Below are positions 1-64,000 of a stretch of DNA of 64,000 bases, in pieces. Positions within the stretch are counted from its first letter, which is position 1. Every line of letters starts with the position of its first letter. Under the pieces are notes generated by a model that did not search any database, had not been told where the DNA came from, and was given only the letters and a program-made list of their open reading frames with translations. The stretch comes from Streptomyces sp. TLI_105 (lineage in GTDB: Bacteria > Actinomycetota > Actinomycetes > Streptomycetales > Streptomycetaceae), in NCBI RefSeq assembly GCF_900105415.1, contig NZ_FNSM01000002.1, forward strand, positions 124,001-188,000, in the 5' to 3' direction. The position numbers were made by a program, and so were the translations under genes.

Positions 1-370
1 CGTGTCCGTGCCGAGCGGCCTCCTCGACGAGGAACCATGCGTCGTCTGTCCAGCAGGCATTGGCCCGCAGCACGACCACAGCGAGACGGAGCAGCGCTCC
101 TGGGTGTCCGGCCGAGGCCGCTGTGCCCAGCCAGTCGGCCGCGGTGGACAGTTCGCCACGGCGCAATGCTTTCGATCCGAGCCGGTAGTGAGCGTTTGCT
201 CGCTCCCGTCCCTCTACGTCCTGCTTGTACAGGTGGGTCAGTGGTCCGAAGTCGCCGTCTGGGCGGTCCCAGAAGTCCGGTGGTCCGGTGAGCTGGTTCA
301 TGAGTGTCAGGAGCGCAGCCCCGGCTTCCGGCGCCGGGCGGCCGCCGCTGTCCTGGTTGAAGCGGCTCAC
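1..370 (-). CDS. Sel1/TPR-like repeat protein, partial
   Basis: The frame is open from a GTG at 370 to the window edge, so the C-terminus is missing. The start overlaps the stop of the sigma-like gene by 4 nt (GTGA), which implies translational coupling. The part visible has two helical segments around HYRLGSKALRRGELSTAADW and ASAGHPGALLRLAVV, the spacing and Ala/Gly/Leu pattern of Sel1/TPR repeats. In actinomycetes such proteins often accompany a sigma factor or regulator; a role as its partner is inference. Confidence in coding is high from the third-position GC bias, in the family moderate. Confidence 0.7.
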   Translation of the reverse strand, partial: MSRFNQDSGGRPAPEAGAALLTLMNQLTGPPDFWDRPDGDFGPLTHLYKQDVEGRERANAHYRLGSKALRRGELSTAADWLGTAASAGHPGALLRLAVVVLRANACWTDDAWFLVEEAARHGH

Positions 371-984
371 AGCCCTCGACCTTTCTTCTCCACGCGTCGT
401 GTCTTCTTTTTCCGGTGCCCGTCTCGGATGTAGTCGCCGAGCTTTCCGCGCAGCTCGATCACGGCCATGTACCGGTCCCGGTGAACGCGGTCCGCGCCTA
501 TGCCCAGGATCTTGGAGATCTGTGTGTCGGTCAGGCCCTGGCTCTGCAGCTGGACCACCTTGCGGGGACGGCTCAGCGGCATGGCATCGATCGTGGGGAC
601 GACCAGTTCCTCGAGCGGATCGAAGTCGTCGGCGGGCTGCCGCTGGCTGGGGACCGCCGGGACGAGTCCGGTGTCATCCAGTGGTTCGAGACGCGTCTGC
701 ACCCGCAGCGTGTCGATCGCCAGGTTCCGCGACGTTCTGCGCAGGTAGGCAGACAGCTGTACCTCGGGGCCGAGTTGGCCGCTCATGACCTTCCTCGCCA
801 CTTTCAGGTACGCCTCGTGGGCGACGTCCTGGCATGCCTGGTACGAGAGCCGGCGGTTGGTCTTCCTGCGCAGGATCCGTGGCTCCGCCTCCATGAACGT
901 CTCGTAGCAGTCCCGCAGCCGCTGGAGCAGGTCCGCGTCGACGACCGGACGGGCCGCACCCGGGGCCTGGTCATCCGCTACCAC
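367..984 (-). CDS. ECF-like sigma-70 family sigma factor
   Basis: 205 residues. I chose GTG 984, overlapping the stop of the preceding gene, rather than a far upstream start that would run through another gene. A region-2-like segment (SYQACQDVAHEAYLKVARKV, then AYLRRTSRNLAIDTLR) recognises the -10 element and core polymerase in this family. A region-4-like helix-turn-helix (LTDTQISKILGIGADRVHRD) would recognise -35. No anti-sigma gene with a recognisable zinc motif is adjacent; the neighbours are a one-helix membrane protein and a Sel1-like protein, which could serve to regulate it. The basic tail RKKKTRR is unusual. Confidence 0.8.
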   Translation of the reverse strand: MVADDQAPGAARPVVDADLLQRLRDCYETFMEAEPRILRRKTNRRLSYQACQDVAHEAYLKVARKVMSGQLGPEVQLSAYLRRTSRNLAIDTLRVQTRLEPLDDTGLVPAVPSQRQPADDFDPLEELVVPTIDAMPLSRPRKVVQLQSQGLTDTQISKILGIGADRVHRDRYMAVIELRGKLGDYIRDGHRKKKTRRVEKKGRGL

Positions 985-1283
985 GGGCGGTGCTCCTTCG
1001 CTGACGGCAGCGCGTGATCCATGCCGTCGGCCTCGCCCACCCGCACAATCACCGACACCGCAGTGCGCGAGACCTGGGTCATGTCGATCTCGACATGAAC
1101 GAAACAGGAGCCATGCACCGAACGCTCGATGCGGGCGGGCACAGGTTCGCCGAAGACAGGGTGCTGCGTCATCCGGGCACCGCGCTGTCGCCGGTCCCAG
1201 TACACCTGCACCACGGCGGCCGCCGTCTGCACGGCAGCCGCGATGGCCGGGGCGAGCCCGGCCCAGTCCAAGGACGACATCAT
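978..1283 (-). CDS. small membrane-anchored hypothetical protein
   Basis: 101 residues, first gene of the three-gene reverse operon; its stop overlaps the sigma gene start. Residues about 7-25 (LAPAIAAAVQTAAAVVQVY) form one hydrophobic helix followed by an arginine-rich stop-transfer (DRRQRGAR), so the C-terminal 70 residues probably face the cytoplasm. No family recognised. Its position directly before a sigma factor makes a membrane sensor or anchor role possible, but no domain supports that. Confidence 0.6.
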   Translation of the reverse strand: MMSSLDWAGLAPAIAAAVQTAAAVVQVYWDRRQRGARMTQHPVFGEPVPARIERSVHGSCFVHVEIDMTQVSRTAVSVIVRVGEADGMDHALPSAKEHRPW

Positions 1284-1493
1284 GGGAGTCGCTCTCCATC
1301 TGAGGTATCAGAGGCGCGTGGGATGCGCCTTCGCCCTCTTGACGGTCGAGCCTGCCCTGTTCTCCTGCCGGGACCGGAGAAAACCGAAACTGTCCGGAAT
1401 GACGATAGGGCTGATCATTTCTGAACGGTTCGCCCTCATGGGCGCCATGCGTCACGCCCGAAGGCGCATGGTGCCTCCGCGGTCATCCGCCAG

Positions 1494-1526
1494 AGGAGCC
1501 TCGCGCCGCTGGGGCAGGAGGCTCCT
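1494..1526. terminator. hairpin in the 1284-1778 gap
   Basis: A perfect 9-bp inverted repeat (AGGAGCCTC ... GAGGCTCCT) with a 15-nt loop. It lies in the stretch between the sigma operon start and the tRNA gene, where I see no convincing gene on either strand. No T-run follows, so it could be a factor-independent actinomycete-type terminator or an operator. Confidence 0.4.
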
Positions 1527-1778
1527 GCAGACCTGGGAACGAGGGGCTTGGACCGGCCGGGCGCCTTGCCGTGCGGGAAAGCGCCGCGGGCTGCATCACC
1601 ATTACTGCCGGGGGCGGGTCCCGATTCCTTGCCGACAGGACTCGCCAGCCCGCCCGTCCCGGCAGGTCTTTGCTGACCTTCAGGAGGGACCGAAGGACCG
1701 CCCGCCTGTGTGTCATTCCGCGCGAGGGTGGGTCGGCTGCCTCCCCGACGTCGGCTCGCCCGGGACTTTCAGGCGGGC

Positions 1779-1852
1779 GGAGCCGGCCGGATTTGAACCG
1801 GCGTCCTCGCGATTTTGGAGACCGCGCGCGTCCACCTCTGCGCTACAGCTCC
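1779..1852 (-). tRNA. tRNA-Trp (CCA), divergent copy
   Basis: On the reverse strand the sequence folds as GGAGCTG / CGGCTCC acceptor (one G-T pair), a D-arm with GCGC stems, anticodon stem GCGGT/ATCGC around loop CTCCAAA (anticodon CCA) and a T-arm GCCGG-TTCAAAT-CCGGC. The base after the acceptor is G, the expected discriminator for tryptophan; CCA is not encoded. The acceptor and D-arm do not resemble the usual AGGGGC-type actinomycete tRNA-Trp as I remember it, so this is probably an additional tRNA brought in with accessory DNA. About 74 nt, with a slightly long variable loop. Confidence 0.8.
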
Positions 1853-2025
1853 GCCCAGCCATGATCGTACGAGACTGAGACTCCCCGGGCTTCGAGAGAA
1901 CCAAAGGAGCCGGTCCGCCCGAGCGTCCGGAGGACCGTTTCCCCGGTGAACTTCGTCCCCCAAAGGGAGGACGAACCTCGGATCCGTGCACGTCAGCGCC
2001 GCTGGACCCGTTATCCCTGTCGTTC

Positions 2026-2715
2026 GTGATCAAGAAACTGGTGCGCACCGCCGCCCTCACTCTGCTTCTCGCCCCGTTCTCCCTTCCCGCCCCGGCCACC
2101 GCCGCGCCCGCGCCTGCTCCTGCTGCTGCTCGGGCCGCGACCGTGCGCACTCTGGTGGATGCGGTCCGTCGGCTCCCCGTCGCCGATGAATCGCGCGAGG
2201 GCTATACCCGCACCGCTTTCAAGCACTGGAACGCCGGCCTGGATCTGGCCGACGGTTGCAACTCGCGCAACGAGGTCTTGCAGGCCGAGGCGGTCGAGGC
2301 GCCGACCGTGGCCGCCGGCTGCAAGCTGTCCGGAGGCGAGTGGATCTCGTACTACGACGGGCAGGAAGTCAACGACCCCGCCAAGCTCGACATCGACCAC
2401 ATGGTCCCGCTCGCCGAGGCATGGGACTCCGGCGCCTCGGCCTGGGACGCGAAGCGTCGGGAGGCGTACGCCAACGACCAGGACTCCCCCACCAGTCTGG
2501 TCGCCGTCACCGCCCGTACCAACCGCAGCAAGGCCGACCAGGACCCGTCGACCTGGATGCCGCCGCTTCCGGACGCGCACTGCCGCTACATCGGAGAGTG
2601 GACCGCGACGAAGCTGCGCTGGGGCCTGGCCGCGGACCAGGCCGAGGCCGACGCCCTGAGCGTGTACGCCGAGGCGTGCGAGAACACCGTCGTCCACTAC
2701 ACGACCGCTCCCTGA
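2026..2715 (+). CDS. secreted HNH-family nuclease
   Basis: 229 residues from a GTG. Residues 1-27 are a Sec signal peptide (basic KK, hydrophobic LTLLLAPFSLPAPATA), followed by an Ala/Pro linker. The nuclease signature is DIDHMVPLAEAWDSGA (D122, D124, H125), followed by NDQDSPTSLVAVTARTNRSK and a terminal WAT/W-rich part, the layout of the secreted HNH proteins (DUF1524/GmrSD C-terminal type) common in Streptomyces. Predicted to cut nucleic acid outside the cell, for nutrition or competition. It heads a forward run of four exported proteins. No immunity gene is apparent. Confidence 0.85.
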   Translation: MIKKLVRTAALTLLLAPFSLPAPATAAPAPAPAAARAATVRTLVDAVRRLPVADESREGYTRTAFKHWNAGLDLADGCNSRNEVLQAEAVEAPTVAAGCKLSGGEWISYYDGQEVNDPAKLDIDHMVPLAEAWDSGASAWDAKRREAYANDQDSPTSLVAVTARTNRSKADQDPSTWMPPLPDAHCRYIGEWTATKLRWGLAADQAEADALSVYAEACENTVVHYTTAP

Positions 2716-2773
2716 CCCGCCCATCCCCCGGCACGCTCGCGCCCCCGAACCACAGCCTCGCAAGGAGAGACCC

Positions 2774-3124
2774 ATGCTCAAGCTCCCTAAGGCCCTGGCC
2801 TCCGCCACCTTCAGCTGCGTCCTTGCCGCCGGCCTCGTCGTCGCCACCGGCGCGACAGCGAGTGCGGACCGCTGCCCCTCTAGCCGCTCCCCCCGAATCG
2901 ACGGCGCCCACGCGCAGTGGACTCTCGCCTGCGACATGGGCGACGTGAAGGTCTACGGCTGGGTCGACGACACTCGTAGGGACGGCAAGTGCGCCGTTGT
3001 CCGCATCGACCCGGCCGCGGGCCAAACCCGGGAGTTCGAGGCCTGCGGATCCGGTACGCGGGAGACGTTCAGTGTCACCTTCGACAACCAGAACGTCGCC
3101 GAAGTGACACTGCGCCTGCGCTGA
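2774..3124 (+). CDS. small secreted hypothetical protein
   Basis: 116 residues, preceded by AAGGAGAG at good spacing. Residues 1-32 are a signal peptide ending near TASA-D. The mature part has four cysteines (about C35, C54, C74, C92) and a beta-rich pattern (VYGWVDD, CAVVRID, FSVTFDNQNVAEVTLRL). No family recognised. It follows the secreted HNH nuclease by 58 nt and could be cotranscribed. Confidence 0.7.
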   Translation: MLKLPKALASATFSCVLAAGLVVATGATASADRCPSSRSPRIDGAHAQWTLACDMGDVKVYGWVDDTRRDGKCAVVRIDPAAGQTREFEACGSGTRETFSVTFDNQNVAEVTLRLR

Positions 3125-3268
3125 CCTCCGCCGCCAGCTCCCCCGGACGCGCCGTTGATGCCTCCGCGCGCCGCTCACCGCTCGGGTGACACCTGGCCGG
3201 TCCTGCGATGAACGCGGGACCGGCCCCTCTACCGTTCACTCACCTGCCGCAAGGGAACCCCGCTGCCG

Positions 3269-3853
3269 ATGACCCCATGGCGCTGTCTGTCGGCGCTTAC
3301 CTGCGCAACCCTGACTGCCCTGACCACCGTGACGGTCTCCTACGCCGCCCCGGTCCCTGCCCGCGCGCCCGTCCAGGCGGCGCCCTGTGTCCGCGGCGAG
3401 ACCGAAGGCCGCAGCGAGTCGGCCGTCGACGACGGCGAGATCCGCTACACCGAGGCAAGCAAGTACGACGCCCTGCGCAAGCACGCGCACAAGGTGTGGC
3501 AGGCCGGCCCGCTGTCGAAGGTCAAGATGCGTCCGGACTCCGCCACCACGGTCAACGACCTGGAATGGCGGGACTACAAGAAGAAGGACGGGCACGGCGG
3601 CTACTACCACCACCGCGGGGCGATCGCTGCGACTGACTACCTCTACCTCAACAAGCAGTACCTGGACCCGCCCGGCGAGATGAGCAAGCTCGGCTTCCAG
3701 CAGTCTGTCGCCGCACACGAACTCGGGCACGCACTCGGCCTGTGCCACAAGACCAACAACGTCTTCTCCCTGATGTGGAGAAACGTGGCCAACCCCCCGG
3801 TCACCGGCCCGACCAACGTCGACAAGGCCAATTACAAGAAGATGTGGGGCTGA
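3269..3853 (+). CDS. secreted zinc metalloprotease, snapalysin/matrixin-like
   Basis: 194 residues with a signal peptide (about 1-27). The zinc site is HELGHALGLCH (H150, E151, H154, H160), the HExxHxxGxxH form of metzincins with a cysteine before the last histidine. A methionine lies downstream (FSLMW), matching the Met-turn. Length and position of the motif resemble small Streptomyces neutral proteases (snapalysin, M7), where the third ligand is usually Asp, so matrixin-like is as likely. The next gene starts 3 nt after its stop. Confidence 0.8.
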   Translation: MTPWRCLSALTCATLTALTTVTVSYAAPVPARAPVQAAPCVRGETEGRSESAVDDGEIRYTEASKYDALRKHAHKVWQAGPLSKVKMRPDSATTVNDLEWRDYKKKDGHGGYYHHRGAIAATDYLYLNKQYLDPPGEMSKLGFQQSVAAHELGHALGLCHKTNNVFSLMWRNVANPPVTGPTNVDKANYKKMWG

Positions 3854-3855
3854 GT

Positions 3856-4434
3856 GTGAAGCACAAGCGGACCACCCTGACCGTCCTGGCCGCCGCCGCG
3901 GTTCTCACCACCGCCGGCGCCGCCTGGTACACCACTCTCGACACTCCCGCCGACAGCGCACCCCCATCAACCGCGCACGGCATGTGCCTGCCCGCCACCG
4001 ATACCGACGAGGACAAGGCTGGCTACGCCCAGACGATCGCTCTGGTCACCGTCGACCGCACCGCGGAGTACCGCGAGGAAGGCGAAGCTCCTGGCGGAGC
4101 CCTGCTGTCGAAGGTCACCGTCGTCGAACCATTCAAGGGCACCCCACCGGCGACCATGACGATCGGCCAGTCCGTTCTCCGGCAGGCCGGCGGCGGATAC
4201 GCGAAGACGAAGCCTGCCTACCTGCCCCTTGAGCCCGGCCACCGCTACATCGTCGGCACCGTCCCCGACCCGGCCTATGGCGACGGATGGGTCTGGTTCG
4301 CCACCGACGCCGACAACGACCTCACCGCGGCCACCGCCCGCTGGACCCGCGCCATCGACCACCAGATCGCCCCGCACCCCGACCCCGCCTGCGACGACGT
4401 CGCCACCGACGCCAGCAGCCCAGCCGCCCGGTAG
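3856..4434 (+). CDS. secreted or membrane-anchored hypothetical protein
   Basis: 192 residues from GTG 3856, two nt past the protease stop and therefore probably coupled; a longer frame to 3742 would run inside the protease gene. Residues 1-27 are a signal peptide or anchor (KHKRTT then LTVLAAAAVLTTAGAAWY). The exported domain has the pattern of the TIMP-like actinobacterial proteins (single early CLPA cysteine, later FKGTPP, GHRYIVGTV, CDD), but no identity is claimed. If TIMP-like, its place behind a metalloprotease would fit an inhibitor; that is inference. Confidence 0.7.
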   Translation: MKHKRTTLTVLAAAAVLTTAGAAWYTTLDTPADSAPPSTAHGMCLPATDTDEDKAGYAQTIALVTVDRTAEYREEGEAPGGALLSKVTVVEPFKGTPPATMTIGQSVLRQAGGGYAKTKPAYLPLEPGHRYIVGTVPDPAYGDGWVWFATDADNDLTAATARWTRAIDHQIAPHPDPACDDVATDASSPAAR

Positions 4435-4658
4435 AACACCACCGCCGGACACGCGGCCCCAAGGAGCGCACTGTGCCCCGCCACCCGAGGTCACCGGGAG
4501 CCGGGACACACAGGCGGCACACCAACGACCAGTCGACACACCCACCCACGGCTCACCGTAGCGGGCCACCCGGGGCGGGCCTGACGGCTCGTCCCTCGTA
4601 AGGGCGGTACAGCCACGCGGAGGGGTGACCGCGGCGCGGGCGGATGACGAACGCGTGC

Positions 4659-4937
4659 TCAGTCAGCTTCGACGTAGGTGACGATGAGGATGCTGCCGAG
4701 GGCAGTCGCGTAGAAGATCACGCGGATGCCCTCGTGCTGATAGTCCCGCAGCGCCGACGCGGTGGCGTGCGGCTTCACGTCGGTCGGAGCGGCCGCGATC
4801 ATGTTCAGAGCCTCGTCGAGGCGGGCGGTCTGCGCGACGGTCAGGACGCGGACCTGGGTCTCGGCTGGCTCGATGAACACGATCCGGGGCCAGCGGCCCC
4901 CGCGGTTGTGCTTAGGCGACACCCTGCGCCCCACCAT
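4659..4937 (-). CDS. RelE/ParE-like toxin candidate
   Basis: 92 residues from ATG 4937, overlapping the end of the preceding reverse gene. The C-terminal half (ALRDYQHEGIRVIFYATALG and SILIVTYVEAD) has the R-x-x-Y/F core strand pattern of RelE/ParE toxins, here Y-x-x-x-x-I-R-V-I-F. The N-terminal RRVSPKHNRGGRWPR is basic. Together with its partner it forms a typical antitoxin-first operon. Catalytic residues cannot be assigned with certainty. Confidence 0.6.
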   Translation of the reverse strand: MVGRRVSPKHNRGGRWPRIVFIEPAETQVRVLTVAQTARLDEALNMIAAAPTDVKPHATASALRDYQHEGIRVIFYATALGSILIVTYVEAD

Positions 4938-5118
4938 CGTGCTCGGGCAGGCCCTGCTCGGCTCGGATGTCGTCCCAGTCGCGGCACCGGTCGAGGTCGA
5001 TGCCTTCGGCGGCGAGGTTCTCGAGGACGTAGGCGAGCGCCGGGTTCCCGGGGAACTCGGTCCGGGCGGCATCACGCAACTCGCGCTGCTCGGCCTCGTC
5101 GAAGGTCAGGTGCGCCAC
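4912..5118 (-). CDS. antitoxin-like partner
   Basis: 68 residues from GTG 5118 (starting AHLTFDEAEQREL), ending inside the toxin candidate. It is acidic and helical (EQRELRDAARTEF, LAYVLENLAAEGIDLDRC), as in antitoxins, but the DNA-binding half is not recognisable as RHH or XRE. The order antitoxin then toxin with a 26-nt overlap supports the pairing. A longer start at 5223 exists but lacks support. Confidence 0.55.
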   Translation of the reverse strand: MAHLTFDEAEQRELRDAARTEFPGNPALAYVLENLAAEGIDLDRCRDWDDIRAEQGLPEHDGGAQGVA

Positions 5119-5185
5119 GGCGGCCCCCTCGTTGGTCGGGTACGCCCCTGAGGCTAGCGCAGCAGGCCTTCGCTGGGGACGGGTC

Positions 5186-5736
5186 CTACTCTCGGCCCTC
5201 GGCTTGCCGAATGTTTTCTTCAACCCACTTCTGCTCAGCTACCGCGTCACTCCAGGTCTTCCTGGGTTCCGGAAGCTCCTCGTCCCGAAGATTCGCCCCA
5301 AGGCAGTTCACCGCGTCCATGTAGGCCTCGTAGACCATCTCCCTCCTGTTCATCTGCGTCCTGCCCAGTACGTAGCTGTCACCGGCCCCCCAGATGATGA
5401 GGTCGATCGAGTTGCTGATGCGGGTCCGCAATGCCTCACTTCTCAAAGCAAGGAGGGCGCCCTCCACTTCCCCAGCAGCTTGAGCGCGTGGTTGGGCCAG
5501 TCCAGGTCGTCGTCGCCCCGAGAGTCCTGGCGGGCCTGAATCAGCGCCCTGACGATCGTGCCAGTGGCCGTTTGTTCCTCTGCTCGGACCCGGGCCGCAC
5601 GGTTGTCCTGCAGGACCTTCCACGCGACAAAGGAGCTCAGCCCTGCCCCCAAGAAGGCACCCAAGCCTCCCCAGGCCGCAAACGTCCACCACGAGGGCGT
5701 GTCCGCCTGCTCTGATACCGCGAGCATCCAGTCCAC
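5186..5736 (-). pseudogene. membrane-anchored protein split by a frameshift
   Basis: Two reverse frames join near 5455. The first (GTG 5736, preceded by GGGGG) gives TPSWWTFAAWGGLGAFLGAG as a membrane helix and then a charged helix up to LKLLGKWRAPSLL and a stop at 5443. The second frame continues as GEVEGALLALRSEALRTRIS to a stop at 5186. Both parts have strong coding bias on their own side of the junction, so a single-base change in a once continuous gene of about 180 codons is the simplest reading. Function unknown; architecture resembles the forward genes at 5999 and 7034. Confidence 0.6.
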
Positions 5737-5825
5737 CGCCGTACCCCCTTCAATCCCTGGCATATGCAGGATGAGGACAGCCCACAAGACAGACCCTCGT
5801 CTCGGAGGCTCCGGCACGGTTTCGC

Positions 5826-5890
5826 GGTGGCAGGATCACCGACATGAGTGAGTGAGGGATCGCCCTGATCGCCGCCGGATCGGCCATGTC
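5826..5890 (+). repeat. duplicated gene start (copy at 7014-7078)
   Basis: About 65 bp here and at 7014-7078 share GTGGCAGGATC, ATGAGTGAGTG and GGGATCGCCCTGATCGCC. In the second copy this is the 5' end of the gene at 7034 (M-S-E-W-G). Here the fourth codon is TGA instead of TGG, so the copy is dead at codon 4 and continues into unrelated sequence. It looks like a truncated duplicate of the downstream gene's promoter and start. Confidence 0.6.
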
Positions 5891-5998
5891 GGGACCGCAG
5901 TCTCAGGGGCTGAGGGCGGAATCCGCCAGGCCGCACGGTCTCGGCCAGATTCCGGACGGGGCGTTGTGACTGCTGGGGGCGCGGTGGACGATCACGCG

Positions 5999-6943
5999 AT
6001 GGCGATGTTGGAGACGATCCTCGCAACGGTCAGCGGCCTCGGCGGCGCAGGCTTGGGCGCCGCTGGCGCCTTTCTGGTACAGCGGGCGAAGGGCCGAGAT
6101 GACGCTACGGCCGCGCGGACAGCAGCAGAGCAGGCAGAACAGGGCCGCACTCTGGAAACCATCGCGACGGCCAGGGTCGCCGCAAGGGGGTGGCTGACTG
6201 CTGCCCAGTACATGGCTGCGGACCTTCAGAACGGCCGTCTCGAGGAGGCCCGACGGTACGCCGACCAGTTGGAATCGGCGTATGGAGAGTTCGTCTCTGC
6301 CCTCTACCGCATACCGGCCCACCGGCTCCCCCAGTCGACCACTGCGCTGGCCGTGACCACGCCACAGTCGTGGAGCCCGGCCGAACCGTCCTCCGCCCCG
6401 CGTCCGTTTGCCGACGAACTGGCGGAGGTCTCGCAGCTCTTCCGCGAAGCCTTCCACCAGAGAACACAGCCGCAGATGCAGCAGGCCGATCTAGACGATC
6501 TCCAGGCTCAGGCCAGGTCGATCTACCAGAGGGTCACCATGTACATGGGCCAACGGACCGCAGAGCTCACGGGAACCGCCTTCGACCAGGTGAGGATGGC
6601 GGCAGAACTGAGCGACCGCACCTCCGACTCTCACCCCTTGGGCGGACTCCTCCTCCGTCTCGAAGCCGTGGAGGGAAACGGTCCCGAGTTCCTCAGCTTG
6701 CTTCTCGCCAATCTGAGCAACGTGATGGCGCCCGCCGAATTCGAACGCGTCGAAACCCAGATCCGTCGCGCCCAGGCTGAGCAGCCAGACCTCAAAAGCC
6801 ATGAACTTCTTCAGATTGCCTACGACACCCTGATTGGCGACCGACAAGACACCGTTCTCACTCCCTCCGCGGCCAAGACTGAGAGCGAAGCGGCGGTGTC
6901 CGCCCGCGACGAGCAGGCAGCCGACGGACCACCCTCTGGCTGA
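5999..6943 (+). CDS. membrane-anchored hypothetical protein
   Basis: 314 residues from ATG 5999; an in-frame GTG at 5984 with GGGGG before it is an alternative. Residues 4-25 (LETILATVSGLGGAGLGAAG) are one membrane helix, followed by a long charged helical cytoplasmic part (AEQAEQGRTLETIATARVAA) and a largely helical C-terminal region. No enzyme motif seen. Its architecture (one N-terminal helix, then a coiled segment) is shared by its two neighbours, so the three may be paralogues of one accessory family. Confidence 0.65.
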   Translation: MAMLETILATVSGLGGAGLGAAGAFLVQRAKGRDDATAARTAAEQAEQGRTLETIATARVAARGWLTAAQYMAADLQNGRLEEARRYADQLESAYGEFVSALYRIPAHRLPQSTTALAVTTPQSWSPAEPSSAPRPFADELAEVSQLFREAFHQRTQPQMQQADLDDLQAQARSIYQRVTMYMGQRTAELTGTAFDQVRMAAELSDRTSDSHPLGGLLLRLEAVEGNGPEFLSLLLANLSNVMAPAEFERVETQIRRAQAEQPDLKSHELLQIAYDTLIGDRQDTVLTPSAAKTESEAAVSARDEQAADGPPSG

Positions 6944-7033
6944 TGAGACCCGTGGAACCGCTGGCCTGGCCCTCACAACCTCCAGTCCAAGATCGGCAAC
7001 ATGCTCATGTAACCGCGTGGCAGGATCCCCCGC

Positions 7034-7486
7034 ATGAGTGAGTGGGGGATCGCCCTGATCGCCGCCGGGTCGGCCATCTTGGGCAGCATCGTGACGGGCT
7101 GGTTCGCGTGGAAGGCCGGCCACCGCCAGGCCACCGCGGCGGAGGCTGCGGGGCAGGCACAGGCGGCCGCCCTGATATCGACCGTCCAGGCGACACTGAA
7201 CGAGCAGCGGCGAGCTCGCACGGAGGAGCGCCGACGCCGGGCGTACGCGGAATTCCTGTCCCTGGGTGACGAGTGGCGCGAGACCAAAGCAGAGGAAGAC
7301 GGCACGCGCATGCTGACTGCTTATGGGCTGGTTGAGATTGAAGGGCCAGTCGATCTCGTCGTCTCCGCGGCGAACTTCCTGTCCGCTACCAACGACTTCG
7401 CAACAAACCAGGCTGACATTTCCCTGGTTCTGGAATCCCGCGCGGTCTACGTCAGAGCCGTACGCCAGGCTCTCAACGAGGCCTGA
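7034..7486 (+). CDS. small membrane-anchored hypothetical protein
   Basis: 150 residues. Residues 4-26 (IALIAAGSAILGSIVTGWFA) form one membrane helix, then a coiled segment rich in Glu/Arg (RRARTEERRRRAYAEFLSL) and a C-terminal helical part. The 5' end is duplicated at 5826-5890. No known family; the layout (short anchor, coiled linker, alpha-helical body) is frequent among phage- and plasmid-borne proteins of Streptomyces. Confidence 0.65.
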   Translation: MSEWGIALIAAGSAILGSIVTGWFAWKAGHRQATAAEAAGQAQAAALISTVQATLNEQRRARTEERRRRAYAEFLSLGDEWRETKAEEDGTRMLTAYGLVEIEGPVDLVVSAANFLSATNDFATNQADISLVLESRAVYVRAVRQALNEA

Positions 7487-7587
7487 CAACCACAGGCCCA
7501 CCACCAGTCGGTGACGGGCCCTGCCCTGCACGGTGGTGGTCTCCGCTCACACAGCCGAGCCCACCACCTCCACGCTCTTCACGTGAG

Positions 7588-8232
7588 CTACAGCGGGTCC
7601 GGCCCACAGATACCGCAGCTCCGCTTCCTGCTGCCCTTCCTGCGCAGTTCCTCCGCAGTGAACAGCGCCGGCAGCCGAGACCAGGACACGTGCCGCGGCT
7701 CCCCGCTCTCTGCGGCTTCCTTCACCTGGGCCTCGAGCGCCTCCAGGCCCTTCTCGGGGGTGGAAAGGGTGACGCAGTCCCAGCGGTGCAGCCGTGCTCC
7801 TCCTGACCCGATGGCGTAGGTCTTGCCTTCGCTCAGCTCCTTCTTCCATCGGGCGATGTCAGCGACAGCGTGCTCCCGAGCGCTGCGCACATCGGCGCAA
7901 CCTCGGCAGAGACCCTTGATGTACTCGCAGGAGCACTCGCCGCAGTCCTGGCACGGGGCACAAGGATGCACGCGCTGCTCGGGAACACCCGCCAGCGCCT
8001 GATCTGAGGCCGTCTGGTCGTTGCCAGGCTGGTGGGGTGCAGCAGCGTCGGCATTCCTGTAGCTGGGGACGTCACGCCAGACATAGCCCTCTCGAACCGC
8101 CTGGCCGAGATGGTCCCGCAGGTTCAGCGCGTCGAAGGAAGACCTCCACCATCCGCTCGCAGGACCATGTCCCGGGCCCCCATCGGCATAGACCGCTGCA
8201 ATCTCGAGGGCACTTGAAAACGAGTCGAACGC
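7588..8232 (-). pseudogene. cysteine-rich protein, 3' part left by IS insertion
   Basis: The reverse frame is open from the IS edge to the stop at 7588, but there is no start codon before GTG 7971. The N-terminal stretch (WWRSSFDALNLRDHL, VREGYVWRDVPSYRN) reads as protein. The second half has clustered cysteines (CAPCQDCGECSCEYIKGLC, later CGICG), suggesting zinc binding. In the sequence without the IS this frame is continuous with the gene at 9177-9410 except for a TAG at the target site. If GTG 7971 is used, a 127-residue protein could still be made. Confidence 0.55.
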
Positions 8233-8236
8233 CTAG

Positions 8237-9176
8237 GGTCTGTTGCGAAAGTGGATCTTGTTCGTTGATGATCACTTGTCGTGGGACGTGGTGATCTGAC
8301 GAACGGCCAGTGGGCCCGGCTTGAGCCCTTGCTGCCGATGGGCATCAAGCCGGGCCGGCCGCAGGTGTGGACGCGGCGGCAGCTGATAGACGGCATACGG
8401 TGGCGGACCCGGACCGGCGCCCCCTGGCGGGACGTGCCCGAACGTTACGGGCCGTGGGACCGGGTCTACGATCTCTTCCGCCGCTGGCAGCGGGATGGGA
8501 CCTGGGCCCGGATCCTCACCCGGCTCCAGGCCGAAGCGGACGCGAAGGGCCTGATCACCTGGGACGTGAACGTCGACTCCACCGTCTGCCGGGCCCACCA
8601 GCACGCCGCCGGGGCTGCGAAAAGGGGGACCTCCAAAAGGAGCCGCCCGGCGGTGTCTTCGTCGAGCCGGCCGACCACGGCCTCGGACGCTCCCGTGGCG
8701 GCCTGACCAGCAAGATCCACCTCGCGGTCGAGCAGGGGCAGAAGCCCCTGTCGGTGGTGATCACGGCCGGGCAGCGCGGCGATTCCCCGCAGTTCGAGCC
8801 GGTCCTGGAGGCGATCCGGGTGCCCCGGGTCGGGCTCGGCAGGCCGCGCAAGCGTCCGGACCGGGTGCGGGCCGACAAGGCGTACGACTCCCGGAGCAAC
8901 CGCTCCTACCTGCGCAGACGCGGAATCAAGGCAACGATTCCGGTGCCTGCGGACCGGGTGCGCAACCGGCTGAAGCGCGGCTCGCGCGGCGGCCGCCCGC
9001 CGAAGTTCAACAAGGACGACTACAAGCAGCGGCACGCGGTCGAGTGCGGGATCAACCGGCTCAAGCGCCACCGGGCCGTCGCCACCCGGTACGACAAACT
9101 CGCCGTCCGCTACGAAGCGACCGTACTGGTCGCAGCCATCAACGAATGGCTGTGACCAGCACTTTCACAACACGCC
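8237..9176 (+). mobile_element. IS5-family (IS427-type) insertion sequence
   Basis: Ends are GGTCTGTTGCGAAAGTG and, inverted, GGCGTGTTGTGAAAGTG, flanked on both sides by CTAG (8233-8236, 9177-9180), the target duplication expected of the IS427 group. About 940 bp, one transposase in two overlapping frames. The element looks complete. Confidence 0.9.
8281..9155 (+). CDS. IS427-type transposase, orfA/orfB by frameshift
   Basis: The first frame (GTG 8281 to 8706) carries the N-terminal DUF4096-like part and the first catalytic Asp in [13 protein letters not shown]. The second frame ends at 9155 and holds the second Asp in VRADKAYDS and the Glu in [13 protein letters not shown], completing DDE. 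The frames meet at AAAAGGGGG (8620-8628), a slippery site suited to a -1 shift, giving the full transposase. Neither frame has other damage, so it may be active. Confidence 0.85.
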
Positions 9177-9410
9177 CTAGTGGAGCACTTCGCCGAGCTG
9201 GTCGAGGTCTTCGGCGCTCGGAGTGTTGCGGCTGTTGACAGCCCGGTTGACTCCGCGCAGCGCGGCCGCGCACACGATGCCAGCTGCTTGAAGCGGGAGG
9301 GGGCCTGCTTCCTCACGGTTGGGCAGGGCAAGGCGTTCAAGGAGTTCTGCTCGTTCGTCGGCAGGCAGGGAACCCAGCAGGTGTCGAGCGAGAGCAGGGA
9401 TGTCGGTCAT
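9177..9410 (-). CDS. short helical hypothetical protein at IS edge
   Basis: 77 residues from ATG 9410 with GAGGGGACC before it. Helical (ALARHLLGSLPADERAELLE, AAGIVCAAALRGVNRAV). The stop TAG is the CTAG duplicated by the IS, and beyond the IS the same frame stays open as AFDSFSSALEIAAV. This may therefore be the N-terminal part of the broken gene at 7588-8232 rather than a complete protein. Confidence 0.5.
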   Translation of the reverse strand: MTDIPALARHLLGSLPADERAELLERLALPNREEAGPLPLQAAGIVCAAALRGVNRAVNSRNTPSAEDLDQLGEVLH

Positions 9411-9454
9411 GGTCCCCTCGGGTGGTCGTGCCCTTCCCCGGGCAGCAATCAAAA

Positions 9455-10279
9455 TCATCCTCGCATGATGGTGATGCGGTGCTCGTTGAAGTGCTGCCAG
9501 TCCAGCACCAGGTGGAAGCGCTCGTGGTCCTTGAGGTCCTCGAGAAGGGTCTGCGCTCGTTCAGCTCCGCGCTCGAACCGTGCCTCACCTTCTCGGAACA
9601 GCCGGCCCAGGGCGTGACGGGCGTCGCCCTCGCTGAGGTTGATGGACTTGGCCAGCCGGTCGACGGACGTGAAGACCTCCTCCGGTTGGTGCAGGATCTT
9701 CTCGAGGTAGTCGATCAGGGCCTGCTCGGCCGGTCCGCCTTCCCAGATCCGCCGACTGTCCGCGATCCTGGCCCGCTCTTCGTCCGACAGCGGCAGAACG
9801 GATTCCGGGCCCGGGAGGGGATTGGGCATGGTCCAGACGCCGTTCGGCTGGCTGGCGATACCGAGGGCGACCATGGTGTCGACGAGCTCGCGGATCGTGG
9901 TCGGGACGGGGATGCCAGCAGCCCGGAGTAGTCCCTCGCACCGGGCCTGATGCTCCTCGGCCTCGACGCGGAGCTGCGCCTTCTCCTCCTCGGTCTCGGC
10001 GTAGTCAAGCTCGTCCGGGTCTGTCCACAGCACTGGCGAGTCAAGAAAGTCGCTGGCCTTCCCGAAGAAGGCGCCGTACTCGCCGTCCCTGAAGATCTGC
10101 GCCAGGACTTCATCAACGGTGCCTCGAAGCTCCCGAACCGAAGCCGTGCCGAAGAGCATGGACAGCGCCATCGACTGGTGCTGCGGGAGGTAGCTGGGCC
10201 AGCCGCTGGCGAACCAGCCGTTATGCAGGGACAGGTAGCCGTCGTCGTTGCTATGAGGGGTGTCCTGGTCGACGGACAT
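9455..10279 (-). CDS. hypothetical protein, possibly DUF6042
   Basis: 274 residues from ATG 10279 with AGGAGCCCT before it; a longer frame to 10372 lacks a ribosome site. The N-terminal NGWFASGWPSYLPQHQSMA and the acidic middle (DYAETEEEKAQLRVEAEEH) recall an actinomycete family I know as DUF6042; that is from memory. C-terminal part has a winged-helix-like stretch (VDRLAKSINLSEGDARHALG). Soluble, no catalytic motif. Downstream are the short gene at 9177 and the IS. Confidence 0.65.
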   Translation of the reverse strand: MSVDQDTPHSNDDGYLSLHNGWFASGWPSYLPQHQSMALSMLFGTASVRELRGTVDEVLAQIFRDGEYGAFFGKASDFLDSPVLWTDPDELDYAETEEEKAQLRVEAEEHQARCEGLLRAAGIPVPTTIRELVDTMVALGIASQPNGVWTMPNPLPGPESVLPLSDEERARIADSRRIWEGGPAEQALIDYLEKILHQPEEVFTSVDRLAKSINLSEGDARHALGRLFREGEARFERGAERAQTLLEDLKDHERFHLVLDWQHFNEHRITIMRG

Positions 10280-10375
10280 AGGGCTCCTTCTACGAGGTGT
10301 TAGTGGGCGTGAGTGCCATCTTCGCGGGCTTGGTGGCCTTGGGGGCGGGTTCCGAATGAAACCCGCCCCCAAGCG

Positions 10376-11309
10376 TCAGAACGGGGCCGGCCCCTGGCTG
10401 CTGAAGGCGGCGAGGTCGGGGTTCTGCCGGGCGAACTCGGCGCGGAGTCGAGCGTCCTCCTCGGCGGCCAGCCGACGTCGCTCCTCATCGGCAGCTGCCC
10501 GTTCCGCAGCCTCAGCTTCCGCGCGGGTGGCACGCTCGGCGTCCTCCTGCTTCAGTTCGGCTACGCGCCGGGCGCCGGCAGCTGCCTGCTCGGCCGCGTA
10601 GATCTCTTCGGCCTCCCACTGGGCGGCCAGAGCGGCGCCCACGGCTTCGGCTTCCTGCTGCTCGATGCAGTCGCCGCACAGCGGGCCTGTGCCAGCCGGG
10701 ATCGACCGGGTGCAGTACGGGCCCGAGCAGTCCTCCATGACCGGCCGTGCAGGGACTCCTACGGCCCGCTGCGACGGCATCGCGGGCAGCGAGGTTCCCG
10801 TTCTGCTGTCCGCCGACGGTCTCCCTCTTCCGCTGCTGCGCGGCCTTCCAGTCGGCGGCCCGGACCTCGCACAGTCGGCAGGTCTCGCCCGTGTCGAGGT
10901 TGCGGCCGTCCTCGCAGCGGATGTCGGCGCAGGCGTACCGGTCACCGCGGCGCAGCGGCCGGACCATGGCGATCACGGCGCCCACAGGGTTCTCGAGCGT
11001 TCCCATGGCGGCCTTCTCGGCGAAGCCGTGGTCGGCCCACCGTGCATTGATCCGCTGGCCCATCTCCTCGACGCTGCGGCAGTCCTTGTTCATCGCGGAC
11101 AGGATCGCGTCGGCGACGACGGGGAGGCGGACCTTGTCGCGGGGGATGTCGGGCTGCAGGAAGGCGAGGACCTGGTCGACGGTCTGGAGATCGCTGCGGC
11201 TGTGCCGGGCCTTGGGGGGCGTGGCGGGCTTGGTGTTGTCGGATGCGGCGGAGCCGCCTTCGACCTCGAGCGCGCTACTGCCTGAGGTTGAAGGGCTACG
11301 CCCGTCCAC
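10376..11309 (-). pseudogene. frameshifted phage/plasmid-type HTH protein
   Basis: Two reverse frames overlap. The upstream one (from 11309) gives PKARHSRSDLQTVDQVLAFL and CADIRCEDGRNLDTGETC with paired cysteines; its coding character is lost near 10770. The other frame then continues as CSGPYCTRSIPAGTGPLCGD and a long Glu/Ala coiled coil to the stop at 10376. One protein of about 300 residues with two Cys pairs and a C-terminal coiled coil is the likely ancestor. The N-terminus may also be cut, since a terminase scrap begins 50 bp upstream. Function unknown. Confidence 0.55.
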
Positions 11310-11359
11310 GGGGCTACGCCCCGCAGGGGCCTGACCAGCGGGACTCGTACCAAGAGTAG

Positions 11360-11515
11360 AAATCAGAGGGCCAGCTCGTCACGTGGATCCCGGGCGTGGA
11401 CTCCCCGGACCGGATGGACGCCGCGGTGCACGCGCTGACTGAGCTCGCCGACCCGGCCGCCGTGTCCACGGGCAGCGGGTCATACGCCGACCAGCGGCTC
11501 GCGGGACGCCGGTGA
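11360..11515 (+). pseudogene. phage terminase large subunit, C-terminal scrap
   Basis: 51 codons ending at TGA 11513-11515 read KSEGQLVTWIPGVDSPDRMD then AAVHALTELADP. The W-x-P-G-x-DSPDRMDA-x-x-x-ALTEL pattern is the conserved end of terminase large subunits of actinophages. A TAG lies just upstream in frame and the ATPase and nuclease domains are absent, so this is a remnant of a deleted prophage. Confidence 0.65.
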
Positions 11516-11608
11516 CCGGAAGCATGCAGGCGCGCGTGTGCCGGGCAGGCCCCGTCCTGCCCGGCACACGTATGTCAGCGCCCCGGCCCCGATCCGGGGC
11601 GGCGGGGA

Positions 11609-12085
11609 TCAGTGGTGGCGGTGGTGGTGGCGGCCGCCCCAGGACTCGGTGTCGACGATGCGGCCGTGGTCGTCGCGCAGGGTCGCGGTGTCGGAGTGGT
11701 TGTCCCAGACGTAGTCGCGGCGGTCCTGGTAGAGGTCGGTGCGGGTGTCGCGGCCCTCGCCGGTGTGGATGCGGATGGTGGAGCGGCCGGCGAGGCGGAC
11801 GTCGTTGAAGCGGTAGCGGTGGCCGTCCTCGTCCTTCAGGGTCCAGCCGTCCAGGTCGACCGCGTGGCGGGAGTTGTTGGTGATCTCGACCCATTCGCCG
11901 TTCAGCGACCGGTTGGAGCGGGTGTCGCGTCCGGGGCTGTCGGCCTGGACGGCGCTGATCTCCACCTTCGGGGTGCGGTAGCGGTCGTCGTCGTGGGCGG
12001 AGGCCGGCAGGGCGACGATCGAGACCATGGCGCCGGCCGCGAGGACGGTCGCGGCGATACGGCGGGCGGACGAAGAAACAGACAT
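11609..12085 (-). CDS. secreted lamin-tail domain protein
   Basis: 158 residues. Residues 1-31 are a signal peptide (VLAAGAMVSIVALPASA-H). The rest is a lamin-tail (LTD) beta-sandwich: NGEWVEITNNSRHAVDLDGW, TLKDEDGHRYRF, GEGRDTRTDLYQ, VWDNHSDTATLRDDHG. A histidine-rich end (GGRHHHRHH) could bind metal. Such single-domain exported proteins are common in Streptomyces; their role is not established. Confidence 0.85.
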   Translation of the reverse strand: MSVSSSARRIAATVLAAGAMVSIVALPASAHDDDRYRTPKVEISAVQADSPGRDTRSNRSLNGEWVEITNNSRHAVDLDGWTLKDEDGHRYRFNDVRLAGRSTIRIHTGEGRDTRTDLYQDRRDYVWDNHSDTATLRDDHGRIVDTESWGGRHHHRHH

Positions 12086-12501
12086 GGGTGATGACTCCTC
12101 AAGAACAGTGCTCCGCCAGCCGATGTCGGCTGTGGGAGCGGTGCGGGTTCCCGGTCCGGTGCTGGGCCGAGGACCCGAACTCTGCCGCCCCGCCCAGCCC
12201 GCCGGAATGCCCGCTATGCGCCGTTACCAGCTATGGACATTTCAGTGACTCTCGCCTGTATCCGGCACGCATATGCCACAGACGTGGCCCTGACATTCAC
12301 TGCGCGCTACACCCACCCGTCCAGTGATCAACGACAAGCCCTTGCACCCTCCGGCGCACCATCGGCCGCACCGCCTGGCGCGCTCCGCCAGCCGCGTGAC
12401 CATGCCGGGTAACAGACGTTCTGCACGTTTCTTCGTACAGGCCGCCCCTCATCGCACAGGTGGGTGGCTTCGTCGTCCAAGACGAGTGGCCATGAGGACA
12501 G

Positions 12502-12699
12502 ATGCAGACCGTCCCTGAAGGCCCCTGCCGGAACGAGGCCCGGTCGGCCGCGGACGCCGTCAAGCTCGCCACCGTCGTCCTGGTCTGCACCGTCGTGGTG
12601 ATCGGTGCCGGCTCCAGCGGCAACCAGGTCCGGCAGCGGGGCCCGGCTGGGGCGACGGCGGCCGTCGCTGGAACTCAGGTTCCAACGACGGCCAGTTAG
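12502..12699 (+). CDS. possible small one-helix membrane protein
   Basis: 65 residues with GAGGACAG just before the ATG and good third-position GC. One hydrophobic helix (VKLATVVLVCTVVVIGAG). The last 13 codons pass through a strong hairpin, so the reading frame may be fortuitous. Otherwise the 12086-12794 stretch holds no convincing gene. Confidence 0.35.
   Translation: MQTVPEGPCRNEARSAADAVKLATVVLVCTVVVIGAGSSGNQVRQRGPAGATAAVAGTQVPTTAS
12661..12692. terminator. strong hairpin
   Basis: GCCGTCGCTGGAAC and GTTCCAACGACGGC pair over 14 positions with one C-A mismatch around a TCAG loop. It stands in the gap before the Mrr-like gene. Confidence 0.55.
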
Positions 12700-12794
12700 G
12701 TCTGCTGTCGTCTGATAGGCGCCCGTCCGGCCTGGCGGAATAGTCGGGCGAGCGGGTATCTCTACAGGACATGTACAGACCGTGGGGGTAGGGA

Positions 12795-13541
12795 ATGGCG
12801 CCATTGATTCTGTGGCGGAGGCTGGGTTCACCGCTTGTCCGGCGCTTACGCCCTCCCGCCTTCTGGTGGAGGCGCCCTCCAGTGCCCGGATCGCGCCGCT
12901 CCCGGAGACAGCGCGCGGTCGCGGAGCTGAGAGCCCAGGGCCGCTACGGCCCGGAACTGCGTGACGTCGCGCTGCCTTTCGCCGCCCTCGCCCTCGCGGT
13001 AGTGGGGTCGGTCTCCCTCCTCCTCTGGCTGTACCGGACGCTCGGCGTCGGCGGCCTGGTGCTCGGCGTCGCCCTGCTCGCGGCCGTCGCCGTGGTGGGG
13101 AGGCTCTGGCACCGAGCGTCGGTCCGCCGGCGGGGCGGCATCTACACCCCGGCGGAGCTGTCGGTGCTCGGGGAGCACGCCCTGGTCGTGGCCGTCGAGC
13201 GGATGCTGCGCCGTGACGGCTGGCACGTCATCTCCATGCCGGACGAGGGGCGGCCGCGCCTGTACGCGCGCGACCGTGGCGGGCGGCAGCTCGACGTTGC
13301 GTTCCGCCCGGCGGACGAGGCGCCGACGGGTAACGCCCCCGCAGGACCCGCTCCCCTTCGGGAGGTCGGCCGTCCGGGCGTCGACCAGCTGACCCGGGTG
13401 GTCGTAAGTCGCGGGGCGTACAGCCGCACGGATGTCCTGTGGGCCTCCCGGCAGGGTGGGGTGCACCTGGTCGACGGCCGCCAGCTGCAGCGGTGGGCTG
13501 CGGGCATCTCCCTGGAGAACCTGGGCCTGCCCACCCGTTAG
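12795..13541 (+). CDS. membrane protein with Mrr/restriction-like domain
   Basis: 248 residues. An Arg/Pro-rich N-terminus is followed by two membrane helices (about 58-77 and 82-103) and a cytoplasmic domain. That domain has the outline of PD-(D/E)xK Mrr folds: VVAVERMLRRDGWHV, then DRGGRQLDVAFRP with the D-x(n)-D/E core strand, and a closing VDQLTRVVVSRGAYSRTDVL and VHLVDGRQLQRW. The canonical E/QxK triad is not clear (QLDV instead), so nuclease activity is doubtful. Could act in DNA quality control at the membrane. Confidence 0.65.
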   Translation: MAPLILWRRLGSPLVRRLRPPAFWWRRPPVPGSRRSRRQRAVAELRAQGRYGPELRDVALPFAALALAVVGSVSLLLWLYRTLGVGGLVLGVALLAAVAVVGRLWHRASVRRRGGIYTPAELSVLGEHALVVAVERMLRRDGWHVISMPDEGRPRLYARDRGGRQLDVAFRPADEAPTGNAPAGPAPLREVGRPGVDQLTRVVVSRGAYSRTDVLWASRQGGVHLVDGRQLQRWAAGISLENLGLPTR

Positions 13542-13632
13542 GGGACATGTGAGTCATCCTGGAGGCAGCGCTTCTGGAGCGGTTCGGAGGCGAACAACGG
13601 TGGTTTAGACCCCTGCTGGTGGGTATCCTGCT

Positions 13633-13783
13633 GGTGCGCGAGTCGGATGCTCGCGCACCTGCAGAGGAGCTGAGGGATACGGCCCTGTGAAGCTCCGGCA
13701 ACCCCCTGCCATTGCCATCAGCTGGTGATGTGATGTTGGAGGTGCCAATTCCGTCTCGCGGCGACAGCCGCTGCGAGGTGTGC
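13633..13783 (+). promoter_or_regulatory. SAM-I type riboswitch with RBS-sequestering P1
   Basis: The core matches the S-box consensus in order: GAGCT (13667) pairing AGCTC (13691), GAGGGA (13672), GGCCC (13681), CCGGCAACC (13695-13703), GGTGCCAATTCC (13741-13752). P1 can form between GCGCACCT (13653-13660) and AGGTGTGC (13776-13783), covering the ribosome site GAGGTG (13775-13780) of the ATG at 13787. An upstream hairpin GGTGCGCGAG/CTCGCGCACC (13633-13659) uses the same bases as the 5' arm of P1, so the two folds exclude each other. Predicted: SAM bound, P1 formed, translation off. Confidence 0.8.
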
Positions 13784-13786
13784 CTT

Positions 13787-14068
13787 ATGGCAACGGATGG
13801 TGCCTTCACGATGCTTCAAGACATCTTCTCGTGGATCTCGTCTCGCACGATCATTCCCCTGTGCCTGGTGTTGTGCGCCCTCGTGGGCATGGTGCCGCTG
13901 CTGATTGTCACCGTGGGCCTGCTGCCTGCCTGGATGACGTGGCCATGGATGGCTGATCACAAGCAGAGGAACACGTTGTCGCTGATCAAGGCGCTAGCGA
14001 CGTGGTCGAATGGTCTACTCGCGAAGGCAGCCCAGGGTTTCACTGGCCGAAGGTCTTCAACCCAGTAA
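13787..14068 (+). CDS. small membrane protein under SAM riboswitch
   Basis: 93 residues from ATG 13787; an earlier in-frame ATG at 13712 lies inside the riboswitch core. Two hydrophobic segments, about 20-50 (IIPLCLVLCALVGMVPLLIV and GLLPAWMTWPWM), followed by a basic helical tail (DHKQRNTLSLIKALATWSNG). Not a known methionine or SAM biosynthesis enzyme. By analogy with other S-box genes it could transport methionine or a related compound, or be a subunit of such a transporter, but it is short for that. Two hairpins follow its stop. Confidence 0.75.
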   Translation: MATDGAFTMLQDIFSWISSRTIIPLCLVLCALVGMVPLLIVTVGLLPAWMTWPWMADHKQRNTLSLIKALATWSNGLLAKAAQGFTGRRSSTQ

Positions 14069-14123
14069 GTGGAGATAGGCCCCCTCACCCCTCACGGCCT
14101 GCGGCGTGCCCTGCCGCGCGGGG

Positions 14124-14154
14124 CCGGGTAACAGTCCCGGCGACTGTTACCCGG
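14124..14154. terminator. terminator hairpin
   Basis: CCGGGTAACAGTC and GACTGTTACCCGG form a perfect 13-bp stem with a 5-nt loop, 55 bp after the stop of the riboswitch-controlled gene. Confidence 0.7.
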
Positions 14155-14179
14155 TCTGAGCTGCGGAGATTATAGAAAC

Positions 14180-14200
14180 GGGCCCTCGTCTGAGGGCCCG
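14180..14200. terminator. bidirectional terminator
   Basis: CGGGCCCTC/GAGGGCCCG, a 9-bp stem with a 3-nt loop, flanked by AAA and TTCC, between two convergent genes. Confidence 0.7.
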
Positions 14201-14220
14201 TTCCTGCTGTGCGGTGGCCG

Positions 14221-14236
14221 GTCGCCAATTGGCGAC
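14221..14236. promoter_or_regulatory. 16-bp palindrome, left copy
   Basis: GTCGCCAATTGGCGAC is a perfect palindrome that recurs exactly at 15079-15094, so the two copies bracket the DNA-binding protein gene at 14245-14958. Two exact copies within 900 bp are very unlikely by chance. Probable protein-binding site. Confidence 0.6.
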
Positions 14237-14244
14237 CGCGGCGG

Positions 14245-14958
14245 TCAGCTGCTGTCGGCCTGGGCGCGGAGTTGGGCAATGCGCGCGCGGACCTCTGCAG
14301 CCTGTTCGGCGGCCTTGGGGTTTCCGTCTTCGGCAGCGATGCGCTCCAGCAAGCTGGCCTTGCGCTCGTAGACGGCGGCTCGTTCCGCGGGACCGGTCGT
14401 CGGCTGAAGGTGTTCGATCGCGTCGAGAACCTGCACCATCTCCTCCGCTGTCGACAGGGGGGAGAGGTGGCCGCTCACGGGGTGGGGGTCGTCGCGGTAG
14501 CCGGGCAGGTGGGCCCGTGCCCACTCGTCCAACTGGCGGCCCGTCTGCGTCGGCTGGTAGGCGGCCTCATGAATGCGCAGTGCGCGGTACCCACCGTCCG
14601 GTGCGGGATAGAACGGCTCCACCAGGGAGAGCTGCCACTCCTCCACGGCCTCCTTGTAACGCTCGTGGGCCGACTGGCGGGTGATGCCACCCAACCGTTC
14701 CCCGATCTCCTCCCAGCTCGTGCCCTTCTGCCGTTCGTGGATCACGGCCCAGCGGAGCACTCCCTGGGCGAGCTCGACCAGGGTCTGCGCCTCTTCGACC
14801 ATCTCGCCTCCCCGGACGAACGCGTCATCGGTGGGGACGCCGGCGGCAGCTCGCTCGGCAAGGTCTCTCTGCTCGTGGGAGAGAACGAGTCGGCTCAGGG
14901 CCCGGCGGCTGTAGGCGTACCGGTCGGTGGAGGCGTCGTGTGCCACCTCATCACTCAT
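14245..14958 (-). CDS. HTH DNA-binding protein with own operators
   Basis: 237 residues. The centre holds a helix-turn-helix (TSWEEIGERLGGITRQSAHE) matching the segment VTWSRIATALELKSRQAAER of the gene at 43812, so the two are members of one family. The C-terminus is helical (ERAAVYERKASLLERIAAE). Palindromes directly at the start codon (14961-15007) and 16-bp palindromes on both sides suggest autoregulation or a partition-like role. Such proteins are common on Streptomyces plasmids and integrative elements; function not established. Confidence 0.7.
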   Translation of the reverse strand: MSDEVAHDASTDRYAYSRRALSRLVLSHEQRDLAERAAAGVPTDDAFVRGGEMVEEAQTLVELAQGVLRWAVIHERQKGTSWEEIGERLGGITRQSAHERYKEAVEEWQLSLVEPFYPAPDGGYRALRIHEAAYQPTQTGRQLDEWARAHLPGYRDDPHPVSGHLSPLSTAEEMVQVLDAIEHLQPTTGPAERAAVYERKASLLERIAAEDGNPKAAEQAAEVRARIAQLRAQADSS

Positions 14959-14960
14959 AA

Positions 14961-15007
14961 CGTCAGGCTAAGCCTGACGGATTCAAGTTGGTCAGGAAAC
15001 ACCTGAC
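14961..15007 (-). promoter_or_regulatory. paired operator for the adjacent gene
   Basis: CGTCAGGCT-A-AGCCTGACG (14961-14979, perfect) and GTCAGG-aaaca-CCTGAC (14991-15007) share the half-site GTCAGG and have centres 29 bp apart, close to three helical turns. The first ends 3 bp from the start codon, so bound protein would block translation initiation or transcription. Confidence 0.6.
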
Positions 15008-15078
15008 GTGGCATATGCCGATTCGGGAGGTGGGTCGATCGGCTCGACGGCAACCCGCTCGGCAGCTGTCTGGCTGTG

Positions 15079-15094
15079 GTCGCCAATTGGCGAC
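15079..15094. promoter_or_regulatory. 16-bp palindrome, right copy
   Basis: Second exact copy of GTCGCCAATTGGCGAC, 120 bp upstream of the start at 14958. The rest of 15008-15526 shows no convincing gene. Confidence 0.6.
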
Positions 15095-15526
15095 TGCTCC
15101 TCGGCCGGACGGGTCGGGACCACGGCGCCGCGCTGAGCGGAGCGCCCACGACGGGCCCAGCCACATCGCGGCAGCAGCTGCTCCCCCTCGACCACGGCCG
15201 GCGATGCGGTCTCCTCACGCGCCCGCATCCGCGACGGCGGGAGTACGGCGCCGGCCCACCTCCGGCGGAGCCGACGGCGAACCGGTCCCCGGCCACCCCT
15301 CCCCCTCCCGTAGCCAGCCTCTTCTCCGGCACAACCGATCCGCCGCAGACGGCGGCGCTTGCGCCACGTAAACCGCCCACCATGTGACGGGTCCGGACGC
15401 GCAAGAGGCTCTCATCGGGCACCTGTCCGCTGCATCCCGCCATTTCTCCTCGATCCAGCTGACACGCCTCGCTAGCCCTCTCCACAGTTGGTCGCACCAC
15501 AACCTGCGATCTAAGGGAGCCCCCTG

Positions 15527-15907
15527 ATGAAGTGGCGACAGACGGCCGTAACGCTCGGCCTGGTGGGCGCAGTCTCGGTACCTGCGGTCGGCCTCGCCAC
15601 GGCCGCGCCGGTCGAACCTTCCGCCGCCACGGCATCGGCGACATGCTGGCGCGCGTCCTTCTTCGGGTACTACTGCGGCTACGACACCAGCAACGCCTAC
15701 GCGAGCCGCGGCGACTCGGGCGCGAAGGTTAAAGAGATTCAGGCACTGCTGATCTTCTGGGGCTACTCCGTGGGATCCACCGGCATTGACGGCCAGTTCG
15801 GGTCGGCCACGGAATACGCCGTGAAGCGGTTCCAGAGTTCCGAGGGGATCACCGCTGACGGCATCGTCGGCCCGACGACCTGGGCGCACCTTCGCGCCTA
15901 CCCCTAA
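15527..15907 (+). CDS. secreted peptidoglycan-binding domain protein
   Basis: 126 residues with GGGAGCCC before the ATG. A signal peptide (1-27, ending TAA-AP) precedes a single PG_binding_1 domain: RGDSGAKVKEIQALLIFWGY, IDGQFGSATEYAVKRFQ, ITADGIVGPTTW. It has no catalytic domain, so it probably binds cell wall as a small exported module. Two cysteines (CWRASFFGYYC) lie before the domain. A strong terminator follows. Confidence 0.9.
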   Translation: MKWRQTAVTLGLVGAVSVPAVGLATAAPVEPSAATASATCWRASFFGYYCGYDTSNAYASRGDSGAKVKEIQALLIFWGYSVGSTGIDGQFGSATEYAVKRFQSSEGITADGIVGPTTWAHLRAYP

Positions 15908-15939
15908 CCGGCTGTGTGTTCCTCAACTCTCGAGTAGCA

Positions 15940-15969
15940 GAAGGGCCCGGCCAGTCGGCCGGGCCCTTC
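15940..15969. terminator. terminator of the peptidoglycan-binding gene
   Basis: GAAGGGCCCGGCC/GGCCGGGCCCTTC, a 13-bp perfect stem with a 4-nt loop, 33 bp after the stop. Confidence 0.8.
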
Positions 15970-15980
15970 GTCTTCCCTAG

Positions 15981-16894
15981 AGATCGTCTTCAAAGGGGTC
16001 AGATCCAGAGCAGGATTGAGGCGATGGTGACGGCAGCCTGGTAGGACTCGCGGGTTTTGTCGTAGCGGGTGGCCAAGCCGCGCCATTGCTTCAACCGGTT
16101 GAAGCAGCGTTCGACTACGTTGCGGAGGCGGTAGATCCGCCGGTCGAAAGCGGGTGGCCGGCCGCCGTGCGAGCCCCGGTTGAGGCGCCCGAGGGCCTGG
16201 TCGACGCGTTCGGGGATCGTGTGGGTGATGCCGCGTCGTCGCAGGTAGCGGCGGATCTTCCGGGAGCTGTAGCCCTTGTCGGCGATGACGTGGTCGGGCC
16301 GGGTGCGCGGACGGCCCGGCCCGTTGCGGGGAACGCGGATCGACTCCAGGACGGCTTCGAACCGGGTGCAGTCGTTCGCGTTGCCGCCCGAGAGGACGAA
16401 GCCGAGCGGGCGCCCTCGCCCGTCGCAGGCCAGGTGGAGCTTGGTGCTCAGTCCGCCACGGGATCGGCCGAGGGCGTGATCACCCGCTTCGTCCCCGTCT
16501 CGTGCCCCCTTTTGCCGCCGGTGGCGTGCTGGTGGGCCCGCACGATCGTGGAGTCGACCGAGACCAGCCAGTCGAGGTCCCCGGCCGTGTCCTTCTCCGC
16601 CTGGACCTGCCGCAGTACCCGGGAGAACGTGCCGTCCAGGGCCCACCTGCGGAACCGGGTGTACAGGGTCTGCCAGGAGCCGTACCGCTCGGGCACGTCC
16701 CGCCAGGCCGAGCCGGTCCGTAGCTTCCACACGATCCCGTTCAGCACCAACCGGTCGTCCGCGCGGGGCCGGCCCGCGGTCCCCGAACTCGGCAGGAACC
16801 GTGACAGCACAGCCCACTCGGCATCCGAGAGCTCATGACGACGCACCATGGCCGACATGATCTCTCATCACTTGATCAGCTTTGAAGACACCCC
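15981..16894 (-). mobile_element. IS5-family (IS427-type) insertion sequence
   Basis: Ends GAGATCGTCTTCAAAG and, inverted, GGGGGTGTCTTCAAAG share TGTCTTCAAAG-like sequence and are flanked by CTAG at 15977-15980 and 16895-16898. 914 bp, apparently complete, inserted right after a terminator and so harmless to neighbours. Confidence 0.88.
15999..16858 (-). CDS. IS427-type transposase, orfA/orfB by frameshift
   Basis: The first frame (ATG 16858 to 16448) holds DVPERYGSWQTLYTRFRRW and the first Asp in VSVDSTIVRAHQH. The second frame ends at 15999 with [30 protein letters not shown] (second Asp) and NVVERCFNRLKQW (Glu). They meet at AAAAGGGGG (complement of 16505-16513). No other damage seen. Confidence 0.85.
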
Positions 16895-17109
16895 CTAGGG
16901 CCAGGGTAGTCGTTGTTGGTTGGAGGGCGTTCTCGTAGGCGATCGGAGACCGTTGACCGAGGCGGGAGTGCTGGCATTCTGCCAATCGGGGTGCATGCGT
17001 CGCCCGGTCGGTGCTGCGACCGAGACAGCAAAGCCATCGGCGGCTGCAATGGCAGGGGGCCGGGGCGCACACGATGGGACGGCCCGGACATCGAGCGAAG
17101 GATGGGCAC

Positions 17110-17595
17110 ATGTCTACGAGCAGCGCTGAGGACATCTCGCGTCGCGTGGGTGAGGCGTTCGGTTTCGATCAGGGGATGGTCTTCGAGGACCTCCAGTTGA
17201 CGAGACTGCACTACCACCTCCTCCGGCTGACCACAGCTGGCCTAAGCGAGGGGGACGTGGCGGAGCTCCGTGAGCTCGCCCGGCTGGCCTTCGAGAACAG
17301 CAACGTCGATGCGCAGTGCGACAGGATCCGCGATCGTGATGGTGCCTCTGCCGTCGCCGTCACGATCGCAAGCATCGTCCGGGGGGGCGGCATCGGCGAT
17401 ACACCGCGCGGCCAGGTGATGCTCGGGGCCGTACTCGGCGCCTACGCCTCGATGCTCGACACCTTGGATCGGGACCGGAGCACGATGGCCGTCCTGGGTG
17501 CCATCGGCGGTGGCCTCGCCGCCTCGGCGATGCCCGTCATCCAGGAGCGGATCGACGTCGTGGGACTGGCCGAGTACCTCAGCAAGGCCGAGTGA
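17110..17595 (+). CDS. hypothetical protein
   Basis: 161 residues from ATG 17110 with AAGGA before it. The first half is helical and acidic (RRVGEAFGFDQGMVFEDLQL, EGDVAELRELARLAFENSN). The second has two weakly hydrophobic segments (GQVMLGAVLGAYASML, MAVLGAIGGGLAASAMPV) that could pack against a membrane. No family recognised. The IS at 15981 lies 215 bp upstream. Confidence 0.6.
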   Translation: MSTSSAEDISRRVGEAFGFDQGMVFEDLQLTRLHYHLLRLTTAGLSEGDVAELRELARLAFENSNVDAQCDRIRDRDGASAVAVTIASIVRGGGIGDTPRGQVMLGAVLGAYASMLDTLDRDRSTMAVLGAIGGGLAASAMPVIQERIDVVGLAEYLSKAE

Positions 17596-17799
17596 CGGTG
17601 CGGCGCCTGTCAGCAGGTTCGAATTCGTGAACAGGACCGCTCTGCCCTAAGGGCTTGCAGAGGATCAACATGCTGGTTTGATCTTCCTCGGGGTCAAGGC
17701 CCGGGATCTCAAGGTAAGCCGTTGACCTGCCGGTTCCCCGCGCCCGCCAGCCTCAGGCACCAAGGAACGCTGCGACACCACGGAAGTTGTGCCAGAACC

Positions 17800-18257
17800 C
17801 GTTCTCAGGTTCTGGCTCAACTTCTGTGAAGTCGGGCAGATCCTCAGCGTTCGAGGTCAGCGAGCCCGAAGAACCGGCAGGTCGACGGCTTGCTCTGACG
17901 TGAGGGACGGGCCCGGCCGACGCGGCTTCACAGAAGTTGAGCCAGAGCCCGTTCTCAGGTTCTGGCTCAACTTCTGTGAAGTCGGGCAGATCCTCAGCGT
18001 TCGAGGTCAGCAAGCCCGAAGAACCGGCAGGTCGACGGCTTGCTCTGACGTGAGGGACGGGCCCGGCCGACGCGGCTTCACAGAAGTTGAGCCAGAGCCC
18101 GTTCTCAGGTTCTGGCTCAACTTCTGTGAAGTCGGGCAGATCCTCAGCGTTCGAGGTCAGCAAGCCCGAAGAACCGGCAGGTCGACGGCTTGCTCTGACG
18201 TGAGGGACTGGCCCGGCCGACGCGGCTTCACAGAAGTTGAGCCAGAGCCCGTTCTCA
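17800..18257. repeat. three tandem ISL3-type MITEs sharing target duplications
   Basis: Three 142-bp units (17808-17949, 17958-18099, 18108-18249) are nearly identical. Each begins GGTTCTGGCTCAACTTCTGT and ends with the inverse of GGCTCTGGCTCAACTTCTGT. Every unit is flanked by the same 8 bp, CGTTCTCA (17800, 17950, 18100, 18250), the duplication length of ISL3 elements. The left flank (17777-17799) is the end of another ISL3-like element (CACGGAAGTTGTGCCAGAAC). Both strands are open because 150 is a multiple of three; there is no real gene. Confidence 0.85.
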
Positions 18258-18438
18258 TCGACAAAGCCACACGCCCGGCCCAATGCCCCAGCAGCCAGAC
18301 ATGAACCCATTTGGTTGGAGTCGGGTGCGAAGGAGTGACTCACTGGGCCAGCCGTCTTCCCTTAGCGAGTGTTTCGATGCTGCGGTGACGACCTCCGAGG
18401 CGATCTGAAGCGGCCTCCGACGAAAGGGTGGTGGCGGA

Positions 18439-19389
18439 TTGATCGGAGAACGGATCGCGGGCTATCAGGTGGAGCGCGAAATCGGCCGTGGGGCCAGGTC
18501 CCTCGTCTACCTCGCGAAGGATCTGCGGCTGGACCGGGTGGTCGCTCTGAAGCTGCTCGCCCCGGAGCTGGCCCGCGACGACACCTTCCGCAGGCGCTTC
18601 GCGCACGAGTCGCGGGTCGCCGCCTCGATCGACCACCCGCATATCGTGCCGGTCTTCGAAGCGGGCGAGACCGACGGTGTCTTGTACATCGCCATGCAGT
18701 ATGTCCCCGGCCTCGACCTGCGGACGCTGCTAGACCGGGACGGCCCGCTGCCGGTACCGACCGTCCTGCGCATCGCCGCCCAGGTGGCCTCGGCGCTCGA
18801 CGCGGCCCATGCGCACGGCCTGGTGCACCGGGACGTCAAGCCCAGCAACATCCTGGTCGCTGCGGGCACCGACAGCGATCACACCGAGCGCGCCTACGTC
18901 ACCGGCTTCGGGATGTCGAACAAGTCACTGTCCCTTACGGGCTTCACGACGGTGGGCCAGTTCGTCGGCACGCTCGACTACATGGCACCGGAGCAGATCT
19001 CCGGCCGTCTCGTAGACGGCCGGAGCGATCAGTACAGCCTGGCCTGCGTCGTCTACGAAGCCCTTGCCGGAAGGCCGCCGTTCCAGCGCGATGACGACAT
19101 GACGCTGCCGTGGGCACACCTGTACGAGCCGCCACCTGCTCTCTCCCCGGCACGTCCCGAGATCGAGCCTGATGCCGATGCGGTGATGGCCAAGGCGCTA
19201 GCCAAGTCTCCTGAGGATCGCTATGCCTCGGGCCAGGAGTTCGTGACCGAGTTGCGGTCTTCCGCGAGCCCTGGCTACGGGGCACCGGCGCAGTGGCGGC
19301 CATCGGCGGAATCCAGGCCGGCCCCGCCCTCGCCTGATGCGGGAACACCGCCCGGGCCACCTTTCGGCGACGATGACGACGAGTGGTGA
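18439..19389 (+). CDS. Ser/Thr protein kinase-like protein, DFG Asp replaced
   Basis: 316 residues from TTG. Kinase fold: glycine loop IGRGARSLVYLA, Lys38 in VALKLL, catalytic loop VHRDVKPSN with Asp132, MAPEQI, SDQYSLACVVYEALAGRPPF. At the metal-binding position the sequence is TGFGMS: Gly156 replaces the Asp of DFG (GGC, one base from GAC). It may be a pseudokinase or have altered metal use. The C-terminal 40 residues are Pro-rich and acidic (GDDDDEW); there is no membrane helix or sensor domain. The next gene starts 3 nt later. Confidence 0.85.
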   Translation: MIGERIAGYQVEREIGRGARSLVYLAKDLRLDRVVALKLLAPELARDDTFRRRFAHESRVAASIDHPHIVPVFEAGETDGVLYIAMQYVPGLDLRTLLDRDGPLPVPTVLRIAAQVASALDAAHAHGLVHRDVKPSNILVAAGTDSDHTERAYVTGFGMSNKSLSLTGFTTVGQFVGTLDYMAPEQISGRLVDGRSDQYSLACVVYEALAGRPPFQRDDDMTLPWAHLYEPPPALSPARPEIEPDADAVMAKALAKSPEDRYASGQEFVTELRSSASPGYGAPAQWRPSAESRPAPPSPDAGTPPGPPFGDDDDEW

Positions 19390-19392
19390 CGC

Positions 19393-20463
19393 GTGGGTGA
19401 CATCGCCAGGAGCGCTCTCGGCGGCGCGTGGACAGTGCTGGTGGGATGGCTCTTGCCGACCGCGTTGAACGTGAGCCTCTTCCTGGTGGCTGTCTGGCCA
19501 AGTCTGCGGCGCACCTCGGGGTCCGCGAGGCTGTGGTCAGAGGGCGTCACGCATCTGTCTGCCGGAGTGCTGGGCGTTTCGGTGCTCCTCGGGCTGGCGC
19601 TCTGCGCCCTGCAGAACCCTCTCTACCGCGTGCTGGAGGGTTACGCCCTCTGGCCTAACGCGCTCTACACGTACGGGTGCGCTCGCCGGCGGCAGGCGAA
19701 GCAGGATCTGCAGGACCGCCTCGCGCTGATCAGGCTGGAGCGCCAGGAGCGGGAGGACCGGCTGGCACAGGATGGCGCCGCCCGGTTGACGGCCTTGCGG
19801 GCCAATCCGCGGATCGCTCGGTCCGCCCGCAAGGACCGGCGGCGTACGGCTGTGCAACGTGCGCTGCTTCGCGAACGACTCGCTCGCTACCCCGTCGACG
19901 ACGCGCAGTTGGCACCCACGAAGCTGGGCAATGCCATCCGGCGCTTCGAGGAGTACGGCTACGACCGGTTCCGCCTCGACACCCAGGTGATGTGGAACGA
20001 ACTGACCGGGAACGCGCCGGAGCAGGTCCGCCGACAGGTCGACCTCGCCCGCGCGAATGTCGACTTCTTCGTGGCCCTGCTCTACGGTCACTGCGCCGTC
20101 GCCCTCTGCGCGGCAGCGGCCCTGGCCACGGCCGACCCCGATGTCCCGCTGCTGCTCGCGGCCATTGCCGTGCCGAGCGTCCTGATTCCGGTGTGGTACC
20201 ACGCGGCCGTGTCGGCAACCGACGAATGGTCCGCGGCCGTAAGAGCACTCGTGAACACAGGCCGTAAACCGCTTGCCGGATCACTCGGTCTCCTCCTACC
20301 GGGCGAGCTGGCCGGCGAACGCGAGATGTGGACACTGGTCTCCAAGATGTCGCGGTTGCCGCATCACGAACGTGCCGCAAGCCTGGATGCCTTCCGAGAA
20401 AAGACGCCCGAAAGCTCGCCGACGCTGGTTGGGGACAGCGGCGCCAGCCAGAACGCGACGTAG
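19393..20463 (+). CDS. membrane protein paired with kinase
   Basis: 356 residues from GTG, 3 nt after the kinase stop, surely cotranscribed. Four hydrophobic segments: about 12-34, 53-73, and a pair near 220-262 (FFVALLYGHCAVALCAAAAL, PLLLAAIAVPSVLIPVWY). Between them is a long basic coiled region (RLERQEREDRLAQ, ARKDRRRTAVQRALLRERLA) that would be cytoplasmic and rich in possible contact or phosphorylation sites. No family recognised; probably the partner of the kinase-like protein. Confidence 0.7.
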   Translation: MGDIARSALGGAWTVLVGWLLPTALNVSLFLVAVWPSLRRTSGSARLWSEGVTHLSAGVLGVSVLLGLALCALQNPLYRVLEGYALWPNALYTYGCARRRQAKQDLQDRLALIRLERQEREDRLAQDGAARLTALRANPRIARSARKDRRRTAVQRALLRERLARYPVDDAQLAPTKLGNAIRRFEEYGYDRFRLDTQVMWNELTGNAPEQVRRQVDLARANVDFFVALLYGHCAVALCAAAALATADPDVPLLLAAIAVPSVLIPVWYHAAVSATDEWSAAVRALVNTGRKPLAGSLGLLLPGELAGEREMWTLVSKMSRLPHHERAASLDAFREKTPESSPTLVGDSGASQNAT

Positions 20464-20546
20464 CCTGGACCACCACGACACTCAGACTCCTGGCTGTGCT
20501 GGGGACGGCAGGAGCGGCGCGCGACCGTCGCTCACGGTGCACGCTT

Positions 20547-20568
20547 TCACAGAGTGTGAGCCAGAACC
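20547..20568 (+). repeat. solitary ISL3-type terminal sequence
   Basis: TTTCACAGAGTGTGAGCCAG followed by AACC reads, inverted, as GGTTCTGGCTCACACTCTGT, clearly related to the MITE ends at 17.8-18.25 kb. No matching left end or 8-bp duplication is seen, so it is a leftover terminus. Confidence 0.5.
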
Positions 20569-20779
20569 GGAACTTGACCAGAACCACCTGGAGCCGCCCG
20601 TCGATCAGGCGGCCACCCCCTTATGTCGTCCCGTCCCAGGTCAGGCCTCGTATGGATGGAGAGATCCATCGAGCAGGTGTGGGGCACCCCAGAACAGGGG
20701 GTGGGGATTTTCAAGGTTCTGTCCGCAGTTCCGTGAACGATCTCTCAGAGGCCGTCAGGCGGATCGATAGGATCGCGGC

Positions 20780-21298
20780 ATGATGGGAGATCCCGTGGTC
20801 GCGCTGCCAGAGGCTGAGTACCGACGTGTATGGGATCGCTTCTACAAGCATTTCAGCTTCCAGCCAAGTATGAGTCCGCTCAAGTGGCCGGCCATCGAGG
20901 AGCCCGTCGCGTCGGTGACCTGGAGCCTCGCTGCGCTTGACAGCGATCCGGATGACGAGCGTCTGGATCGCTTGGTCGCCGTCGTCGAGCAAGGACTGTC
21001 CTCCTGCGCTGGCCCGTCAGGCACTCTGTTCGCCCTCGACTGGCAGCACACGTCGTACCGCTTCGCACCGCAAGAGGTGGGCGGTCCTGGGCAGCTGGCT
21101 TGGCCGTTGAGCCCGTATCCCGACGGCGACTACTTCATCTTCCTTGCGGAGGACTTCCGCTTCGGCAGCTTCGGACACCCCTGGGAAGAGTCTCTCTGCC
21201 TGTTCGGTGAGGAACTTCTCAACGTCGCGGCCACGGAGGTCGACAAGGTTCTTGGCCCGCCGATCCGCAGGTCAGGCAAGGTGGTGGGCCCGGCCTGA
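20780..21298 (+). CDS. DUF2716-like passenger protein in ISL3 element
   Basis: 172 residues. The pattern VWDRFYKHFSFQPSMSP, PSGTLFALDWQHTSYRF, YFIFLAEDFRFGSFGHPWE and SLCLFGEELL matches what I know of DUF2716, a small soluble family of unknown function. It lies between the left inverted repeat and the 3' end of the transposase, 14 bp from the latter. Its function for the element (immunity, regulation, cargo) is unknown. Confidence 0.75.
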   Translation: MMGDPVVALPEAEYRRVWDRFYKHFSFQPSMSPLKWPAIEEPVASVTWSLAALDSDPDDERLDRLVAVVEQGLSSCAGPSGTLFALDWQHTSYRFAPQEVGGPGQLAWPLSPYPDGDYFIFLAEDFRFGSFGHPWEESLCLFGEELLNVAATEVDKVLGPPIRRSGKVVGPA

Positions 21299-21311
21299 GC
21301 CTGGACCGGGC

Positions 21312-22902
21312 TCAGGGTCTCGCGAGAATGCGTGCCCGCAGCAGAGCGAATGTCGCGCGTCCGTACATGCTCCTCTTCAGCAGTTTCACGCGGCAGACGT
21401 GACCTTCGACGACGCCTGAGCTGTAGGGCAGGGTCAGGCCGGCCGTCACCGCGTCGAAGTCCTGCCGCAGAAAGCTGCCGAACGATCGGAGGGGCCCGAT
21501 CGTGGATTGCTCGGCCTCTCGGATCCACAGACCGAGCATCGTCCCGCGGCGGTGCCGCACCAGATCGGTGAAGGCACGCGCGAGATTGCATGCCGCGGTG
21601 ATGTCGGGGCATGCGATTCGGACCTCGTCAAGGCGAGCGACCTCGCTGGTTGACAGACTTTCTCTGGGGCGCATGATCCACGCCGTGATCGAGCGAGGGC
21701 TGGGAATCTGGGCCGGCGCTGCGGCAGCCACTCCGTTACGGAGAGACAGAACGTAGCGAGACAGGGTTGAGTACCCTCCCTGGAACCCCTGCGCACAAAT
21801 CTGGTCGTACAGCTCCTTCGCGCTGGTCACCCCCGATGCGAACTGGGCCTGAAGGAAAGGCTTGTATCGATCCAGGGGGACATTGCGTCGGTCGCGGGCG
21901 GACGCGATCAGAACGTCGAGCTCGGTGTCGCGATAGCGCCGGGCGGTCTTGCGGTCCAGGCCGACCCTGCGGGCCACCTCGCTCAGCGGGTAGCCGCTGT
22001 CGAGCATGCGGTTGATGAGTTCGTGTCGCTGCTGAACGCGTTGCACGATCAACGTGGGAGGCAGTGCCTCCAGCAGGGGCATGCTAGGTAGCGGGGAAGG
22101 TGCCTGCTCGGCGTATTTCCGCAGGCAGGACCGGTGCTGCTGGCAGGTCTTCTCGACCGCTTGCGACAGATTCCGCAGCAAGTGCCAGCGGTCCGCAACC
22201 TCCACTGCGTGCGGAGCCGCTTCCTTGATCGCTCGCGTGTAAGCACTGGCTCTGTCCCGGCAGACGATCTCCACTCCAGGATGGGCGACGAGCCAGGACA
22301 CGAGCGTCTCAGACGTGCGATCGGGAAGAACATCGACGGGACAACGCTTTTCCACGTCGACGAGGATCGTGCCGTAAGCACGTCCCCGCCTGAAGGCGAA
22401 CTCGTCCACGCCCAGAATGCGCGGTGCCCGTTGTGCGACGGGTGGAGCATGAAGGAGTTGCAGCAGCCGCATTCTCCCCGCTGGCACACCCATCTTCCGG
22501 CACAACCTGGATCCGGGGCGCCCTCCGAGATCGGTCGCGATGGCATGCAACAGCTGCCGCAACCCCGTGCTGGCCTGGCGGTATCGCTCACTGATCCCGG
22601 CGATCTGCTCCACGAACGTACGCCGCACACATCCGGTGTTGTCACAGAAGAACCGGCGAACCGTCAGCAGAATGACCGTCGACCGACCGGCCGGCAACAG
22701 GGCGATCAGAAATCCTCCGCTCGTACCGGCTGTGGACACGCTTCGACGAAACGCCGCAGGCGGAGCACGAGTGGAGCGGTGTCCGACTGAACGCTCGAAC
22801 TACGACGAGGCAGTCGTCGGCCGTGAAGCCTTCCACTGCAACGCCGTCGATGCCTGGGTACAGCAGCTCTTCGATCGATCGCTCAGTAGCCCCCACCACC
22901 AA
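21312..22902 (-). pseudogene. ISL3-family transposase, frameshifted
   Basis: The N-terminal frame (from 22902) has the ISL3 zinc-finger CSACGVSSKRVHSRYERRIS and runs to RPVAGRS. The rest lies in another frame as TVILLTVRRFFCDNTGC, then ILGVDEFAFRRG (first Asp), VEVADRWHLLRNL (second) and SSGVVEGHVCRVKLLKRSMYGRA (Glu), to 21312. The break is a 4-bp tandem duplication (GACC GACC on the forward strand near 22682); removing one copy restores AGRSTVILL in one frame. About 530 codons before the damage. Confidence 0.85.
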
Positions 22903-23150
22903 GAGCTGCCCTGAAGGAACGATCCTCCATCCAAGGCAGCCGAACCCCGTTCACGGAACTGCGGACAGAACCATTTTCAAGGAGCCCTATCAGTGTCCGG
23001 CGACGCTGGGGAAGCTCCTGCTCTCCGCAGGCGTTGGACGCGCGTTGAGAGGTCCGGGGCAACGTTGGTGAGGCGTTGCCCCGGGGGCTCTTTGTGGTAG
23101 TCGGCGGAGCCGCCAGCGCCCGAGGTCTTTGGGGTCTTCATACCAGGGAC

Positions 23151-23599
23151 GTGAGTTTGTCTCTCAAGGAGGTGGGCGTCTTGCGCCAGGCGGTGCACGT
23201 CGTGGGTGGTGGCACCCAGGTCGAGCGAGGCGATGTCGTCGTGTACCACTTCTTCGTGCAGGGCGTGGCCGCGTGCGACGAGATCGGCGGCCGCTCGGAG
23301 CTTACGCTGGCCTCGATGGCGCGGCGATGCTCATCGGGCGAACGTCCCGCTTCTGCAGGGAGGGTGGCCGTCTGGTCAGGACCGCTCTGATCGAAGCGGC
23401 CTACGAGGAACCCGAGGTGGCCGACGTCGTGTACTTCGGCGAGCAGGCCGTGCAGGTGCAGTACGCGATGGACCCCGAGCACTTCCGGCTGGAGCGGGTG
23501 GCCCAGGCCGCCCACCGCCGCATCCAGAAGCTCGCTGGCGGGCGCTGTGCCTGCGGTGCGGCGCTCCAGATCGGCGCGGCCATCGCCCCGAGTCACTAG
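23151..23599 (+). pseudogene. hypothetical protein split by frameshift
   Basis: From GTG 23151 the frame reads LKEVGVLRQAVHVVGGG, ERGDVVVYHFFVQGVAACDE and ELTLASMA with strong coding bias to about 23325. The bias then switches frame and continues as REGGRLVRTALIEAAYEEPE, VVYFGEQAVQVQYAMDPEHF and a CACGAAL Cys pair to 23599. The two pieces join smoothly into one protein of about 150 residues. Family unknown. Confidence 0.5.
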
Positions 23600-23633
23600 C
23601 ATCGCTACGTAATCAATCTGCTACTTTCCGTGC

Positions 23634-23963
23634 ATGACTTTCGAACCGACACGCCGCCACGTGCTCCGGGTCACGCTTGGCGGCCTCGTTGCGTCATGCG
23701 TCGCAGGTCTCGGGCAACCCGCGGCCGCGGCATCCAGCCGCAAGAAGAGCCGCCCGGAGTACCAGGCCCACTATCGCCAGCTGTTCAAGGCTTGCGGCAA
23801 GGACCTGGACAAGAAGATGGCCGTGGGGCAGCAGCTGCTCGACAACTACGGCCGCGACGCGCACATCTATCACGTACCGGACCGCGCTGCCGTAGCGCGC
23901 ATGCACGCCGCTCTCGTGCGCCAACACCGCGCCCGCCGGGCCGGCTCAGGAAGTGGCGTATGA
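23634..23963 (+). CDS. secreted hypothetical protein, Tat-like signal
   Basis: 109 residues. The N-terminus TRRHVLRVTLGGLVASCVAG ends with QPAAAA, a twin-arginine-type signal (RRHVL). The mature part is short and basic (SRKKSRPEYQAHYRQLFKAC) with a helical end. No family recognised. Confidence 0.55.
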   Translation: MTFEPTRRHVLRVTLGGLVASCVAGLGQPAAAASSRKKSRPEYQAHYRQLFKACGKDLDKKMAVGQQLLDNYGRDAHIYHVPDRAAVARMHAALVRQHRARRAGSGSGV

Positions 23964-24096
23964 CGGCGCCGCTTCGACCGCTCCATCACTCGCGCAAAGT
24001 CGACTACAAGCGGTCACAAAATGTGTACAGCAGTGACTGGATGTCGCCGGGACAGGACGCCGGCGCCCACCACATGACGTCAAACCGGGAGTGCCC

Positions 24097-24432
24097 GTGG
24101 CCTACGTAGTAACTGAACCCTGCATCAGGTGCCGGTACACCGACTGCGTGGCAGTCTGCCCGGTCGACGCCTTCCGCTTGGGCGCGAACATGCTCGTCAT
24201 CCACCCGGAGGAGTGCATCGACTGCGGAGCGTGCGAGCCTGAATGCCCGAACAGCGCCATCTATGAAGAGACCGAAGTGCCCGAGAAGTGGGCCAAATAC
24301 ACCGAGCTCAACGCCACCTACGCCGAGAAGTGGCCCGGCATCAGCGAACAGCGCGCAGCACTCCCGGACGCCGATAAATGGAAAGAGGTCGAGGACAAGG
24401 GCGATCTTTTCGACCCGAACCCTGGCTCCTGA
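24097..24432 (+). CDS. fdxA: 7Fe ferredoxin
   Basis: 111 residues from GTG 24097 (GGGAG six bases before; an in-frame GTG at 24091 is less well placed). [16 protein letters not shown] and [14 protein letters not shown] supply C9, C17, C21, C40, C43, C46 and C50, the ligands for one [3Fe-4S] and one [4Fe-4S] cluster. The residue after PVD is Ala instead of the usual free Cys, which is not a ligand. An electron carrier, in actinomycetes often for P450s or oxidoreductases; no such partner is in the window. Confidence 0.9.
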
Positions 24433-24540
24433 CGAACGCGCGAAAAACTCAGGAGCCAGAGCACGACGCCGATGGTGGGCTCGTTGTTGCCAGGGCTCGG
24501 TCGCAAGCGAAGTCGGCCTCCTCGACCTTCCTCCACTCGA

Positions 24541-24770
24541 TCGCCGGACACCCTCCTCATCGGCCGACGTGAGCTGTACCGGCAGGGCAAAGACCAGCTC
24601 GTCCGGCACACAGCCCTGGAGCGTGGCCACGGCATCGGCCGTGACCGGCTCCGTGAGGCGGCGTGCGGCGTAGGCGGCGGATTCTGTCTGTATCTCCCGG
24701 ACCCCATGGCGGAACCGCCGGGTCTGCCCGCTGTCTCGCCCCGCCCAGGTCAGCTCCGGCTACACGGGCC
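24541..24770 (-). pseudogene. coding remnant
   Basis: In one reverse frame a stretch with strong coding bias reads GQTRRFRHGVREIQTESAAY, VTADAVATLQGCVPDELVFA and LTSADEEGV, bounded upstream by an in-frame TAG and downstream by loss of bias. No family recognised. The rest of 24433-24977 holds nothing I can support. Confidence 0.3.
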
Positions 24771-24977
24771 GGTGTTCGTGGCAGAGCTGACCGGTCGAGC
24801 GCGGTGTCTCGCCGGGCATGCCGGTGGCACACCGCGCTCGGACGGCTTGTTCAGCACGGGTGACCGCAGGCAGATCGGGTACCGAAGCGCATTCTCACGC
24901 TGCCTGCGTCTGCTGGCGACATGCAAACGCACGCGGAGCCGCTCTCGCTCGCAGGGCGCGTGCAACGAGGTGCCTGG

Positions 24978-25559
24978 TCACCGGTCCATGTACTCGTAGT
25001 GCCGCAGGCGGGAGCCGGCGGCCTGCTCGGTCATGCCGAGGACTTCGGCCACGTGAGCGAGAGGGAGCTGTTCGCTCCTGGTCACCATCCTGGCGGCGAG
25101 GGGGCCGAAGAAGGCAACGGCTGCCTCCAGCTCGCCGGCCGCTTTCACCACGGCGAGCGGATGGTCGTCGACGAGCTCGTCCAGACGCTCGTGCAACTGC
25201 CGCAGCAAGACCACCAGGTCCTCGGGCAGCGGCACCGCGCGTGCGGCGACCTCGTCCAGATGGGCCTCCCAGTCCCGCTCGGGACCGGAGATGTCGTAGG
25301 CGTCGGGATCGTGGGAGTCGACCTGCTGCCAGTCGATCGGGAAGGTGCGCTCGCCGCGCCAGCCACAGGCGCACCTGCCCCGCAGCGCCATCGCCGTCGG
25401 CCTGCGGAACGTTCCGTCGTACGCCCACCAGTCCGTCGACTCGTGGAAGTGACCCCCGCTGCCCAGGTCGAAGTAGACCGGGCCCGGCTCAGTGCCGTCG
25501 GCCAGCACCACCCCGACCTCACCCTCGTGCGACTCGAACCCGTCACGCTTCCAGGTCAT
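24978..25559 (-). CDS. hypothetical protein with CxCGW motif
   Basis: 193 residues from ATG 25559 (start TWKRDGFESHEGEVGVV). The N-terminal half holds WWAYDGTFRRP and RGRCACGWRGERTFP, a single CxC pair. Then a helical acidic part (DWEAHLDEVAARAVPLPEDL) and a C-terminal HTH-like helix pair (HVAEVLGMTEQAAGSRLRHY). Possibly a DNA-binding regulator; family unknown to me. Confidence 0.6.
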   Translation of the reverse strand: MTWKRDGFESHEGEVGVVLADGTEPGPVYFDLGSGGHFHESTDWWAYDGTFRRPTAMALRGRCACGWRGERTFPIDWQQVDSHDPDAYDISGPERDWEAHLDEVAARAVPLPEDLVVLLRQLHERLDELVDDHPLAVVKAAGELEAAVAFFGPLAARMVTRSEQLPLAHVAEVLGMTEQAAGSRLRHYEYMDR

Positions 25560-25722
25560 CCCGGTTCGCCTCCTCACCGGCGCAGGGCGTCCCGAGCGGC
25601 CGCCCGCATCCACGGTGGAGCACCGGAGAGTTGCCGCGCAGCCGAGTCGGCATATTCCAACGGCAATCGGTTGCGCGGATCGCGCCATGCGCCTCCCCGG
25701 CGCGCCTGGACGCCGGCGCTCG

Positions 25723-26100
25723 TTACGCCGTCGGGTCGAGCGGGACGATGCCGGTGGCTGCGTACAGGTCGGGCACCAGCGACAGGACGGTGACGGGCTC
25801 GCCCTCGCGGGCCGCGTTCCAGGCGATGGCCGCCGCGTGGGCGACCGACCACTCCGCGCCGGGCCAGGCCATGGCGTCGACGGCGTGTCCCGCCGTGAAC
25901 GCGACGCTCTCGGAGAAACGGAGTCCGACGGCGTGCTTGCCGGCTCCGGGGGCCTGGCGCTCGGCGGCGAGCGCGGCCAGGGAGGGGACGAGGATGCGGC
26001 CGGTGCCGCGGGAGGCCTCGATGTACAGCCCGGTGAAGAAAGGGTCCGCCCGGTAGAGCGCGGTCAGGGCGGAGTGATCGAGCACCGCGGTCAGGTTCAC
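25723..26100 (-). CDS. PIN-domain toxin candidate (VapC-like)
   Basis: 125 residues; the ATG overlaps the stop of the upstream antitoxin gene. AVLDHSALTALYRADPF has the first Asp of PIN domains, VPSLAALAAERQA the Glu helix, and the C-terminal strands (VTVLSLVPDLYAATGIVPLD) fit the fold. PIN toxins cleave tRNA or rRNA. The third acidic residue is not obvious, so the call is moderate. Confidence 0.65.
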   Translation of the reverse strand: MNLTAVLDHSALTALYRADPFFTGLYIEASRGTGRILVPSLAALAAERQAPGAGKHAVGLRFSESVAFTAGHAVDAMAWPGAEWSVAHAAAIAWNAAREGEPVTVLSLVPDLYAATGIVPLDPTA

Positions 26101-26348
26101 GCGGCCCGGCCCTGATGGGCACGGATCTTCGCCCAGGCGTCCTGGCCGGCCTGCTTCACCTGCTCGGTGAACTCGACGCCGAGCTCCGCCGCGGCCTCGG
26201 CGGCGCGCTGCTCACGTTCGGCGGCGGTGAGCTCCTTCGACGCGAGCTCTTCGATCAGGTCGGTGATCGTCGTACCGCGCTCTTCCGCCAGCAGCCGCAG
26301 CCGGTCACGGACGGCCTCGCTGGTCTTGATGCTCGTCGGCTTGCTCAT
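26097..26348 (-). CDS. RHH-type antitoxin
   Basis: 83 residues. The N-terminus SKPTSIKTSEAVRDRLRLLA and GTTITDLIEELA is the ribbon-helix-helix pattern; the C-terminal half is acidic and helical (EREQRAAEAAAELGVEF), the usual toxin-binding tail. It precedes the PIN gene with a 4-nt overlap, the standard antitoxin-toxin order, and would autoregulate the operon. Confidence 0.75.
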   Translation of the reverse strand: MSKPTSIKTSEAVRDRLRLLAEERGTTITDLIEELASKELTAAEREQRAAEAAAELGVEFTEQVKQAGQDAWAKIRAHQGRAA

Positions 26349-26435
26349 ACCGCGATTCTACCGCCGGTAGAACCCGGCCTTCCACCTCACGCAGCGAGCC
26401 CTTACGTTTCCGTGTTCGGACTTACCGCTGAGCCA

Positions 26436-27803
26436 TTAGAACGGCGGTTCGGTGGAGTGGGTGCCGGCCCAAGGATCGTCTGCCGGTGCGGGCCGCGGGC
26501 GTTGCTGGAGGACTTGCACCGCTTCCTCGATGCGGCCGAGGTCGATGAGGCGCTCGGCCCGGAGCGAGGTGTTGCAGGCCGGGTGCCGTTCAAGAGCAGC
26601 GAGGGCCTCCTCGGCGCGGCCAGCCGTGGCGAGCAGGTCGGACAGAGACCAGGCCGCGTACCAGGTGTCTGCTTCGGGGTGCGTCCGGGCCTGCTCGACC
26701 GCTTCGTTGAGCAGGCCGAGGCCGGCCATGAGATGGAGCCGGATCCGGAAGAAGTCCCAGTCCTCCTTGCCGCCGCGGCGCGCCTTGAGCGCGTCGAGGT
26801 AGGCCAGGCCGTCGCGGGCCCGGCCGTGGTCGGCGTACAGGGTGCACAGTGTGTGGATGATCCAGTCCTCCGCGCCGCCGGGCCCATCGGTGAGGGTGCG
26901 CATCACCCCGATCGCCTCGTCGCCCCGCCCATGCCGGACCAAGAGTTCGGACAGCGGGACGGCGACGTGCCACATGCCGTCGGACTCTTCAGCGAACGTC
27001 CGGTAGGCGGTGATCGCTCCTTCCACGTCGCCGCGTTCCTCCAGGACCTCGGCCAGGCGCTGCACGGCGTGCCCATGGAAATCGGAGGCCGCGTACGCGC
27101 GCAGTTCCTCGATCCGGTCGTGCCTGGCCAGCAGGTCGGCCAGCGCGTCGCGGCCGTTGACCGACGTGCTGTCCCGACGGCGCAGCAGGTCGATCGCCTC
27201 CTCGATCCGGCCCTGTCGTTCCCGGACGGCGGCGAGCAGGGAGAAGGCGTTGAACGGTTCGAGGCGGAGCCTGCCGCAGTCGGGATCGTCGCAGGCCGGG
27301 ACCGCCGCCGCAATGCGGGCCTCCAGCAGCGCCGCGGCCTCCTCGTCCAGGCCCGCGACTTCGGCGACGTCCACCAGGCCCTCGGCCAGGAACCAGTCAT
27401 CGATTCCGGGCCGCAGCAGCGCGAACGCATCGGCGCTCTGGCCGTAACGGGACAGCAGGCGAGCGAAGAATTCCTGGACCAGCCGGTCCCCGGCCTCCGC
27501 GTACGGGCGGCACAGCGCGATCGCCTCGTCGGCCCGGCCCCAAGCCTCCAGCAGCTCGGCCTGAGCCCGGGCCGCCCGCCACCAGCCCGTCGCTATGTAC
27601 GGGGCGAGCACCTCCAACGCCTGCGCGTACTGCTGCCGATCGCCCAGCAACCGCGCCCACCCCAGCGCACAGAACCACTCCCCGCGCCCGGCCTGCACCT
27701 CCACCTCCCGCTCATGGCCCAGCTCGAGAAGCCGGGCTACCAGTGATGAGGGAATGCAGCCCGTCAGCGTCCGGGCTCGATAGTCAAGATCAGCAGCGTT
27801 CAT
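26436..27803 (-). CDS. TPR-repeat protein
   Basis: 455 residues, soluble, with degenerate TPR pairs throughout (GRADEAIALCRPYAEAGDR, GRIEEAIDLLRRRDS, GDVEGAITAYRTFAEESDG, GRGDEAIGVMRTL, GRAEEALAALERHP, GRIEEAVQVLQQR). No enzymatic domain. A CDDPDC Cys pair lies mid-protein. Proteins of this kind are scaffolds; the partner is not apparent. Single gene, with no obvious operon. Confidence 0.8.
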   Translation of the reverse strand: MNAADLDYRARTLTGCIPSSLVARLLELGHEREVEVQAGRGEWFCALGWARLLGDRQQYAQALEVLAPYIATGWWRAARAQAELLEAWGRADEAIALCRPYAEAGDRLVQEFFARLLSRYGQSADAFALLRPGIDDWFLAEGLVDVAEVAGLDEEAAALLEARIAAAVPACDDPDCGRLRLEPFNAFSLLAAVRERQGRIEEAIDLLRRRDSTSVNGRDALADLLARHDRIEELRAYAASDFHGHAVQRLAEVLEERGDVEGAITAYRTFAEESDGMWHVAVPLSELLVRHGRGDEAIGVMRTLTDGPGGAEDWIIHTLCTLYADHGRARDGLAYLDALKARRGGKEDWDFFRIRLHLMAGLGLLNEAVEQARTHPEADTWYAAWSLSDLLATAGRAEEALAALERHPACNTSLRAERLIDLGRIEEAVQVLQQRPRPAPADDPWAGTHSTEPPF

Positions 27804-27945
27804 GGGCCCGCACCTTAGACCTCACCTCTGACACGGCTCCCGAGCCGGCGAGCGATCAAAGATCGAACGAAACTGTCGCTTTCCGCAACGGCTCCCCAAG
27901 ATCTGTGCCAGAACCCACAACTCACCTACACAGCTACCCCAGGGC

Positions 27946-28191
27946 GTGCTGGTCCCCGGGTACCTGGTCGAGCTCAGCTCCGATGCCCTCTGGTGCCACC
28001 TGTGGTTCGAGCACTCCGTCGCCATCGCGCGCCTGCACGCGCTGTGGCTGGCCTGGCAGGAGCTCACTGATCCGGCGACCTGCGGCTACACCGGCCCCTC
28101 GGTCTGGCACCGCGACCACCTCGACCCCTGCATGCGCGAGCTCCGGCCCTCTGGAGGCCCGTTCGCGGGCTGCACCAAGGGCGAGCACTAG
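27946..28191 (+). pseudogene. DUF4913-like protein, cut by IS
   Basis: The frame reads LWFEHSVAIARLHALWLAWQ, GPSVWHRDHLDPCMRELRPS and GGPFAGCTKGEH, matching the C-terminal half of DUF4913 (WxRDHxDPHM, GPFxxC). The TAG at 28189 is in the IS target site; beyond the IS the frame resumes as VDHRMPGIVPSAWNRTAD and stops, a plausible native tail. The N-terminal half is also short, so the gene is probably truncated at both sides. Confidence 0.6.
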
Positions 28192-29297
28192 GAGCTGTAC
28201 GAAGTTCGGATCTTCATGAGGCTCGATGGTGTACGGGCTGGGGCTGGTAGAACTCGCATGTGGCGCGTTTTGATGTGACGGATGCCGAGTGGGCTTTGAT
28301 CGAGGAGTGCCTGCCGGTGACGGCGACCGGTCCGCTGCCCCGGCGGGTGCGAGACCAGTTCAACGGGGTGTTGTGGCGGTTTCGCACCGGCTGCGGCTGG
28401 CGTGATGTGCCGGAGCGTTACGGGGCTTGGTCGACGGTGTACTCGCGGTTCAACACCTGGGCGAAGGCCGGGGTGTTCCAGGCGCTGATGGATGCCTTGG
28501 TCGCGGAGGCCGCGACCCGTGGGCAGGTTGGTCTGGAACTGGTCAGTGTGGATTCCACGGTGGTACGTGCCCATCACGAATCGGCCGGACTGGCGATCGC
28601 CGGGGAGACCCTGGACGCCCTTGAACAGGCCCTGACCGAGGAAAAGGGGGTTCCGCTGCCGGAGCAGGGACCGGTCTTGCGGGTGAGGCACCGCAGGCCA
28701 GAGCCGGCGCGGGCCCCGCAGAGGAGGCGGACCGGGACCGTGCCGCGGCGCGTCGGCGTCGCCGGGCACGGGCGAAGGCGGCCGAACTCGGCCGGTCCAG
28801 AGGCGGACTGAGCAGCAAGATCCACGCCGCGGTCGACACGGCGGGACTGCCGCTGGTGTTCGTTCTGACCCCCGGGCAGGGCGCGGACAGCCCGCAGTTC
28901 CAGACGGTGCTCGGCCGGATCCGGGTCCCGGGCCCACTGGGCCGGCCGCGCACCCGGCCTGCGGCGGTGGCCGCGGACAAGGCGTACTCGTCCAAGGCCA
29001 ACCGCGTCTACCTGCGCAGGCGCGGAATCACCGCCGTCATCCCGGAGAAGTCCGACCAGGCCGCCAACCGGCGGAAGAGGGGCTCGGCCGGCGGCCGCCC
29101 CGTCGCCTTCGACCCGCACCGGTACCGGCAGCGCAACACCGTGGAACGCTGTTTCCAGAAGCTCAAGGCCTGGCGCGGAATCGCCACCCGCTACGACAAG
29201 TCCCCCGAGAGCTACGCGGCAGGGCTTCACCTCCGAGGATCGATCATGTGGCTGAAGCACATCACTGCAGCCACATGATCCGAACTTCAAACAGCTC
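28192..29297 (+). mobile_element. IS5-family (IS427-type) insertion sequence
   Basis: Ends GAGCTGTACGAAGTTCGGAT and the inverse of GAGCTGTTTGAAGTTCGGAT are flanked by CTAG at 28188-28191 and 29298-29301. 1106 bp. Third IS427-type element in the window, related to but distinct from the other two. Confidence 0.9.
28260..29278 (+). CDS. IS427-type transposase, two frames
   Basis: First frame 28260-28811: DVPERYGAWSTVYSRFNTW and first Asp in VSVDSTVVRAHHE. Second frame, coding to 29278: [37 protein letters not shown] (Asp), NTVERCFQKLKAWRG (Glu). The frames can join at AAAAGGGGG (28642-28650). The linker between the first Asp and the shift site is longer than in the other two copies. Confidence 0.82.
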
Positions 29298-29492
29298 CTA
29301 GGTCGACCACCGCATGCCCGGCATCGTGCCCAGCGCGTGGAACCGCACAGCGGACTGACAGCCGGCAGCGGATCCTCCACCGCTGCCCAGAGGAAGTCCG
29401 CCCCCACGCATCTGAAGCCGGGTTCGGGGAGGCGGCGCTTAGGCGGACACGTCTCGGAGCCGCTGGCACCGCAGAGTGGTCCTGGCGTCGAT

Positions 29493-30023
29493 TCAGCCGG
29501 TGGGTCGGGCTTGCGGGAGAGCGTGGAGCATTACCAGGAAGTTCGGCGAGTCAGGGAACGGCTGCCGACGGCCGACCGGCCGGTAGCCCCACGCCTCATA
29601 CAGCGCCTGCACCTTGGGGCGGCCGGGATCGACGAGGAGCACGGCCAGGGCCTCGGGCCGGCCTTGCAGGAGCGCGGCGTGCAGCTGCTCCGCCGCACCG
29701 GTCTTGCGCCACCGCGGGCGGACCATCAGTTCCGAGAGGCTGAACGTCGAGTCGTCGCCCGGCACCTTGTGAAGGTGCTCGCGCCACCACTCGCGGCCGG
29801 TCCGGGCCGGGGCGCCGTAGGCGAAGCCGACCGGCTCGCCGCCGTCGTAGCCGATGACGCACGAGAAGCCGGGGCTGCTGCCCCAGTAGTCGATAAACCA
29901 GGGAAAGCGCTGGGCGAACTCGTCCATCTGGTCGGCGTAGGCGTCTGCGTGCACGTCGAGCAGGGTCTGCCGGATACCCGGCAGGTCCTCGTGCCTGAAG
30001 TGACGGAGTTCGATGACGGTCAT
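29493..30023 (-). CDS. GNAT N-acetyltransferase
   Basis: 176 residues from ATG 30023, whose start overlaps the regulator stop (ATGA). Motif order fits GNAT: PVGFAYGAPARTG (beta 4), LSELMVRPRWRKTGAAEQLH (acetyl-CoA pyrophosphate loop, R/Q-x-x-G/A variant as RKTGAA) and RPKVQALYEAWGYRPVGR. Substrate unknown. The pairing of an XRE-TPR regulator with a GNAT in one operon recurs in Streptomyces, so the regulator may control it. Confidence 0.8.
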   Translation of the reverse strand: MTVIELRHFRHEDLPGIRQTLLDVHADAYADQMDEFAQRFPWFIDYWGSSPGFSCVIGYDGGEPVGFAYGAPARTGREWWREHLHKVPGDDSTFSLSELMVRPRWRKTGAAEQLHAALLQGRPEALAVLLVDPGRPKVQALYEAWGYRPVGRRQPFPDSPNFLVMLHALPQARPTG

Positions 30024-31273
30024 GCGCTGCTCCATTCGGTCCGGTACCGGTCCGTCCATTCGTTGGAGACGGGGGTGGGGGCTTGGGCGATCAGGCCACG
30101 CTGGAAGTCGCCCAGGAGCCTCCGCATGCGCCCGGGCAGTGGTGTGCCCGCCATGATGGTGAAGACGGTGCCGCCGGTCGCGCATGCCTGCTCGGCGTCG
30201 CCCTGGTGCAGTTGCGCGAGGGCGAGCCGGGCTGTGGTGTAGGCCCGGTTACGGCGGTATGTCTCCGGCAGCGCCGCCAGCGCCCGGTGGGAGGCGGCCT
30301 CCGCCTCTGCCGGGTCGCCCACTACATCCCGCACGATCGCGGTCAGGGAGTGCAGTTCGGCCGGTCCGTAGAACGCGATCCAGGCGGAACGGGGCTGCGT
30401 GGGGTCTGCCTTGGCCAGGGCTTCCTCCGCGCGGCCCAGACAGCTCAGGGCCGACCGGGGATCGCGGCCGTGGGCGAGGCCGACGGCGACCCGGGCGTGG
30501 GCAAGGGAGGCGTGCAGCGGTGAGCGGCGCGCGATGGCTGTCGCCAGGGCGGCCTGAGCGGATGCCACCGCTTCGGGGTAGTCACCGCGCTGCCGGGCGA
30601 GCATCGACCTCAGGTTCCACACCTGCATGAGCATCTCGGAGTCCTGCGCCAGGCCCGCGAGCGTGAGTGCCCGGTCCAGGTAACGGTCGGCGCCGTCGAG
30701 CCGTCCTGCGTCGATCAGCGACCACGTTGCCGCCGCGGTGAAGGCGGCGGCCAGCGAGAACAGCCGCTCGCGGGTGCGCGAGGTGGCGGCCTTGGCCTGG
30801 AGCCGGGCGGCCTCGCGCGCGCCGGCGAGCGCGGCCTGCTCCAAGGTGTCGTGACCGCCCCGGTGGTCATCCAGTGCCCTCAGGGAGTCGAGCTGACCGC
30901 GCAGCCGCAGGACGTCCGCAGTGCCCACGGAGGGAGCGGGGCCCGCCATGACAAAGGATGCCGAGGCCCCGACGGTCGTGTTCAGGAAGGATCGGCGGAG
31001 CATGGGGTCCTCCGGGGGAGTGCGGGTCTTACGGCGCCGGTCGACGAACCCTAAGTCCTGCACCGACCGCCCGCTGATCGCCTCCAGAGCGAGGCGGACC
31101 GCGATCCGGGGCCAGGTCGTCTCGCCCGATCGCCACTTGCGCACCGTCACATCCGAAAGCGTCCCTAGCTTCCCGGTACTCTGCCCGATCGCCGTATTCA
31201 GCTCGGCGGCTAGCTCCGGGGCCTTCCAGCCCTCACCGTCCATCCACGCGATGAACGCCGCGTTGCGCTCCAT
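30020..31273 (-). CDS. XRE-HTH/TPR transcriptional regulator
   Basis: 417 residues from ATG 31273. An N-terminal HTH (MDGEGWKAPELAAELN, LSDVTVRKWRSGETTWP) is followed by a Tat-like hydrophobic stretch (LRRSFLNTTVGASASFVMAG) and about 280 residues of TPR-like helices (GRLDGADRYLDRALTLAGLA, GDYPEAVASAQAALATA, LAQLHQGDAEQACATGG). This is the frequent actinomycete regulator layout in which the TPR part senses a ligand or peptide. It is divergent from the gene at 31436 with 162 bp between, and probably controls the forward cluster. Confidence 0.8.
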   Translation of the reverse strand: MERNAAFIAWMDGEGWKAPELAAELNTAIGQSTGKLGTLSDVTVRKWRSGETTWPRIAVRLALEAISGRSVQDLGFVDRRRKTRTPPEDPMLRRSFLNTTVGASASFVMAGPAPSVGTADVLRLRGQLDSLRALDDHRGGHDTLEQAALAGAREAARLQAKAATSRTRERLFSLAAAFTAAATWSLIDAGRLDGADRYLDRALTLAGLAQDSEMLMQVWNLRSMLARQRGDYPEAVASAQAALATAIARRSPLHASLAHARVAVGLAHGRDPRSALSCLGRAEEALAKADPTQPRSAWIAFYGPAELHSLTAIVRDVVGDPAEAEAASHRALAALPETYRRNRAYTTARLALAQLHQGDAEQACATGGTVFTIMAGTPLPGRMRRLLGDFQRGLIAQAPTPVSNEWTDRYRTEWSSA

Positions 31274-31435
31274 GCACCCCACGGTAGTCCCGCCGCACTC
31301 CACCGCGAGAGTCAACGGATCGTCAAGTCGCTACGGTCGGCGCGAGCGGAATGAACGAACTCGATATGCCCAAACCCGCACTGCCGGAAGTTACCTGAGA
31401 GAGGACCAGGAACGCACTGCGGAAGAGAGCCCGGA

Positions 31436-31819
31436 ATGTTCCCCATCAACCCACCCAAGGCGCTACGGGCCACTGTGGTCGCCCTGTACGCCGCCGATCC
31501 CGGCCCCGACACCGTCCGAGGGATGCTCGCGGCCGCCGGCGCCGTCGCCGAGCGCAACGGCTGGACGGTCGCGGACGACGCCAGGATCTCCGACGACTGC
31601 CTCTTGACCCGGGAACCGCAGTCCAGGCCGGGCTGGGACCGCATCCGCACACTCGTCGCGCAGAGCCGGATTCACGGCATCGTCGTTCCGGACTGCGGTC
31701 ACATCGGCTTCCAGTGGAACCAGTGGGAGGCCGAGCACCGGTTCCTGTGCCGCCACGGCGTCTTCCTGACACCCGTCGACTCGATGCTCGACACCGTCCT
31801 GGCAGGAGAGCACAGATGA
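31436..31819 (+). CDS. small resolvase-fold-like hypothetical protein
   Basis: 127 residues. KALRATVVALYAADPGPDTV, WTVADDARISDDC and GWDRIRTLVAQSRIHGIVVP follow the strand-helix order of serine-recombinase catalytic domains (including the D-R-x-x-L helix), but the catalytic Ser/Arg set is not present and there is no DNA-binding tail. Overlaps the next gene (ATGATGA). First gene of the forward cluster. Confidence 0.6.
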   Translation: MFPINPPKALRATVVALYAADPGPDTVRGMLAAAGAVAERNGWTVADDARISDDCLLTREPQSRPGWDRIRTLVAQSRIHGIVVPDCGHIGFQWNQWEAEHRFLCRHGVFLTPVDSMLDTVLAGEHR

Positions 31820-32250
31820 TGAGGTACGGCAGCGTCGTCCACGACCCCACCGGCCAGTGGGACACCGACATCCCGCTCGACCGCGAGCGCCACGAGCAGC
31901 TCCTTGCCACAGTTCTGGACTGGGGACGCGACGGCTGCGCCGTCCCGCCCCGGGCCGACATCGACCAGGCCGTCCTCCAGCTCTCCGGCTACGCCCACCT
32001 CCTGGTCCGCGAGACCCACAAGATGCTCGCCCGCCTGCCCCGGGATCCTGACGTGCGCTCCCGTGCCGCGATCGCCCGCCTCCAGAGCGAGATCACCCTC
32101 GGGGAGGCCGCCCGCCGCCTGAGGGCCCCGGCTATCCGGGCCGCCGGCGGTCTGGGCCAGGCCCGCTCCCGCGCCCGTCTCGTCCAGGCTCTTCACTCCA
32201 CGTACGACCGCGTCGCCGCAGCCCTGCCCGAGCTCGCCACCGGGCCCTAG
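31816..32250 (+). CDS. hypothetical protein
   Basis: 144 residues from ATG 31816 with GGAGAGC before it, overlapping the previous stop. Helical (DIDQAVLQLSGYAHLLVRET, RDPDVRSRAAIARLQSEITL, RARLVQALHSTYDRVAAALP). DUF6415-like in size and helical pattern, but this is a weak recollection. Partner of the preceding gene by coupling. Confidence 0.6.
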   Translation: MMRYGSVVHDPTGQWDTDIPLDRERHEQLLATVLDWGRDGCAVPPRADIDQAVLQLSGYAHLLVRETHKMLARLPRDPDVRSRAAIARLQSEITLGEAARRLRAPAIRAAGGLGQARSRARLVQALHSTYDRVAAALPELATGP

Positions 32251-32423
32251 AGCTGCTGCGTGCCGCCCTCGCCCGCAGGAGGCGGTCCGCGGCACGGGGG
32301 CCGCCCGCCGGGGATGGGCCCCACCCCACTGACTCCCGCCCCGTGTGGTGCGGGCATGCGGCCGTCGTCCGGCCGCGAGCAAAAGCCGCAGCGTGCGGCA
32401 CTCCAACGTGATCCCGAGGAGGC

Positions 32424-33689
32424 ATGGTGTTCTTCCCGCACTGCGTGATCGAGCAGCTCACCGACGGCCAGGTGGAGACCTGGAACCGCCACTTCGCGAT
32501 GAGTGAGGCGCACGAGCGTCCCCGGGCGATCGAGGAGGGCATCTGGCGGCGGACCCAGGACCCGGCGAACGCCGAGCAGTCCGGCTGGAGTGAGGACGAG
32601 AACGGCCGCCGCCGCGTCGTGCACTACCGCTACCAGTACGGCCTGGACTACACCTTCCCGGTGCCGCGCCTGGTCCTGAAGGACCTGTACCTCTACCACT
32701 CCGTGCTCGCCCCGGCCGCCGAGATCGAGGCGTACCTGATGCGGATCGACGAGTGGCTGGGGCAGGGCCGCTGGCGGAAGAAGGACAACGGCATCTGGGC
32801 GAAGGGCGATCTGCGGGTCACCGTCACCGAGTACGACGAGCACCCGCAGGACGAGCGCGCCGACCGCGACACCCCGACGGGGTTCCGCAGCGTCGACGTG
32901 TGCTTCATCACCGACGAGTTCGAGGTGCCGCGGACCGTCCGACAGCTCCCGTGGAACGTCCTTGCCGGAGGGATGCGGGTCAAGGAACAGCGCGGCGAAC
33001 CGGCGATCGCCGAGGACCTGTCCGGGCTGCTGGACTGCATGCCGTTCATGGTCGAAATCGGCTGCGGCTCGTCCATCGAGGCCGGGGTGCCCCCGCTGCA
33101 CTTCCTCCACGAGGTGTACCGGGTCACGGAGCGGAAGGACAACGCCCTCACGCAGGCGCACAGGTTCACGATGCGGCCGCAGGACGACACGCTCATCGAG
33201 GAGATGCTGACCGACCCGACCGGCAAGGCCGATCAGCTCACCGCCATGTTCAAGATCGCCTTCGAGGCCCAGCCGACGAAGGCGCACCACATCCTGAAGG
33301 AGCTGTACGACGCCGGGCACCTCGTCGGTCCCGTCATCCAGCACAACTTCGACCTGCTCGCCGCGCGCGCCGGCCTGCCGGAGTGCTTCGTGCGCCGCTA
33401 CGACCAGAAGATCCCGCCCGTACCGTTCGACCCCCGGGCCAAGGCCCTCTTCGTCCTCGGCCTGCACGCCGACCGCCGCGCAGTCCAGGCCCGCGCCCGC
33501 GCCGCCGGCATGAAGGTGTTCTTCGTCGACCCCGAGGGGCTGATGGAGAACGGCGAGTTCAAGTCCTACCCGATCGAGGGCGCCCGCGAGGGCGACGTCG
33601 TCGTGCGCACGGGCGCGATCGAGGCGCTGACGCGCCTGAAGGAGCTGGTCGACAGCCACGACCAGCAGGCGGCCGTGATCGCGGGCTGA
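32424..33689 (+). CDS. Sir2-like NAD-fold protein
   Basis: 421 residues. The N-terminal 200 residues are unrecognised (WRRTQDPANAEQSGW, VLKDLYLYHSVLAPAAEIEA). From about 209 comes a Sir2-type Rossmann fold: VEIGCGSSIEAGVPPLHFLH (GAGxSxxxGIP), VIQHNFDLLAARAGL at about 304 (QNxDxLxxRAG) and LFVLGLHADRRAVQARARAA at about 342. The zinc cysteines of deacetylases are absent and the catalytic His context is altered (QHN), so NAD binding or NAD hydrolysis is more likely than deacetylation. 96 bp before the aminotransferase. Confidence 0.7.
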   Translation: MVFFPHCVIEQLTDGQVETWNRHFAMSEAHERPRAIEEGIWRRTQDPANAEQSGWSEDENGRRRVVHYRYQYGLDYTFPVPRLVLKDLYLYHSVLAPAAEIEAYLMRIDEWLGQGRWRKKDNGIWAKGDLRVTVTEYDEHPQDERADRDTPTGFRSVDVCFITDEFEVPRTVRQLPWNVLAGGMRVKEQRGEPAIAEDLSGLLDCMPFMVEIGCGSSIEAGVPPLHFLHEVYRVTERKDNALTQAHRFTMRPQDDTLIEEMLTDPTGKADQLTAMFKIAFEAQPTKAHHILKELYDAGHLVGPVIQHNFDLLAARAGLPECFVRRYDQKIPPVPFDPRAKALFVLGLHADRRAVQARARAAGMKVFFVDPEGLMENGEFKSYPIEGAREGDVVVRTGAIEALTRLKELVDSHDQQAAVIAG

Positions 33690-33784
33690 CCAGCGCTACC
33701 CGGGGGCTGCGCACGGACGCCTGGCGCCGTGGCCCGTGCGCGGCCCCCCCCACTCACTGCACACCCCCAGAAAGGGACCTTCCT

Positions 33785-35086
33785 GTGGATCAGTACCTGG
33801 CCCGCCGTGAACGGCTGCTGACGTCCTCCAGGCCTCTGCCGGACTTCGAGGTCACCGGGATTGACGGGGCGTGGCTTCTTCGCGCCGACGGCAGCCGGAT
33901 CTTCGACGGATCGAGCGGACTGCTCTGCGTGAACGTCGGCCAGTCCAGCCTCAAGGTCTTCGCCCGTATCGAGGAGCAGTACTTCCGCTACTCCTTCGGC
34001 GGCGCAGCTGTCGTCCAGCCCCGCATCCAGATGGAGCTGATGGACCGCCTGTGCCACGCGGTCGGCCGGCCGCAGGACTCCGTCGCTCTCACCACGTGCG
34101 GGACGCTCGGCGTCGAGGTCGCCGTGGGCCTCGCGCGAAACATCACCCGGGCCCGAGACGGCAAGCACCGCGGCGACATCCTGACGTCCACCTTGAGCTA
34201 TCACGGCAACTCCGCGCTCACCCTCGCGCTCGCCGGCAACCACGCCCGACGGCCCCGTGCGGAGGACGCCCTGGGCCTCGGCCCCTCCTACCCCGCGCCG
34301 TACCCGCCGACGCACGACCACGCAGGACGCAGCTGCGACGCCGCGTGCGCCGACGAGATCGCAAAGGCGATCGACAACAGGGGAACGCAGAACGTGGCCG
34401 CCGTCCTGATCGAGCCCGTCAACGGCACCACCGGCGGCGCCTACGTGCCGCCCGACGGATACCTGCGGCGCGTATCGGAGATCTGCCGCGAACGGAACGT
34501 CCTCGTCATCCACGACGAAGTCCTCACCGGACTGTGGCGCACCGGCACACCCTTGGCCAGTCACCACTGGGACGGCTGCGAACCCGACATCGTCATCCTG
34601 TCCAAGGGCCTGGGCGCCGGGTACACGAGTGTGGGGGCCGTGCTCGTAGCCCCCGAGATCGCCCCGCTGCTCACACACAAGGACGCCGACCCCCTGCCCG
34701 CGATGGGCACCATGGCCGCTCACCCGCTCATGGCGGCCGCCTGCCTGGGCGTCCTGGACGAGCTGGAGTCCATGGACCACAGCGCCTTCACCGCCCGCGC
34801 ACAACGCCTCGGCACGGCCATGAAGAACCTGACCGGTCACGGTCCCGTCCGGGACGTACGAGGGCTGGGCTTCCTGTACGGCATCGAGGTCACCCCGGGC
34901 CTGCTCTGGCCCGTCCTGAAGGCAGCCGAGGAACGGGGAGTGTTCCTCTATCCGTTCACCGGCGCCGGCCACCCGAAGAGTGAAGGGTTCGTTGTTGCGC
35001 CCCCGCTGACCGCGACGGACGAAGACGTCGAGGCCCTGATCGCGGCGATCTCCGGCGCGGTGACCCACGTCAACGTGAACACCTGA
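33785..35086 (+). CDS. class III PLP-dependent aminotransferase
   Basis: 433 residues from GTG 33785, preceded by AAAGGGACC. Family features: IFDGSSGLLCVNVGQ, SYHGNSALTLALAGN, VLIEPVNGTTGGAYVPPDGY, NVLVIHDEVLTGLWRTG and VILSKGLGAGYTSVGAVL with the Schiff-base Lys274. Class III enzymes move the amino group of omega-amino acids, polyamines or some sugars. Neighbours suggest it works on the product of the nucleotide-sugar dehydrogenase or on a co-substrate; that is inference. Confidence 0.88.
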   Translation: MDQYLARRERLLTSSRPLPDFEVTGIDGAWLLRADGSRIFDGSSGLLCVNVGQSSLKVFARIEEQYFRYSFGGAAVVQPRIQMELMDRLCHAVGRPQDSVALTTCGTLGVEVAVGLARNITRARDGKHRGDILTSTLSYHGNSALTLALAGNHARRPRAEDALGLGPSYPAPYPPTHDHAGRSCDAACADEIAKAIDNRGTQNVAAVLIEPVNGTTGGAYVPPDGYLRRVSEICRERNVLVIHDEVLTGLWRTGTPLASHHWDGCEPDIVILSKGLGAGYTSVGAVLVAPEIAPLLTHKDADPLPAMGTMAAHPLMAAACLGVLDELESMDHSAFTARAQRLGTAMKNLTGHGPVRDVRGLGFLYGIEVTPGLLWPVLKAAEERGVFLYPFTGAGHPKSEGFVVAPPLTATDEDVEALIAAISGAVTHVNVNT

Positions 35087-35176
35087 GCGAAATCGGTCCA
35101 ACTCGGACCATCCCCCCGCACCGCTAGCGTCAGGGGCACCCCGTGAGCCCCTGACCCGACAAGGCAAGGACCTGCA

Positions 35177-36493
35177 ATGCGTGTCTCCGTAATCGGCTGT
35201 GGTCACCTCGGCATCCCGCACGCGGCGGCGATGGCCGAGCTCGGCCACGACGTCATCGGTGTGGACGTCGACCAGGCCAAGGTCGACCGGCTCAACGCCG
35301 GCGAATGCCCCATCTACGAGGCCGGTCTCCCCGAGCTGCTCGCCCGCCACACCCAGAGCGGACGCCTGCGGTTCACCACCGACATCCGCGAGGCGGCCAC
35401 CTTCGCCGAACTGCACTTCATCGGCGTGGGCACTCCCATTGACGCCGACGGCCGCTCCTACGACACCGGACAGGTCTACGGCGCCATCCGCCAGCTCGCC
35501 CCCCACCTCGACCAGGCGTGCACCATCGTCGGCAAGAGCACCGTCACCGTCGGCACCACCGCCAAGGTCGCCGCCCTCGCCCAGCGCCTGGCCCCCGCCG
35601 GTCAGGCCGTGGAAGTGGTGTGGAACCCGGAGTTCCTCCGCGAAGGCCACGCCGTCCAGGACACCCTGCGCCCGGACCGCATCATCGCCGGTCTCACCAC
35701 CGCCGAGGCCGAGAAGGCCATCCGAGCCGTCTACGCCCCCATCATCGACACCGGCGTCCCCATCTTCGTCACCAGCTACCCGACCGCTGAACTCGCCAAG
35801 GGCGCCGCGAACACGGCCCTCGGCCTCCAGATCAGCTACATCAACGGCATCGCCGACATGTGTCAGGCCGCCGGCGCCGACGTCGACCAGATCGTGGAAA
35901 TCCTCGGCATCGACCCGCGCATCGGCATCATGAGGCCCGGCCTCGGCTACGGCGGTGGCTGCCTCCCCAAGGACGTCCGCGCCTTCACCGCCTCCGCCCG
36001 CCAGCTCGGCGCCGATCAGGCCGCCACCCTCCTGCGCGCTGCCGAGAAGATCAACGAGTCCCGCACCGACATCGCCATGAACCTCATCACCCGCGCCCTG
36101 GGACAGCGCCCCGTCGAGGGCTACCGGATCACCGTGTGGGGCGCCGCGTTCAAGCCGGGCACCAACGACGTCCGGGAGAGCCCGGCCCTCGCGCTCGCCC
36201 ACGCTCTCCAGCAAGCAGGCGGCACCGTCACCGTGCACGACCCCCAGGCCGTGGCCACGGCCATGATCCGCAACCCCGAGTTCGACTACACCGACGACCT
36301 GCCCGCATCGCTCGACGGCGCCGACCTCGTCATCCTGGCCACTGAGTGGCCGGAGTACCAGCAGGCCGACCCCCAGGCCCTGGCGGGCCTGCCCGCGAGC
36401 ATGCTGATGGTCGACTGCCGCACCACTCTCAACCCGGAGCCCTGGCGCGCGGCCGGCTGGACCGTGCACCAGCTCGGACGACCCGAAAAGTAG
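35177..36493 (+). CDS. UDP-glucose/GDP-mannose dehydrogenase family
   Basis: 438 residues. N-terminal NAD fold VIGCGHLGIPHAAAMAELGH, VVWNPEFLREGHAVQD, Lys in YPTAELAKGAANTALGLQIS, catalytic Cys262 in GYGGGCLPKDVRAF, and a C-terminal domain (YRITVWGAAFKPGTNDVRES). All catalytic residues of the family are in place; it oxidises C6 of a nucleotide sugar to the uronate with two NAD. The substrate nucleotide cannot be told. RBS AAGGACC upstream. Confidence 0.92.
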   Translation: MRVSVIGCGHLGIPHAAAMAELGHDVIGVDVDQAKVDRLNAGECPIYEAGLPELLARHTQSGRLRFTTDIREAATFAELHFIGVGTPIDADGRSYDTGQVYGAIRQLAPHLDQACTIVGKSTVTVGTTAKVAALAQRLAPAGQAVEVVWNPEFLREGHAVQDTLRPDRIIAGLTTAEAEKAIRAVYAPIIDTGVPIFVTSYPTAELAKGAANTALGLQISYINGIADMCQAAGADVDQIVEILGIDPRIGIMRPGLGYGGGCLPKDVRAFTASARQLGADQAATLLRAAEKINESRTDIAMNLITRALGQRPVEGYRITVWGAAFKPGTNDVRESPALALAHALQQAGGTVTVHDPQAVATAMIRNPEFDYTDDLPASLDGADLVILATEWPEYQQADPQALAGLPASMLMVDCRTTLNPEPWRAAGWTVHQLGRPEK

Positions 36494-36550
36494 CACCGAC
36501 CGAGAGGTCACAAACTCAACCGACGCCCCCGAAACCGGAGGTCTCGCACC

Positions 36551-37012
36551 ATGAACAGGGACGACGTCCTTCTGCGCCGCGCCTGCGACGCCGACGCAGG
36601 CGCCGCGGCCGATGTGTGGCTGCGATCCTTCGCCGCGGCGCTGCCGACCGTACGCTGCGCACACGATGAACCCGCGGTACGGGACTGGTTCGCACGCGTC
36701 CTGGTGCCGCGGTACGAGACCTGGGTAGCGGTCACCGCAAACGAGGTGGTGGGACTCCTGGTACTCAAGGACGCCGAGCTGAAGCAGCTCTACCTCGACC
36801 CCGCATGGCGCGGGCGAGGCCTCGGCGACCGGTTCATGGAACTGGCCAAGCAGCGACAGCCCGCCGGACTGACACTGTGGACGTTCCAGGTCAACGAAGC
36901 AGCACAGCGGTTCTACGAACGGCATGGTTTCATCGCGGTGGAGCGGACGGACGGACTGCGCAACGACGAGCGCGAACCGGACGTCCGCTACATCTGGCAG
37001 CCCCAGATGTAG
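36551..37012 (+). CDS. GNAT N-acetyltransferase
   Basis: 153 residues. LLRRACDADAGAAADVWLRS is the N-terminal GNAT helix, WVAVTANEVVGLLVLKDAEL the beta 4 strand, LYLDPAWRGRGLGDRFMELA the acetyl-CoA loop (RGRGLG), and FQVNEAAQRFYERHGFIAVE the N/Y helix. Within the cluster it could acetylate an amino sugar made by the aminotransferase. Confidence 0.88.
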   Translation: MNRDDVLLRRACDADAGAAADVWLRSFAAALPTVRCAHDEPAVRDWFARVLVPRYETWVAVTANEVVGLLVLKDAELKQLYLDPAWRGRGLGDRFMELAKQRQPAGLTLWTFQVNEAAQRFYERHGFIAVERTDGLRNDEREPDVRYIWQPQM

Positions 37013-37101
37013 TCGCCGAGACGGCATGCTGACGCCGAAGGCGGTCGCCCCGAAACCCCGGGTGACCGCCTTCGCGTAGGGCCGCGGTCTACGGTGTCGC
37101 A

Positions 37102-37944
37102 ATGACGGTTCTCATTGTCGGCGGCAGCGGCTTCCTCGGGGCCGAACTCATTCGGCAGGCAAGAACGGCCGGACACACCACGGTCGCGACCTACGCGACC
37201 AAGCCCAGCACTGCTGACCCAACCGCCTGGTACCCCCTGGATCTCCGGGACGGCAAGAGCCTCGACACCGTCATGGCCGAGGTGGAACCACGACTCGTCC
37301 TCAACGTGTCCAGCGGCCTAGCTGACTGGGCGGTCACCGCCGAGGGCCCGATCCGGCTCGCGATAGTGGCGGCGAAGCACGGAACCCGCATGATCCATGT
37401 GTCGAGCGACGCGGTGTTCTCCGGCGCCCGCGTCAACTACGACGAGTCCTGCCTCCCCGACCCCGTCACCCCGTACGGGGCGGCGAAGGCAGCGGCAGAG
37501 ACCGGGGTCCTCGCAGTACACCCGAAAGCGGCTGTCGCCCGCACATCGCTGATCATCGGCCACGGGCGATCCAAGCACGAAAACATCGTCCACGAACTCG
37601 CCGCCGGCACCCGCGACGGCGTCCTGTTCACCGACGACATCCGCTGCCCCGTACACGTCACCGACCTCGCCGCCGCCCTCCTCGAACTCGCGGCATCCGA
37701 CACGGCCGGCATCCACCACCTCGCAGGGGCAGACGCCGTCAGCCGCCACGAACTCGGCACCCTCATCGCTCAGCGAGACGGTCTCGACGCCTCCCGACTG
37801 CCAACCGGCCTACGCGCCAAGAGCGCCCTCCCTGGCCCTCTCGACGTGCGCCTCGACTCCAGGGCGACCCAACGCATCCTGTGGACCACACTGCGCGGCG
37901 CCCGGCAGTTCTGCCAAGCGACGGACTCGCACGGTTCTCGTTGA
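37102..37944 (+). CDS. RmlD-like NAD(P)-dependent sugar reductase (SDR)
   Basis: 280 residues. GGSGFLGAELIRQARTAGH is the Rossmann loop, MIHVSSDAVFSGARVNYDES and TPYGAAKAAAETGVL carry the S/Y-x-x-x-K catalytic set, and IRCPVHVTDLAAALLELAA with GIHHLAGADAVSRHELG matches RmlD-type dTDP-4-dehydrorhamnose reductases. Likely reduces a keto sugar nucleotide. Last clear gene of the forward cluster. Confidence 0.85.
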   Translation: MTVLIVGGSGFLGAELIRQARTAGHTTVATYATKPSTADPTAWYPLDLRDGKSLDTVMAEVEPRLVLNVSSGLADWAVTAEGPIRLAIVAAKHGTRMIHVSSDAVFSGARVNYDESCLPDPVTPYGAAKAAAETGVLAVHPKAAVARTSLIIGHGRSKHENIVHELAAGTRDGVLFTDDIRCPVHVTDLAAALLELAASDTAGIHHLAGADAVSRHELGTLIAQRDGLDASRLPTGLRAKSALPGPLDVRLDSRATQRILWTTLRGARQFCQATDSHGSR

Positions 37945-38148
37945 AATGATGCGGCCGTTGGCGGGCCGTTCTGGTTGGGTATCCAGCGGTTACGAGGCCC
38001 TTGATGCCGATCTCGTGAACAAAGCCAACCGGGTCTTCGACTGGACCCGGGTCGAGGTCCGGTCATGGCACCGCGAGGACCGCCAGCACTGGGTGATCGG
38101 GCCCGCCTCCGGCCGTACCTCCGCGCGGACGAGGGAGTTGAGCACAGC

Positions 38149-38340
38149 ATGGACCACGACACCACCGAGCCGGTCACCGGCACCTACCCGGACGAGCCCC
38201 GCCTCGCCGTGCTCACCACCGCCGAAGCACACAAGACGATCGAGTTGCTCCAGCTCCTGGAGCAACTCGACCCCGCCGGGCGCGGCCCGGCGGCCGGGCA
38301 GCTCGCCGCCGACCTCGCCCGCCGCCTGCCCACCCCGTAG
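38149..38340 (+). CDS. small hypothetical protein
   Basis: 63 residues from ATG 38149. Acidic N-terminus and one helix (TAEAHKTIELLQLLEQLDPA) ending GQLAADLARRLPTP. Good coding bias. Just after it, the reverse strand at 38387-38520 carries a biased scrap reading RRLTATVPGAVTGEVVLSRE to a stop, probably the tail of a lost gene. Confidence 0.5.
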   Translation: MDHDTTEPVTGTYPDEPRLAVLTTAEAHKTIELLQLLEQLDPAGRGPAAGQLAADLARRLPTP

Positions 38341-38393
38341 CCGGAGCCGTACCGGCGCGGCGTGCATCGGGGCGCCGGTGGGTTCAGCTGGGC

Positions 38394-38717
38394 TTGAGGG
38401 AGAGACCCTCGCGGGAGAGGACGACCTCGCCGGTCACGGCCCCGGGGACGGTGGCGGTCAGGCGGCGGGGTACCGAAGAGGATCTGGGCGAACGACCGGG
38501 GCCTTCGGGGCCGTCCGCGGCGAGGCCAGGTCACGGCGGTGACGGGGCGGGTGCTCGACAGGCCCTCGACCGGCTCGCCGCCACCCAGGCGCCGCCGGAG
38601 AGGGACCTCGACGAGCACCAAGACCACGACGAGCCCGACCCGTCCCCGGTTATGGCCGCCCTTAGAGAGCTCGAGTTCTTCCTTGACGCCTGGGCGTTCA
38701 TCCGCCGTCACTACTGA
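38394..38717 (+). CDS. possible small hypothetical protein
   Basis: 107 codons; only the second half looks coding (GARQALDRLAATQAPPERD, VMAALRELEFFLDAWAFIRR). The first half overlaps the reverse-strand scrap noted above, so the true start is uncertain and may be near 38540. Confidence 0.35.
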   Translation: MRERPSRERTTSPVTAPGTVAVRRRGTEEDLGERPGPSGPSAARPGHGGDGAGARQALDRLAATQAPPERDLDEHQDHDEPDPSPVMAALRELEFFLDAWAFIRRHY

Positions 38718-38742
38718 CCGGCGAGGTCGCCCTTGCGCCGGG

Positions 38743-39060
38743 TCAGCCAGTGCGGCGAACGCACCCGGAGACGAACTCGACGACGCCGTGCAAGCAGATC
38801 ACGGCGAACCCGGCAGTGGACGCCATCCCGTCAGGGACGTACCCCAGGCCGAGGGAGGCCGCCAGGACCCCGGACAGGGCCCGCAGGGCGTCGAGCGGAC
38901 GCGGGGGTCGCCACGCCACCGGGACGGGGCGCCACCGCGACGCCTCGTCGGCCGGCCCGGTGGGGACCGGGGTCTGCGGCTTGATGACGGTCGCGGTGTC
39001 GGTGACGCCCTGGAAGGGCTGCTCTGCCACGGGGACAGGAGTGTTCGTGTCGGTCGGCAT
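38743..39060 (-). CDS. small membrane-associated hypothetical protein
   Basis: 105 residues from ATG 39060 with AGAGGACC before it. A Pro/Thr-rich N-terminal half is followed by a hydrophobic segment (ALRALSGVLAASLGLGYVPD, STAGFAVICLHGVVEFVSG), one or two membrane helices. Typical of small plasmid or element-borne proteins; no family recognised. Confidence 0.55.
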   Translation of the reverse strand: MPTDTNTPVPVAEQPFQGVTDTATVIKPQTPVPTGPADEASRWRPVPVAWRPPRPLDALRALSGVLAASLGLGYVPDGMASTAGFAVICLHGVVEFVSGCVRRTG

Positions 39061-39287
39061 CGCCGGGTCCTCTCTCTGCTGCGCCGCCGGGCCGTTCCCG
39101 GGGGTCGCAACACCCAGAATTGAGAGGGAAGTCCGCAACATCAACCAGCGTTTTCGCAGGTCAGAGGCCATGAGTTGGTTGCGATGCGTGTAGTGGAGGG
39201 GGGTGCGCTTGCGCGCCCCCCTCGATTGTACGGAGCGCAGTCAACTCAACCCGTAGAACGACTATCAGAAATACGTAGAGGAAGCCA

Positions 39288-39497
39288 TCACCACCCCGGC
39301 AACGCCCCGCACTCCTCGGCGGCCTGGACGTCGGCGGCGGTCATCAGCGGCGGTAGCGAGAACGTCGGTCGTGACAGGTACGCACGGATACGCCTCTGGA
39401 AGTGCGCAGCCTCCACCTCGTCATTCTGCTGCGGCTCTACATGCTTCGGGCGGGTATCAACGTTCTCGACGCCGCGGCGGCTCATGTCATCAGTCAT
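39288..39497 (-). CDS. small acidic hypothetical protein
   Basis: 69 residues. PKHVEPQQNDEVEAAHFQRR, IRAYLSRPTFSLPPLMTAAD, VQAAEECGALPGW. Moderate coding bias, no membrane segment and no family. Confidence 0.45.
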   Translation of the reverse strand: MTDDMSRRGVENVDTRPKHVEPQQNDEVEAAHFQRRIRAYLSRPTFSLPPLMTAADVQAAEECGALPGW

Positions 39498-39663
39498 GCG
39501 CGGAGCGTAGTAGCCGGACCGGTCGGCCGCCGCCGGTCACTGCCGTCATCGTTTAACGACAGGACGGACGGCAGAGATGTCGGTCTTCACCGACTGGTGC
39601 TTCCGGTAAAACCGGCCAACAGAAACGCAAGGACTCAACCTACTCGGCGCGCTCAGCGCGGCC

Positions 39664-39689
39664 CCGCCCTTGTGGGCAAGGAAGGGCGG
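39664..39689. terminator. probable terminator of the phosphatase gene
   Basis: CCGCCCTT/AAGGGCGG, an 8-bp perfect stem with a 10-nt loop, 41 bp beyond the stop at 39730. Confidence 0.5.
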
Positions 39690-39729
39690 AGCCGACGGAA
39701 TGGCCCACGAGGTGGAGCGGTGCGCTCGG

Positions 39730-42513
39730 CTACCTGTCCAGTTTGGATGTGCTCCTGGAGATCTCTACTTCGAACCAGACCACCTTGCCGCCTAGCAGCA
39801 TGGTCGCCCCCCACCGCCGGGCCAGCCGGTTCACCAGGAACAGGCCGCGCCCTCCCTCGTCCGTGTCGCGCGCCCGCCGCTGCCGGGGCATCTGCGGGGA
39901 GTCGTCAGCGACCTCGCAGCGCAGCACGTTGGTGCGGTGTAGCCGCAGGGTCACCGGCCGTTCCGCGTACCGCACGGCGTTCGTCACGACCTCGCTGACC
40001 AGCAGCTCGACCGAGTCCGTCAGCTCCTCCAGGTCCCAGCGGGCGAGCGCCCGCCGGGCGAGCCGCCGGGCCCGCCCCGGGGCCGCGTCCTCCGGCTCCA
40101 GGAGCCAGTACGCCAGGTCGCTCGGCGTGACCCCCTCGAAGCGGGCCGCGAGCAGCGCGATGTCGTCGTCCCGGTCGCCCGGGCCCAGCATGTCGAGGAC
40201 GTCGTCGCACAGCGCCTCCAGAGGCGGCGATTGGTTAGGATCGGTCAGATGTGCGATTGCGGCGAGCCTGTCCCGCAGCTGCTCGATCCCGGTCCACACG
40301 TCCCGCAGCCGGGACTCGACGAGGCCGTCGGTGTAGAGCAGCAGCGTGGCGCCGGCCGGGGCGTCCAGCTCGACCGCCTCGAAGTCCACCCCGCCGACCC
40401 CGATCGGGGCGCCGGGCGGCACCCGCAGCACCTCGGCGCGGCCGCCCAGGTGGAGCAGTATCGGCGGCGGATGACCCGCGTTGGCCACGGTGATCCGGTG
40501 CGAGACCGGGTCGTACACCGCGTACATGCAGGTCGCCATGCGGTCCTCGCCGAGCCGCTGCGCCTGCTCGTCCAGACGGTGCAGGACCTCCTGCGGGGGC
40601 AGGTCGAGACCGGCCAGGGTCTGCGCGGTCGTGCGCAGCTGGCCCATGATCGCCGCCGAGGTCATGGAGTGGCCCATGACGTCGCCGACGACGAGGGCGA
40701 CCCTGCTGCCGGGCAGCGGGATCGCGTCGTACCAGTCGCCGCCGACCCGGGCCGTCTCGGCCGCCGGCAGATAGCGCGAGGCCAGCTTGACGCCGGTCGG
40801 CTGCGGCAGCGAGTCCGGCAGCATCGTCCGCTGGAGCTCGTCCGCGATGTACGCCTCGCGGCCGTACAGCACGGCCTTGTCGATGCCCAGCGCCGTGTGC
40901 GTGGCCAACTGCGCGGCTACCTGCAAGGCGTCAAGCTCGAAGGAAGCAGTCTCCGGCCGACGGACGAACACGATGGCACCGATGACCCTTCGCCGCCCCC
41001 GCACGGGTGCGAGGACCGCGCGCAGCCCGCCGGGCAGCGGGTGCTCGGGGCCGAGCAGTTCGGTCAGCGCGGCCTTGGCGGCCGCGGAGTCGCCGAAGAC
41101 CGGCCGCACCCCGCGCAGCACCTCGGCCAGTGCCCCGCCGGACCGCACCTCGCAGAGTTCGGCCGCGGAGGTCGGATCCGGATCGGGCACGAGGACGTGC
41201 TCTTCCCCTGGCACTTCAGAAAGCTGCATACGGTCGGTACGACATAGCCGCAGCACGAAGGGCGCCACCGGCCGCTCGTCACCCACCGGAAGCGGGTCGC
41301 GGAGGTAGACCAGGATCTCGTCGGAGAAGGTCGGCACGGTGGCCCGGCACAGGCCGAGGACGATCTCGTCCAGGTCGATGCCGCGGGCGATGCGCCGGGT
41401 CGCCGCCCCGATGAATTGCACGGTGTCCGAGCTCGATCCGGCAGGCAAGGCCGCAAGAGGAGCTCTCTTTCCGCTGGCAGCCGAGTTGTCAGAGGTTGTT
41501 CCAAACAACCCCTCAGAACCGTTCAGGCCGGACGAGCGTGGGTCCCCTTGAACGGTCGCACCAGGAACGATCCGGCCTTCGGCCGCCCCGGTGCCAGCCG
41601 CGAACCAGCCGACGTCCTCAGCCGCCACCTGAACTGCTTCGTGCTCGCGATCAAGCACATCACGGGCCTTCTGAAGCGCGACGTCGACCTGATCGAGGGC
41701 GTCATCATCCGCATGCGCAGTTCGTGGACTCGGCAGCATCACAGCCGGTCCAACCGCCTCGTCGTCAGCATCCAGATCAGGGCGTAGCCCTCGCAGCTCC
41801 GCCTCCAGCTGGCTGATCTGGCGCGCTGCTAGGTCCGCCACCTGCTGTGCTTTGTCACGCTCCGCCTCGGCTCGTGCAAGCTGCAGTCGAAGATCTTCCG
41901 TCTGCTGCTGAGCCCGGTCCAATCGGGTCTCAGCTTTCTCCACTTCCGCAGGCCCAGCGCTGTTGGACGCTTTGATCGCATCAAGCTGCCGGGTCAGCTG
42001 AGCAACTTGTGCTTGCGTTTGACCGAGCAGAGCGAACAAGACGGTCGCAACCTGAAGAGCCTGCAGCCGGGCTTGCTCACTGACCTCGAACGCCTGACGC
42101 ACACGATTAAGCTCTTCCAACGCAGCGATCGTGCGTTGCTGCGCCTCGACAAGATCGTAAGCGGAGCTGGCAGAAGCTGGCGTGGGGGAAGAACCCGCGG
42201 CAGTCCATAACGGACGAACTTGCTCCAGCCGATGAACTGCCTGCTCCGCCGTGTCCGCCGGGAAGCACACATCAGCGACAGCCTCAGCCACCTCCCAGCT
42301 CAGGCCCACACCATTGAGCTGTTCACGCAGCCGCCAGAGCGGTGGAATCGCACCACTGCCAAAGTGCTCAGGCGTAAGAAGACGGTGCAGCTTGCCCACC
42401 GTCACGTTGGACTCATCAAGCCAGCCACGCAGGACATGAACGAGGTCGTTGATCTCCTTGCATGCCCCACGAGCCTCCGCCCACGGCCGCCCAGGCCGCC
42501 TCGCTGCCCCCAC
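39730..42513 (-). CDS. SpoIIE-family PP2C phosphatase with GAF, HATPase and N-terminal HTH-like region
   Basis: 927 residues from GTG 42513 (GGGGAGGA five bases before). Order: an N-terminal helical region of about 80 residues (HVLRGWLDESNVTVGKLHRL) like plasmid-type DNA-binding domains; a long coiled coil (about 115-240); a GAF-like domain (AATRRIARGIDLDEIVLGLC); the PP2C/SpoIIE domain (ARVGGDWYDAIPLPGSRVAL, VVGDVMGHSM, NAGHPPPILL, YTDGLVESR, DDDIALLAARF) with its metal Asp residues; and a C-terminal HATPase/anti-sigma kinase fold (ELLVSEVVTNAVRYAERPV, DEGGRGLFLVNRLA). It would control an anti-anti-sigma partner by phosphorylation state. The operators at 42530-42568 overlap its promoter side. 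Confidence 0.88.
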   Translation of the reverse strand: MGAARRPGRPWAEARGACKEINDLVHVLRGWLDESNVTVGKLHRLLTPEHFGSGAIPPLWRLREQLNGVGLSWEVAEAVADVCFPADTAEQAVHRLEQVRPLWTAAGSSPTPASASSAYDLVEAQQRTIAALEELNRVRQAFEVSEQARLQALQVATVLFALLGQTQAQVAQLTRQLDAIKASNSAGPAEVEKAETRLDRAQQQTEDLRLQLARAEAERDKAQQVADLAARQISQLEAELRGLRPDLDADDEAVGPAVMLPSPRTAHADDDALDQVDVALQKARDVLDREHEAVQVAAEDVGWFAAGTGAAEGRIVPGATVQGDPRSSGLNGSEGLFGTTSDNSAASGKRAPLAALPAGSSSDTVQFIGAATRRIARGIDLDEIVLGLCRATVPTFSDEILVYLRDPLPVGDERPVAPFVLRLCRTDRMQLSEVPGEEHVLVPDPDPTSAAELCEVRSGGALAEVLRGVRPVFGDSAAAKAALTELLGPEHPLPGGLRAVLAPVRGRRRVIGAIVFVRRPETASFELDALQVAAQLATHTALGIDKAVLYGREAYIADELQRTMLPDSLPQPTGVKLASRYLPAAETARVGGDWYDAIPLPGSRVALVVGDVMGHSMTSAAIMGQLRTTAQTLAGLDLPPQEVLHRLDEQAQRLGEDRMATCMYAVYDPVSHRITVANAGHPPPILLHLGGRAEVLRVPPGAPIGVGGVDFEAVELDAPAGATLLLYTDGLVESRLRDVWTGIEQLRDRLAAIAHLTDPNQSPPLEALCDDVLDMLGPGDRDDDIALLAARFEGVTPSDLAYWLLEPEDAAPGRARRLARRALARWDLEELTDSVELLVSEVVTNAVRYAERPVTLRLHRTNVLRCEVADDSPQMPRQRRARDTDEGGRGLFLVNRLARRWGATMLLGGKVVWFEVEISRSTSKLDR

Positions 42514-42529
42514 GTCGCTCCTCCCCAAG

Positions 42530-42568
42530 GTTGTTCATCGAACAACCCCACGTTGTCCTGCGAACAAC
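42530..42568 (-). promoter_or_regulatory. double operator of the phosphatase gene
   Basis: GTTGTTCATCGAACAAC (42530-42546) and GTTGTCCTGCGAACAAC (42552-42568) are 17-bp palindromes of type GTYGTYC-NNN-GRACRAC with starts 22 bp apart, just upstream of the start codon. A weaker relative GTTGTTCCAAACAAC lies inside the gene at 41495. Confidence 0.65.
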
Positions 42569-42662
42569 ATCCAACCGGTTCATAAGCAAGCCTGGGGGGT
42601 GGATCGTCAATTCACGACGGTGCGCAGCGCACTACATCCCACGTGAACCTGGAGGAGAAACC

Positions 42663-42869
42663 GTGAACGCCACCCACGCCGCAATGGTGATCATGACGAT
42701 CGGCCTGGCGGTGGTCTTCTCACTGATGGTGGCCGGAGCCGCGTTCGCCGTAGGCCGCTGGGGAGGGAACCCGGTCCCCGACTGCGTCGCCGTAGCAAGC
42801 AAGGCGTTCGCGGCAACCCTGACAGTTCTCAGCGCCGTGCTCGCAGTAGCCCTCACCGTCATCAGGTAG
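42663..42869 (+). CDS. small two-helix membrane protein
   Basis: 68 residues from GTG with GGAGGAGAAACC before it. Two hydrophobic helices, MVIMTIGLAVVFSLMVAGAA and AATLTVLSAVLAVALTVI, with a short GRWGGNPVPDC loop. Divergent from the phosphatase gene. Resembles small spread-type membrane proteins of Streptomyces plasmids in size only. Confidence 0.65.
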   Translation: MNATHAAMVIMTIGLAVVFSLMVAGAAFAVGRWGGNPVPDCVAVASKAFAATLTVLSAVLAVALTVIR

Positions 42870-43140
42870 CCGTCCTGGCCCTCGCAGCCCTCGCCCTGCG
42901 AGACAGCTCCCGCGTCGAGGCGGTCTGCCGCTCCACCGCCTCTCCGATAGCCGGGTCCACGCCGGACGACGGCGCGGCCTGGCGGTGCGCCTCGATCGTG
43001 CGGCGATAGCCAGCCGACGGAGCGGGGCATGGTGCGGGCGGAGGCGAGGTCGGATCGGCGGCCGCCGTAGCGGGACCAGCCTTTCCGGGGGTGGACGGCA
43101 GAACATGCACTGCCCTCAGTCGGCAGGCGGTGTTCACCAT
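42862..43140 (-). CDS. possible basic hypothetical protein
   Basis: 92 residues, Pro/Ala-rich N-terminus, then GYRRTIEAHRQAAPSSGVD and TRELSRRARAARARTAT. Convergent with the gene at 42663 and overlapping it by 8 bp. Coding bias moderate; DNA-binding is possible from charge alone. Confidence 0.4.
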   Translation of the reverse strand: MVNTACRLRAVHVLPSTPGKAGPATAAADPTSPPPAPCPAPSAGYRRTIEAHRQAAPSSGVDPAIGEAVERQTASTRELSRRARAARARTAT

Positions 43141-43343
43141 TCAGGTAGGCCATGGCGTAGCTGTGCTCGTCGCGATAACGGGCAAGGCAGACACTGCTCA
43201 CGCCCTCTCCGCGCCTACCCCCTCGCCGAAGTCGGCCGTAAGGAATCGCGCTTGCCACTGGAGTGTGACTCACCGCGGAAGCACTGGACGTATCAGTAGA
43301 GCGACCCGGCGTTCTCTGGGAAACACAGATACTCTGCGAGTGT

Positions 43344-43369
43344 CGAGTTGTGCCGACCGGCACAACTCG
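43344..43369. promoter_or_regulatory. 26-bp palindrome
   Basis: CGAGTTGTGCCG-AC-CGGCACAACTCG, perfect 12-bp arms. The outer GTTGT...ACAAC recalls the operators at 42530 and 44716. No start codon is close by; an operator or hairpin. Confidence 0.5.
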
Positions 43370-43382
43370 GTCGTGTAGGTAA

Positions 43383-43414
43383 GGGCCCAACCCGGCGGCA
43401 ACCGGGTCAGGCCC
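43383..43414. terminator. strong hairpin
   Basis: GGGCC-CA-ACCCGG and CCGGGT-CA-GGCCC pair around a CGGCAA loop, next to the 26-bp palindrome. Confidence 0.55.
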
Positions 43415-43428
43415 TCTGTGCAGTACCG

Positions 43429-43457
43429 AGCCCGGCCGTCTACTTCTCGGCCGGGCT
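43429..43457. terminator. terminator of the 36-residue gene
   Basis: AGCCCGGCCG/CGGCCGGGCT, a 10-bp perfect stem with a 9-nt loop, 38 bp past the stop at 43495 on the reverse strand. Confidence 0.6.
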
Positions 43458-43494
43458 TACTGCCCGTACCGTCGTCCGCGCTCAGTCCGTGCGA

Positions 43495-43605
43495 CTACCG
43501 CACCATCTGCACCACCAAGGCGATGATCGCCACAAGCACCCCCACGGCCGAGAGGGCCACCTGCCACCTGTCAGGGGCGTGCCATCCGCCGCCGGGCTTG
43601 CTCAT
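43495..43605 (-). CDS. 36-residue single-helix membrane protein
   Basis: A short reverse gene, ATG 43605 to TAG 43495: SKPGGGWHAPDRWQVALSAV followed by GVLVAIIALVVQMVR. Soluble GGG/DRW head, one membrane helix, basic end; all codons have G/C-rich third positions and GGAGGTG lies upstream. A terminator follows. Such tiny proteins are common on Streptomyces plasmids; function unknown. Confidence 0.6.
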   Translation of the reverse strand: MSKPGGGWHAPDRWQVALSAVGVLVAIIALVVQMVR

Positions 43606-43811
43606 GTCTCGACGCACCACCAGCACCTCCAGTTCTCTTCAGTTCCCTGACTATCAGGGAGGACCGCCGGCAATGTCATCGGCGGCGCTAGGGAGAAGAG
43701 CACTGGGAGGCAAGATCGTCGTCCGTTCATGGCTGTGCTCTCTGGACGCGCCAGATGCTCCATCCGGCTCAGGGAGGACAGCCTTGACAGAGAGACAGCA
43801 GTCCAACGGCG

Positions 43812-44684
43812 CTATGTACGCAAATCCTGCGGGGCTGCCGTGCCGGCCGCCTCGTAGAGGTTGCGTACCTGCCGGGCAAGGTCGGGGTGATCAAGAGCGA
43901 TGACCGGATCCGAGGCATGGGCGATGAGCCCGAACATCTCGTGCACGAGTTTGTTGAACCGTGCAGGCGCGAGAACGTCGCCGGCCGTGAGGAGAGGCGG
44001 CGCCGCGTTGTCATGTGTAGCTCTGAGGTGGGCCTCGTAGGCGCCCACTGCCTCTCGCAGGCGACCCGGCCAGGGAAGGGAGGCAGGGGCCGGCCGAGCC
44101 TCACCGCGGAAGGTCGCATCGTTCGCGGCGCGCTGGCGGGCGGTGTGGGCTTCGTGCGACCGGTCAGCCCGTTCCTGGAGATCGGGGACGGCGCTGAGCT
44201 GGGCGGCGAGACGGATGATGGGCTCCTGGTGCTTGATCGCCCAGCTGTACTCCGCGGTGCGGTGCCGGCGGGTGCGGGCGAACTCGACGCGTTCAGCCTG
44301 GGTGAGGTTGTCGTGCGCGTAGTCGTCGAAGTCCTCACGAAGCTGGAGGTAGCGGCGCTCGGCCGCCTGCCGGCTCTTCAGTTCCAGAGCGGTGGCGATG
44401 CGGGACCAGGTGACCCGCCTTGCTCTGGCTGCCTGGATGAGGCGCCGCTCGTCGAGGAGCAGCTTGTTCCTGAGCTGGCGTACGACGAGCAGGCCGTCGA
44501 GGACTTCAGTCTCGTCGATGGCCGGGTCGAGGCGGCGGGCCCGGTCGATGAGCTGGTCGTACTCGGTCGAGATGCTGGAGAGCCCGTGGTCGCGGACCGG
44601 ATGCCAGCTGGCGGTTTCCCTCTCTGCTCCCTTGGCTTTCTTTTTTGGGTCGAGCGGCTGAAGGAATCGCTCCCATGCAGACAT
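43812..44684 (-). CDS. HTH DNA-binding protein, second family member
   Basis: 290 residues from ATG 44684; a longer start at ATG 44771 would translate the operator palindromes as VVRRTTNDVVRKTTS, which I take as non-coding. The HTH region VTWSRIATALELKSRQAAER with RYLQLREDFDDYAHDNLTQA matches the gene at 14245. N-terminal: basic PLDPKKKAKGAER; middle: TEVLDGLLVVRQLRNKLLLD; C-terminal helical. Likely binds the upstream palindromes and perhaps those of the phosphatase gene. Confidence 0.7.
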   Translation of the reverse strand: MSAWERFLQPLDPKKKAKGAERETASWHPVRDHGLSSISTEYDQLIDRARRLDPAIDETEVLDGLLVVRQLRNKLLLDERRLIQAARARRVTWSRIATALELKSRQAAERRYLQLREDFDDYAHDNLTQAERVEFARTRRHRTAEYSWAIKHQEPIIRLAAQLSAVPDLQERADRSHEAHTARQRAANDATFRGEARPAPASLPWPGRLREAVGAYEAHLRATHDNAAPPLLTAGDVLAPARFNKLVHEMFGLIAHASDPVIALDHPDLARQVRNLYEAAGTAAPQDLRT

Positions 44685-44715
44685 CCGGGCGGGGTTTTCG
44701 CCGTAACGTAATGAT

Positions 44716-44756
44716 GTCGTCTTCCGGACGACGTCATTTGTCGTCCTGCGGACGAC
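44716..44756 (-). promoter_or_regulatory. double operator
   Basis: GTCGTCTTCCGGACGAC (44716-44732, near-perfect) and GTCGTCCTGCGGACGAC (44740-44756, perfect), starts 24 bp apart, of the form GTYGTYC-NNN-GRACRAC also seen before the phosphatase gene. No gene is supported from 44772 to 45244; that stretch is relatively AT-rich. Confidence 0.65.
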
Positions 44757-45267
44757 ACTTTCTCCGGCCATGCTTCCTTATCTCTCTGGTCAAATATCGG
44801 AATGATTGATTCAGCCCCCGGCGGCTGCAAGGAACCCCGCTTCAAGTCTCCGAGATGCCGAGGTCATGTGCAGTGACCTGCGGAGACCCCTGTGCTACAT
44901 GGATGGCGGACTCGAGCGGGCGAGATGAAGCCGTCTTCCGAGCCCCGGGTAACTACGACGCTCCACCTCGATGAATATCCGGAATCACTTCTTCCTCTAC
45001 AGCCATTCAAATCGACAGCCCGGGCCCATCTAACGCCATCCTCAGGGGCGTTCTGAGCGATATAGGGGACGGGACTGCAATTCGCCACCCTTCGCCAGGT
45101 CTTCCCCTCAACACGCCTGACGGAAAAGAGCCCTTAGTATGTAATGCCCTAATAGTCCCCTCCTCCCCTTAGATGCCAGAAGGTCATTTAGTCCCATCCG
45201 CCGAGACACGGGACTCCGATAGCGCGGGACATCTCCCCCTGTAAGAGGCCCTAACACAATGAGGTAG

Positions 45268-45594
45268 TCACCAGCAGGCCACGCACTGGGAGAGGTCTTC
45301 CGACAGGAAGATCGTGAAACGTCTCTGCGATCCAGTGACGGTCGCCATGTAGACCCGAGCTGTTCCTGCGGCTTGAAGTCTTGTGACGGCTTCGGCGAGT
45401 CCGGGCCGAGGTGGGACGCCCTTGTCGAGCATGACTTCGTGCCGCCAGGACCAGATGTCCCAGAGCTGTTCTGCGGAAGCCGTTTGGTTCAGGAAGACCT
45501 CGAAGTCCGCGCCTGCCTCCAGCTCGGCCAGGGTTGCCCGTGCAGAGATGCTGCCGTCCTGGGACAGTGCGGATTGCAGGGCGTCTCGGTTCAT
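45268..45594 (-). CDS. passenger hypothetical protein of IS5-family element
   Basis: 108 residues, ATG 45594, five nt beyond the transposase stop and ending 3 bp from the inverted repeat, so clearly inside the element. RATLAELEAGADFEVFLNQT, QLWDIWSWRHEVMLDKGVPP, GSQRRFTIFLSEDLSQCVAC. Soluble, one Cys pair near the end. IS5 elements rarely carry extra genes. Function unknown. Confidence 0.65.
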   Translation of the reverse strand: MNRDALQSALSQDGSISARATLAELEAGADFEVFLNQTASAEQLWDIWSWRHEVMLDKGVPPRPGLAEAVTRLQAAGTARVYMATVTGSQRRFTIFLSEDLSQCVACW

Positions 45595-46039
45595 GCGATC
45601 AGTTTGCCGGGCCGGTCAAGGACAGCACCTGGCGGTGGGTGATCAGGCAACAGGCGAGCTTGAGGAAGGCTTCGTGGATGTCGGCTCGGCGTTCCCAGCG
45701 GACACGAAGTCGTTTGAAGCCGTGGAGCCAGGCGAAGGTGCGCTCGACCACCCATCGGTAGGCGCCCAGGCCGCTGCCATGGGCTGTGCCGCGCCGGGCA
45801 ATGACGGGGATGATCCGCCGGGCCCGGACCTGGTCGCGGTAGATGTCGTGGTCGTAGCCGCGGTCGGCGAAGACCGACTGCGGCTTGCGGCGAGGCCGGC
45901 CGGGCCTGCCTCGGACTGGCGGGACGGCATCGAGCAGGGGCATGAGCTGGGTGACATCGTTGCGGTTGCCGCCGGTGAGGATGACCGCGAGCGGGGTGCC
46001 GTGTCCGTCGGTGATCAGACATCCGATGCGGTTAAGGAG

Positions 46040-47281
46040 TCAAGCCGCAGTCGCGAGGGAAGGTTCGGGTCGGGTGGGGAACGCAGCGGTTTCGTCGTAG
46101 TGGACGCGTTTGGTGAGGCAGTGGTGAAGGCAGCCGATCATGCGGTTGAAGAGGTTGCGTAGGGCCGATATGTGGCGGTCGTCGTCAGCGCGGCGGCGGT
46201 CGTAGTGCGCTCTTGCGCCTGGTGAGGCGGTCAGGGACGCGAAGGCCCAGAGGTAGCCGGCAGCAGCGAGGCGCTGATTCTTGATGCGGCGGGCCTTGAC
46301 GGACAGGCTCTTGCCGGACGCCCGGGTGACCGGTGCGGCTCCGGCGTATGCCTTGAGGCCCTTGGCATCGGCGAAGCGGGACCGGTCGTCGCCGATCTCG
46401 GCGAGCACCCGGGCGCCGGTGAGTGAGCCGAGCCCTGGGAAGCTGGTGATGATCTCGGCGTCCGGGTGTGCTTCAAAAGCCTCCACCGCTGCTTCGGCGA
46501 GTTCATCTGCGCTGATGCAGGCAGTGTCCAGCTTTCGCAGCAATGTCAGGGCCTGACGGCCCATCGCATCCTCGACCAGCGGGAGTTGGCGCATCTGCGG
46601 AACGCGGAGTGCCGCATGCAGACGTGTCACCTCGTCCTCGATGCCACGCTGGCGCCCGGCTCGCTTCAGTACGGACCGCAGTTGGGTCCTGGTCAACCGG
46701 GCGGCCCGGGCCGGGGTGGGTGCGGCCGCCAGGAGTACTCGGGCGACGGGTGAGTTCAGTCCGCCGAGGATCGGCTGAACGGCGTCGAGGTAGCCGGGGA
46801 AGTACTCGTGCAGGTGGGATCGGAGCTTGTTGCCGGCCTGCGTGCGGTCCCAGACCGCGTCCTGTTGTGCACGGGCGAGGATGGCGACGGCCTGGGCCAG
46901 TTCGCTGTCGGCGGGCATCGTCCGGTGTGCCGCGGCATCGGTGCGGAGGATGTTGGCGAGGACCATCGCGTCGAGGTGGTCGGACTTCTTGCGCACAGCG
47001 GTGTGGCGTTCTCGGTATCGGGACGCTGCCATCGGGTTGATCGCGTAGACCGGCCGGTCACTGGCTCGCAGGCAGGCCACCAGGAGTCCCCGGGAGGTCT
47101 CGATGGCCACCGGTATGCGGGTGTCGGGACCGTCACCGTGATCGGCCAGGAGGTCGAGCAGTTGTTGGAGGCCAGTGGCATCGTCGCTGATCCTGGCCCG
47201 GGCCACCAGCTTGCCGTCGTTATCGACGAGGGCAATGTCATGGTGGTCGCTGGCCCAGTCGATTCCGCAGAACACCCTCAT
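46040..47281 (-). CDS. IS110-family DEDD transposase/recombinase
   Basis: 413 residues. N-terminal RuvC-like domain: FCGIDWASDHHDIALVDNDG (Asp), VAIETSRGLLVACL (Glu), KKSDHLDAMVLANILRTDAA (two Asp). C-terminal transposase_20 domain: ITSFPGLGSLTGARVLAEIG, KGLKAYAGAAPVTRASGKSL, with the catalytic Ser region, and LWAFASLTASPGARAHYDRR. Both domains complete, so the enzyme is probably functional. It acts with the bridge RNA encoded upstream. Confidence 0.92.
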   Translation of the reverse strand: MRVFCGIDWASDHHDIALVDNDGKLVARARISDDATGLQQLLDLLADHGDGPDTRIPVAIETSRGLLVACLRASDRPVYAINPMAASRYRERHTAVRKKSDHLDAMVLANILRTDAAAHRTMPADSELAQAVAILARAQQDAVWDRTQAGNKLRSHLHEYFPGYLDAVQPILGGLNSPVARVLLAAAPTPARAARLTRTQLRSVLKRAGRQRGIEDEVTRLHAALRVPQMRQLPLVEDAMGRQALTLLRKLDTACISADELAEAAVEAFEAHPDAEIITSFPGLGSLTGARVLAEIGDDRSRFADAKGLKAYAGAAPVTRASGKSLSVKARRIKNQRLAAAGYLWAFASLTASPGARAHYDRRRADDDRHISALRNLFNRMIGCLHHCLTKRVHYDETAAFPTRPEPSLATAA

Positions 47282-47349
47282 GGGCTTGTCTCACGTCCTT
47301 CCTGTCCGTGGCCACATGTTGTTGCTGGTCACAGCCGTGCAGGGGCACG

Positions 47350-47600
47350 CGACTCCCTAATGGAAGGGCTCTGGTGGCCCGTCATCCGATCAGCCGTTCG
47401 TGACCCCAGCTGCCCGCGGGGGCCTCGGTCTTGGCAGGGGCTCGACGGCTCCCCGGTGAGCTGAGAGGTGTTCCCCGCGAGGGGCTCGGACCACGGACAC
47501 CAACGAATCGATCACCCGATCAGTAACGTCGCTGCCAGGGGCACGGGACCAGCGAGCCCGTCTGATCAAAGGGCTCCGGACCCAGTGGTGCTTCAGGCTT
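47350..47600 (-). ncRNA. putative IS110 bridge RNA
   Basis: In the non-coding DNA upstream of the recombinase, the reverse strand carries four short stretches matching the element's own sites, in the 5'-target-loop-donor-loop-3' order known from IS621. AAGCACCAC (complement of 47585-47593) equals the left target flank; TGATCAG (47562-47568) is complementary to core plus right target. ATCGGATG (47383-47390) equals the left donor flank; CCATTAG (47357-47363) is complementary to core plus right donor. Exact RNA ends are not known. Confidence 0.75.
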
Positions 47601-48107
47601 CACCGGCCCCGTGACTCACCATTAGGTGGTGCTTGGAGCCGGCCCGTCCCCGGTCGACTGGCGACGGGCCGGTCTGAAGCCCCCTTTTAACGCTCTGACG
47701 TGGCTGGAGTCGACAACCATCCGCGACCAGTCCAGGCGGGCCGCTGCGTTCAGCTCGGCCAGCAGCACCTCATGCAGCTGCTGCCAGACCCCGGCCTCGT
47801 TCCAGTCCCGTAGCCGGCGCCAGCACGTCATACCGGACCCGAAGCCGAGCTCCTGGGGCAGGTGCTCCCACTGGGCACCGGTATGCAGCACGAACAGGAT
47901 CCCGCACAGCACCTGCCGGTCCGGGACCGGCTTGCGGCCCGGGTATCTGAACCGTCTCTCCCGCTTCGGCAGGAGCGGCTCGATCCGCTCCCACAGGTCA
48001 TCCGACACGATCCACGGTGAAGCCCCCATGGCCGGACAACGCCGATCCCGACGACCGGACACGGCCACCAGGACCGATCCACCTCATTGTGTTAGGGCCT
48101 CTAAGAC

Positions 48108-48365
48108 GTGGCGGCCGGCCTTGACCAAGAGAGTGCCGACCCACTGACGGCCCCTCACCCCACCTGGCCGGTCCGCAATGAGCGTGTCCGCGCCTCTTCG
48201 GTGCCGCAGGAGCTGACCGAGATGCGGATCGCCGTTGTCCCGAGGCGGTCGCCCCATCTCCGGTTGTCCAACGAGAGCGGGCTGCTGATGTGCCTGTTGT
48301 CCGCCGCAGGCTGGCCGATCATCGCCCTGACGCCGCATCCCTCCACGTGGCAGGGTCGGCTGTGA
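48108..48365 (+). CDS. hypothetical protein, perhaps truncated by IS
   Basis: Frame from GTG 48108, six bp after the IS5 element, to 48365. The later part has good coding bias: VRASSVPQELTEMRIAVVPR, HLRLSNESGLLMCLLSAAGW, PIIALTPHPSTWQGRL. The true N-terminus may lie on the other side of the element. Overlaps the next start by 4 nt (GTGA). Confidence 0.5.
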   Translation: MAAGLDQESADPLTAPHPTWPVRNERVRASSVPQELTEMRIAVVPRRSPHLRLSNESGLLMCLLSAAGWPIIALTPHPSTWQGRL

Positions 48366-48948
48366 TCACGAACAGTTGGTATATGGGGGCTTCCGTGGAT
48401 GCGCGGATGTGGAACGGTCTGGTCGGTGTGGCGAAGGAGACGTACACCCCCTCGCTGGACAAGGGGGGCGAGCCGCGTCCGCTGATGATGCCGCTGATGC
48501 GCGGCGAGCTGGTCGGGCTGATGTGGGCCCGCCCGCTCAGCCCCGGGCAGGACATGCTTGCCGGAATCGCCGCGGCGGCCGGTGCGGACAAGGTGGTCCT
48601 TGCCTGGGAGACCCACGATGTCACCACCGCCTGCGAGCTTCCGGTCGTCGGTCCGGTCCCACGCCTCAACTTGGCGCTCGCCACCCGGAACGGGTACGTC
48701 CTGCACCAATTTCCCTATAACGAGCAGCTTCTGTCCCGCAACCCCGAAGGCTGGACGTCGGTCACCCTCGGCCGGAGACCGACCTTCGCGCCCCGGCCCG
48801 GCGGCGAGCCGGTGCCGCCGATCCAGGCTGCGGTGAACTTCTCCTTCGCCCCATCGAGCTGGACCGCTCCGACCCGTTCGGCGTCACCGTGGCGCTGATG
48901 GGAGAAGACGGCCGCCGCATCGGCCTGACCGAAGCGTTCGCCCCCTGA
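48362..48948 (+). pseudogene. hypothetical protein with late frameshift
   Basis: From GTG 48362: ITNSWYMGASVDARMWNGLV, KETYTPSLDKGGEPRPLMMP, ACELPVVGPVPRLNLALATR. At about 48853 (TTCGCCCCATCG) coding passes to the +1 frame as PIELDRSDPFGVTVALMGED and ends at 48948. A missing C would explain it; the unshifted frame ends at 48898. Part of a three-gene forward run. Family unknown. Confidence 0.55.
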
Positions 48949-48975
48949 GCCTGCGCAGACGAGAGGACCGAAACC

Positions 48976-49878
48976 GTGGCCCGCAGCCTTGACGATGATG
49001 CACCCCGCCGCATCAGTGATGCCGACGAACACCTGAGTGCCGAGCAACGGCAGGCCGAAGCCGATGAACACTCCTCGCTGCGCAAGCTGCGGCACGACGT
49101 GAGGCAGACGGAGCGGGACCTGGTGCGGCGCAGGAGGAGAATCCGCACGGTGGCCCTGGCCCTGGCCGTAGCTGGCGGTGCGGTTCTGACGGGCCTGTTG
49201 TGGACGGTGCTGACCTGGGGCTCGCCCTCCCGGTTTCTCCGGGTGGACATCACCTGCGGAGTGCTGGCGCTGGTCTCCGGCGCGGCCGCCTTGGTCGCCG
49301 CGCCTCCCCGCGGCCAGTTGAGCCTGGCCCAGTTGGAGGACATGCTCGCGACGAACCGTGAAACCCTCCGGTTTCTCAGCGCGCTCATCCACCCGACGCT
49401 GAAGGAGCGGCGCAGCCTCTACCGCGAGGACGTGGCCGGAGTGATCGAGCAGCACCGGACGGACAGTCGTAAGTACCGGCTCATCCACAACACGCTGCAG
49501 AACCTCATCATGATCGGGGCTGCGTCCACAACGACCGTCGCAGCCCTGGACACCCGCAATCAGTTCACCTGGCAGAACATCACGATCGTCGCCATCGGCT
49601 TCACCGTCACGCTGGCAGCCGCCTTCACCGGCTATTACAAGTACCGCGAGCGCAGCTACTTCCTGCTCCAGACCGCCGACGCCATCGAGGAGGAGGCCAA
49701 CGCCTTTACCCTTGGCGTCGGCCCCTACAGCGACTTCGACGCCGACCAGGAGCAGCAGGCACTGAAGCTGTTCACCCAGCGGGTCGAAGAACACCGCAAC
49801 GAGCAGCGGCGCCGCCAGCAGCAGCTGGACCAGCCCGCCGACCAAGCCGCCCCGACTGGCCAACCGCCAGCAGCCTGA
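48976..49878 (+). CDS. DUF4231 membrane protein
   Basis: 300 residues from GTG. An acidic head, then basic RDLVRRRRRIRT, two membrane helices (about 57-80 and 92-112), an intervening charged segment (NRETLRFLSALIHPTLKERR), a second pair near 180-220 (NIMIGAAS..., ITIVAIGFTVTLAAAFTGYY) and YRERSYFLLQTADAIEEEAN, the signature of DUF4231, then a Gln-rich tail. DUF4231 proteins often accompany nucleotide-sensing or SLOG/TIR-type proteins in immune-like operons; the two preceding genes are damaged. Confidence 0.7.
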   Translation: MARSLDDDAPRRISDADEHLSAEQRQAEADEHSSLRKLRHDVRQTERDLVRRRRRIRTVALALAVAGGAVLTGLLWTVLTWGSPSRFLRVDITCGVLALVSGAAALVAAPPRGQLSLAQLEDMLATNRETLRFLSALIHPTLKERRSLYREDVAGVIEQHRTDSRKYRLIHNTLQNLIMIGAASTTTVAALDTRNQFTWQNITIVAIGFTVTLAAAFTGYYKYRERSYFLLQTADAIEEEANAFTLGVGPYSDFDADQEQQALKLFTQRVEEHRNEQRRRQQQLDQPADQAAPTGQPPAA

Positions 49879-50021
49879 TGGCGGGACGCCTACCGTCGTC
49901 GGCTGCAGCCCTGGATGTGACGGTCAAGGATGTCCCGCCGCCTTCGCCGTCGGCCCCTGGCAGCGACTCCACGTTGCGGCGCACCTGCTCGCCCCGCAAC
50001 GACAGGCCACCGTCCGCCGGC

Positions 50022-50355
50022 TCACGCCTCGCCCAGGGCCTCCGCTTCCGCCTCGGCCAGTTCCTGGGCCCGCCGTCGGCGCTTCTGGTTCAAGAGCCAC
50101 CGGCTCCACAGCGCAGGCTGCTCCAGCAGAAACGGGCGGGCGGGGCAGACGACCGCGTGCTCGATCCGGCAGACCGTCTCCAAGTCGGCGCCCTCCGGCA
50201 GGGGCTGGACGTGCTACCCGTACAGCGGCCATCGACGCAGACCCGGAAAGCAGCCCGCTGCCAGCGGTGCCGCAGGGTCGCTGCTTTCCAGGAGCACGGG
50301 GCTGCCGTCGGCGGTGACTCCCACCTCGCCGTCCAGCCCGCACGAAGGGCAGGTC
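50022..50355 (-). pseudogene. DUF6083-like remnant next to CRISPR array 1
   Basis: One reverse frame reads PTCPSCGLDGEVGVTADGSP, VLLESSDPAAPLAAGCFPGL, RRWPLYG, then TAG at 50216-50214, then HVQPLPEGADLETVCRIEHA and VVCPARPFLLEQ to a TGA at 50022. The Cys pair, the W-x(n) core and C-x(2)-H-x-V-CPAR fit what I recall of DUF6083. It has an internal stop, and its 5' end is replaced by the first repeat of the array. Confidence 0.55.
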
Positions 50356-50356
50356 G

Positions 50357-51424
50357 GGGACCATCCCCGCGTGCGCGGGGAGCAGTCGTTCCAGTTCGTC
50401 GAGCCTGTGGCTGACGCGGGACCATCCCCGCGTGCGCGGGGAGCAGAGTTCGCCGCCGTCTTTCCAGCCCGCGAACTTGGGACCATCCCCGCGTGCGCGG
50501 GGAGCAGACGCACACCTCGCGCAGTGCGGTGGGAACCGAGGGGCCATCCCCGCGGGTGCGGGGAGCAGATGCTGGCGCTTCCCAGGTGCCAGAGTTGCGG
50601 GGGACCATCCCCGCGCAAGCAGGGAGCAGTCAAGGCCGAGCGCCAGCTTCGCCTGGACCTCGGGGCCATCCCCGCAGGGGCGGGGAGTAGGACACCGACA
50701 TCATCGCGGATGCGTTCAAGGAGGGGCCATCCCCATGCGAGCAGGGAGCAGGGAGCAGGGAGCAGGGAGCAGGGAGCAGGGAGCAGCTCAGATGATCGGC
50801 GCCACGATCCCTGAGCCCGGGACCATCCCTGCGCGAGCAGGGAGCAGTCGGTACCGCCCGCGAGGTCCTCGGCGGTCTTGGGGCCATCCCCACGCAGGCG
50901 GGGAGCAGATCTTCTCCTCCTTCCACGTGCTGACTCGGATGGGGCCATCCCCACTCAAGCGGGAAGCAGCTCGATCAGCTCCTGGTCGTAGCCGATCTCC
51001 CGGTGCCATCCCCGCGCAGGCAGGGAGCAGGCACACACGAGCCAGGAGCGCCCCATCATGGCAGGAGCATCTCCGCGGGTGCGGTGAGCAGGCCTTGATG
51101 AAGAAGTGGTCCGTGCATGGGGAAGGGGCCATCCCAGCGGGTACCGGGAGCAGACAGTAACCCCGCGCGAACGGGGACCAGACCCGCCTGAAGGTAAAGG
51201 CCGCAGCGTACAAGGGACCATCCCCGCGTGCACGGGGAGCAGGCCTACATCGCCTCCGGTGGTGCACCTAGCGGGGGTCCATCCCCGCCTGCGCGGGAGC
51301 AGAGCAACCGGGCCCCGACCACAGATCACTGGTGGGGACCATCCCCGTGTGCGCGGGGAGCAGCAGTGCTCGAAGTGCAGGTAGACCTCGGCCTTGGGTG
51401 CATTCCTGCGAGCGCCGGAAACAG
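50357..51424 (-). CRISPR. type I-E CRISPR array 1, partly degenerate
   Basis: About 18 repeats of 29 bp, spacers 32 bp (61-bp period). Best repeat on the forward strand GGGACCATCCCCGCGTGCGC followed by GGGGAGCAG; the crRNA sense is the reverse strand, so transcription runs from 51424 to 50357. Repeats at 50357, 50418 and 50479 are perfect; from 50540 most carry 1-6 changes, and those at 51063-51181 and 51396 are poor. A GGAGCAG heptamer is expanded by five extra copies after the repeat at 50723. Repeats at 51124 and 51153 abut with no spacer. Confidence 0.92.
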
Positions 51425-51652
51425 ATCCGCTCCGGTCAGGCGATGGGTGAGACAGCCTGTGACTGTCCATATTGCTGGAGAGCCAAAGGTGTTGCCGGGC
51501 GGTACGTGCCGCCCGGTTGGGCGGCACGTGATCCCCACGGCGGTGGGGCTGAAGGCCAGAATCTATGAACTCTTGGCCTATCTCCGGCTGGACCGGAGGT
51601 GAGAAACGATAGCGGCAGGAACGTTCGCTCGAGGCTGTGTCCTTGTGGGGAC
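51425..51652 (-). promoter_or_regulatory. expected leader position of array 1
   Basis: Between the degenerate end of array 1 and the stop of cas3. No gene seen. It contains GGTACGTGCCGCCC/GGGCGGCACGTGATC-type inverted sequence (51510-51533) that could end cas3 transcription. It is not AT-rich, so a functional leader is doubtful. Confidence 0.3.
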
Positions 51653-54601
51653 TCACCTGGACAGTCCAGTGGACGGGTGGAGGGTCAGGCCGAGGGGGCC
51701 GCTGATACAGGTGCCATCGGCGGGGTCGAACAGGGCGACGTTCATATATTTGAGCGCGGGTGCGGGGTGTACCGGCCATGTCTCGGGGGCGGGCAGGGAC
51801 GTCTTCTGTCGGGTGAACCAGTGTGCTGGGATGGCCAGGGTGTTGAGGAGCAAGTCTTTTTGCTGTTGCTTGCGGGCGGGGCTGTCGGGGGTGTGGCGTG
51901 CGAGGTCGGCTCGGAGGGTGCCTTCCTGGTCGTACGTGAGGGTTCCGTCGGTCTGGCGGTAAAGGGCTACGGCTTCGATCGACGGGTCACCGAGCCGGGA
52001 GACGGCCCTAATCCCTTCGATGCCATCGTCGTCGCCGTCTCCGTGGGCGTCGCCGGAGACGAGGCCGCTGACGGGTGTCGGCTTTCCTTTGCGGGTGAAG
52101 GGCTTGAGCGCGCGGATGTCGCACTGGGCCTGTTCGTCGGCGAGTTGGCTCTGCCAGCTCGCCCATGTCCGGTCGAGGATCTCGCCGAGGGCTCCGTCTG
52201 CCATCTGGCGGGGGCCGTAGACGGCTTCGATCAGGTCGGTGGTGTGGGTGGGTGTGACGATGCGGACAGTGCCGTCGGCACGGGTCCGCAGTTTCAGGGC
52301 ATGCCAGGAGGCGATGAGGGTGTACGGGGCGTAGACGTATCCGTCGAGGTTGCCGGTGGGCCGGCCTTCCTTCGGATTCGGGGGTTCGACGAGCGGGAGG
52401 CCGTCGGGACCTTCCTGGAGAAGGAGGGTCATGCGGGCTTTGTGGGCCCAAGAGGGCCGGTAGGGGTCGTTCACGGTGTGGCGGTGCTGGCGGCCTCGGC
52501 GCTGGATGAGGAGGTCGATCGGTGCGAGGTCGGTGTAAATGCGGTCGAAGTCAATGTCGAGGCTCTGTTCGACGACCTGGGTGGCGATGACGAGGAAACG
52601 GTGTGGCCGGTTGGGGTTGGGGCGTTGGGGGTCTTCGTCCGGGCCGAGGAGGTTCTTGAGGCGTTCCTCGACGGGGAGACGGAAGCGCGGGAGGGTGCGT
52701 CCGTGGAGCAGGATGATGTTGTCGGGTCGCCAGCCGTTCGCGGCCGCGCGCCGCAGGGCAGTGGTGTAGAGCTCGACGGCGCTGTCGACGCGGTTGCGCA
52801 GCACCAGGGTGATGCCGGCGCCGGCGGCCTCCTGCATGACGTGGTCGGCCAGTTCCTGGGCACCTGGGTCGGGGAGGAAGGCGATGCGGGTGCGGAGTTT
52901 GGGCATCTTGATGCCGCTGCCGGTGCGGGTAATGGAGCCGTGTTCGTCGACGATGGTGATCGGGCCGGTCTGGCCCGCGTCCGAAGGGGCGGTGCGGTGG
53001 CCCGCGCACCACGCGTCGGTGAGTGCTGTGCGGGCGGCGGCGGGCAGGGTGGCGGAAAGGACGACGACGGAGGATCCGGCGTCGGCGAGCCACCGCAGGA
53101 CGGCCGCGAGAAGGCCTTGCTGGTAGAGCTCGTAGGCGTGGGCCTCGTCGATGATGACGGTCTTGGTGGCCAGGCCGAGGAAGCGCAGCATCCAGTGGCG
53201 GCTGGGCAGAGCAGCGAGGACGACCTGATCGACGGTCCCGACGGCGAACTGGGCGATCAGCCCGAGGCAGCGCCGGAGGTACCAGGGGCTGAGCACGGCG
53301 TGGGACGTGGCAGGGCTGGTACCTGGTCCGGTGTCAGGGGTGGTGATGAAGTCCTCGAGGCTGTCGAGTGCGGCTTGTCCTGGTGCGCGTCCGGCGTCGA
53401 GGAGGTCGTGGACGAAGTCGGTGGCCTGGGCAGTGGAGTGGACGACTGCGAGCATCGCGGAGTCCTGGCTGTTCAGGGCGTGCTGCATGAATCGGGCGGT
53501 CTCGCGCGCGGCCTGGTTGGTGGCGGCTCTGGTCGGCATGGCCAGGTAGAGGCCTTGGTATCCGCAGGTCACGGCCAGGTGGTGGGCGCAGGCGAGGGCG
53601 AGGCGGGTTTTTCCTGAGCCGGTGTCGGATTCGATGATGATCAGGGCGGGGCCGGTTGCGGGAAGGGCGGCCATGGCGGCGGTCTGGAAGCTGCGGGGGA
53701 TGGTTCCCGGGTAGAGGGCTTCCCAGGTGGTGGGTTTGGCCTGCCAGGCGTCCAGGCCCAGAGCGTCTGTGGCTGTGCGGGCTTGAGTGAGGGAGGTCTG
53801 CCACCAGGTCGTCGTGCTGTCGGAGAGGTTGCGGTAGGTGAAGCGGGTGTCGTCCGAGGCGATCCAGTCGGCAAGGATCACCAGGCCGGCGAAGATCGGG
53901 AGCACGGCGGGGCGTTCGGGCCGTACGAGGAGCGGCAGGGTGGTGAGGTCGGCGCCGATCAGCGCGGCGGCCTCCTCGACGAGTTCGGTGTAGATGGGCA
54001 GCCACAGGCCGGTGTCGGCGGCCATGGGGGCGCGCTCGACGGTTGCGTGGCTGGGAATGTGCCCGTGGTGTCCTCCGAGGAGGTTTGCAACGTCGTGCAG
54101 GCCTGTGTGGCAGGGGCCTGTGCCTCCGCAGTTCTCGCCCGGGCAGCCGAGGAGGCGGGGCAGGTGGAAGGCGGTGATGTGCTCGTGGCGTACGGAGGGC
54201 TCGGCGTCGAGGCGGTCGGCGAGGGGCAGGCCGGCGGCGCGGGCCTGCTTCTCCCAGGTGGTACGCGCCTGGCGCAGGTAGGCGCCGTCCCAGGGATTTT
54301 GACCGAACTGGCGCAGGAAGCAGCTTGATCCCTTGCCAAGGTCGTGCAGGCCGGCCAGCAGCATCACGATCGTCCTGGCAGTGACGGGGTCTTTTTCTGC
54401 GAAGGCTTCGGTCAGCCGGGCCCTGATGGTGGGGGGCAGGTACCGGTCCCACAACTGGCCGACGACGGCCGCGACGTCGAGGACGTGTGCGAGCAGCGAG
54501 TTCCAGGCGGGGCCGCCCATTCGGCGGCTGGTTCCTCGCTGATCGGTCTTTGCCCAGATGAACTGATGAGGCCTCAGGAAATTTTCCTGACTTTGAGTCA
54601 C
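51653..54601 (-). CDS. cas3: CRISPR-associated nuclease/helicase Cas3 (type I-E)
   Basis: 982 residues from GTG 54601 with AAGGAGAAC before it; a longer frame to 54790 runs across the promoter region. HD nuclease: H39, H86-D87 in LLAGLHDLGKG, EHITAFHL, GGHHGHIP and ILADWIASDD. Helicase: ESDTGSGKTRLAL (K330), VIIDEAHAY (484-487), VVLSATLPA, LVIATQVVEQSLDIDFD, IQRRGRQHRH. All catalytic motifs of Cas3 are present. It degrades the DNA opened by Cascade. Divergent from the Cascade operon. Confidence 0.95.
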   Translation of the reverse strand: MTQSQENFLRPHQFIWAKTDQRGTSRRMGGPAWNSLLAHVLDVAAVVGQLWDRYLPPTIRARLTEAFAEKDPVTARTIVMLLAGLHDLGKGSSCFLRQFGQNPWDGAYLRQARTTWEKQARAAGLPLADRLDAEPSVRHEHITAFHLPRLLGCPGENCGGTGPCHTGLHDVANLLGGHHGHIPSHATVERAPMAADTGLWLPIYTELVEEAAALIGADLTTLPLLVRPERPAVLPIFAGLVILADWIASDDTRFTYRNLSDSTTTWWQTSLTQARTATDALGLDAWQAKPTTWEALYPGTIPRSFQTAAMAALPATGPALIIIESDTGSGKTRLALACAHHLAVTCGYQGLYLAMPTRAATNQAARETARFMQHALNSQDSAMLAVVHSTAQATDFVHDLLDAGRAPGQAALDSLEDFITTPDTGPGTSPATSHAVLSPWYLRRCLGLIAQFAVGTVDQVVLAALPSRHWMLRFLGLATKTVIIDEAHAYELYQQGLLAAVLRWLADAGSSVVVLSATLPAAARTALTDAWCAGHRTAPSDAGQTGPITIVDEHGSITRTGSGIKMPKLRTRIAFLPDPGAQELADHVMQEAAGAGITLVLRNRVDSAVELYTTALRRAAANGWRPDNIILLHGRTLPRFRLPVEERLKNLLGPDEDPQRPNPNRPHRFLVIATQVVEQSLDIDFDRIYTDLAPIDLLIQRRGRQHRHTVNDPYRPSWAHKARMTLLLQEGPDGLPLVEPPNPKEGRPTGNLDGYVYAPYTLIASWHALKLRTRADGTVRIVTPTHTTDLIEAVYGPRQMADGALGEILDRTWASWQSQLADEQAQCDIRALKPFTRKGKPTPVSGLVSGDAHGDGDDDGIEGIRAVSRLGDPSIEAVALYRQTDGTLTYDQEGTLRADLARHTPDSPARKQQQKDLLLNTLAIPAHWFTRQKTSLPAPETWPVHPAPALKYMNVALFDPADGTCISGPLGLTLHPSTGLSR

Positions 54602-54701
54602 GAGGGTTCTCCTTCCTGTAATGTCTCGCGCCGTCAGCCTCAGCCGAACAGAGTGCATAGGTTCGGAAGCTTTCCGACCTCCATGAAAGAGGGCAGACAC
54701 C
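54602..54701. promoter_or_regulatory. divergent cas3/casA promoter region
   Basis: 100 bp between divergent starts. Contains TCGGAA-GCT-TTCCGA (54663-54677), an inverted repeat that could bind a regulator of both units, and GAGGG before casA. Confidence 0.5.
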
Positions 54702-56254
54702 ATGCGGTGGGAACCGCGCGTCCAAGCATGCATCCCGACACTGACAACGGGCTCTGACCAGCAAGAACTCAAGCTGAACCTGCCTGACACCTTCCGGCGG
54801 GCCGATGAGATCAGCGCTGTCTACGGTGACAGCCCCGGCGAGACAGCCGCAGTGATCGAGTGGCTGCTCGGCCTGATCTACGCAGCCGACGCCTATCCCG
54901 AGACCACCGACGAGTGGAAGCAGTATGTGGAGAACCGCGCCCCACTCGACGAGGTCGCCGCCTGGATCGAGAAGCATCCGGGCTGCTGGGACCTGTTCGA
55001 CTCCGAACAGCCCCTCGGACAGAACCCCGCCCTACACCCGCACCTCGACACGTACGGCGTCGGACCCGCCCAGCTCTTCGTCGAACGGGTCGGGGACTAT
55101 AACCAGTTCTTCGACCACCACCACCTGCACCACCCCGAACCCGTCCCGGCCGACGCTGCATGGCGCGCCATGCTGGTCCAGCACGCCTTCGCCATCGGCA
55201 TGCGCGGCAGGATCAAAGCCAGCGCCATGGGACTGCCCGGCACCTTCACCAACCTCGGGACGAACCGGCTGGCCTCACGGCTGCGGGTCATCGCCCGCCC
55301 GGCCTGGGACGGAGCGACCCTCGGCGATCTTCTGCGCCTCAACACCACTCCCTGGCCGCGCGACCCCGGCCCCCTCAACCTGACATGGCGCCAGGAGCTG
55401 CCGCAGCGCCGTGATTTCACCCAGCCCGGCCCCCGGCAGGCGCGTACCCCTCAGGGGCCTGCGGATCTGCACACCGTCCTGGGCCGCTCCATCGCCCTGC
55501 GGCCGGCCCTTCTTGCGGACGGAACCGCCGGAGTCGACAGGGTCCTCATCGGCGCCGGCGAGACCCTGGCCCCGCTGCCGGCCGAGTACCTGCAGGACGC
55601 CGTCACCCACACGGGCCCAGGTGGCGTCAAGCGCCTTCTGGGACCCTCCGCCAACCGTGACCTGTGGCGCGAGTCCGAAGCCTTGTATGCCGCCGTCGCC
55701 GACCGGGACAAGGGCACCGACCTCTACGGGCGGATCGCGACACTCCACGGCCGCCGCATCCACCTGTGGACCGTCGGCCTCCTGGCCACCCAGGGCAAGC
55801 CGATCACCTGGGTCACCGACGAGTTCCCCTACGTACCTGGCCGCGAAGCACCCCTCCGGCACGCAGCCGAAACAGGCTCAGCCATCTGCGAGTACGCAGC
55901 CCGCGCCCTCTACCTCGCCGCGTCCACCGCCCGCGACATCGCCTACCCCAACCCCAAACCGGACGACAAGAAGGCCCAGATCGCCCGCTTCAACGGCGAA
56001 CCCGAGATGTGGGCGGGTGCCGCGGACCACTTCCACGTCCTGCTCGACCAGGTCACCGCTGGCCAGGACACCACCGGCGCTCTCGACGAGTTCGGAAGCG
56101 CCATCCGGGCCTTGAGCATCCAGAGCCTGAACGACCGTCTCATCAGCCTTTCCGGCGGCACCACCGGTCTCGAGGCCCGCGTCACGGCCCAGAGCCGCCT
56201 GGAGAAGCTGCTCGATCACAGCAAAGCGCCCGTCCACCTCAAGGAAGCCGCCGC

Positions 56255-56258
<4 letters not shown>
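54702..56258 (+). CDS. casA: Cascade large subunit Cse1/Cas8e
   Basis: 518 residues from ATG. Family features: IYGDSPGE-type N-terminal segment (ISAVYGDSPGETAAVIEWLL), FDSEQPLGQNPAL, VERVGDYNQFFDHHH, a TFTNLGTNRLASRLRVIARP region, WxGR-like LWTVGLLATQGKPITWV and the C-terminal four-helix bundle (LDEFGSAIRALSIQSL). Recognises the PAM and recruits Cas3. Overlaps casB by 4 nt. Confidence 0.92.
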
Positions 56259-59725
<3,467 letters not shown>

Positions 59726-59936
59726 CCACCCACCAGGAAACCCATCGCAGACGAACCAAAGGAAATCCCGGCAAGCAGGGCACGCAAAAGAGCAGGACCT
59801 GCCGTGCTGCGACCAGACAGCACGGCAGAAACCAACCCCACAAACGCAGCAAACAAGACAAGCAACCGGCGTCCTCGAAGAACCGGCCAAGGCGCAGATA
59901 GGAAACAGTTCCACCTCACCCGCCGCCTCCCCATCC
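59726..59936 (+). other. A/C-rich spacer before array 2
   Basis: No gene. The forward strand is purine- and C-rich (AACCAAAGGAAATCCC, AAACAAGACAAGC), unlike the flanking coding sequence. It contains a hairpin CTGCCGTGCTG-cgaccag-ACAGCACGGCAG (about 59798-59827). It could be a leader relic or simply the 3' region of the cas operon. Confidence 0.4.
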
Positions 59937-61125
59937 AGGACCACCCCCACGCAAGCAGAGAGCAGACGACCACACCGTCACCGCCGCAAGGCTCAACGGG
60001 GTCCATCCCCGGGCGAGCGGGGAGCAGACGCACGGCGGGAGCGTAGGTCCACCGAAGGAGGTCCATCCCCGCGGGTGCGGGGATAGTCCCGTAGATACAG
60101 CATCACCCAGCGATAGTCTGTACTGCTCCCCGCGTACGCGGGGATGGTCCCCAGCGCACCCGGCTGGATGTCGCCCGCGCCATCTGCTTCCCGCGCACGC
60201 GGGGATGGTCCCCTCTGGCGGTTCTCGTACATGTGGGAGCCGGACTGCTCCCCGCGCACGCGGGGATGGTCCCGTCACCTGATCGAACGGCACGTCGACC
60301 AGAGTCTGCTCCCCGCGCACGCGGGGATGGTCCCGTCATCAGGGCGATCCCGCAGAGCGGCATCTGCTGCTCCCCGCGCACGCGGGGATGGTCCCACCAC
60401 CAGGTAGGTCAGGAACTGCGTTGCGATCTGCTCCCCGCGCACACGGGGATGGTCCCACCGAGTACACCCCGGCCGAGGTCACCAAGCTCTGTTCCCCGCG
60501 CACGCGGGGATGGTCCCACGGCGGCCTGCGCTCCGTACGCGGGCCTCATCTGCTCCCCGCGCACGCGGGGATGGTCCCCCGCTGTGCCAGTCCTGCCGGG
60601 CCGACGTGCTCTGCTCCCCGCGCACGCGGGGATGGTCCCCAGCGGGACACCCGCCGGCGCTTGGGGGTCTTCTGCTCCCGCGCACGCGGGGATGGTCCCG
60701 GCATGCAGGCCGCGCTCGTCGGCTTCCCCGCCTGCTCCTCGCGCACGCGGGGATGGTCCCCACCCGCCAGGCCTCGCGCGGCCCGTCTGCTGCTGCTCCC
60801 CGCGCACGCAGGGATGGTCCCCAGCAGCCGAAGGATGACCGGCGTGCCCGCGGCTGCTCCCCGCGCACGCGGGGATGGTCCCAACCTCGTGGTCATCTGC
60901 GGCCCTCGGCTGTCCTGCTCCCCGCACATGCGGGGATGGTCCTACGCCCTTCCCTGCTTGTCCGTACAGAAGGCCCTGCTCCCTGCGCACGCGGGGATAG
61001 TCCCCCGGCTCTGGCCGACGCCATCGCCGACAAGCTCTGCTCCCCGCGCACGCGGGGGTGGTCCCCGGCGTCACCGTTACCACCCTCGGCGCTCCCCCGC
61101 TCCCGCGGAGGTGGGGAGAAGGTTG
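59937..61125 (+). CRISPR. type I-E CRISPR array 2 with orientation switch
   Basis: From 60123 there are 17 forward-sense repeats of 29 bp (CTGCTCCCCGCGCACGCGGG followed by GATGGTCCC), 61-bp period, the last (61097) degenerate, so the trailer is on the right. The repeat at 60672 has lost one C. To the left, two repeats (59937 degenerate, 59999) lie in the opposite sense. The repeat at 60062-60090 is a hybrid: left half in the reverse sense, right half GCGGGGATAGTCCC in the forward sense. All spacers are 32 bp apart from small changes. Confidence 0.95.
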
Positions 61126-61136
61126 GCATTCTGTCG

Positions 61137-62492
61137 TCAGAACAGTCCCTGATCTTCCTTGCTGGTGTCTGCGATGACGGGTCGGAATTGGGTAGGGAGG
61201 TCGTCCAGACGGTCGGGGCCGGCCGCGGCGGCCACGGTAGGGGCAGTCTCCGCCAGCCAGATACGGAACTGTTCGGCGGCTTGGCGGTAGGGGATTTGCG
61301 CCAGGTCCCGGTGTTCGCCGGAGGGACAGAAGTCAACTTTGATGGTGAGCAGGCAGGTGTGTGGGGCGTGGTGGCTACCGGTCCAGGACACGCGGAGGGT
61401 GCCGCAGGGTTTGCGGCCGCGGGAGCTGTGGGTGTCGCGGTGGGTGGGGCGCAGGGGGCAGCAGGCGGTGTGGGCGGTCCATGCGGCGAGGTGGGGCAGA
61501 GGCAGGGTGGTGCGGGTGCGGCAGCCGGGGCAGCGGTGCCAGTGGTGTAGCCAGTGGTGGGCGTGGGTGGTGAACAGGCGTGTGTAGCGGTCGGTAACGC
61601 GGATGTCGTTGGGGTAGAGGTGGTCGGGGCGCTCTTGGGTGTTGCAGGACTGGCACAGGGGTGCGCGGACATAGCCGTGTTCGTGGCAGTGGTCCAGGAC
61701 GGCGGCGGGGGCTGTGTGGCATACGGCACAGATCCATCCGGCCACTTTGCGGGAAGTGTCGGGTTTTCTGCTGAGCACTGAATACAGCAGGCCTTTGAGT
61801 TCCTCGTTGTACGGGCGCAGGCGGGCGGCCGGGGGATCGGGCCTTGTTGTCTGCCGGCTGCCGGGGGGAGTCTGCCTGCGAGGAGGGCGCGGTCTGGTGG
61901 GCCCTGCGGTCTCCGGACCGGTCCGTGCCGTTTGCAGCCATCGTCTTTCGGCATGCTCTGCCGCGTCCAGCGCCCTGACCACAGAGCGTGGCAGCCACCA
62001 CGTGCGTCCTGCGCGGTCACGGTCTTGTTCTACGAGTATTCGCCGCCAGTCGAGCCCCGCCAGATGAACCGTGCGGACACCTTCGTCTCGCACCGCCTGC
62101 CCGGGCAGGGTCGGCTCCTGCAGTTCACGGACGATGCGCCGACGCCATCCCAGCAGCACTCCCCCACCAGGTTCCTGCTTCGGCACACCGCCGAAGGGAC
62201 CGATACGGACCAGATCCTCAAGGTCCACCTGTATCGCGCACAGCTCCGCTGCGGCCTGGCGTACCTCACTCTCCGAAACGCTCCACCGGCCGTCACCCGC
62301 CTTCACCGTCATCACCACACGGCTGCCGAGCAGGACATAACCCGCCCGGACACTGACGGGAGGGCTGACAAACACTGTGGAAGCCGTCGGGACAGCGCTA
62401 TCAGCTGTGAGGTCGGCCCACAGAGCATCCGCAGCCTGCACCCTGATCAGATCGCCCGCGCGACCTGGAATGACATGTCCCGACACACCCAC
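61137..62492 (-). CDS. endonuclease VII-like HNH protein
   Basis: 451 residues. The catalytic region, about 240-300, is CAVCHTAPAAVLDHCHEHGY followed by VRAPLCQSCNTQE, the zinc/His-Me finger of recombination endonuclease VII, with LDHCHxxGxVRxxLCxxCN complete. A second Cys/His cluster follows (HRCPGCRTRT, AWTAHTACC). The first 200 residues hold GLDWRRILVEQDRDRAGRTW and are unassigned. Ends 12 bp from array 2, where cas1-cas2 would be expected; a CRISPR link is speculation. Confidence 0.7.
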   Translation of the reverse strand: MGVSGHVIPGRAGDLIRVQAADALWADLTADSAVPTASTVFVSPPVSVRAGYVLLGSRVVMTVKAGDGRWSVSESEVRQAAAELCAIQVDLEDLVRIGPFGGVPKQEPGGGVLLGWRRRIVRELQEPTLPGQAVRDEGVRTVHLAGLDWRRILVEQDRDRAGRTWWLPRSVVRALDAAEHAERRWLQTARTGPETAGPTRPRPPRRQTPPGSRQTTRPDPPAARLRPYNEELKGLLYSVLSRKPDTSRKVAGWICAVCHTAPAAVLDHCHEHGYVRAPLCQSCNTQERPDHLYPNDIRVTDRYTRLFTTHAHHWLHHWHRCPGCRTRTTLPLPHLAAWTAHTACCPLRPTHRDTHSSRGRKPCGTLRVSWTGSHHAPHTCLLTIKVDFCPSGEHRDLAQIPYRQAAEQFRIWLAETAPTVAAAAGPDRLDDLPTQFRPVIADTSKEDQGLF

Positions 62493-62587
62493 AGGCTATC
62501 GACACACTCCGCGAACCCACCGACGTCCGAGTTCCCCAGGCAGGTAGAAAGGACGAGAGCTCCGGTACATCCACCTCTGAGATCTAC

Positions 62588-62616
62588 GGCTCACCCCCAC
62601 GGCGTGGGGGTGCTCC
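62588..62616. repeat. 29-bp near-palindrome, CRISPR-repeat-like
   Basis: GGCTCACCCCCACGGCGTGG followed by GGGTGCTCC, symmetric about GGC. It has the length and stem-loop form of a type I-E repeat but a different sequence, stands alone, and could equally be a terminator. The 62493-62793 stretch has no supported gene. Confidence 0.35.
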
Positions 62617-62793
62617 AACTCTCTTCCAGGCAGCCCGTCCGCCGCGTACGGGGCGGTTCTCGGGGCTGAGGAGCGGTTACCGGTGTGCCGTTGTGGATCG
62701 TGACGGCCCGGGCGGGTTCAGGGCCCGTTACCTGTCAGGACCACTGGTTGTACTGGGATCCGTCCGCCTGGAAACTAGGACTTGTCCGGGCGA

Positions 62794-63354
62794 TCACGAA
62801 GTTGTCGGCGGCAGATTCTTCATAAGGACGATGCTGTCGTAATTAGTGACATCCCACCGCCAGGCGCCGATCGACTCGTAGCCTCGCCGGCGATACCAGT
62901 CGACGAGGTCTGTTGCCTGCGAGGAGGTGTCGATGACGACCTGTGTCGATCCGAGGGCAATAATGCGTGACTCCGCCAGAGCCAGCAGCCTTTGCCCGAG
63001 ACCGGTGCCTCTTTGCGACGGCTCGACAGCCAGTTGCCAGAACGAGCCCCCGCCCGCCGGCGCCGGGTATCCGGCCGGGGTGGTGTGCGGAGCTGAGACG
63101 GTGACGGTGCCGACCAGTACGTCTCCGTTCATCGCGACCCAGCACTCGCCCTTGCTCAAACGGTGCTGGGTGTCCTGCGGAGATTGGTAGGAGGCGAAGA
63201 AGACCCGTCCGGCAGCAGCATGGTCCGCGTAGGCACGGTGGAGCAGAGACGTGAGCTGCTCCACCGAGTCACCGTTGCGGAAACGCCTGACCTTCGCGGT
63301 CGCGGACGGACTCGCTTCCGTCGAGTTGATGTTCACCCTGGCAGTCAAGCGCAT
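62794..63354 (-). CDS. GNAT N-acetyltransferase
   Basis: 186 residues. KVRRFRNGDSVEQLTSLLHR, GECWVAMNGDVLVGTVTVSA, FWQLAVEPSQRGTGLGQRLL (acetyl-CoA loop QRGTGLG), AESRIIALGSTQVVIDTSSQ and LVDWYRRRGYESIGAWRWD: a full GNAT domain. Substrate unknown. Single gene upstream of a partial IS. Confidence 0.88.
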   Translation of the reverse strand: MRLTARVNINSTEASPSATAKVRRFRNGDSVEQLTSLLHRAYADHAAAGRVFFASYQSPQDTQHRLSKGECWVAMNGDVLVGTVTVSAPHTTPAGYPAPAGGGSFWQLAVEPSQRGTGLGQRLLALAESRIIALGSTQVVIDTSSQATDLVDWYRRRGYESIGAWRWDVTNYDSIVLMKNLPPTTS

Positions 63355-63414
63355 TTCTGGGATCTGTCGAGCTCAGTCACGTGACTCCTCTTTGCTCAGG
63401 ACGTTGTTTTGGGC

Positions 63415-64000
63415 ATGGGGCGGGGTGATCTGACGGATGCCGAGTGGGAACGACTGCGGCCGTTCTTGCCGGTCAGCAACGGCCGATGCGGCAGATGGCG
63501 GGACCATAGGCAGGTGATCGACGGGATTCTGCGCCGGGTGCGGACCGGGGTGCAGTGGCGTGACCTGCCCGAACGGTTCGGACCGTGGAAAACCGTCTAC
63601 GAACGCCACCGCCTATGGTCTGCCGACGGCACCTGGGAACGTCTGCTCCAACAGGTCCAGTCCGCGGCCGACGCCGCCGGCGAGATCGACTGGGACATCT
63701 CGGTCGACTCCACCATCGCCCGCGCGCATCAGCACGCGGCCGGCGCCCGCACCGACCTGCCGCCGGCCCCGGGATCAAAGGGGGGCGCAGAGGTGGAACA
63801 CCAGGGCGAGACACCATGGCAGAGCCTGGTCGCCCGCCTGGTGGAGGTGGTGCGGGAGGTGAGGGCCTGGGCCGCTCGCGCGGCGGGTTCACCAGCAAGC
63901 TCCACCTGAGCGCGGACGGCCGCTGCCGCCCACTGTCCCTGATCGTCACACCAGGTCAGCGGGCCGACTGCACCCAGTTCAAGCCGGTCCTGGAGAAGAT
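63415..64000 (+). CDS. IS5-family transposase, 3' end beyond window
   Basis: First frame from ATG 63415 to 63909: DLTDAEWERLRPFLPVSNGR, DLPERFGPWKTVYERHRLW, first Asp in [16 protein letters not shown]. The second frame runs to the window end with LGRSRGGFTSKLHLSADGRC and PLSLIVTPGQRADCTQFKPV. The likely shift site is AAAGGGGGG (63778-63786). The left end of the element should be 40-50 bp upstream of the start but I cannot place it: no CTAG is seen. Confidence 0.8.

Follow-up and report, generated by a model that had tools for sequence, protein, structure and literature searches.

A SAM-I leader whose P1 helix holds the Shine-Dalgarno sequence of a small membrane protein gene in Streptomyces: a candidate translational OFF switch with a predicted anti-aptamer strand in the coding sequence

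The closest described relatives of the leader discussed here are other SAM-I (S-box) riboswitches. The conserved bases of J1/2, the kink-turn, P3 and J3/4 are listed in the cited part of PMC3764141, which also places A6, U7, A87 and U88 among the highly conserved bases of P1. In Streptomyces, the Table 3 rows of a 2021 paper put the Rfam family RF00162 before threonine biosynthesis genes of S. lividans (PMC8079986); for threonine, these rows contradict the cited portion of a 2005 survey of Actinobacteria, according to which threonine and methionine operons have no conserved RNA structure upstream (PMC1262725). A precedent for a translational SAM-I switch is SAM-IXcc of X. campestris, described in the cited sections of PMC7270179 as acting mainly on translation; its Shine-Dalgarno sequence (SD) looks closed without SAM, yet section 7 reports that it is ON without SAM in cells. 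Plasmid-borne SAM-I in Streptomyces was the subject of none of the open-access titles and abstract openings among the matches listed.

We surveyed the genus for other S-boxes—RF00162 was present in 390 of the 392 Streptomyces genomes sampled. Thirty-one leaders were examined (L001-L033 without L002 and L003); in 24 of them the printed ORF resembles what we take to be threonine synthase, and in the other seven a longer out-of-frame ORF was printed. A second type of S-box (L002/L047 and L069-L077) precedes a short conserved ORF with a GTG start in 10 of the 392 genomes, including the one studied here, under strict search filters; in seven of these ten, an IclR-type regulator ORF was printed after the GTG ORF. 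Additionally, two S-box-like matches below the cut-off (L078, 43.2 bits; L079, 29.5 bits) lie upstream of a short Cys-containing ORF that is presumably a leader peptide. The other assignable S-boxes of the genus precede threonine synthase or an IclR-type regulator; here we describe one that travels with a small membrane protein.

Identity of the leader and the unit it forms with its gene

The window is the whole 64,000-nucleotide stretch analysed, positions 124001-188000 of a 289,318-base contig of Streptomyces sp. TLI_105 (C2; NZ_FNSM01000002.1); the other contig of this genome measures 8.59 Mb. The outer 5 kb of the two C2 ends, compared as a sign of a linear plasmid, show no similarity. Several other elements were observed along the window: IS5-type and ISL3-type transposase matches shared with Streptomyces plasmids (8233-9181 and 20700-22980), direct repeats of about 150 bases that are open on both strands and also match one place in locus L046 (17789-18304), and a Type I-E CRISPR-Cas gene set that is 91.6% identical over 8.2 kb to a plasmid of Streptomyces sp. 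WAC00288 (about 51500-59710).

A covariance-model search of the window matched RF00162 on the plus strand over the full model (1-108) with 52.8 bits, where the curated cut-off is 44.4 bits (E = 2.6e-9 over the whole window, 4.1e-11 over 1 kb), which bears out the SAM-I type S-box that an earlier note on this DNA had called. This match and one tRNA are the only Rfam matches at gathering level, and by Rfam it is the only riboswitch in the window. The features of the locus are as follows.

13591-14049, plus strand: unit common to three loci by blastn (upstream block, S-box leader and gene)
13600-13632, plus strand: conserved block GTGGTTTAGACCC..., candidate promoter or operator, conserved in all three loci
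13633-13659, plus strand: P0 hairpin, arms GGTGCGCGAG (13633-13642) and CTCGCGCACC (13650-13659), 10/10 pairs
13653-13660, plus strand: P1 5' strand GCGCACCU, pairing with 13776-13783 (8/8 standard pairs)
13654-13782, plus strand: SAM-I (S-box) aptamer
13738-13754, plus strand: aptamer 3' core strand (3' side of P3, J3/4), predicted to pair with 13793-13807
13755-13777, plus strand: extended P4 hairpin, arms 13755-13763 and 13769-13777, which can take up GAG of the SD
13775-13780, plus strand: SD GAGGTG, read directly, six bases before the ATG
13776-13783, plus strand: P1 3' strand AGGUGUGC, containing AGGTG of the SD
13781-13792, plus strand: small hairpin of the window MFE with the start codon in and beside its loop, stem 13781-13784/13789-13792
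13787-14068, plus strand: gene for a 93-aa membrane protein of a family without a name, ATG at 13787, stop at 14066-14068
13793-13807, plus strand: predicted anti-aptamer strand, codons 3-7, complementary to the aptamer 3' core

Searching a set of 5.8 billion proteins returned three close homologues with 81-90% identity, from S. mutabilis, Streptomyces sp. R44 and a plasmid of Actinacidiphila glaucinigra; the DNA-level comparison covers the window, G346 (taken as Streptomyces sp. R44) and Actinacidiphila. The expectation set beforehand in the earlier note, that homologues would also follow S-boxes, agrees with what both relatives show: RF00162 lies directly upstream of the gene (57.2 and 49.6 bits), so that all three gene-bearing loci exceed the cut-off over model positions 1-108. 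In all three leaders AGAGG, GAGGGA...UGAAG, GGCAACC and GGUGCCAA are legible as the conserved bases of J1/2, the kink-turn, P3 and J3/4. Membership of the window leader in SAM-I is secure; that it binds SAM is a prediction.

P1 is the part that departs from the family. In the Rfam alignment, with numbering from PMC3764141 whose transfer to the window S-box is inferred, the window keeps U7-A87 (as U60-A76) and replaces A6-U88 by C59-G77; Actinacidiphila does the opposite, with A6-U88 retained and a C-G pair at U7-A87, and in G346 the conserved pairs are ambiguous, the covariance model having put P1 elsewhere. The CAUC/GAUG consensus of P1 is found in all 32 other S-boxes compared (31 controls plus L002) and is missing from the window; the P1 ends of those 32 read CATCC (5') and GATGAG (3'), where the window reads CGCACCTGC and GCGAGGTGTG. 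The departure is likely due to the double duty of P1, which must also serve as SD, and it may come at the cost of weaker or altered ligand binding.

Leader and gene are inherited together. By blastn, the window matches the 20 kb around L042 at 13591-14039 only, and the 20 kb around L046 at 13600-14049, the remaining matches being short and elsewhere in the window. Homology stops with the leader and gene, and the flanks are unrelated in the stretches compared. The carriers are one plasmid, the 289-kb second contig of the genome studied here, and one chromosome end; the G346 gene sits 22 kb from its contig end. Finding the switch and the gene together at two other places with unrelated surroundings suggests what may be a portable SAM-responsive module.

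The gene itself is real—pairwise dN/dS among close homologues is 0.075-0.165, which places the reading frame under selection. As the earlier note held, it is no known methionine or SAM gene: neither Pfam nor NCBIfam matches the protein at E up to 1, its best PHROG match has E 0.48, and none of 33 aligned family members matches NCBIfam at 0.01, so that Pfam, NCBIfam and PHROGs offer no known family. A phage origin was rejected, the leader and gene having no match in the phage collection and the protein none in viral contigs. Five of 392 Streptomyces genomes matched in a single-sequence search at E 1e-6, two of them closely (the genome studied here and G346); at E 1e-8, one of 391 genomes of the order matched, again the genome studied here. 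Two scans of the genome contig collection, which may leave out records near this genome, gave no further close homologues.

A wider family was reached through an alignment search, which found at least 126 proteins (the best 7994 candidates being scored) and members in 21 of 199 Streptomyces genomes. They carry a PAWLTWPF-like motif within a core like LPLL...PAWLTWPF...LxxW(T/S), and most of the distant members aligned lack the N-terminal extension of the window group. No SAM-I was seen within about 1.5 kb either side of the distant relatives at 22 distinct loci (9- and 20-locus sets combined, L106 outside the scan). At 5 of 23 loci (L088, L089, L091, L092, L096), distant members adjoin an ORF that we take to encode an XRE-like coiled-coil protein, the widest partner found, and at 2 of 23 (L094, L101) they stand beside a presumably terminase-like ORF; such neighbours hint at mobile-element biology. 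The one structure model made of the window protein has a long helix at 3-51 and another at 58-90 (mean pLDDT 69.7, pTM 0.30), a confidence too low to support a fold search; we infer one membrane-spanning helix and another lying within or alongside the membrane, perhaps as an accessory subunit. The small transporter or regulator put forward in the earlier note is a guess; ours would be an accessory subunit in the membrane, produced when SAM is low.

Predicted folds of the leader and of the gene start

The earlier note had placed the SD in P1 and the control at translation. Five of the six bases of GAGGTG do lie inside the P1 3' strand, and only three bases separate P1 from the ATG, which leaves no space for a terminator. 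With no terminator-like site in 13500-14250, transcription termination is ruled out, and control at the level of translation is very likely. The same interval holds no sigma-70-type promoter consensus. In folding energy the RNA 13630-13795 beats all 200 of its dinucleotide shuffles (z -3.7); the other two leaders reach z -1.9 (4/200 as good) and z -3.3 (0/200).

The upstream 10-bp hairpin of the earlier note, P0, pairs as described and has seven bases (13653-13659) in common with the P1 5' strand. The built-in P0/P1 switch drawn from this overlap stands in the window but fades in the relatives: in G346 the overlap shrinks to three bases (ACC) of a 5-bp P1, and in Actinacidiphila, P0 stops three bases short of the CACC that pairs in P1, so that the overlap is lost. 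P1 pairing is also much shorter in the relatives (CACC/GGUG in Actinacidiphila, ACCUU/AGGGU in G346). The ligand-free MFE fold of every leader has a hairpin at the P0 position; its inner CGCGAG arms are invariant across leaders, and its outer part in Actinacidiphila is CAU/AUG with a bulge. Hairpins analogous to the one at 13781-13792 are predicted around the other two start codons. The extended P4 pairs at 9/9 positions in all three sequences, G-U counted; the ligand-free MFE folds include it for the window and for Actinacidiphila, and in shortened form for G346.

Absent from the earlier note is a complementarity of 15 bp between the aptamer 3' core and codons 3-7. Standard pairs form at 15, 14 and 14 of the 15 positions in the three sequences, the helix is present in the ligand-free MFE to +40 of all three leaders, and in each no other part of the gene complements the core as well as its start does. 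The duplex of core and gene start has -22.9, -25.3 and -23.2 kcal/mol in the three leaders; in the 31 control leaders (the same L001-L033 without L002 and L003, with starts set by a first-ATG rule that in L005 clearly gives no start) it averages -12.9 kcal/mol and is at best -19.9 kcal/mol, and the start is the best place in none. An equally good partner for the three cores is offered by 19, 35 and 199, respectively, of 18,280 24-mers sampled across the window in both orientations. Third-position changes affect 0 of 9 early degenerate codons (first 10 compared) versus 32 of 60 later ones (Fisher p 0.0027; five cut-offs were tried, with p from 0.002 to 0.02). Synonymous recoding is a weak test here, as 208, 421 and 387 of 2000 recodings (10-21%) pair as well as the native sequence; this is because GGUGCC of the core is itself nearly self-complementary. 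Codons 3-7 are nearly invariant, and therefore the helix has no covariation across the three sequences. On these counts, the anti-aptamer strand in the coding sequence is a well-supported prediction.

The P0 hairpin and P2 are kept in all ligand-free MFE folds. At +40, the extended P4 of the window and that of Actinacidiphila take up GAG of the SD, and that of G346 mostly GA; at +10, ACCCUC on the 5' side of P3 is the partner of the G346 SD, and the MFE of Actinacidiphila already contains P1. The SD within P1, as the earlier note had it, is borne out, but the ligand-free folds do not simply free the SD. Forcing P1 leaves at most one of the six SD bases unpaired in every leader, and so the SAM-bound state should be OFF. 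In a nearest-neighbour model, which counts no tertiary contacts, the price of forcing P1 is 14.7, 0.0 and 10.6 kcal/mol when the RNA stops at +10, and 16.2, 6.0 and 22.0 kcal/mol when it stops at +40 (window, Actinacidiphila and G346, respectively). At cellular SAM a SAM-I aptamer pays perhaps 6 kcal/mol, as estimated from affinities; set against this sum, only the Actinacidiphila leader could plausibly switch by thermodynamics alone. The window switch would have to act during transcription, or else tertiary energy is missing from the model. For G346, the modelled fold lacks P3 even with P1 forced.

Direction and use of the switch

We favour, with somewhat better than an even chance, a translational SAM-I OFF switch with a coding-sequence anti-aptamer, through which the small membrane protein would be made at low SAM. 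With SAM plentiful, the aptamer would close, and ribosomes would be kept off by P1, the 3' strand of which serves as SD. With SAM scarce, P1 would be released, P0 could take up part of the P1 5' strand in two of the three leaders, and codons 3-7 would capture the aptamer 3' core; the aptamer would then re-form only after a ribosome opens the region. Leader and gene travel as one unit between streptomycete replicons. SAM repression of the gene is likely; for the direction of switching and the role of the coding-sequence helix, we infer from the folding models. SAM-I at all three loci, the SD within P1, the conserved unit, the dN/dS values, the helix in all three leaders with its lead over the controls, the unchanged third positions of the early codons and the precedent of SAM-IXcc count for the OFF switch. 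Counting against it are a P1 cost above what SAM would probably pay at equilibrium in two of three leaders, the ligand-free P1 of Actinacidiphila at +10, the unformed P3 of G346, an SD of which half is shut even in the ligand-free folds, and the much shorter P1 of the relatives; the nearly invariant codons, the recodings that do equally well and the sample of only three sequences likewise weigh against it.

The closed appearance of the ligand-free RNA could be read the other way—codons 3-7 locked, the SD partly in P4, the start codon in a hairpin, and SAM acting as the signal that frees the start region. In accordance with such an ON switch, the mean unpaired probability of the 21 bases after the start codon, at +40, is 0.08, 0.14 and 0.08 ligand-free and rises to 0.35, 0.34 and 0.35 with P1 forced. 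We consider it improbable: at least five of the SD bases pair in all three leaders once P1 forms, the SAM-I members known to us are all OFF switches, and the SD of SAM-IXcc is closed without SAM as well and yet, in the cited sections, the switch is ON without SAM in cells (PMC7270179). It is also unlikely, if not dismissible, that the S-box has decayed, having been copied from another leader and kept as a structured 5' UTR that no longer usefully binds SAM. Decay would fit scores of 50-57 bits against the 66.9 and 68.6 bits of the pair of S-boxes on the 8.59-Mb contig, the absence of a P1 consensus that all others compared keep, the variation of P1 pairing among the three leaders, and the P3 of the G346 model; it fits poorly with the preservation of the conserved J1/2, kink-turn, P3 and J3/4 bases in every leader next to a P3 loop that has changed in both length and sequence, and with the unrelated DNA outside the unit.

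P0 may also be viewed as DNA, that is, as a 10-bp inverted repeat serving as operator for a repressor, with the S-box working through P1 alone. The repeat directly follows the conserved block, a possible promoter, its inner arms are invariant, and in Actinacidiphila it stays clear of the P1-pairing bases; however, the bulged outer pairs of Actinacidiphila fit an RNA helix, a weak objection since a palindrome keeps symmetry too. We rate the operator as very unlikely. To return to the OFF switch, an elaboration by analogy with SAM-IXcc to which we give only a slim chance is a mobile AND gate, in which codons 3-7 would hold the aptamer open and the start shut, low SAM plus a ribosome or a second signal (e.g., uncharged initiator tRNA) would be needed, and the plasmid-carried unit would read the methylation state of its host.

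Comparison with known systems

If SAM binding holds, the 93-aa protein is assigned to SAM-linked physiology, be it transport, methylation or development. If the pairing of codons 3-7 with the core is true, it is an expression platform inside a coding sequence and worth seeking in other translational riboswitches. Compared with RF00162 as a family, the window is alike in its full-length match, its P1-P4 order and its conserved core; it differs in having C59-G77 for one conserved A-U pair, in a P1 3' strand that is the SD, and in a gene that is no known Met, Cys or SAM gene. The usual Streptomyces S-box precedes what we take to be threonine synthase, whereas the window S-box is followed by the 93-aa membrane protein, which makes it part of another regulon. 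These threonine leaders are of the same family but keep CATCC/GATGAG in P1, have their start 13-19 bases past the aptamer end (12 loci with a printed ORF beginning there) where the window has 5, and have coding starts that pair less with the core. On the protein side, the unnamed family of small membrane proteins in Streptomycetaceae shares the core motif, while its distant members have no SAM-I nearby at the 22 loci scanned.

Among translational riboswitches, SAM-IXcc is similar in that, according to the cited sections of PMC7270179, it acts mainly on translation and its SD, as in the window, is still paired in the SAM-free model. In contrast, the SD of SAM-IXcc sits in an expression-platform hairpin opened by uncharged tRNA-fMet, and that of the window in P1 itself. 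The E. coli btuB cobalamin riboswitch has another ligand and aptamer, and the cited part of PMC11162775 describes its coding element as a putative attenuator rather than as an anti-aptamer strand; it is like the window in being translational and in having a regulatory element within the first part of the coding region.
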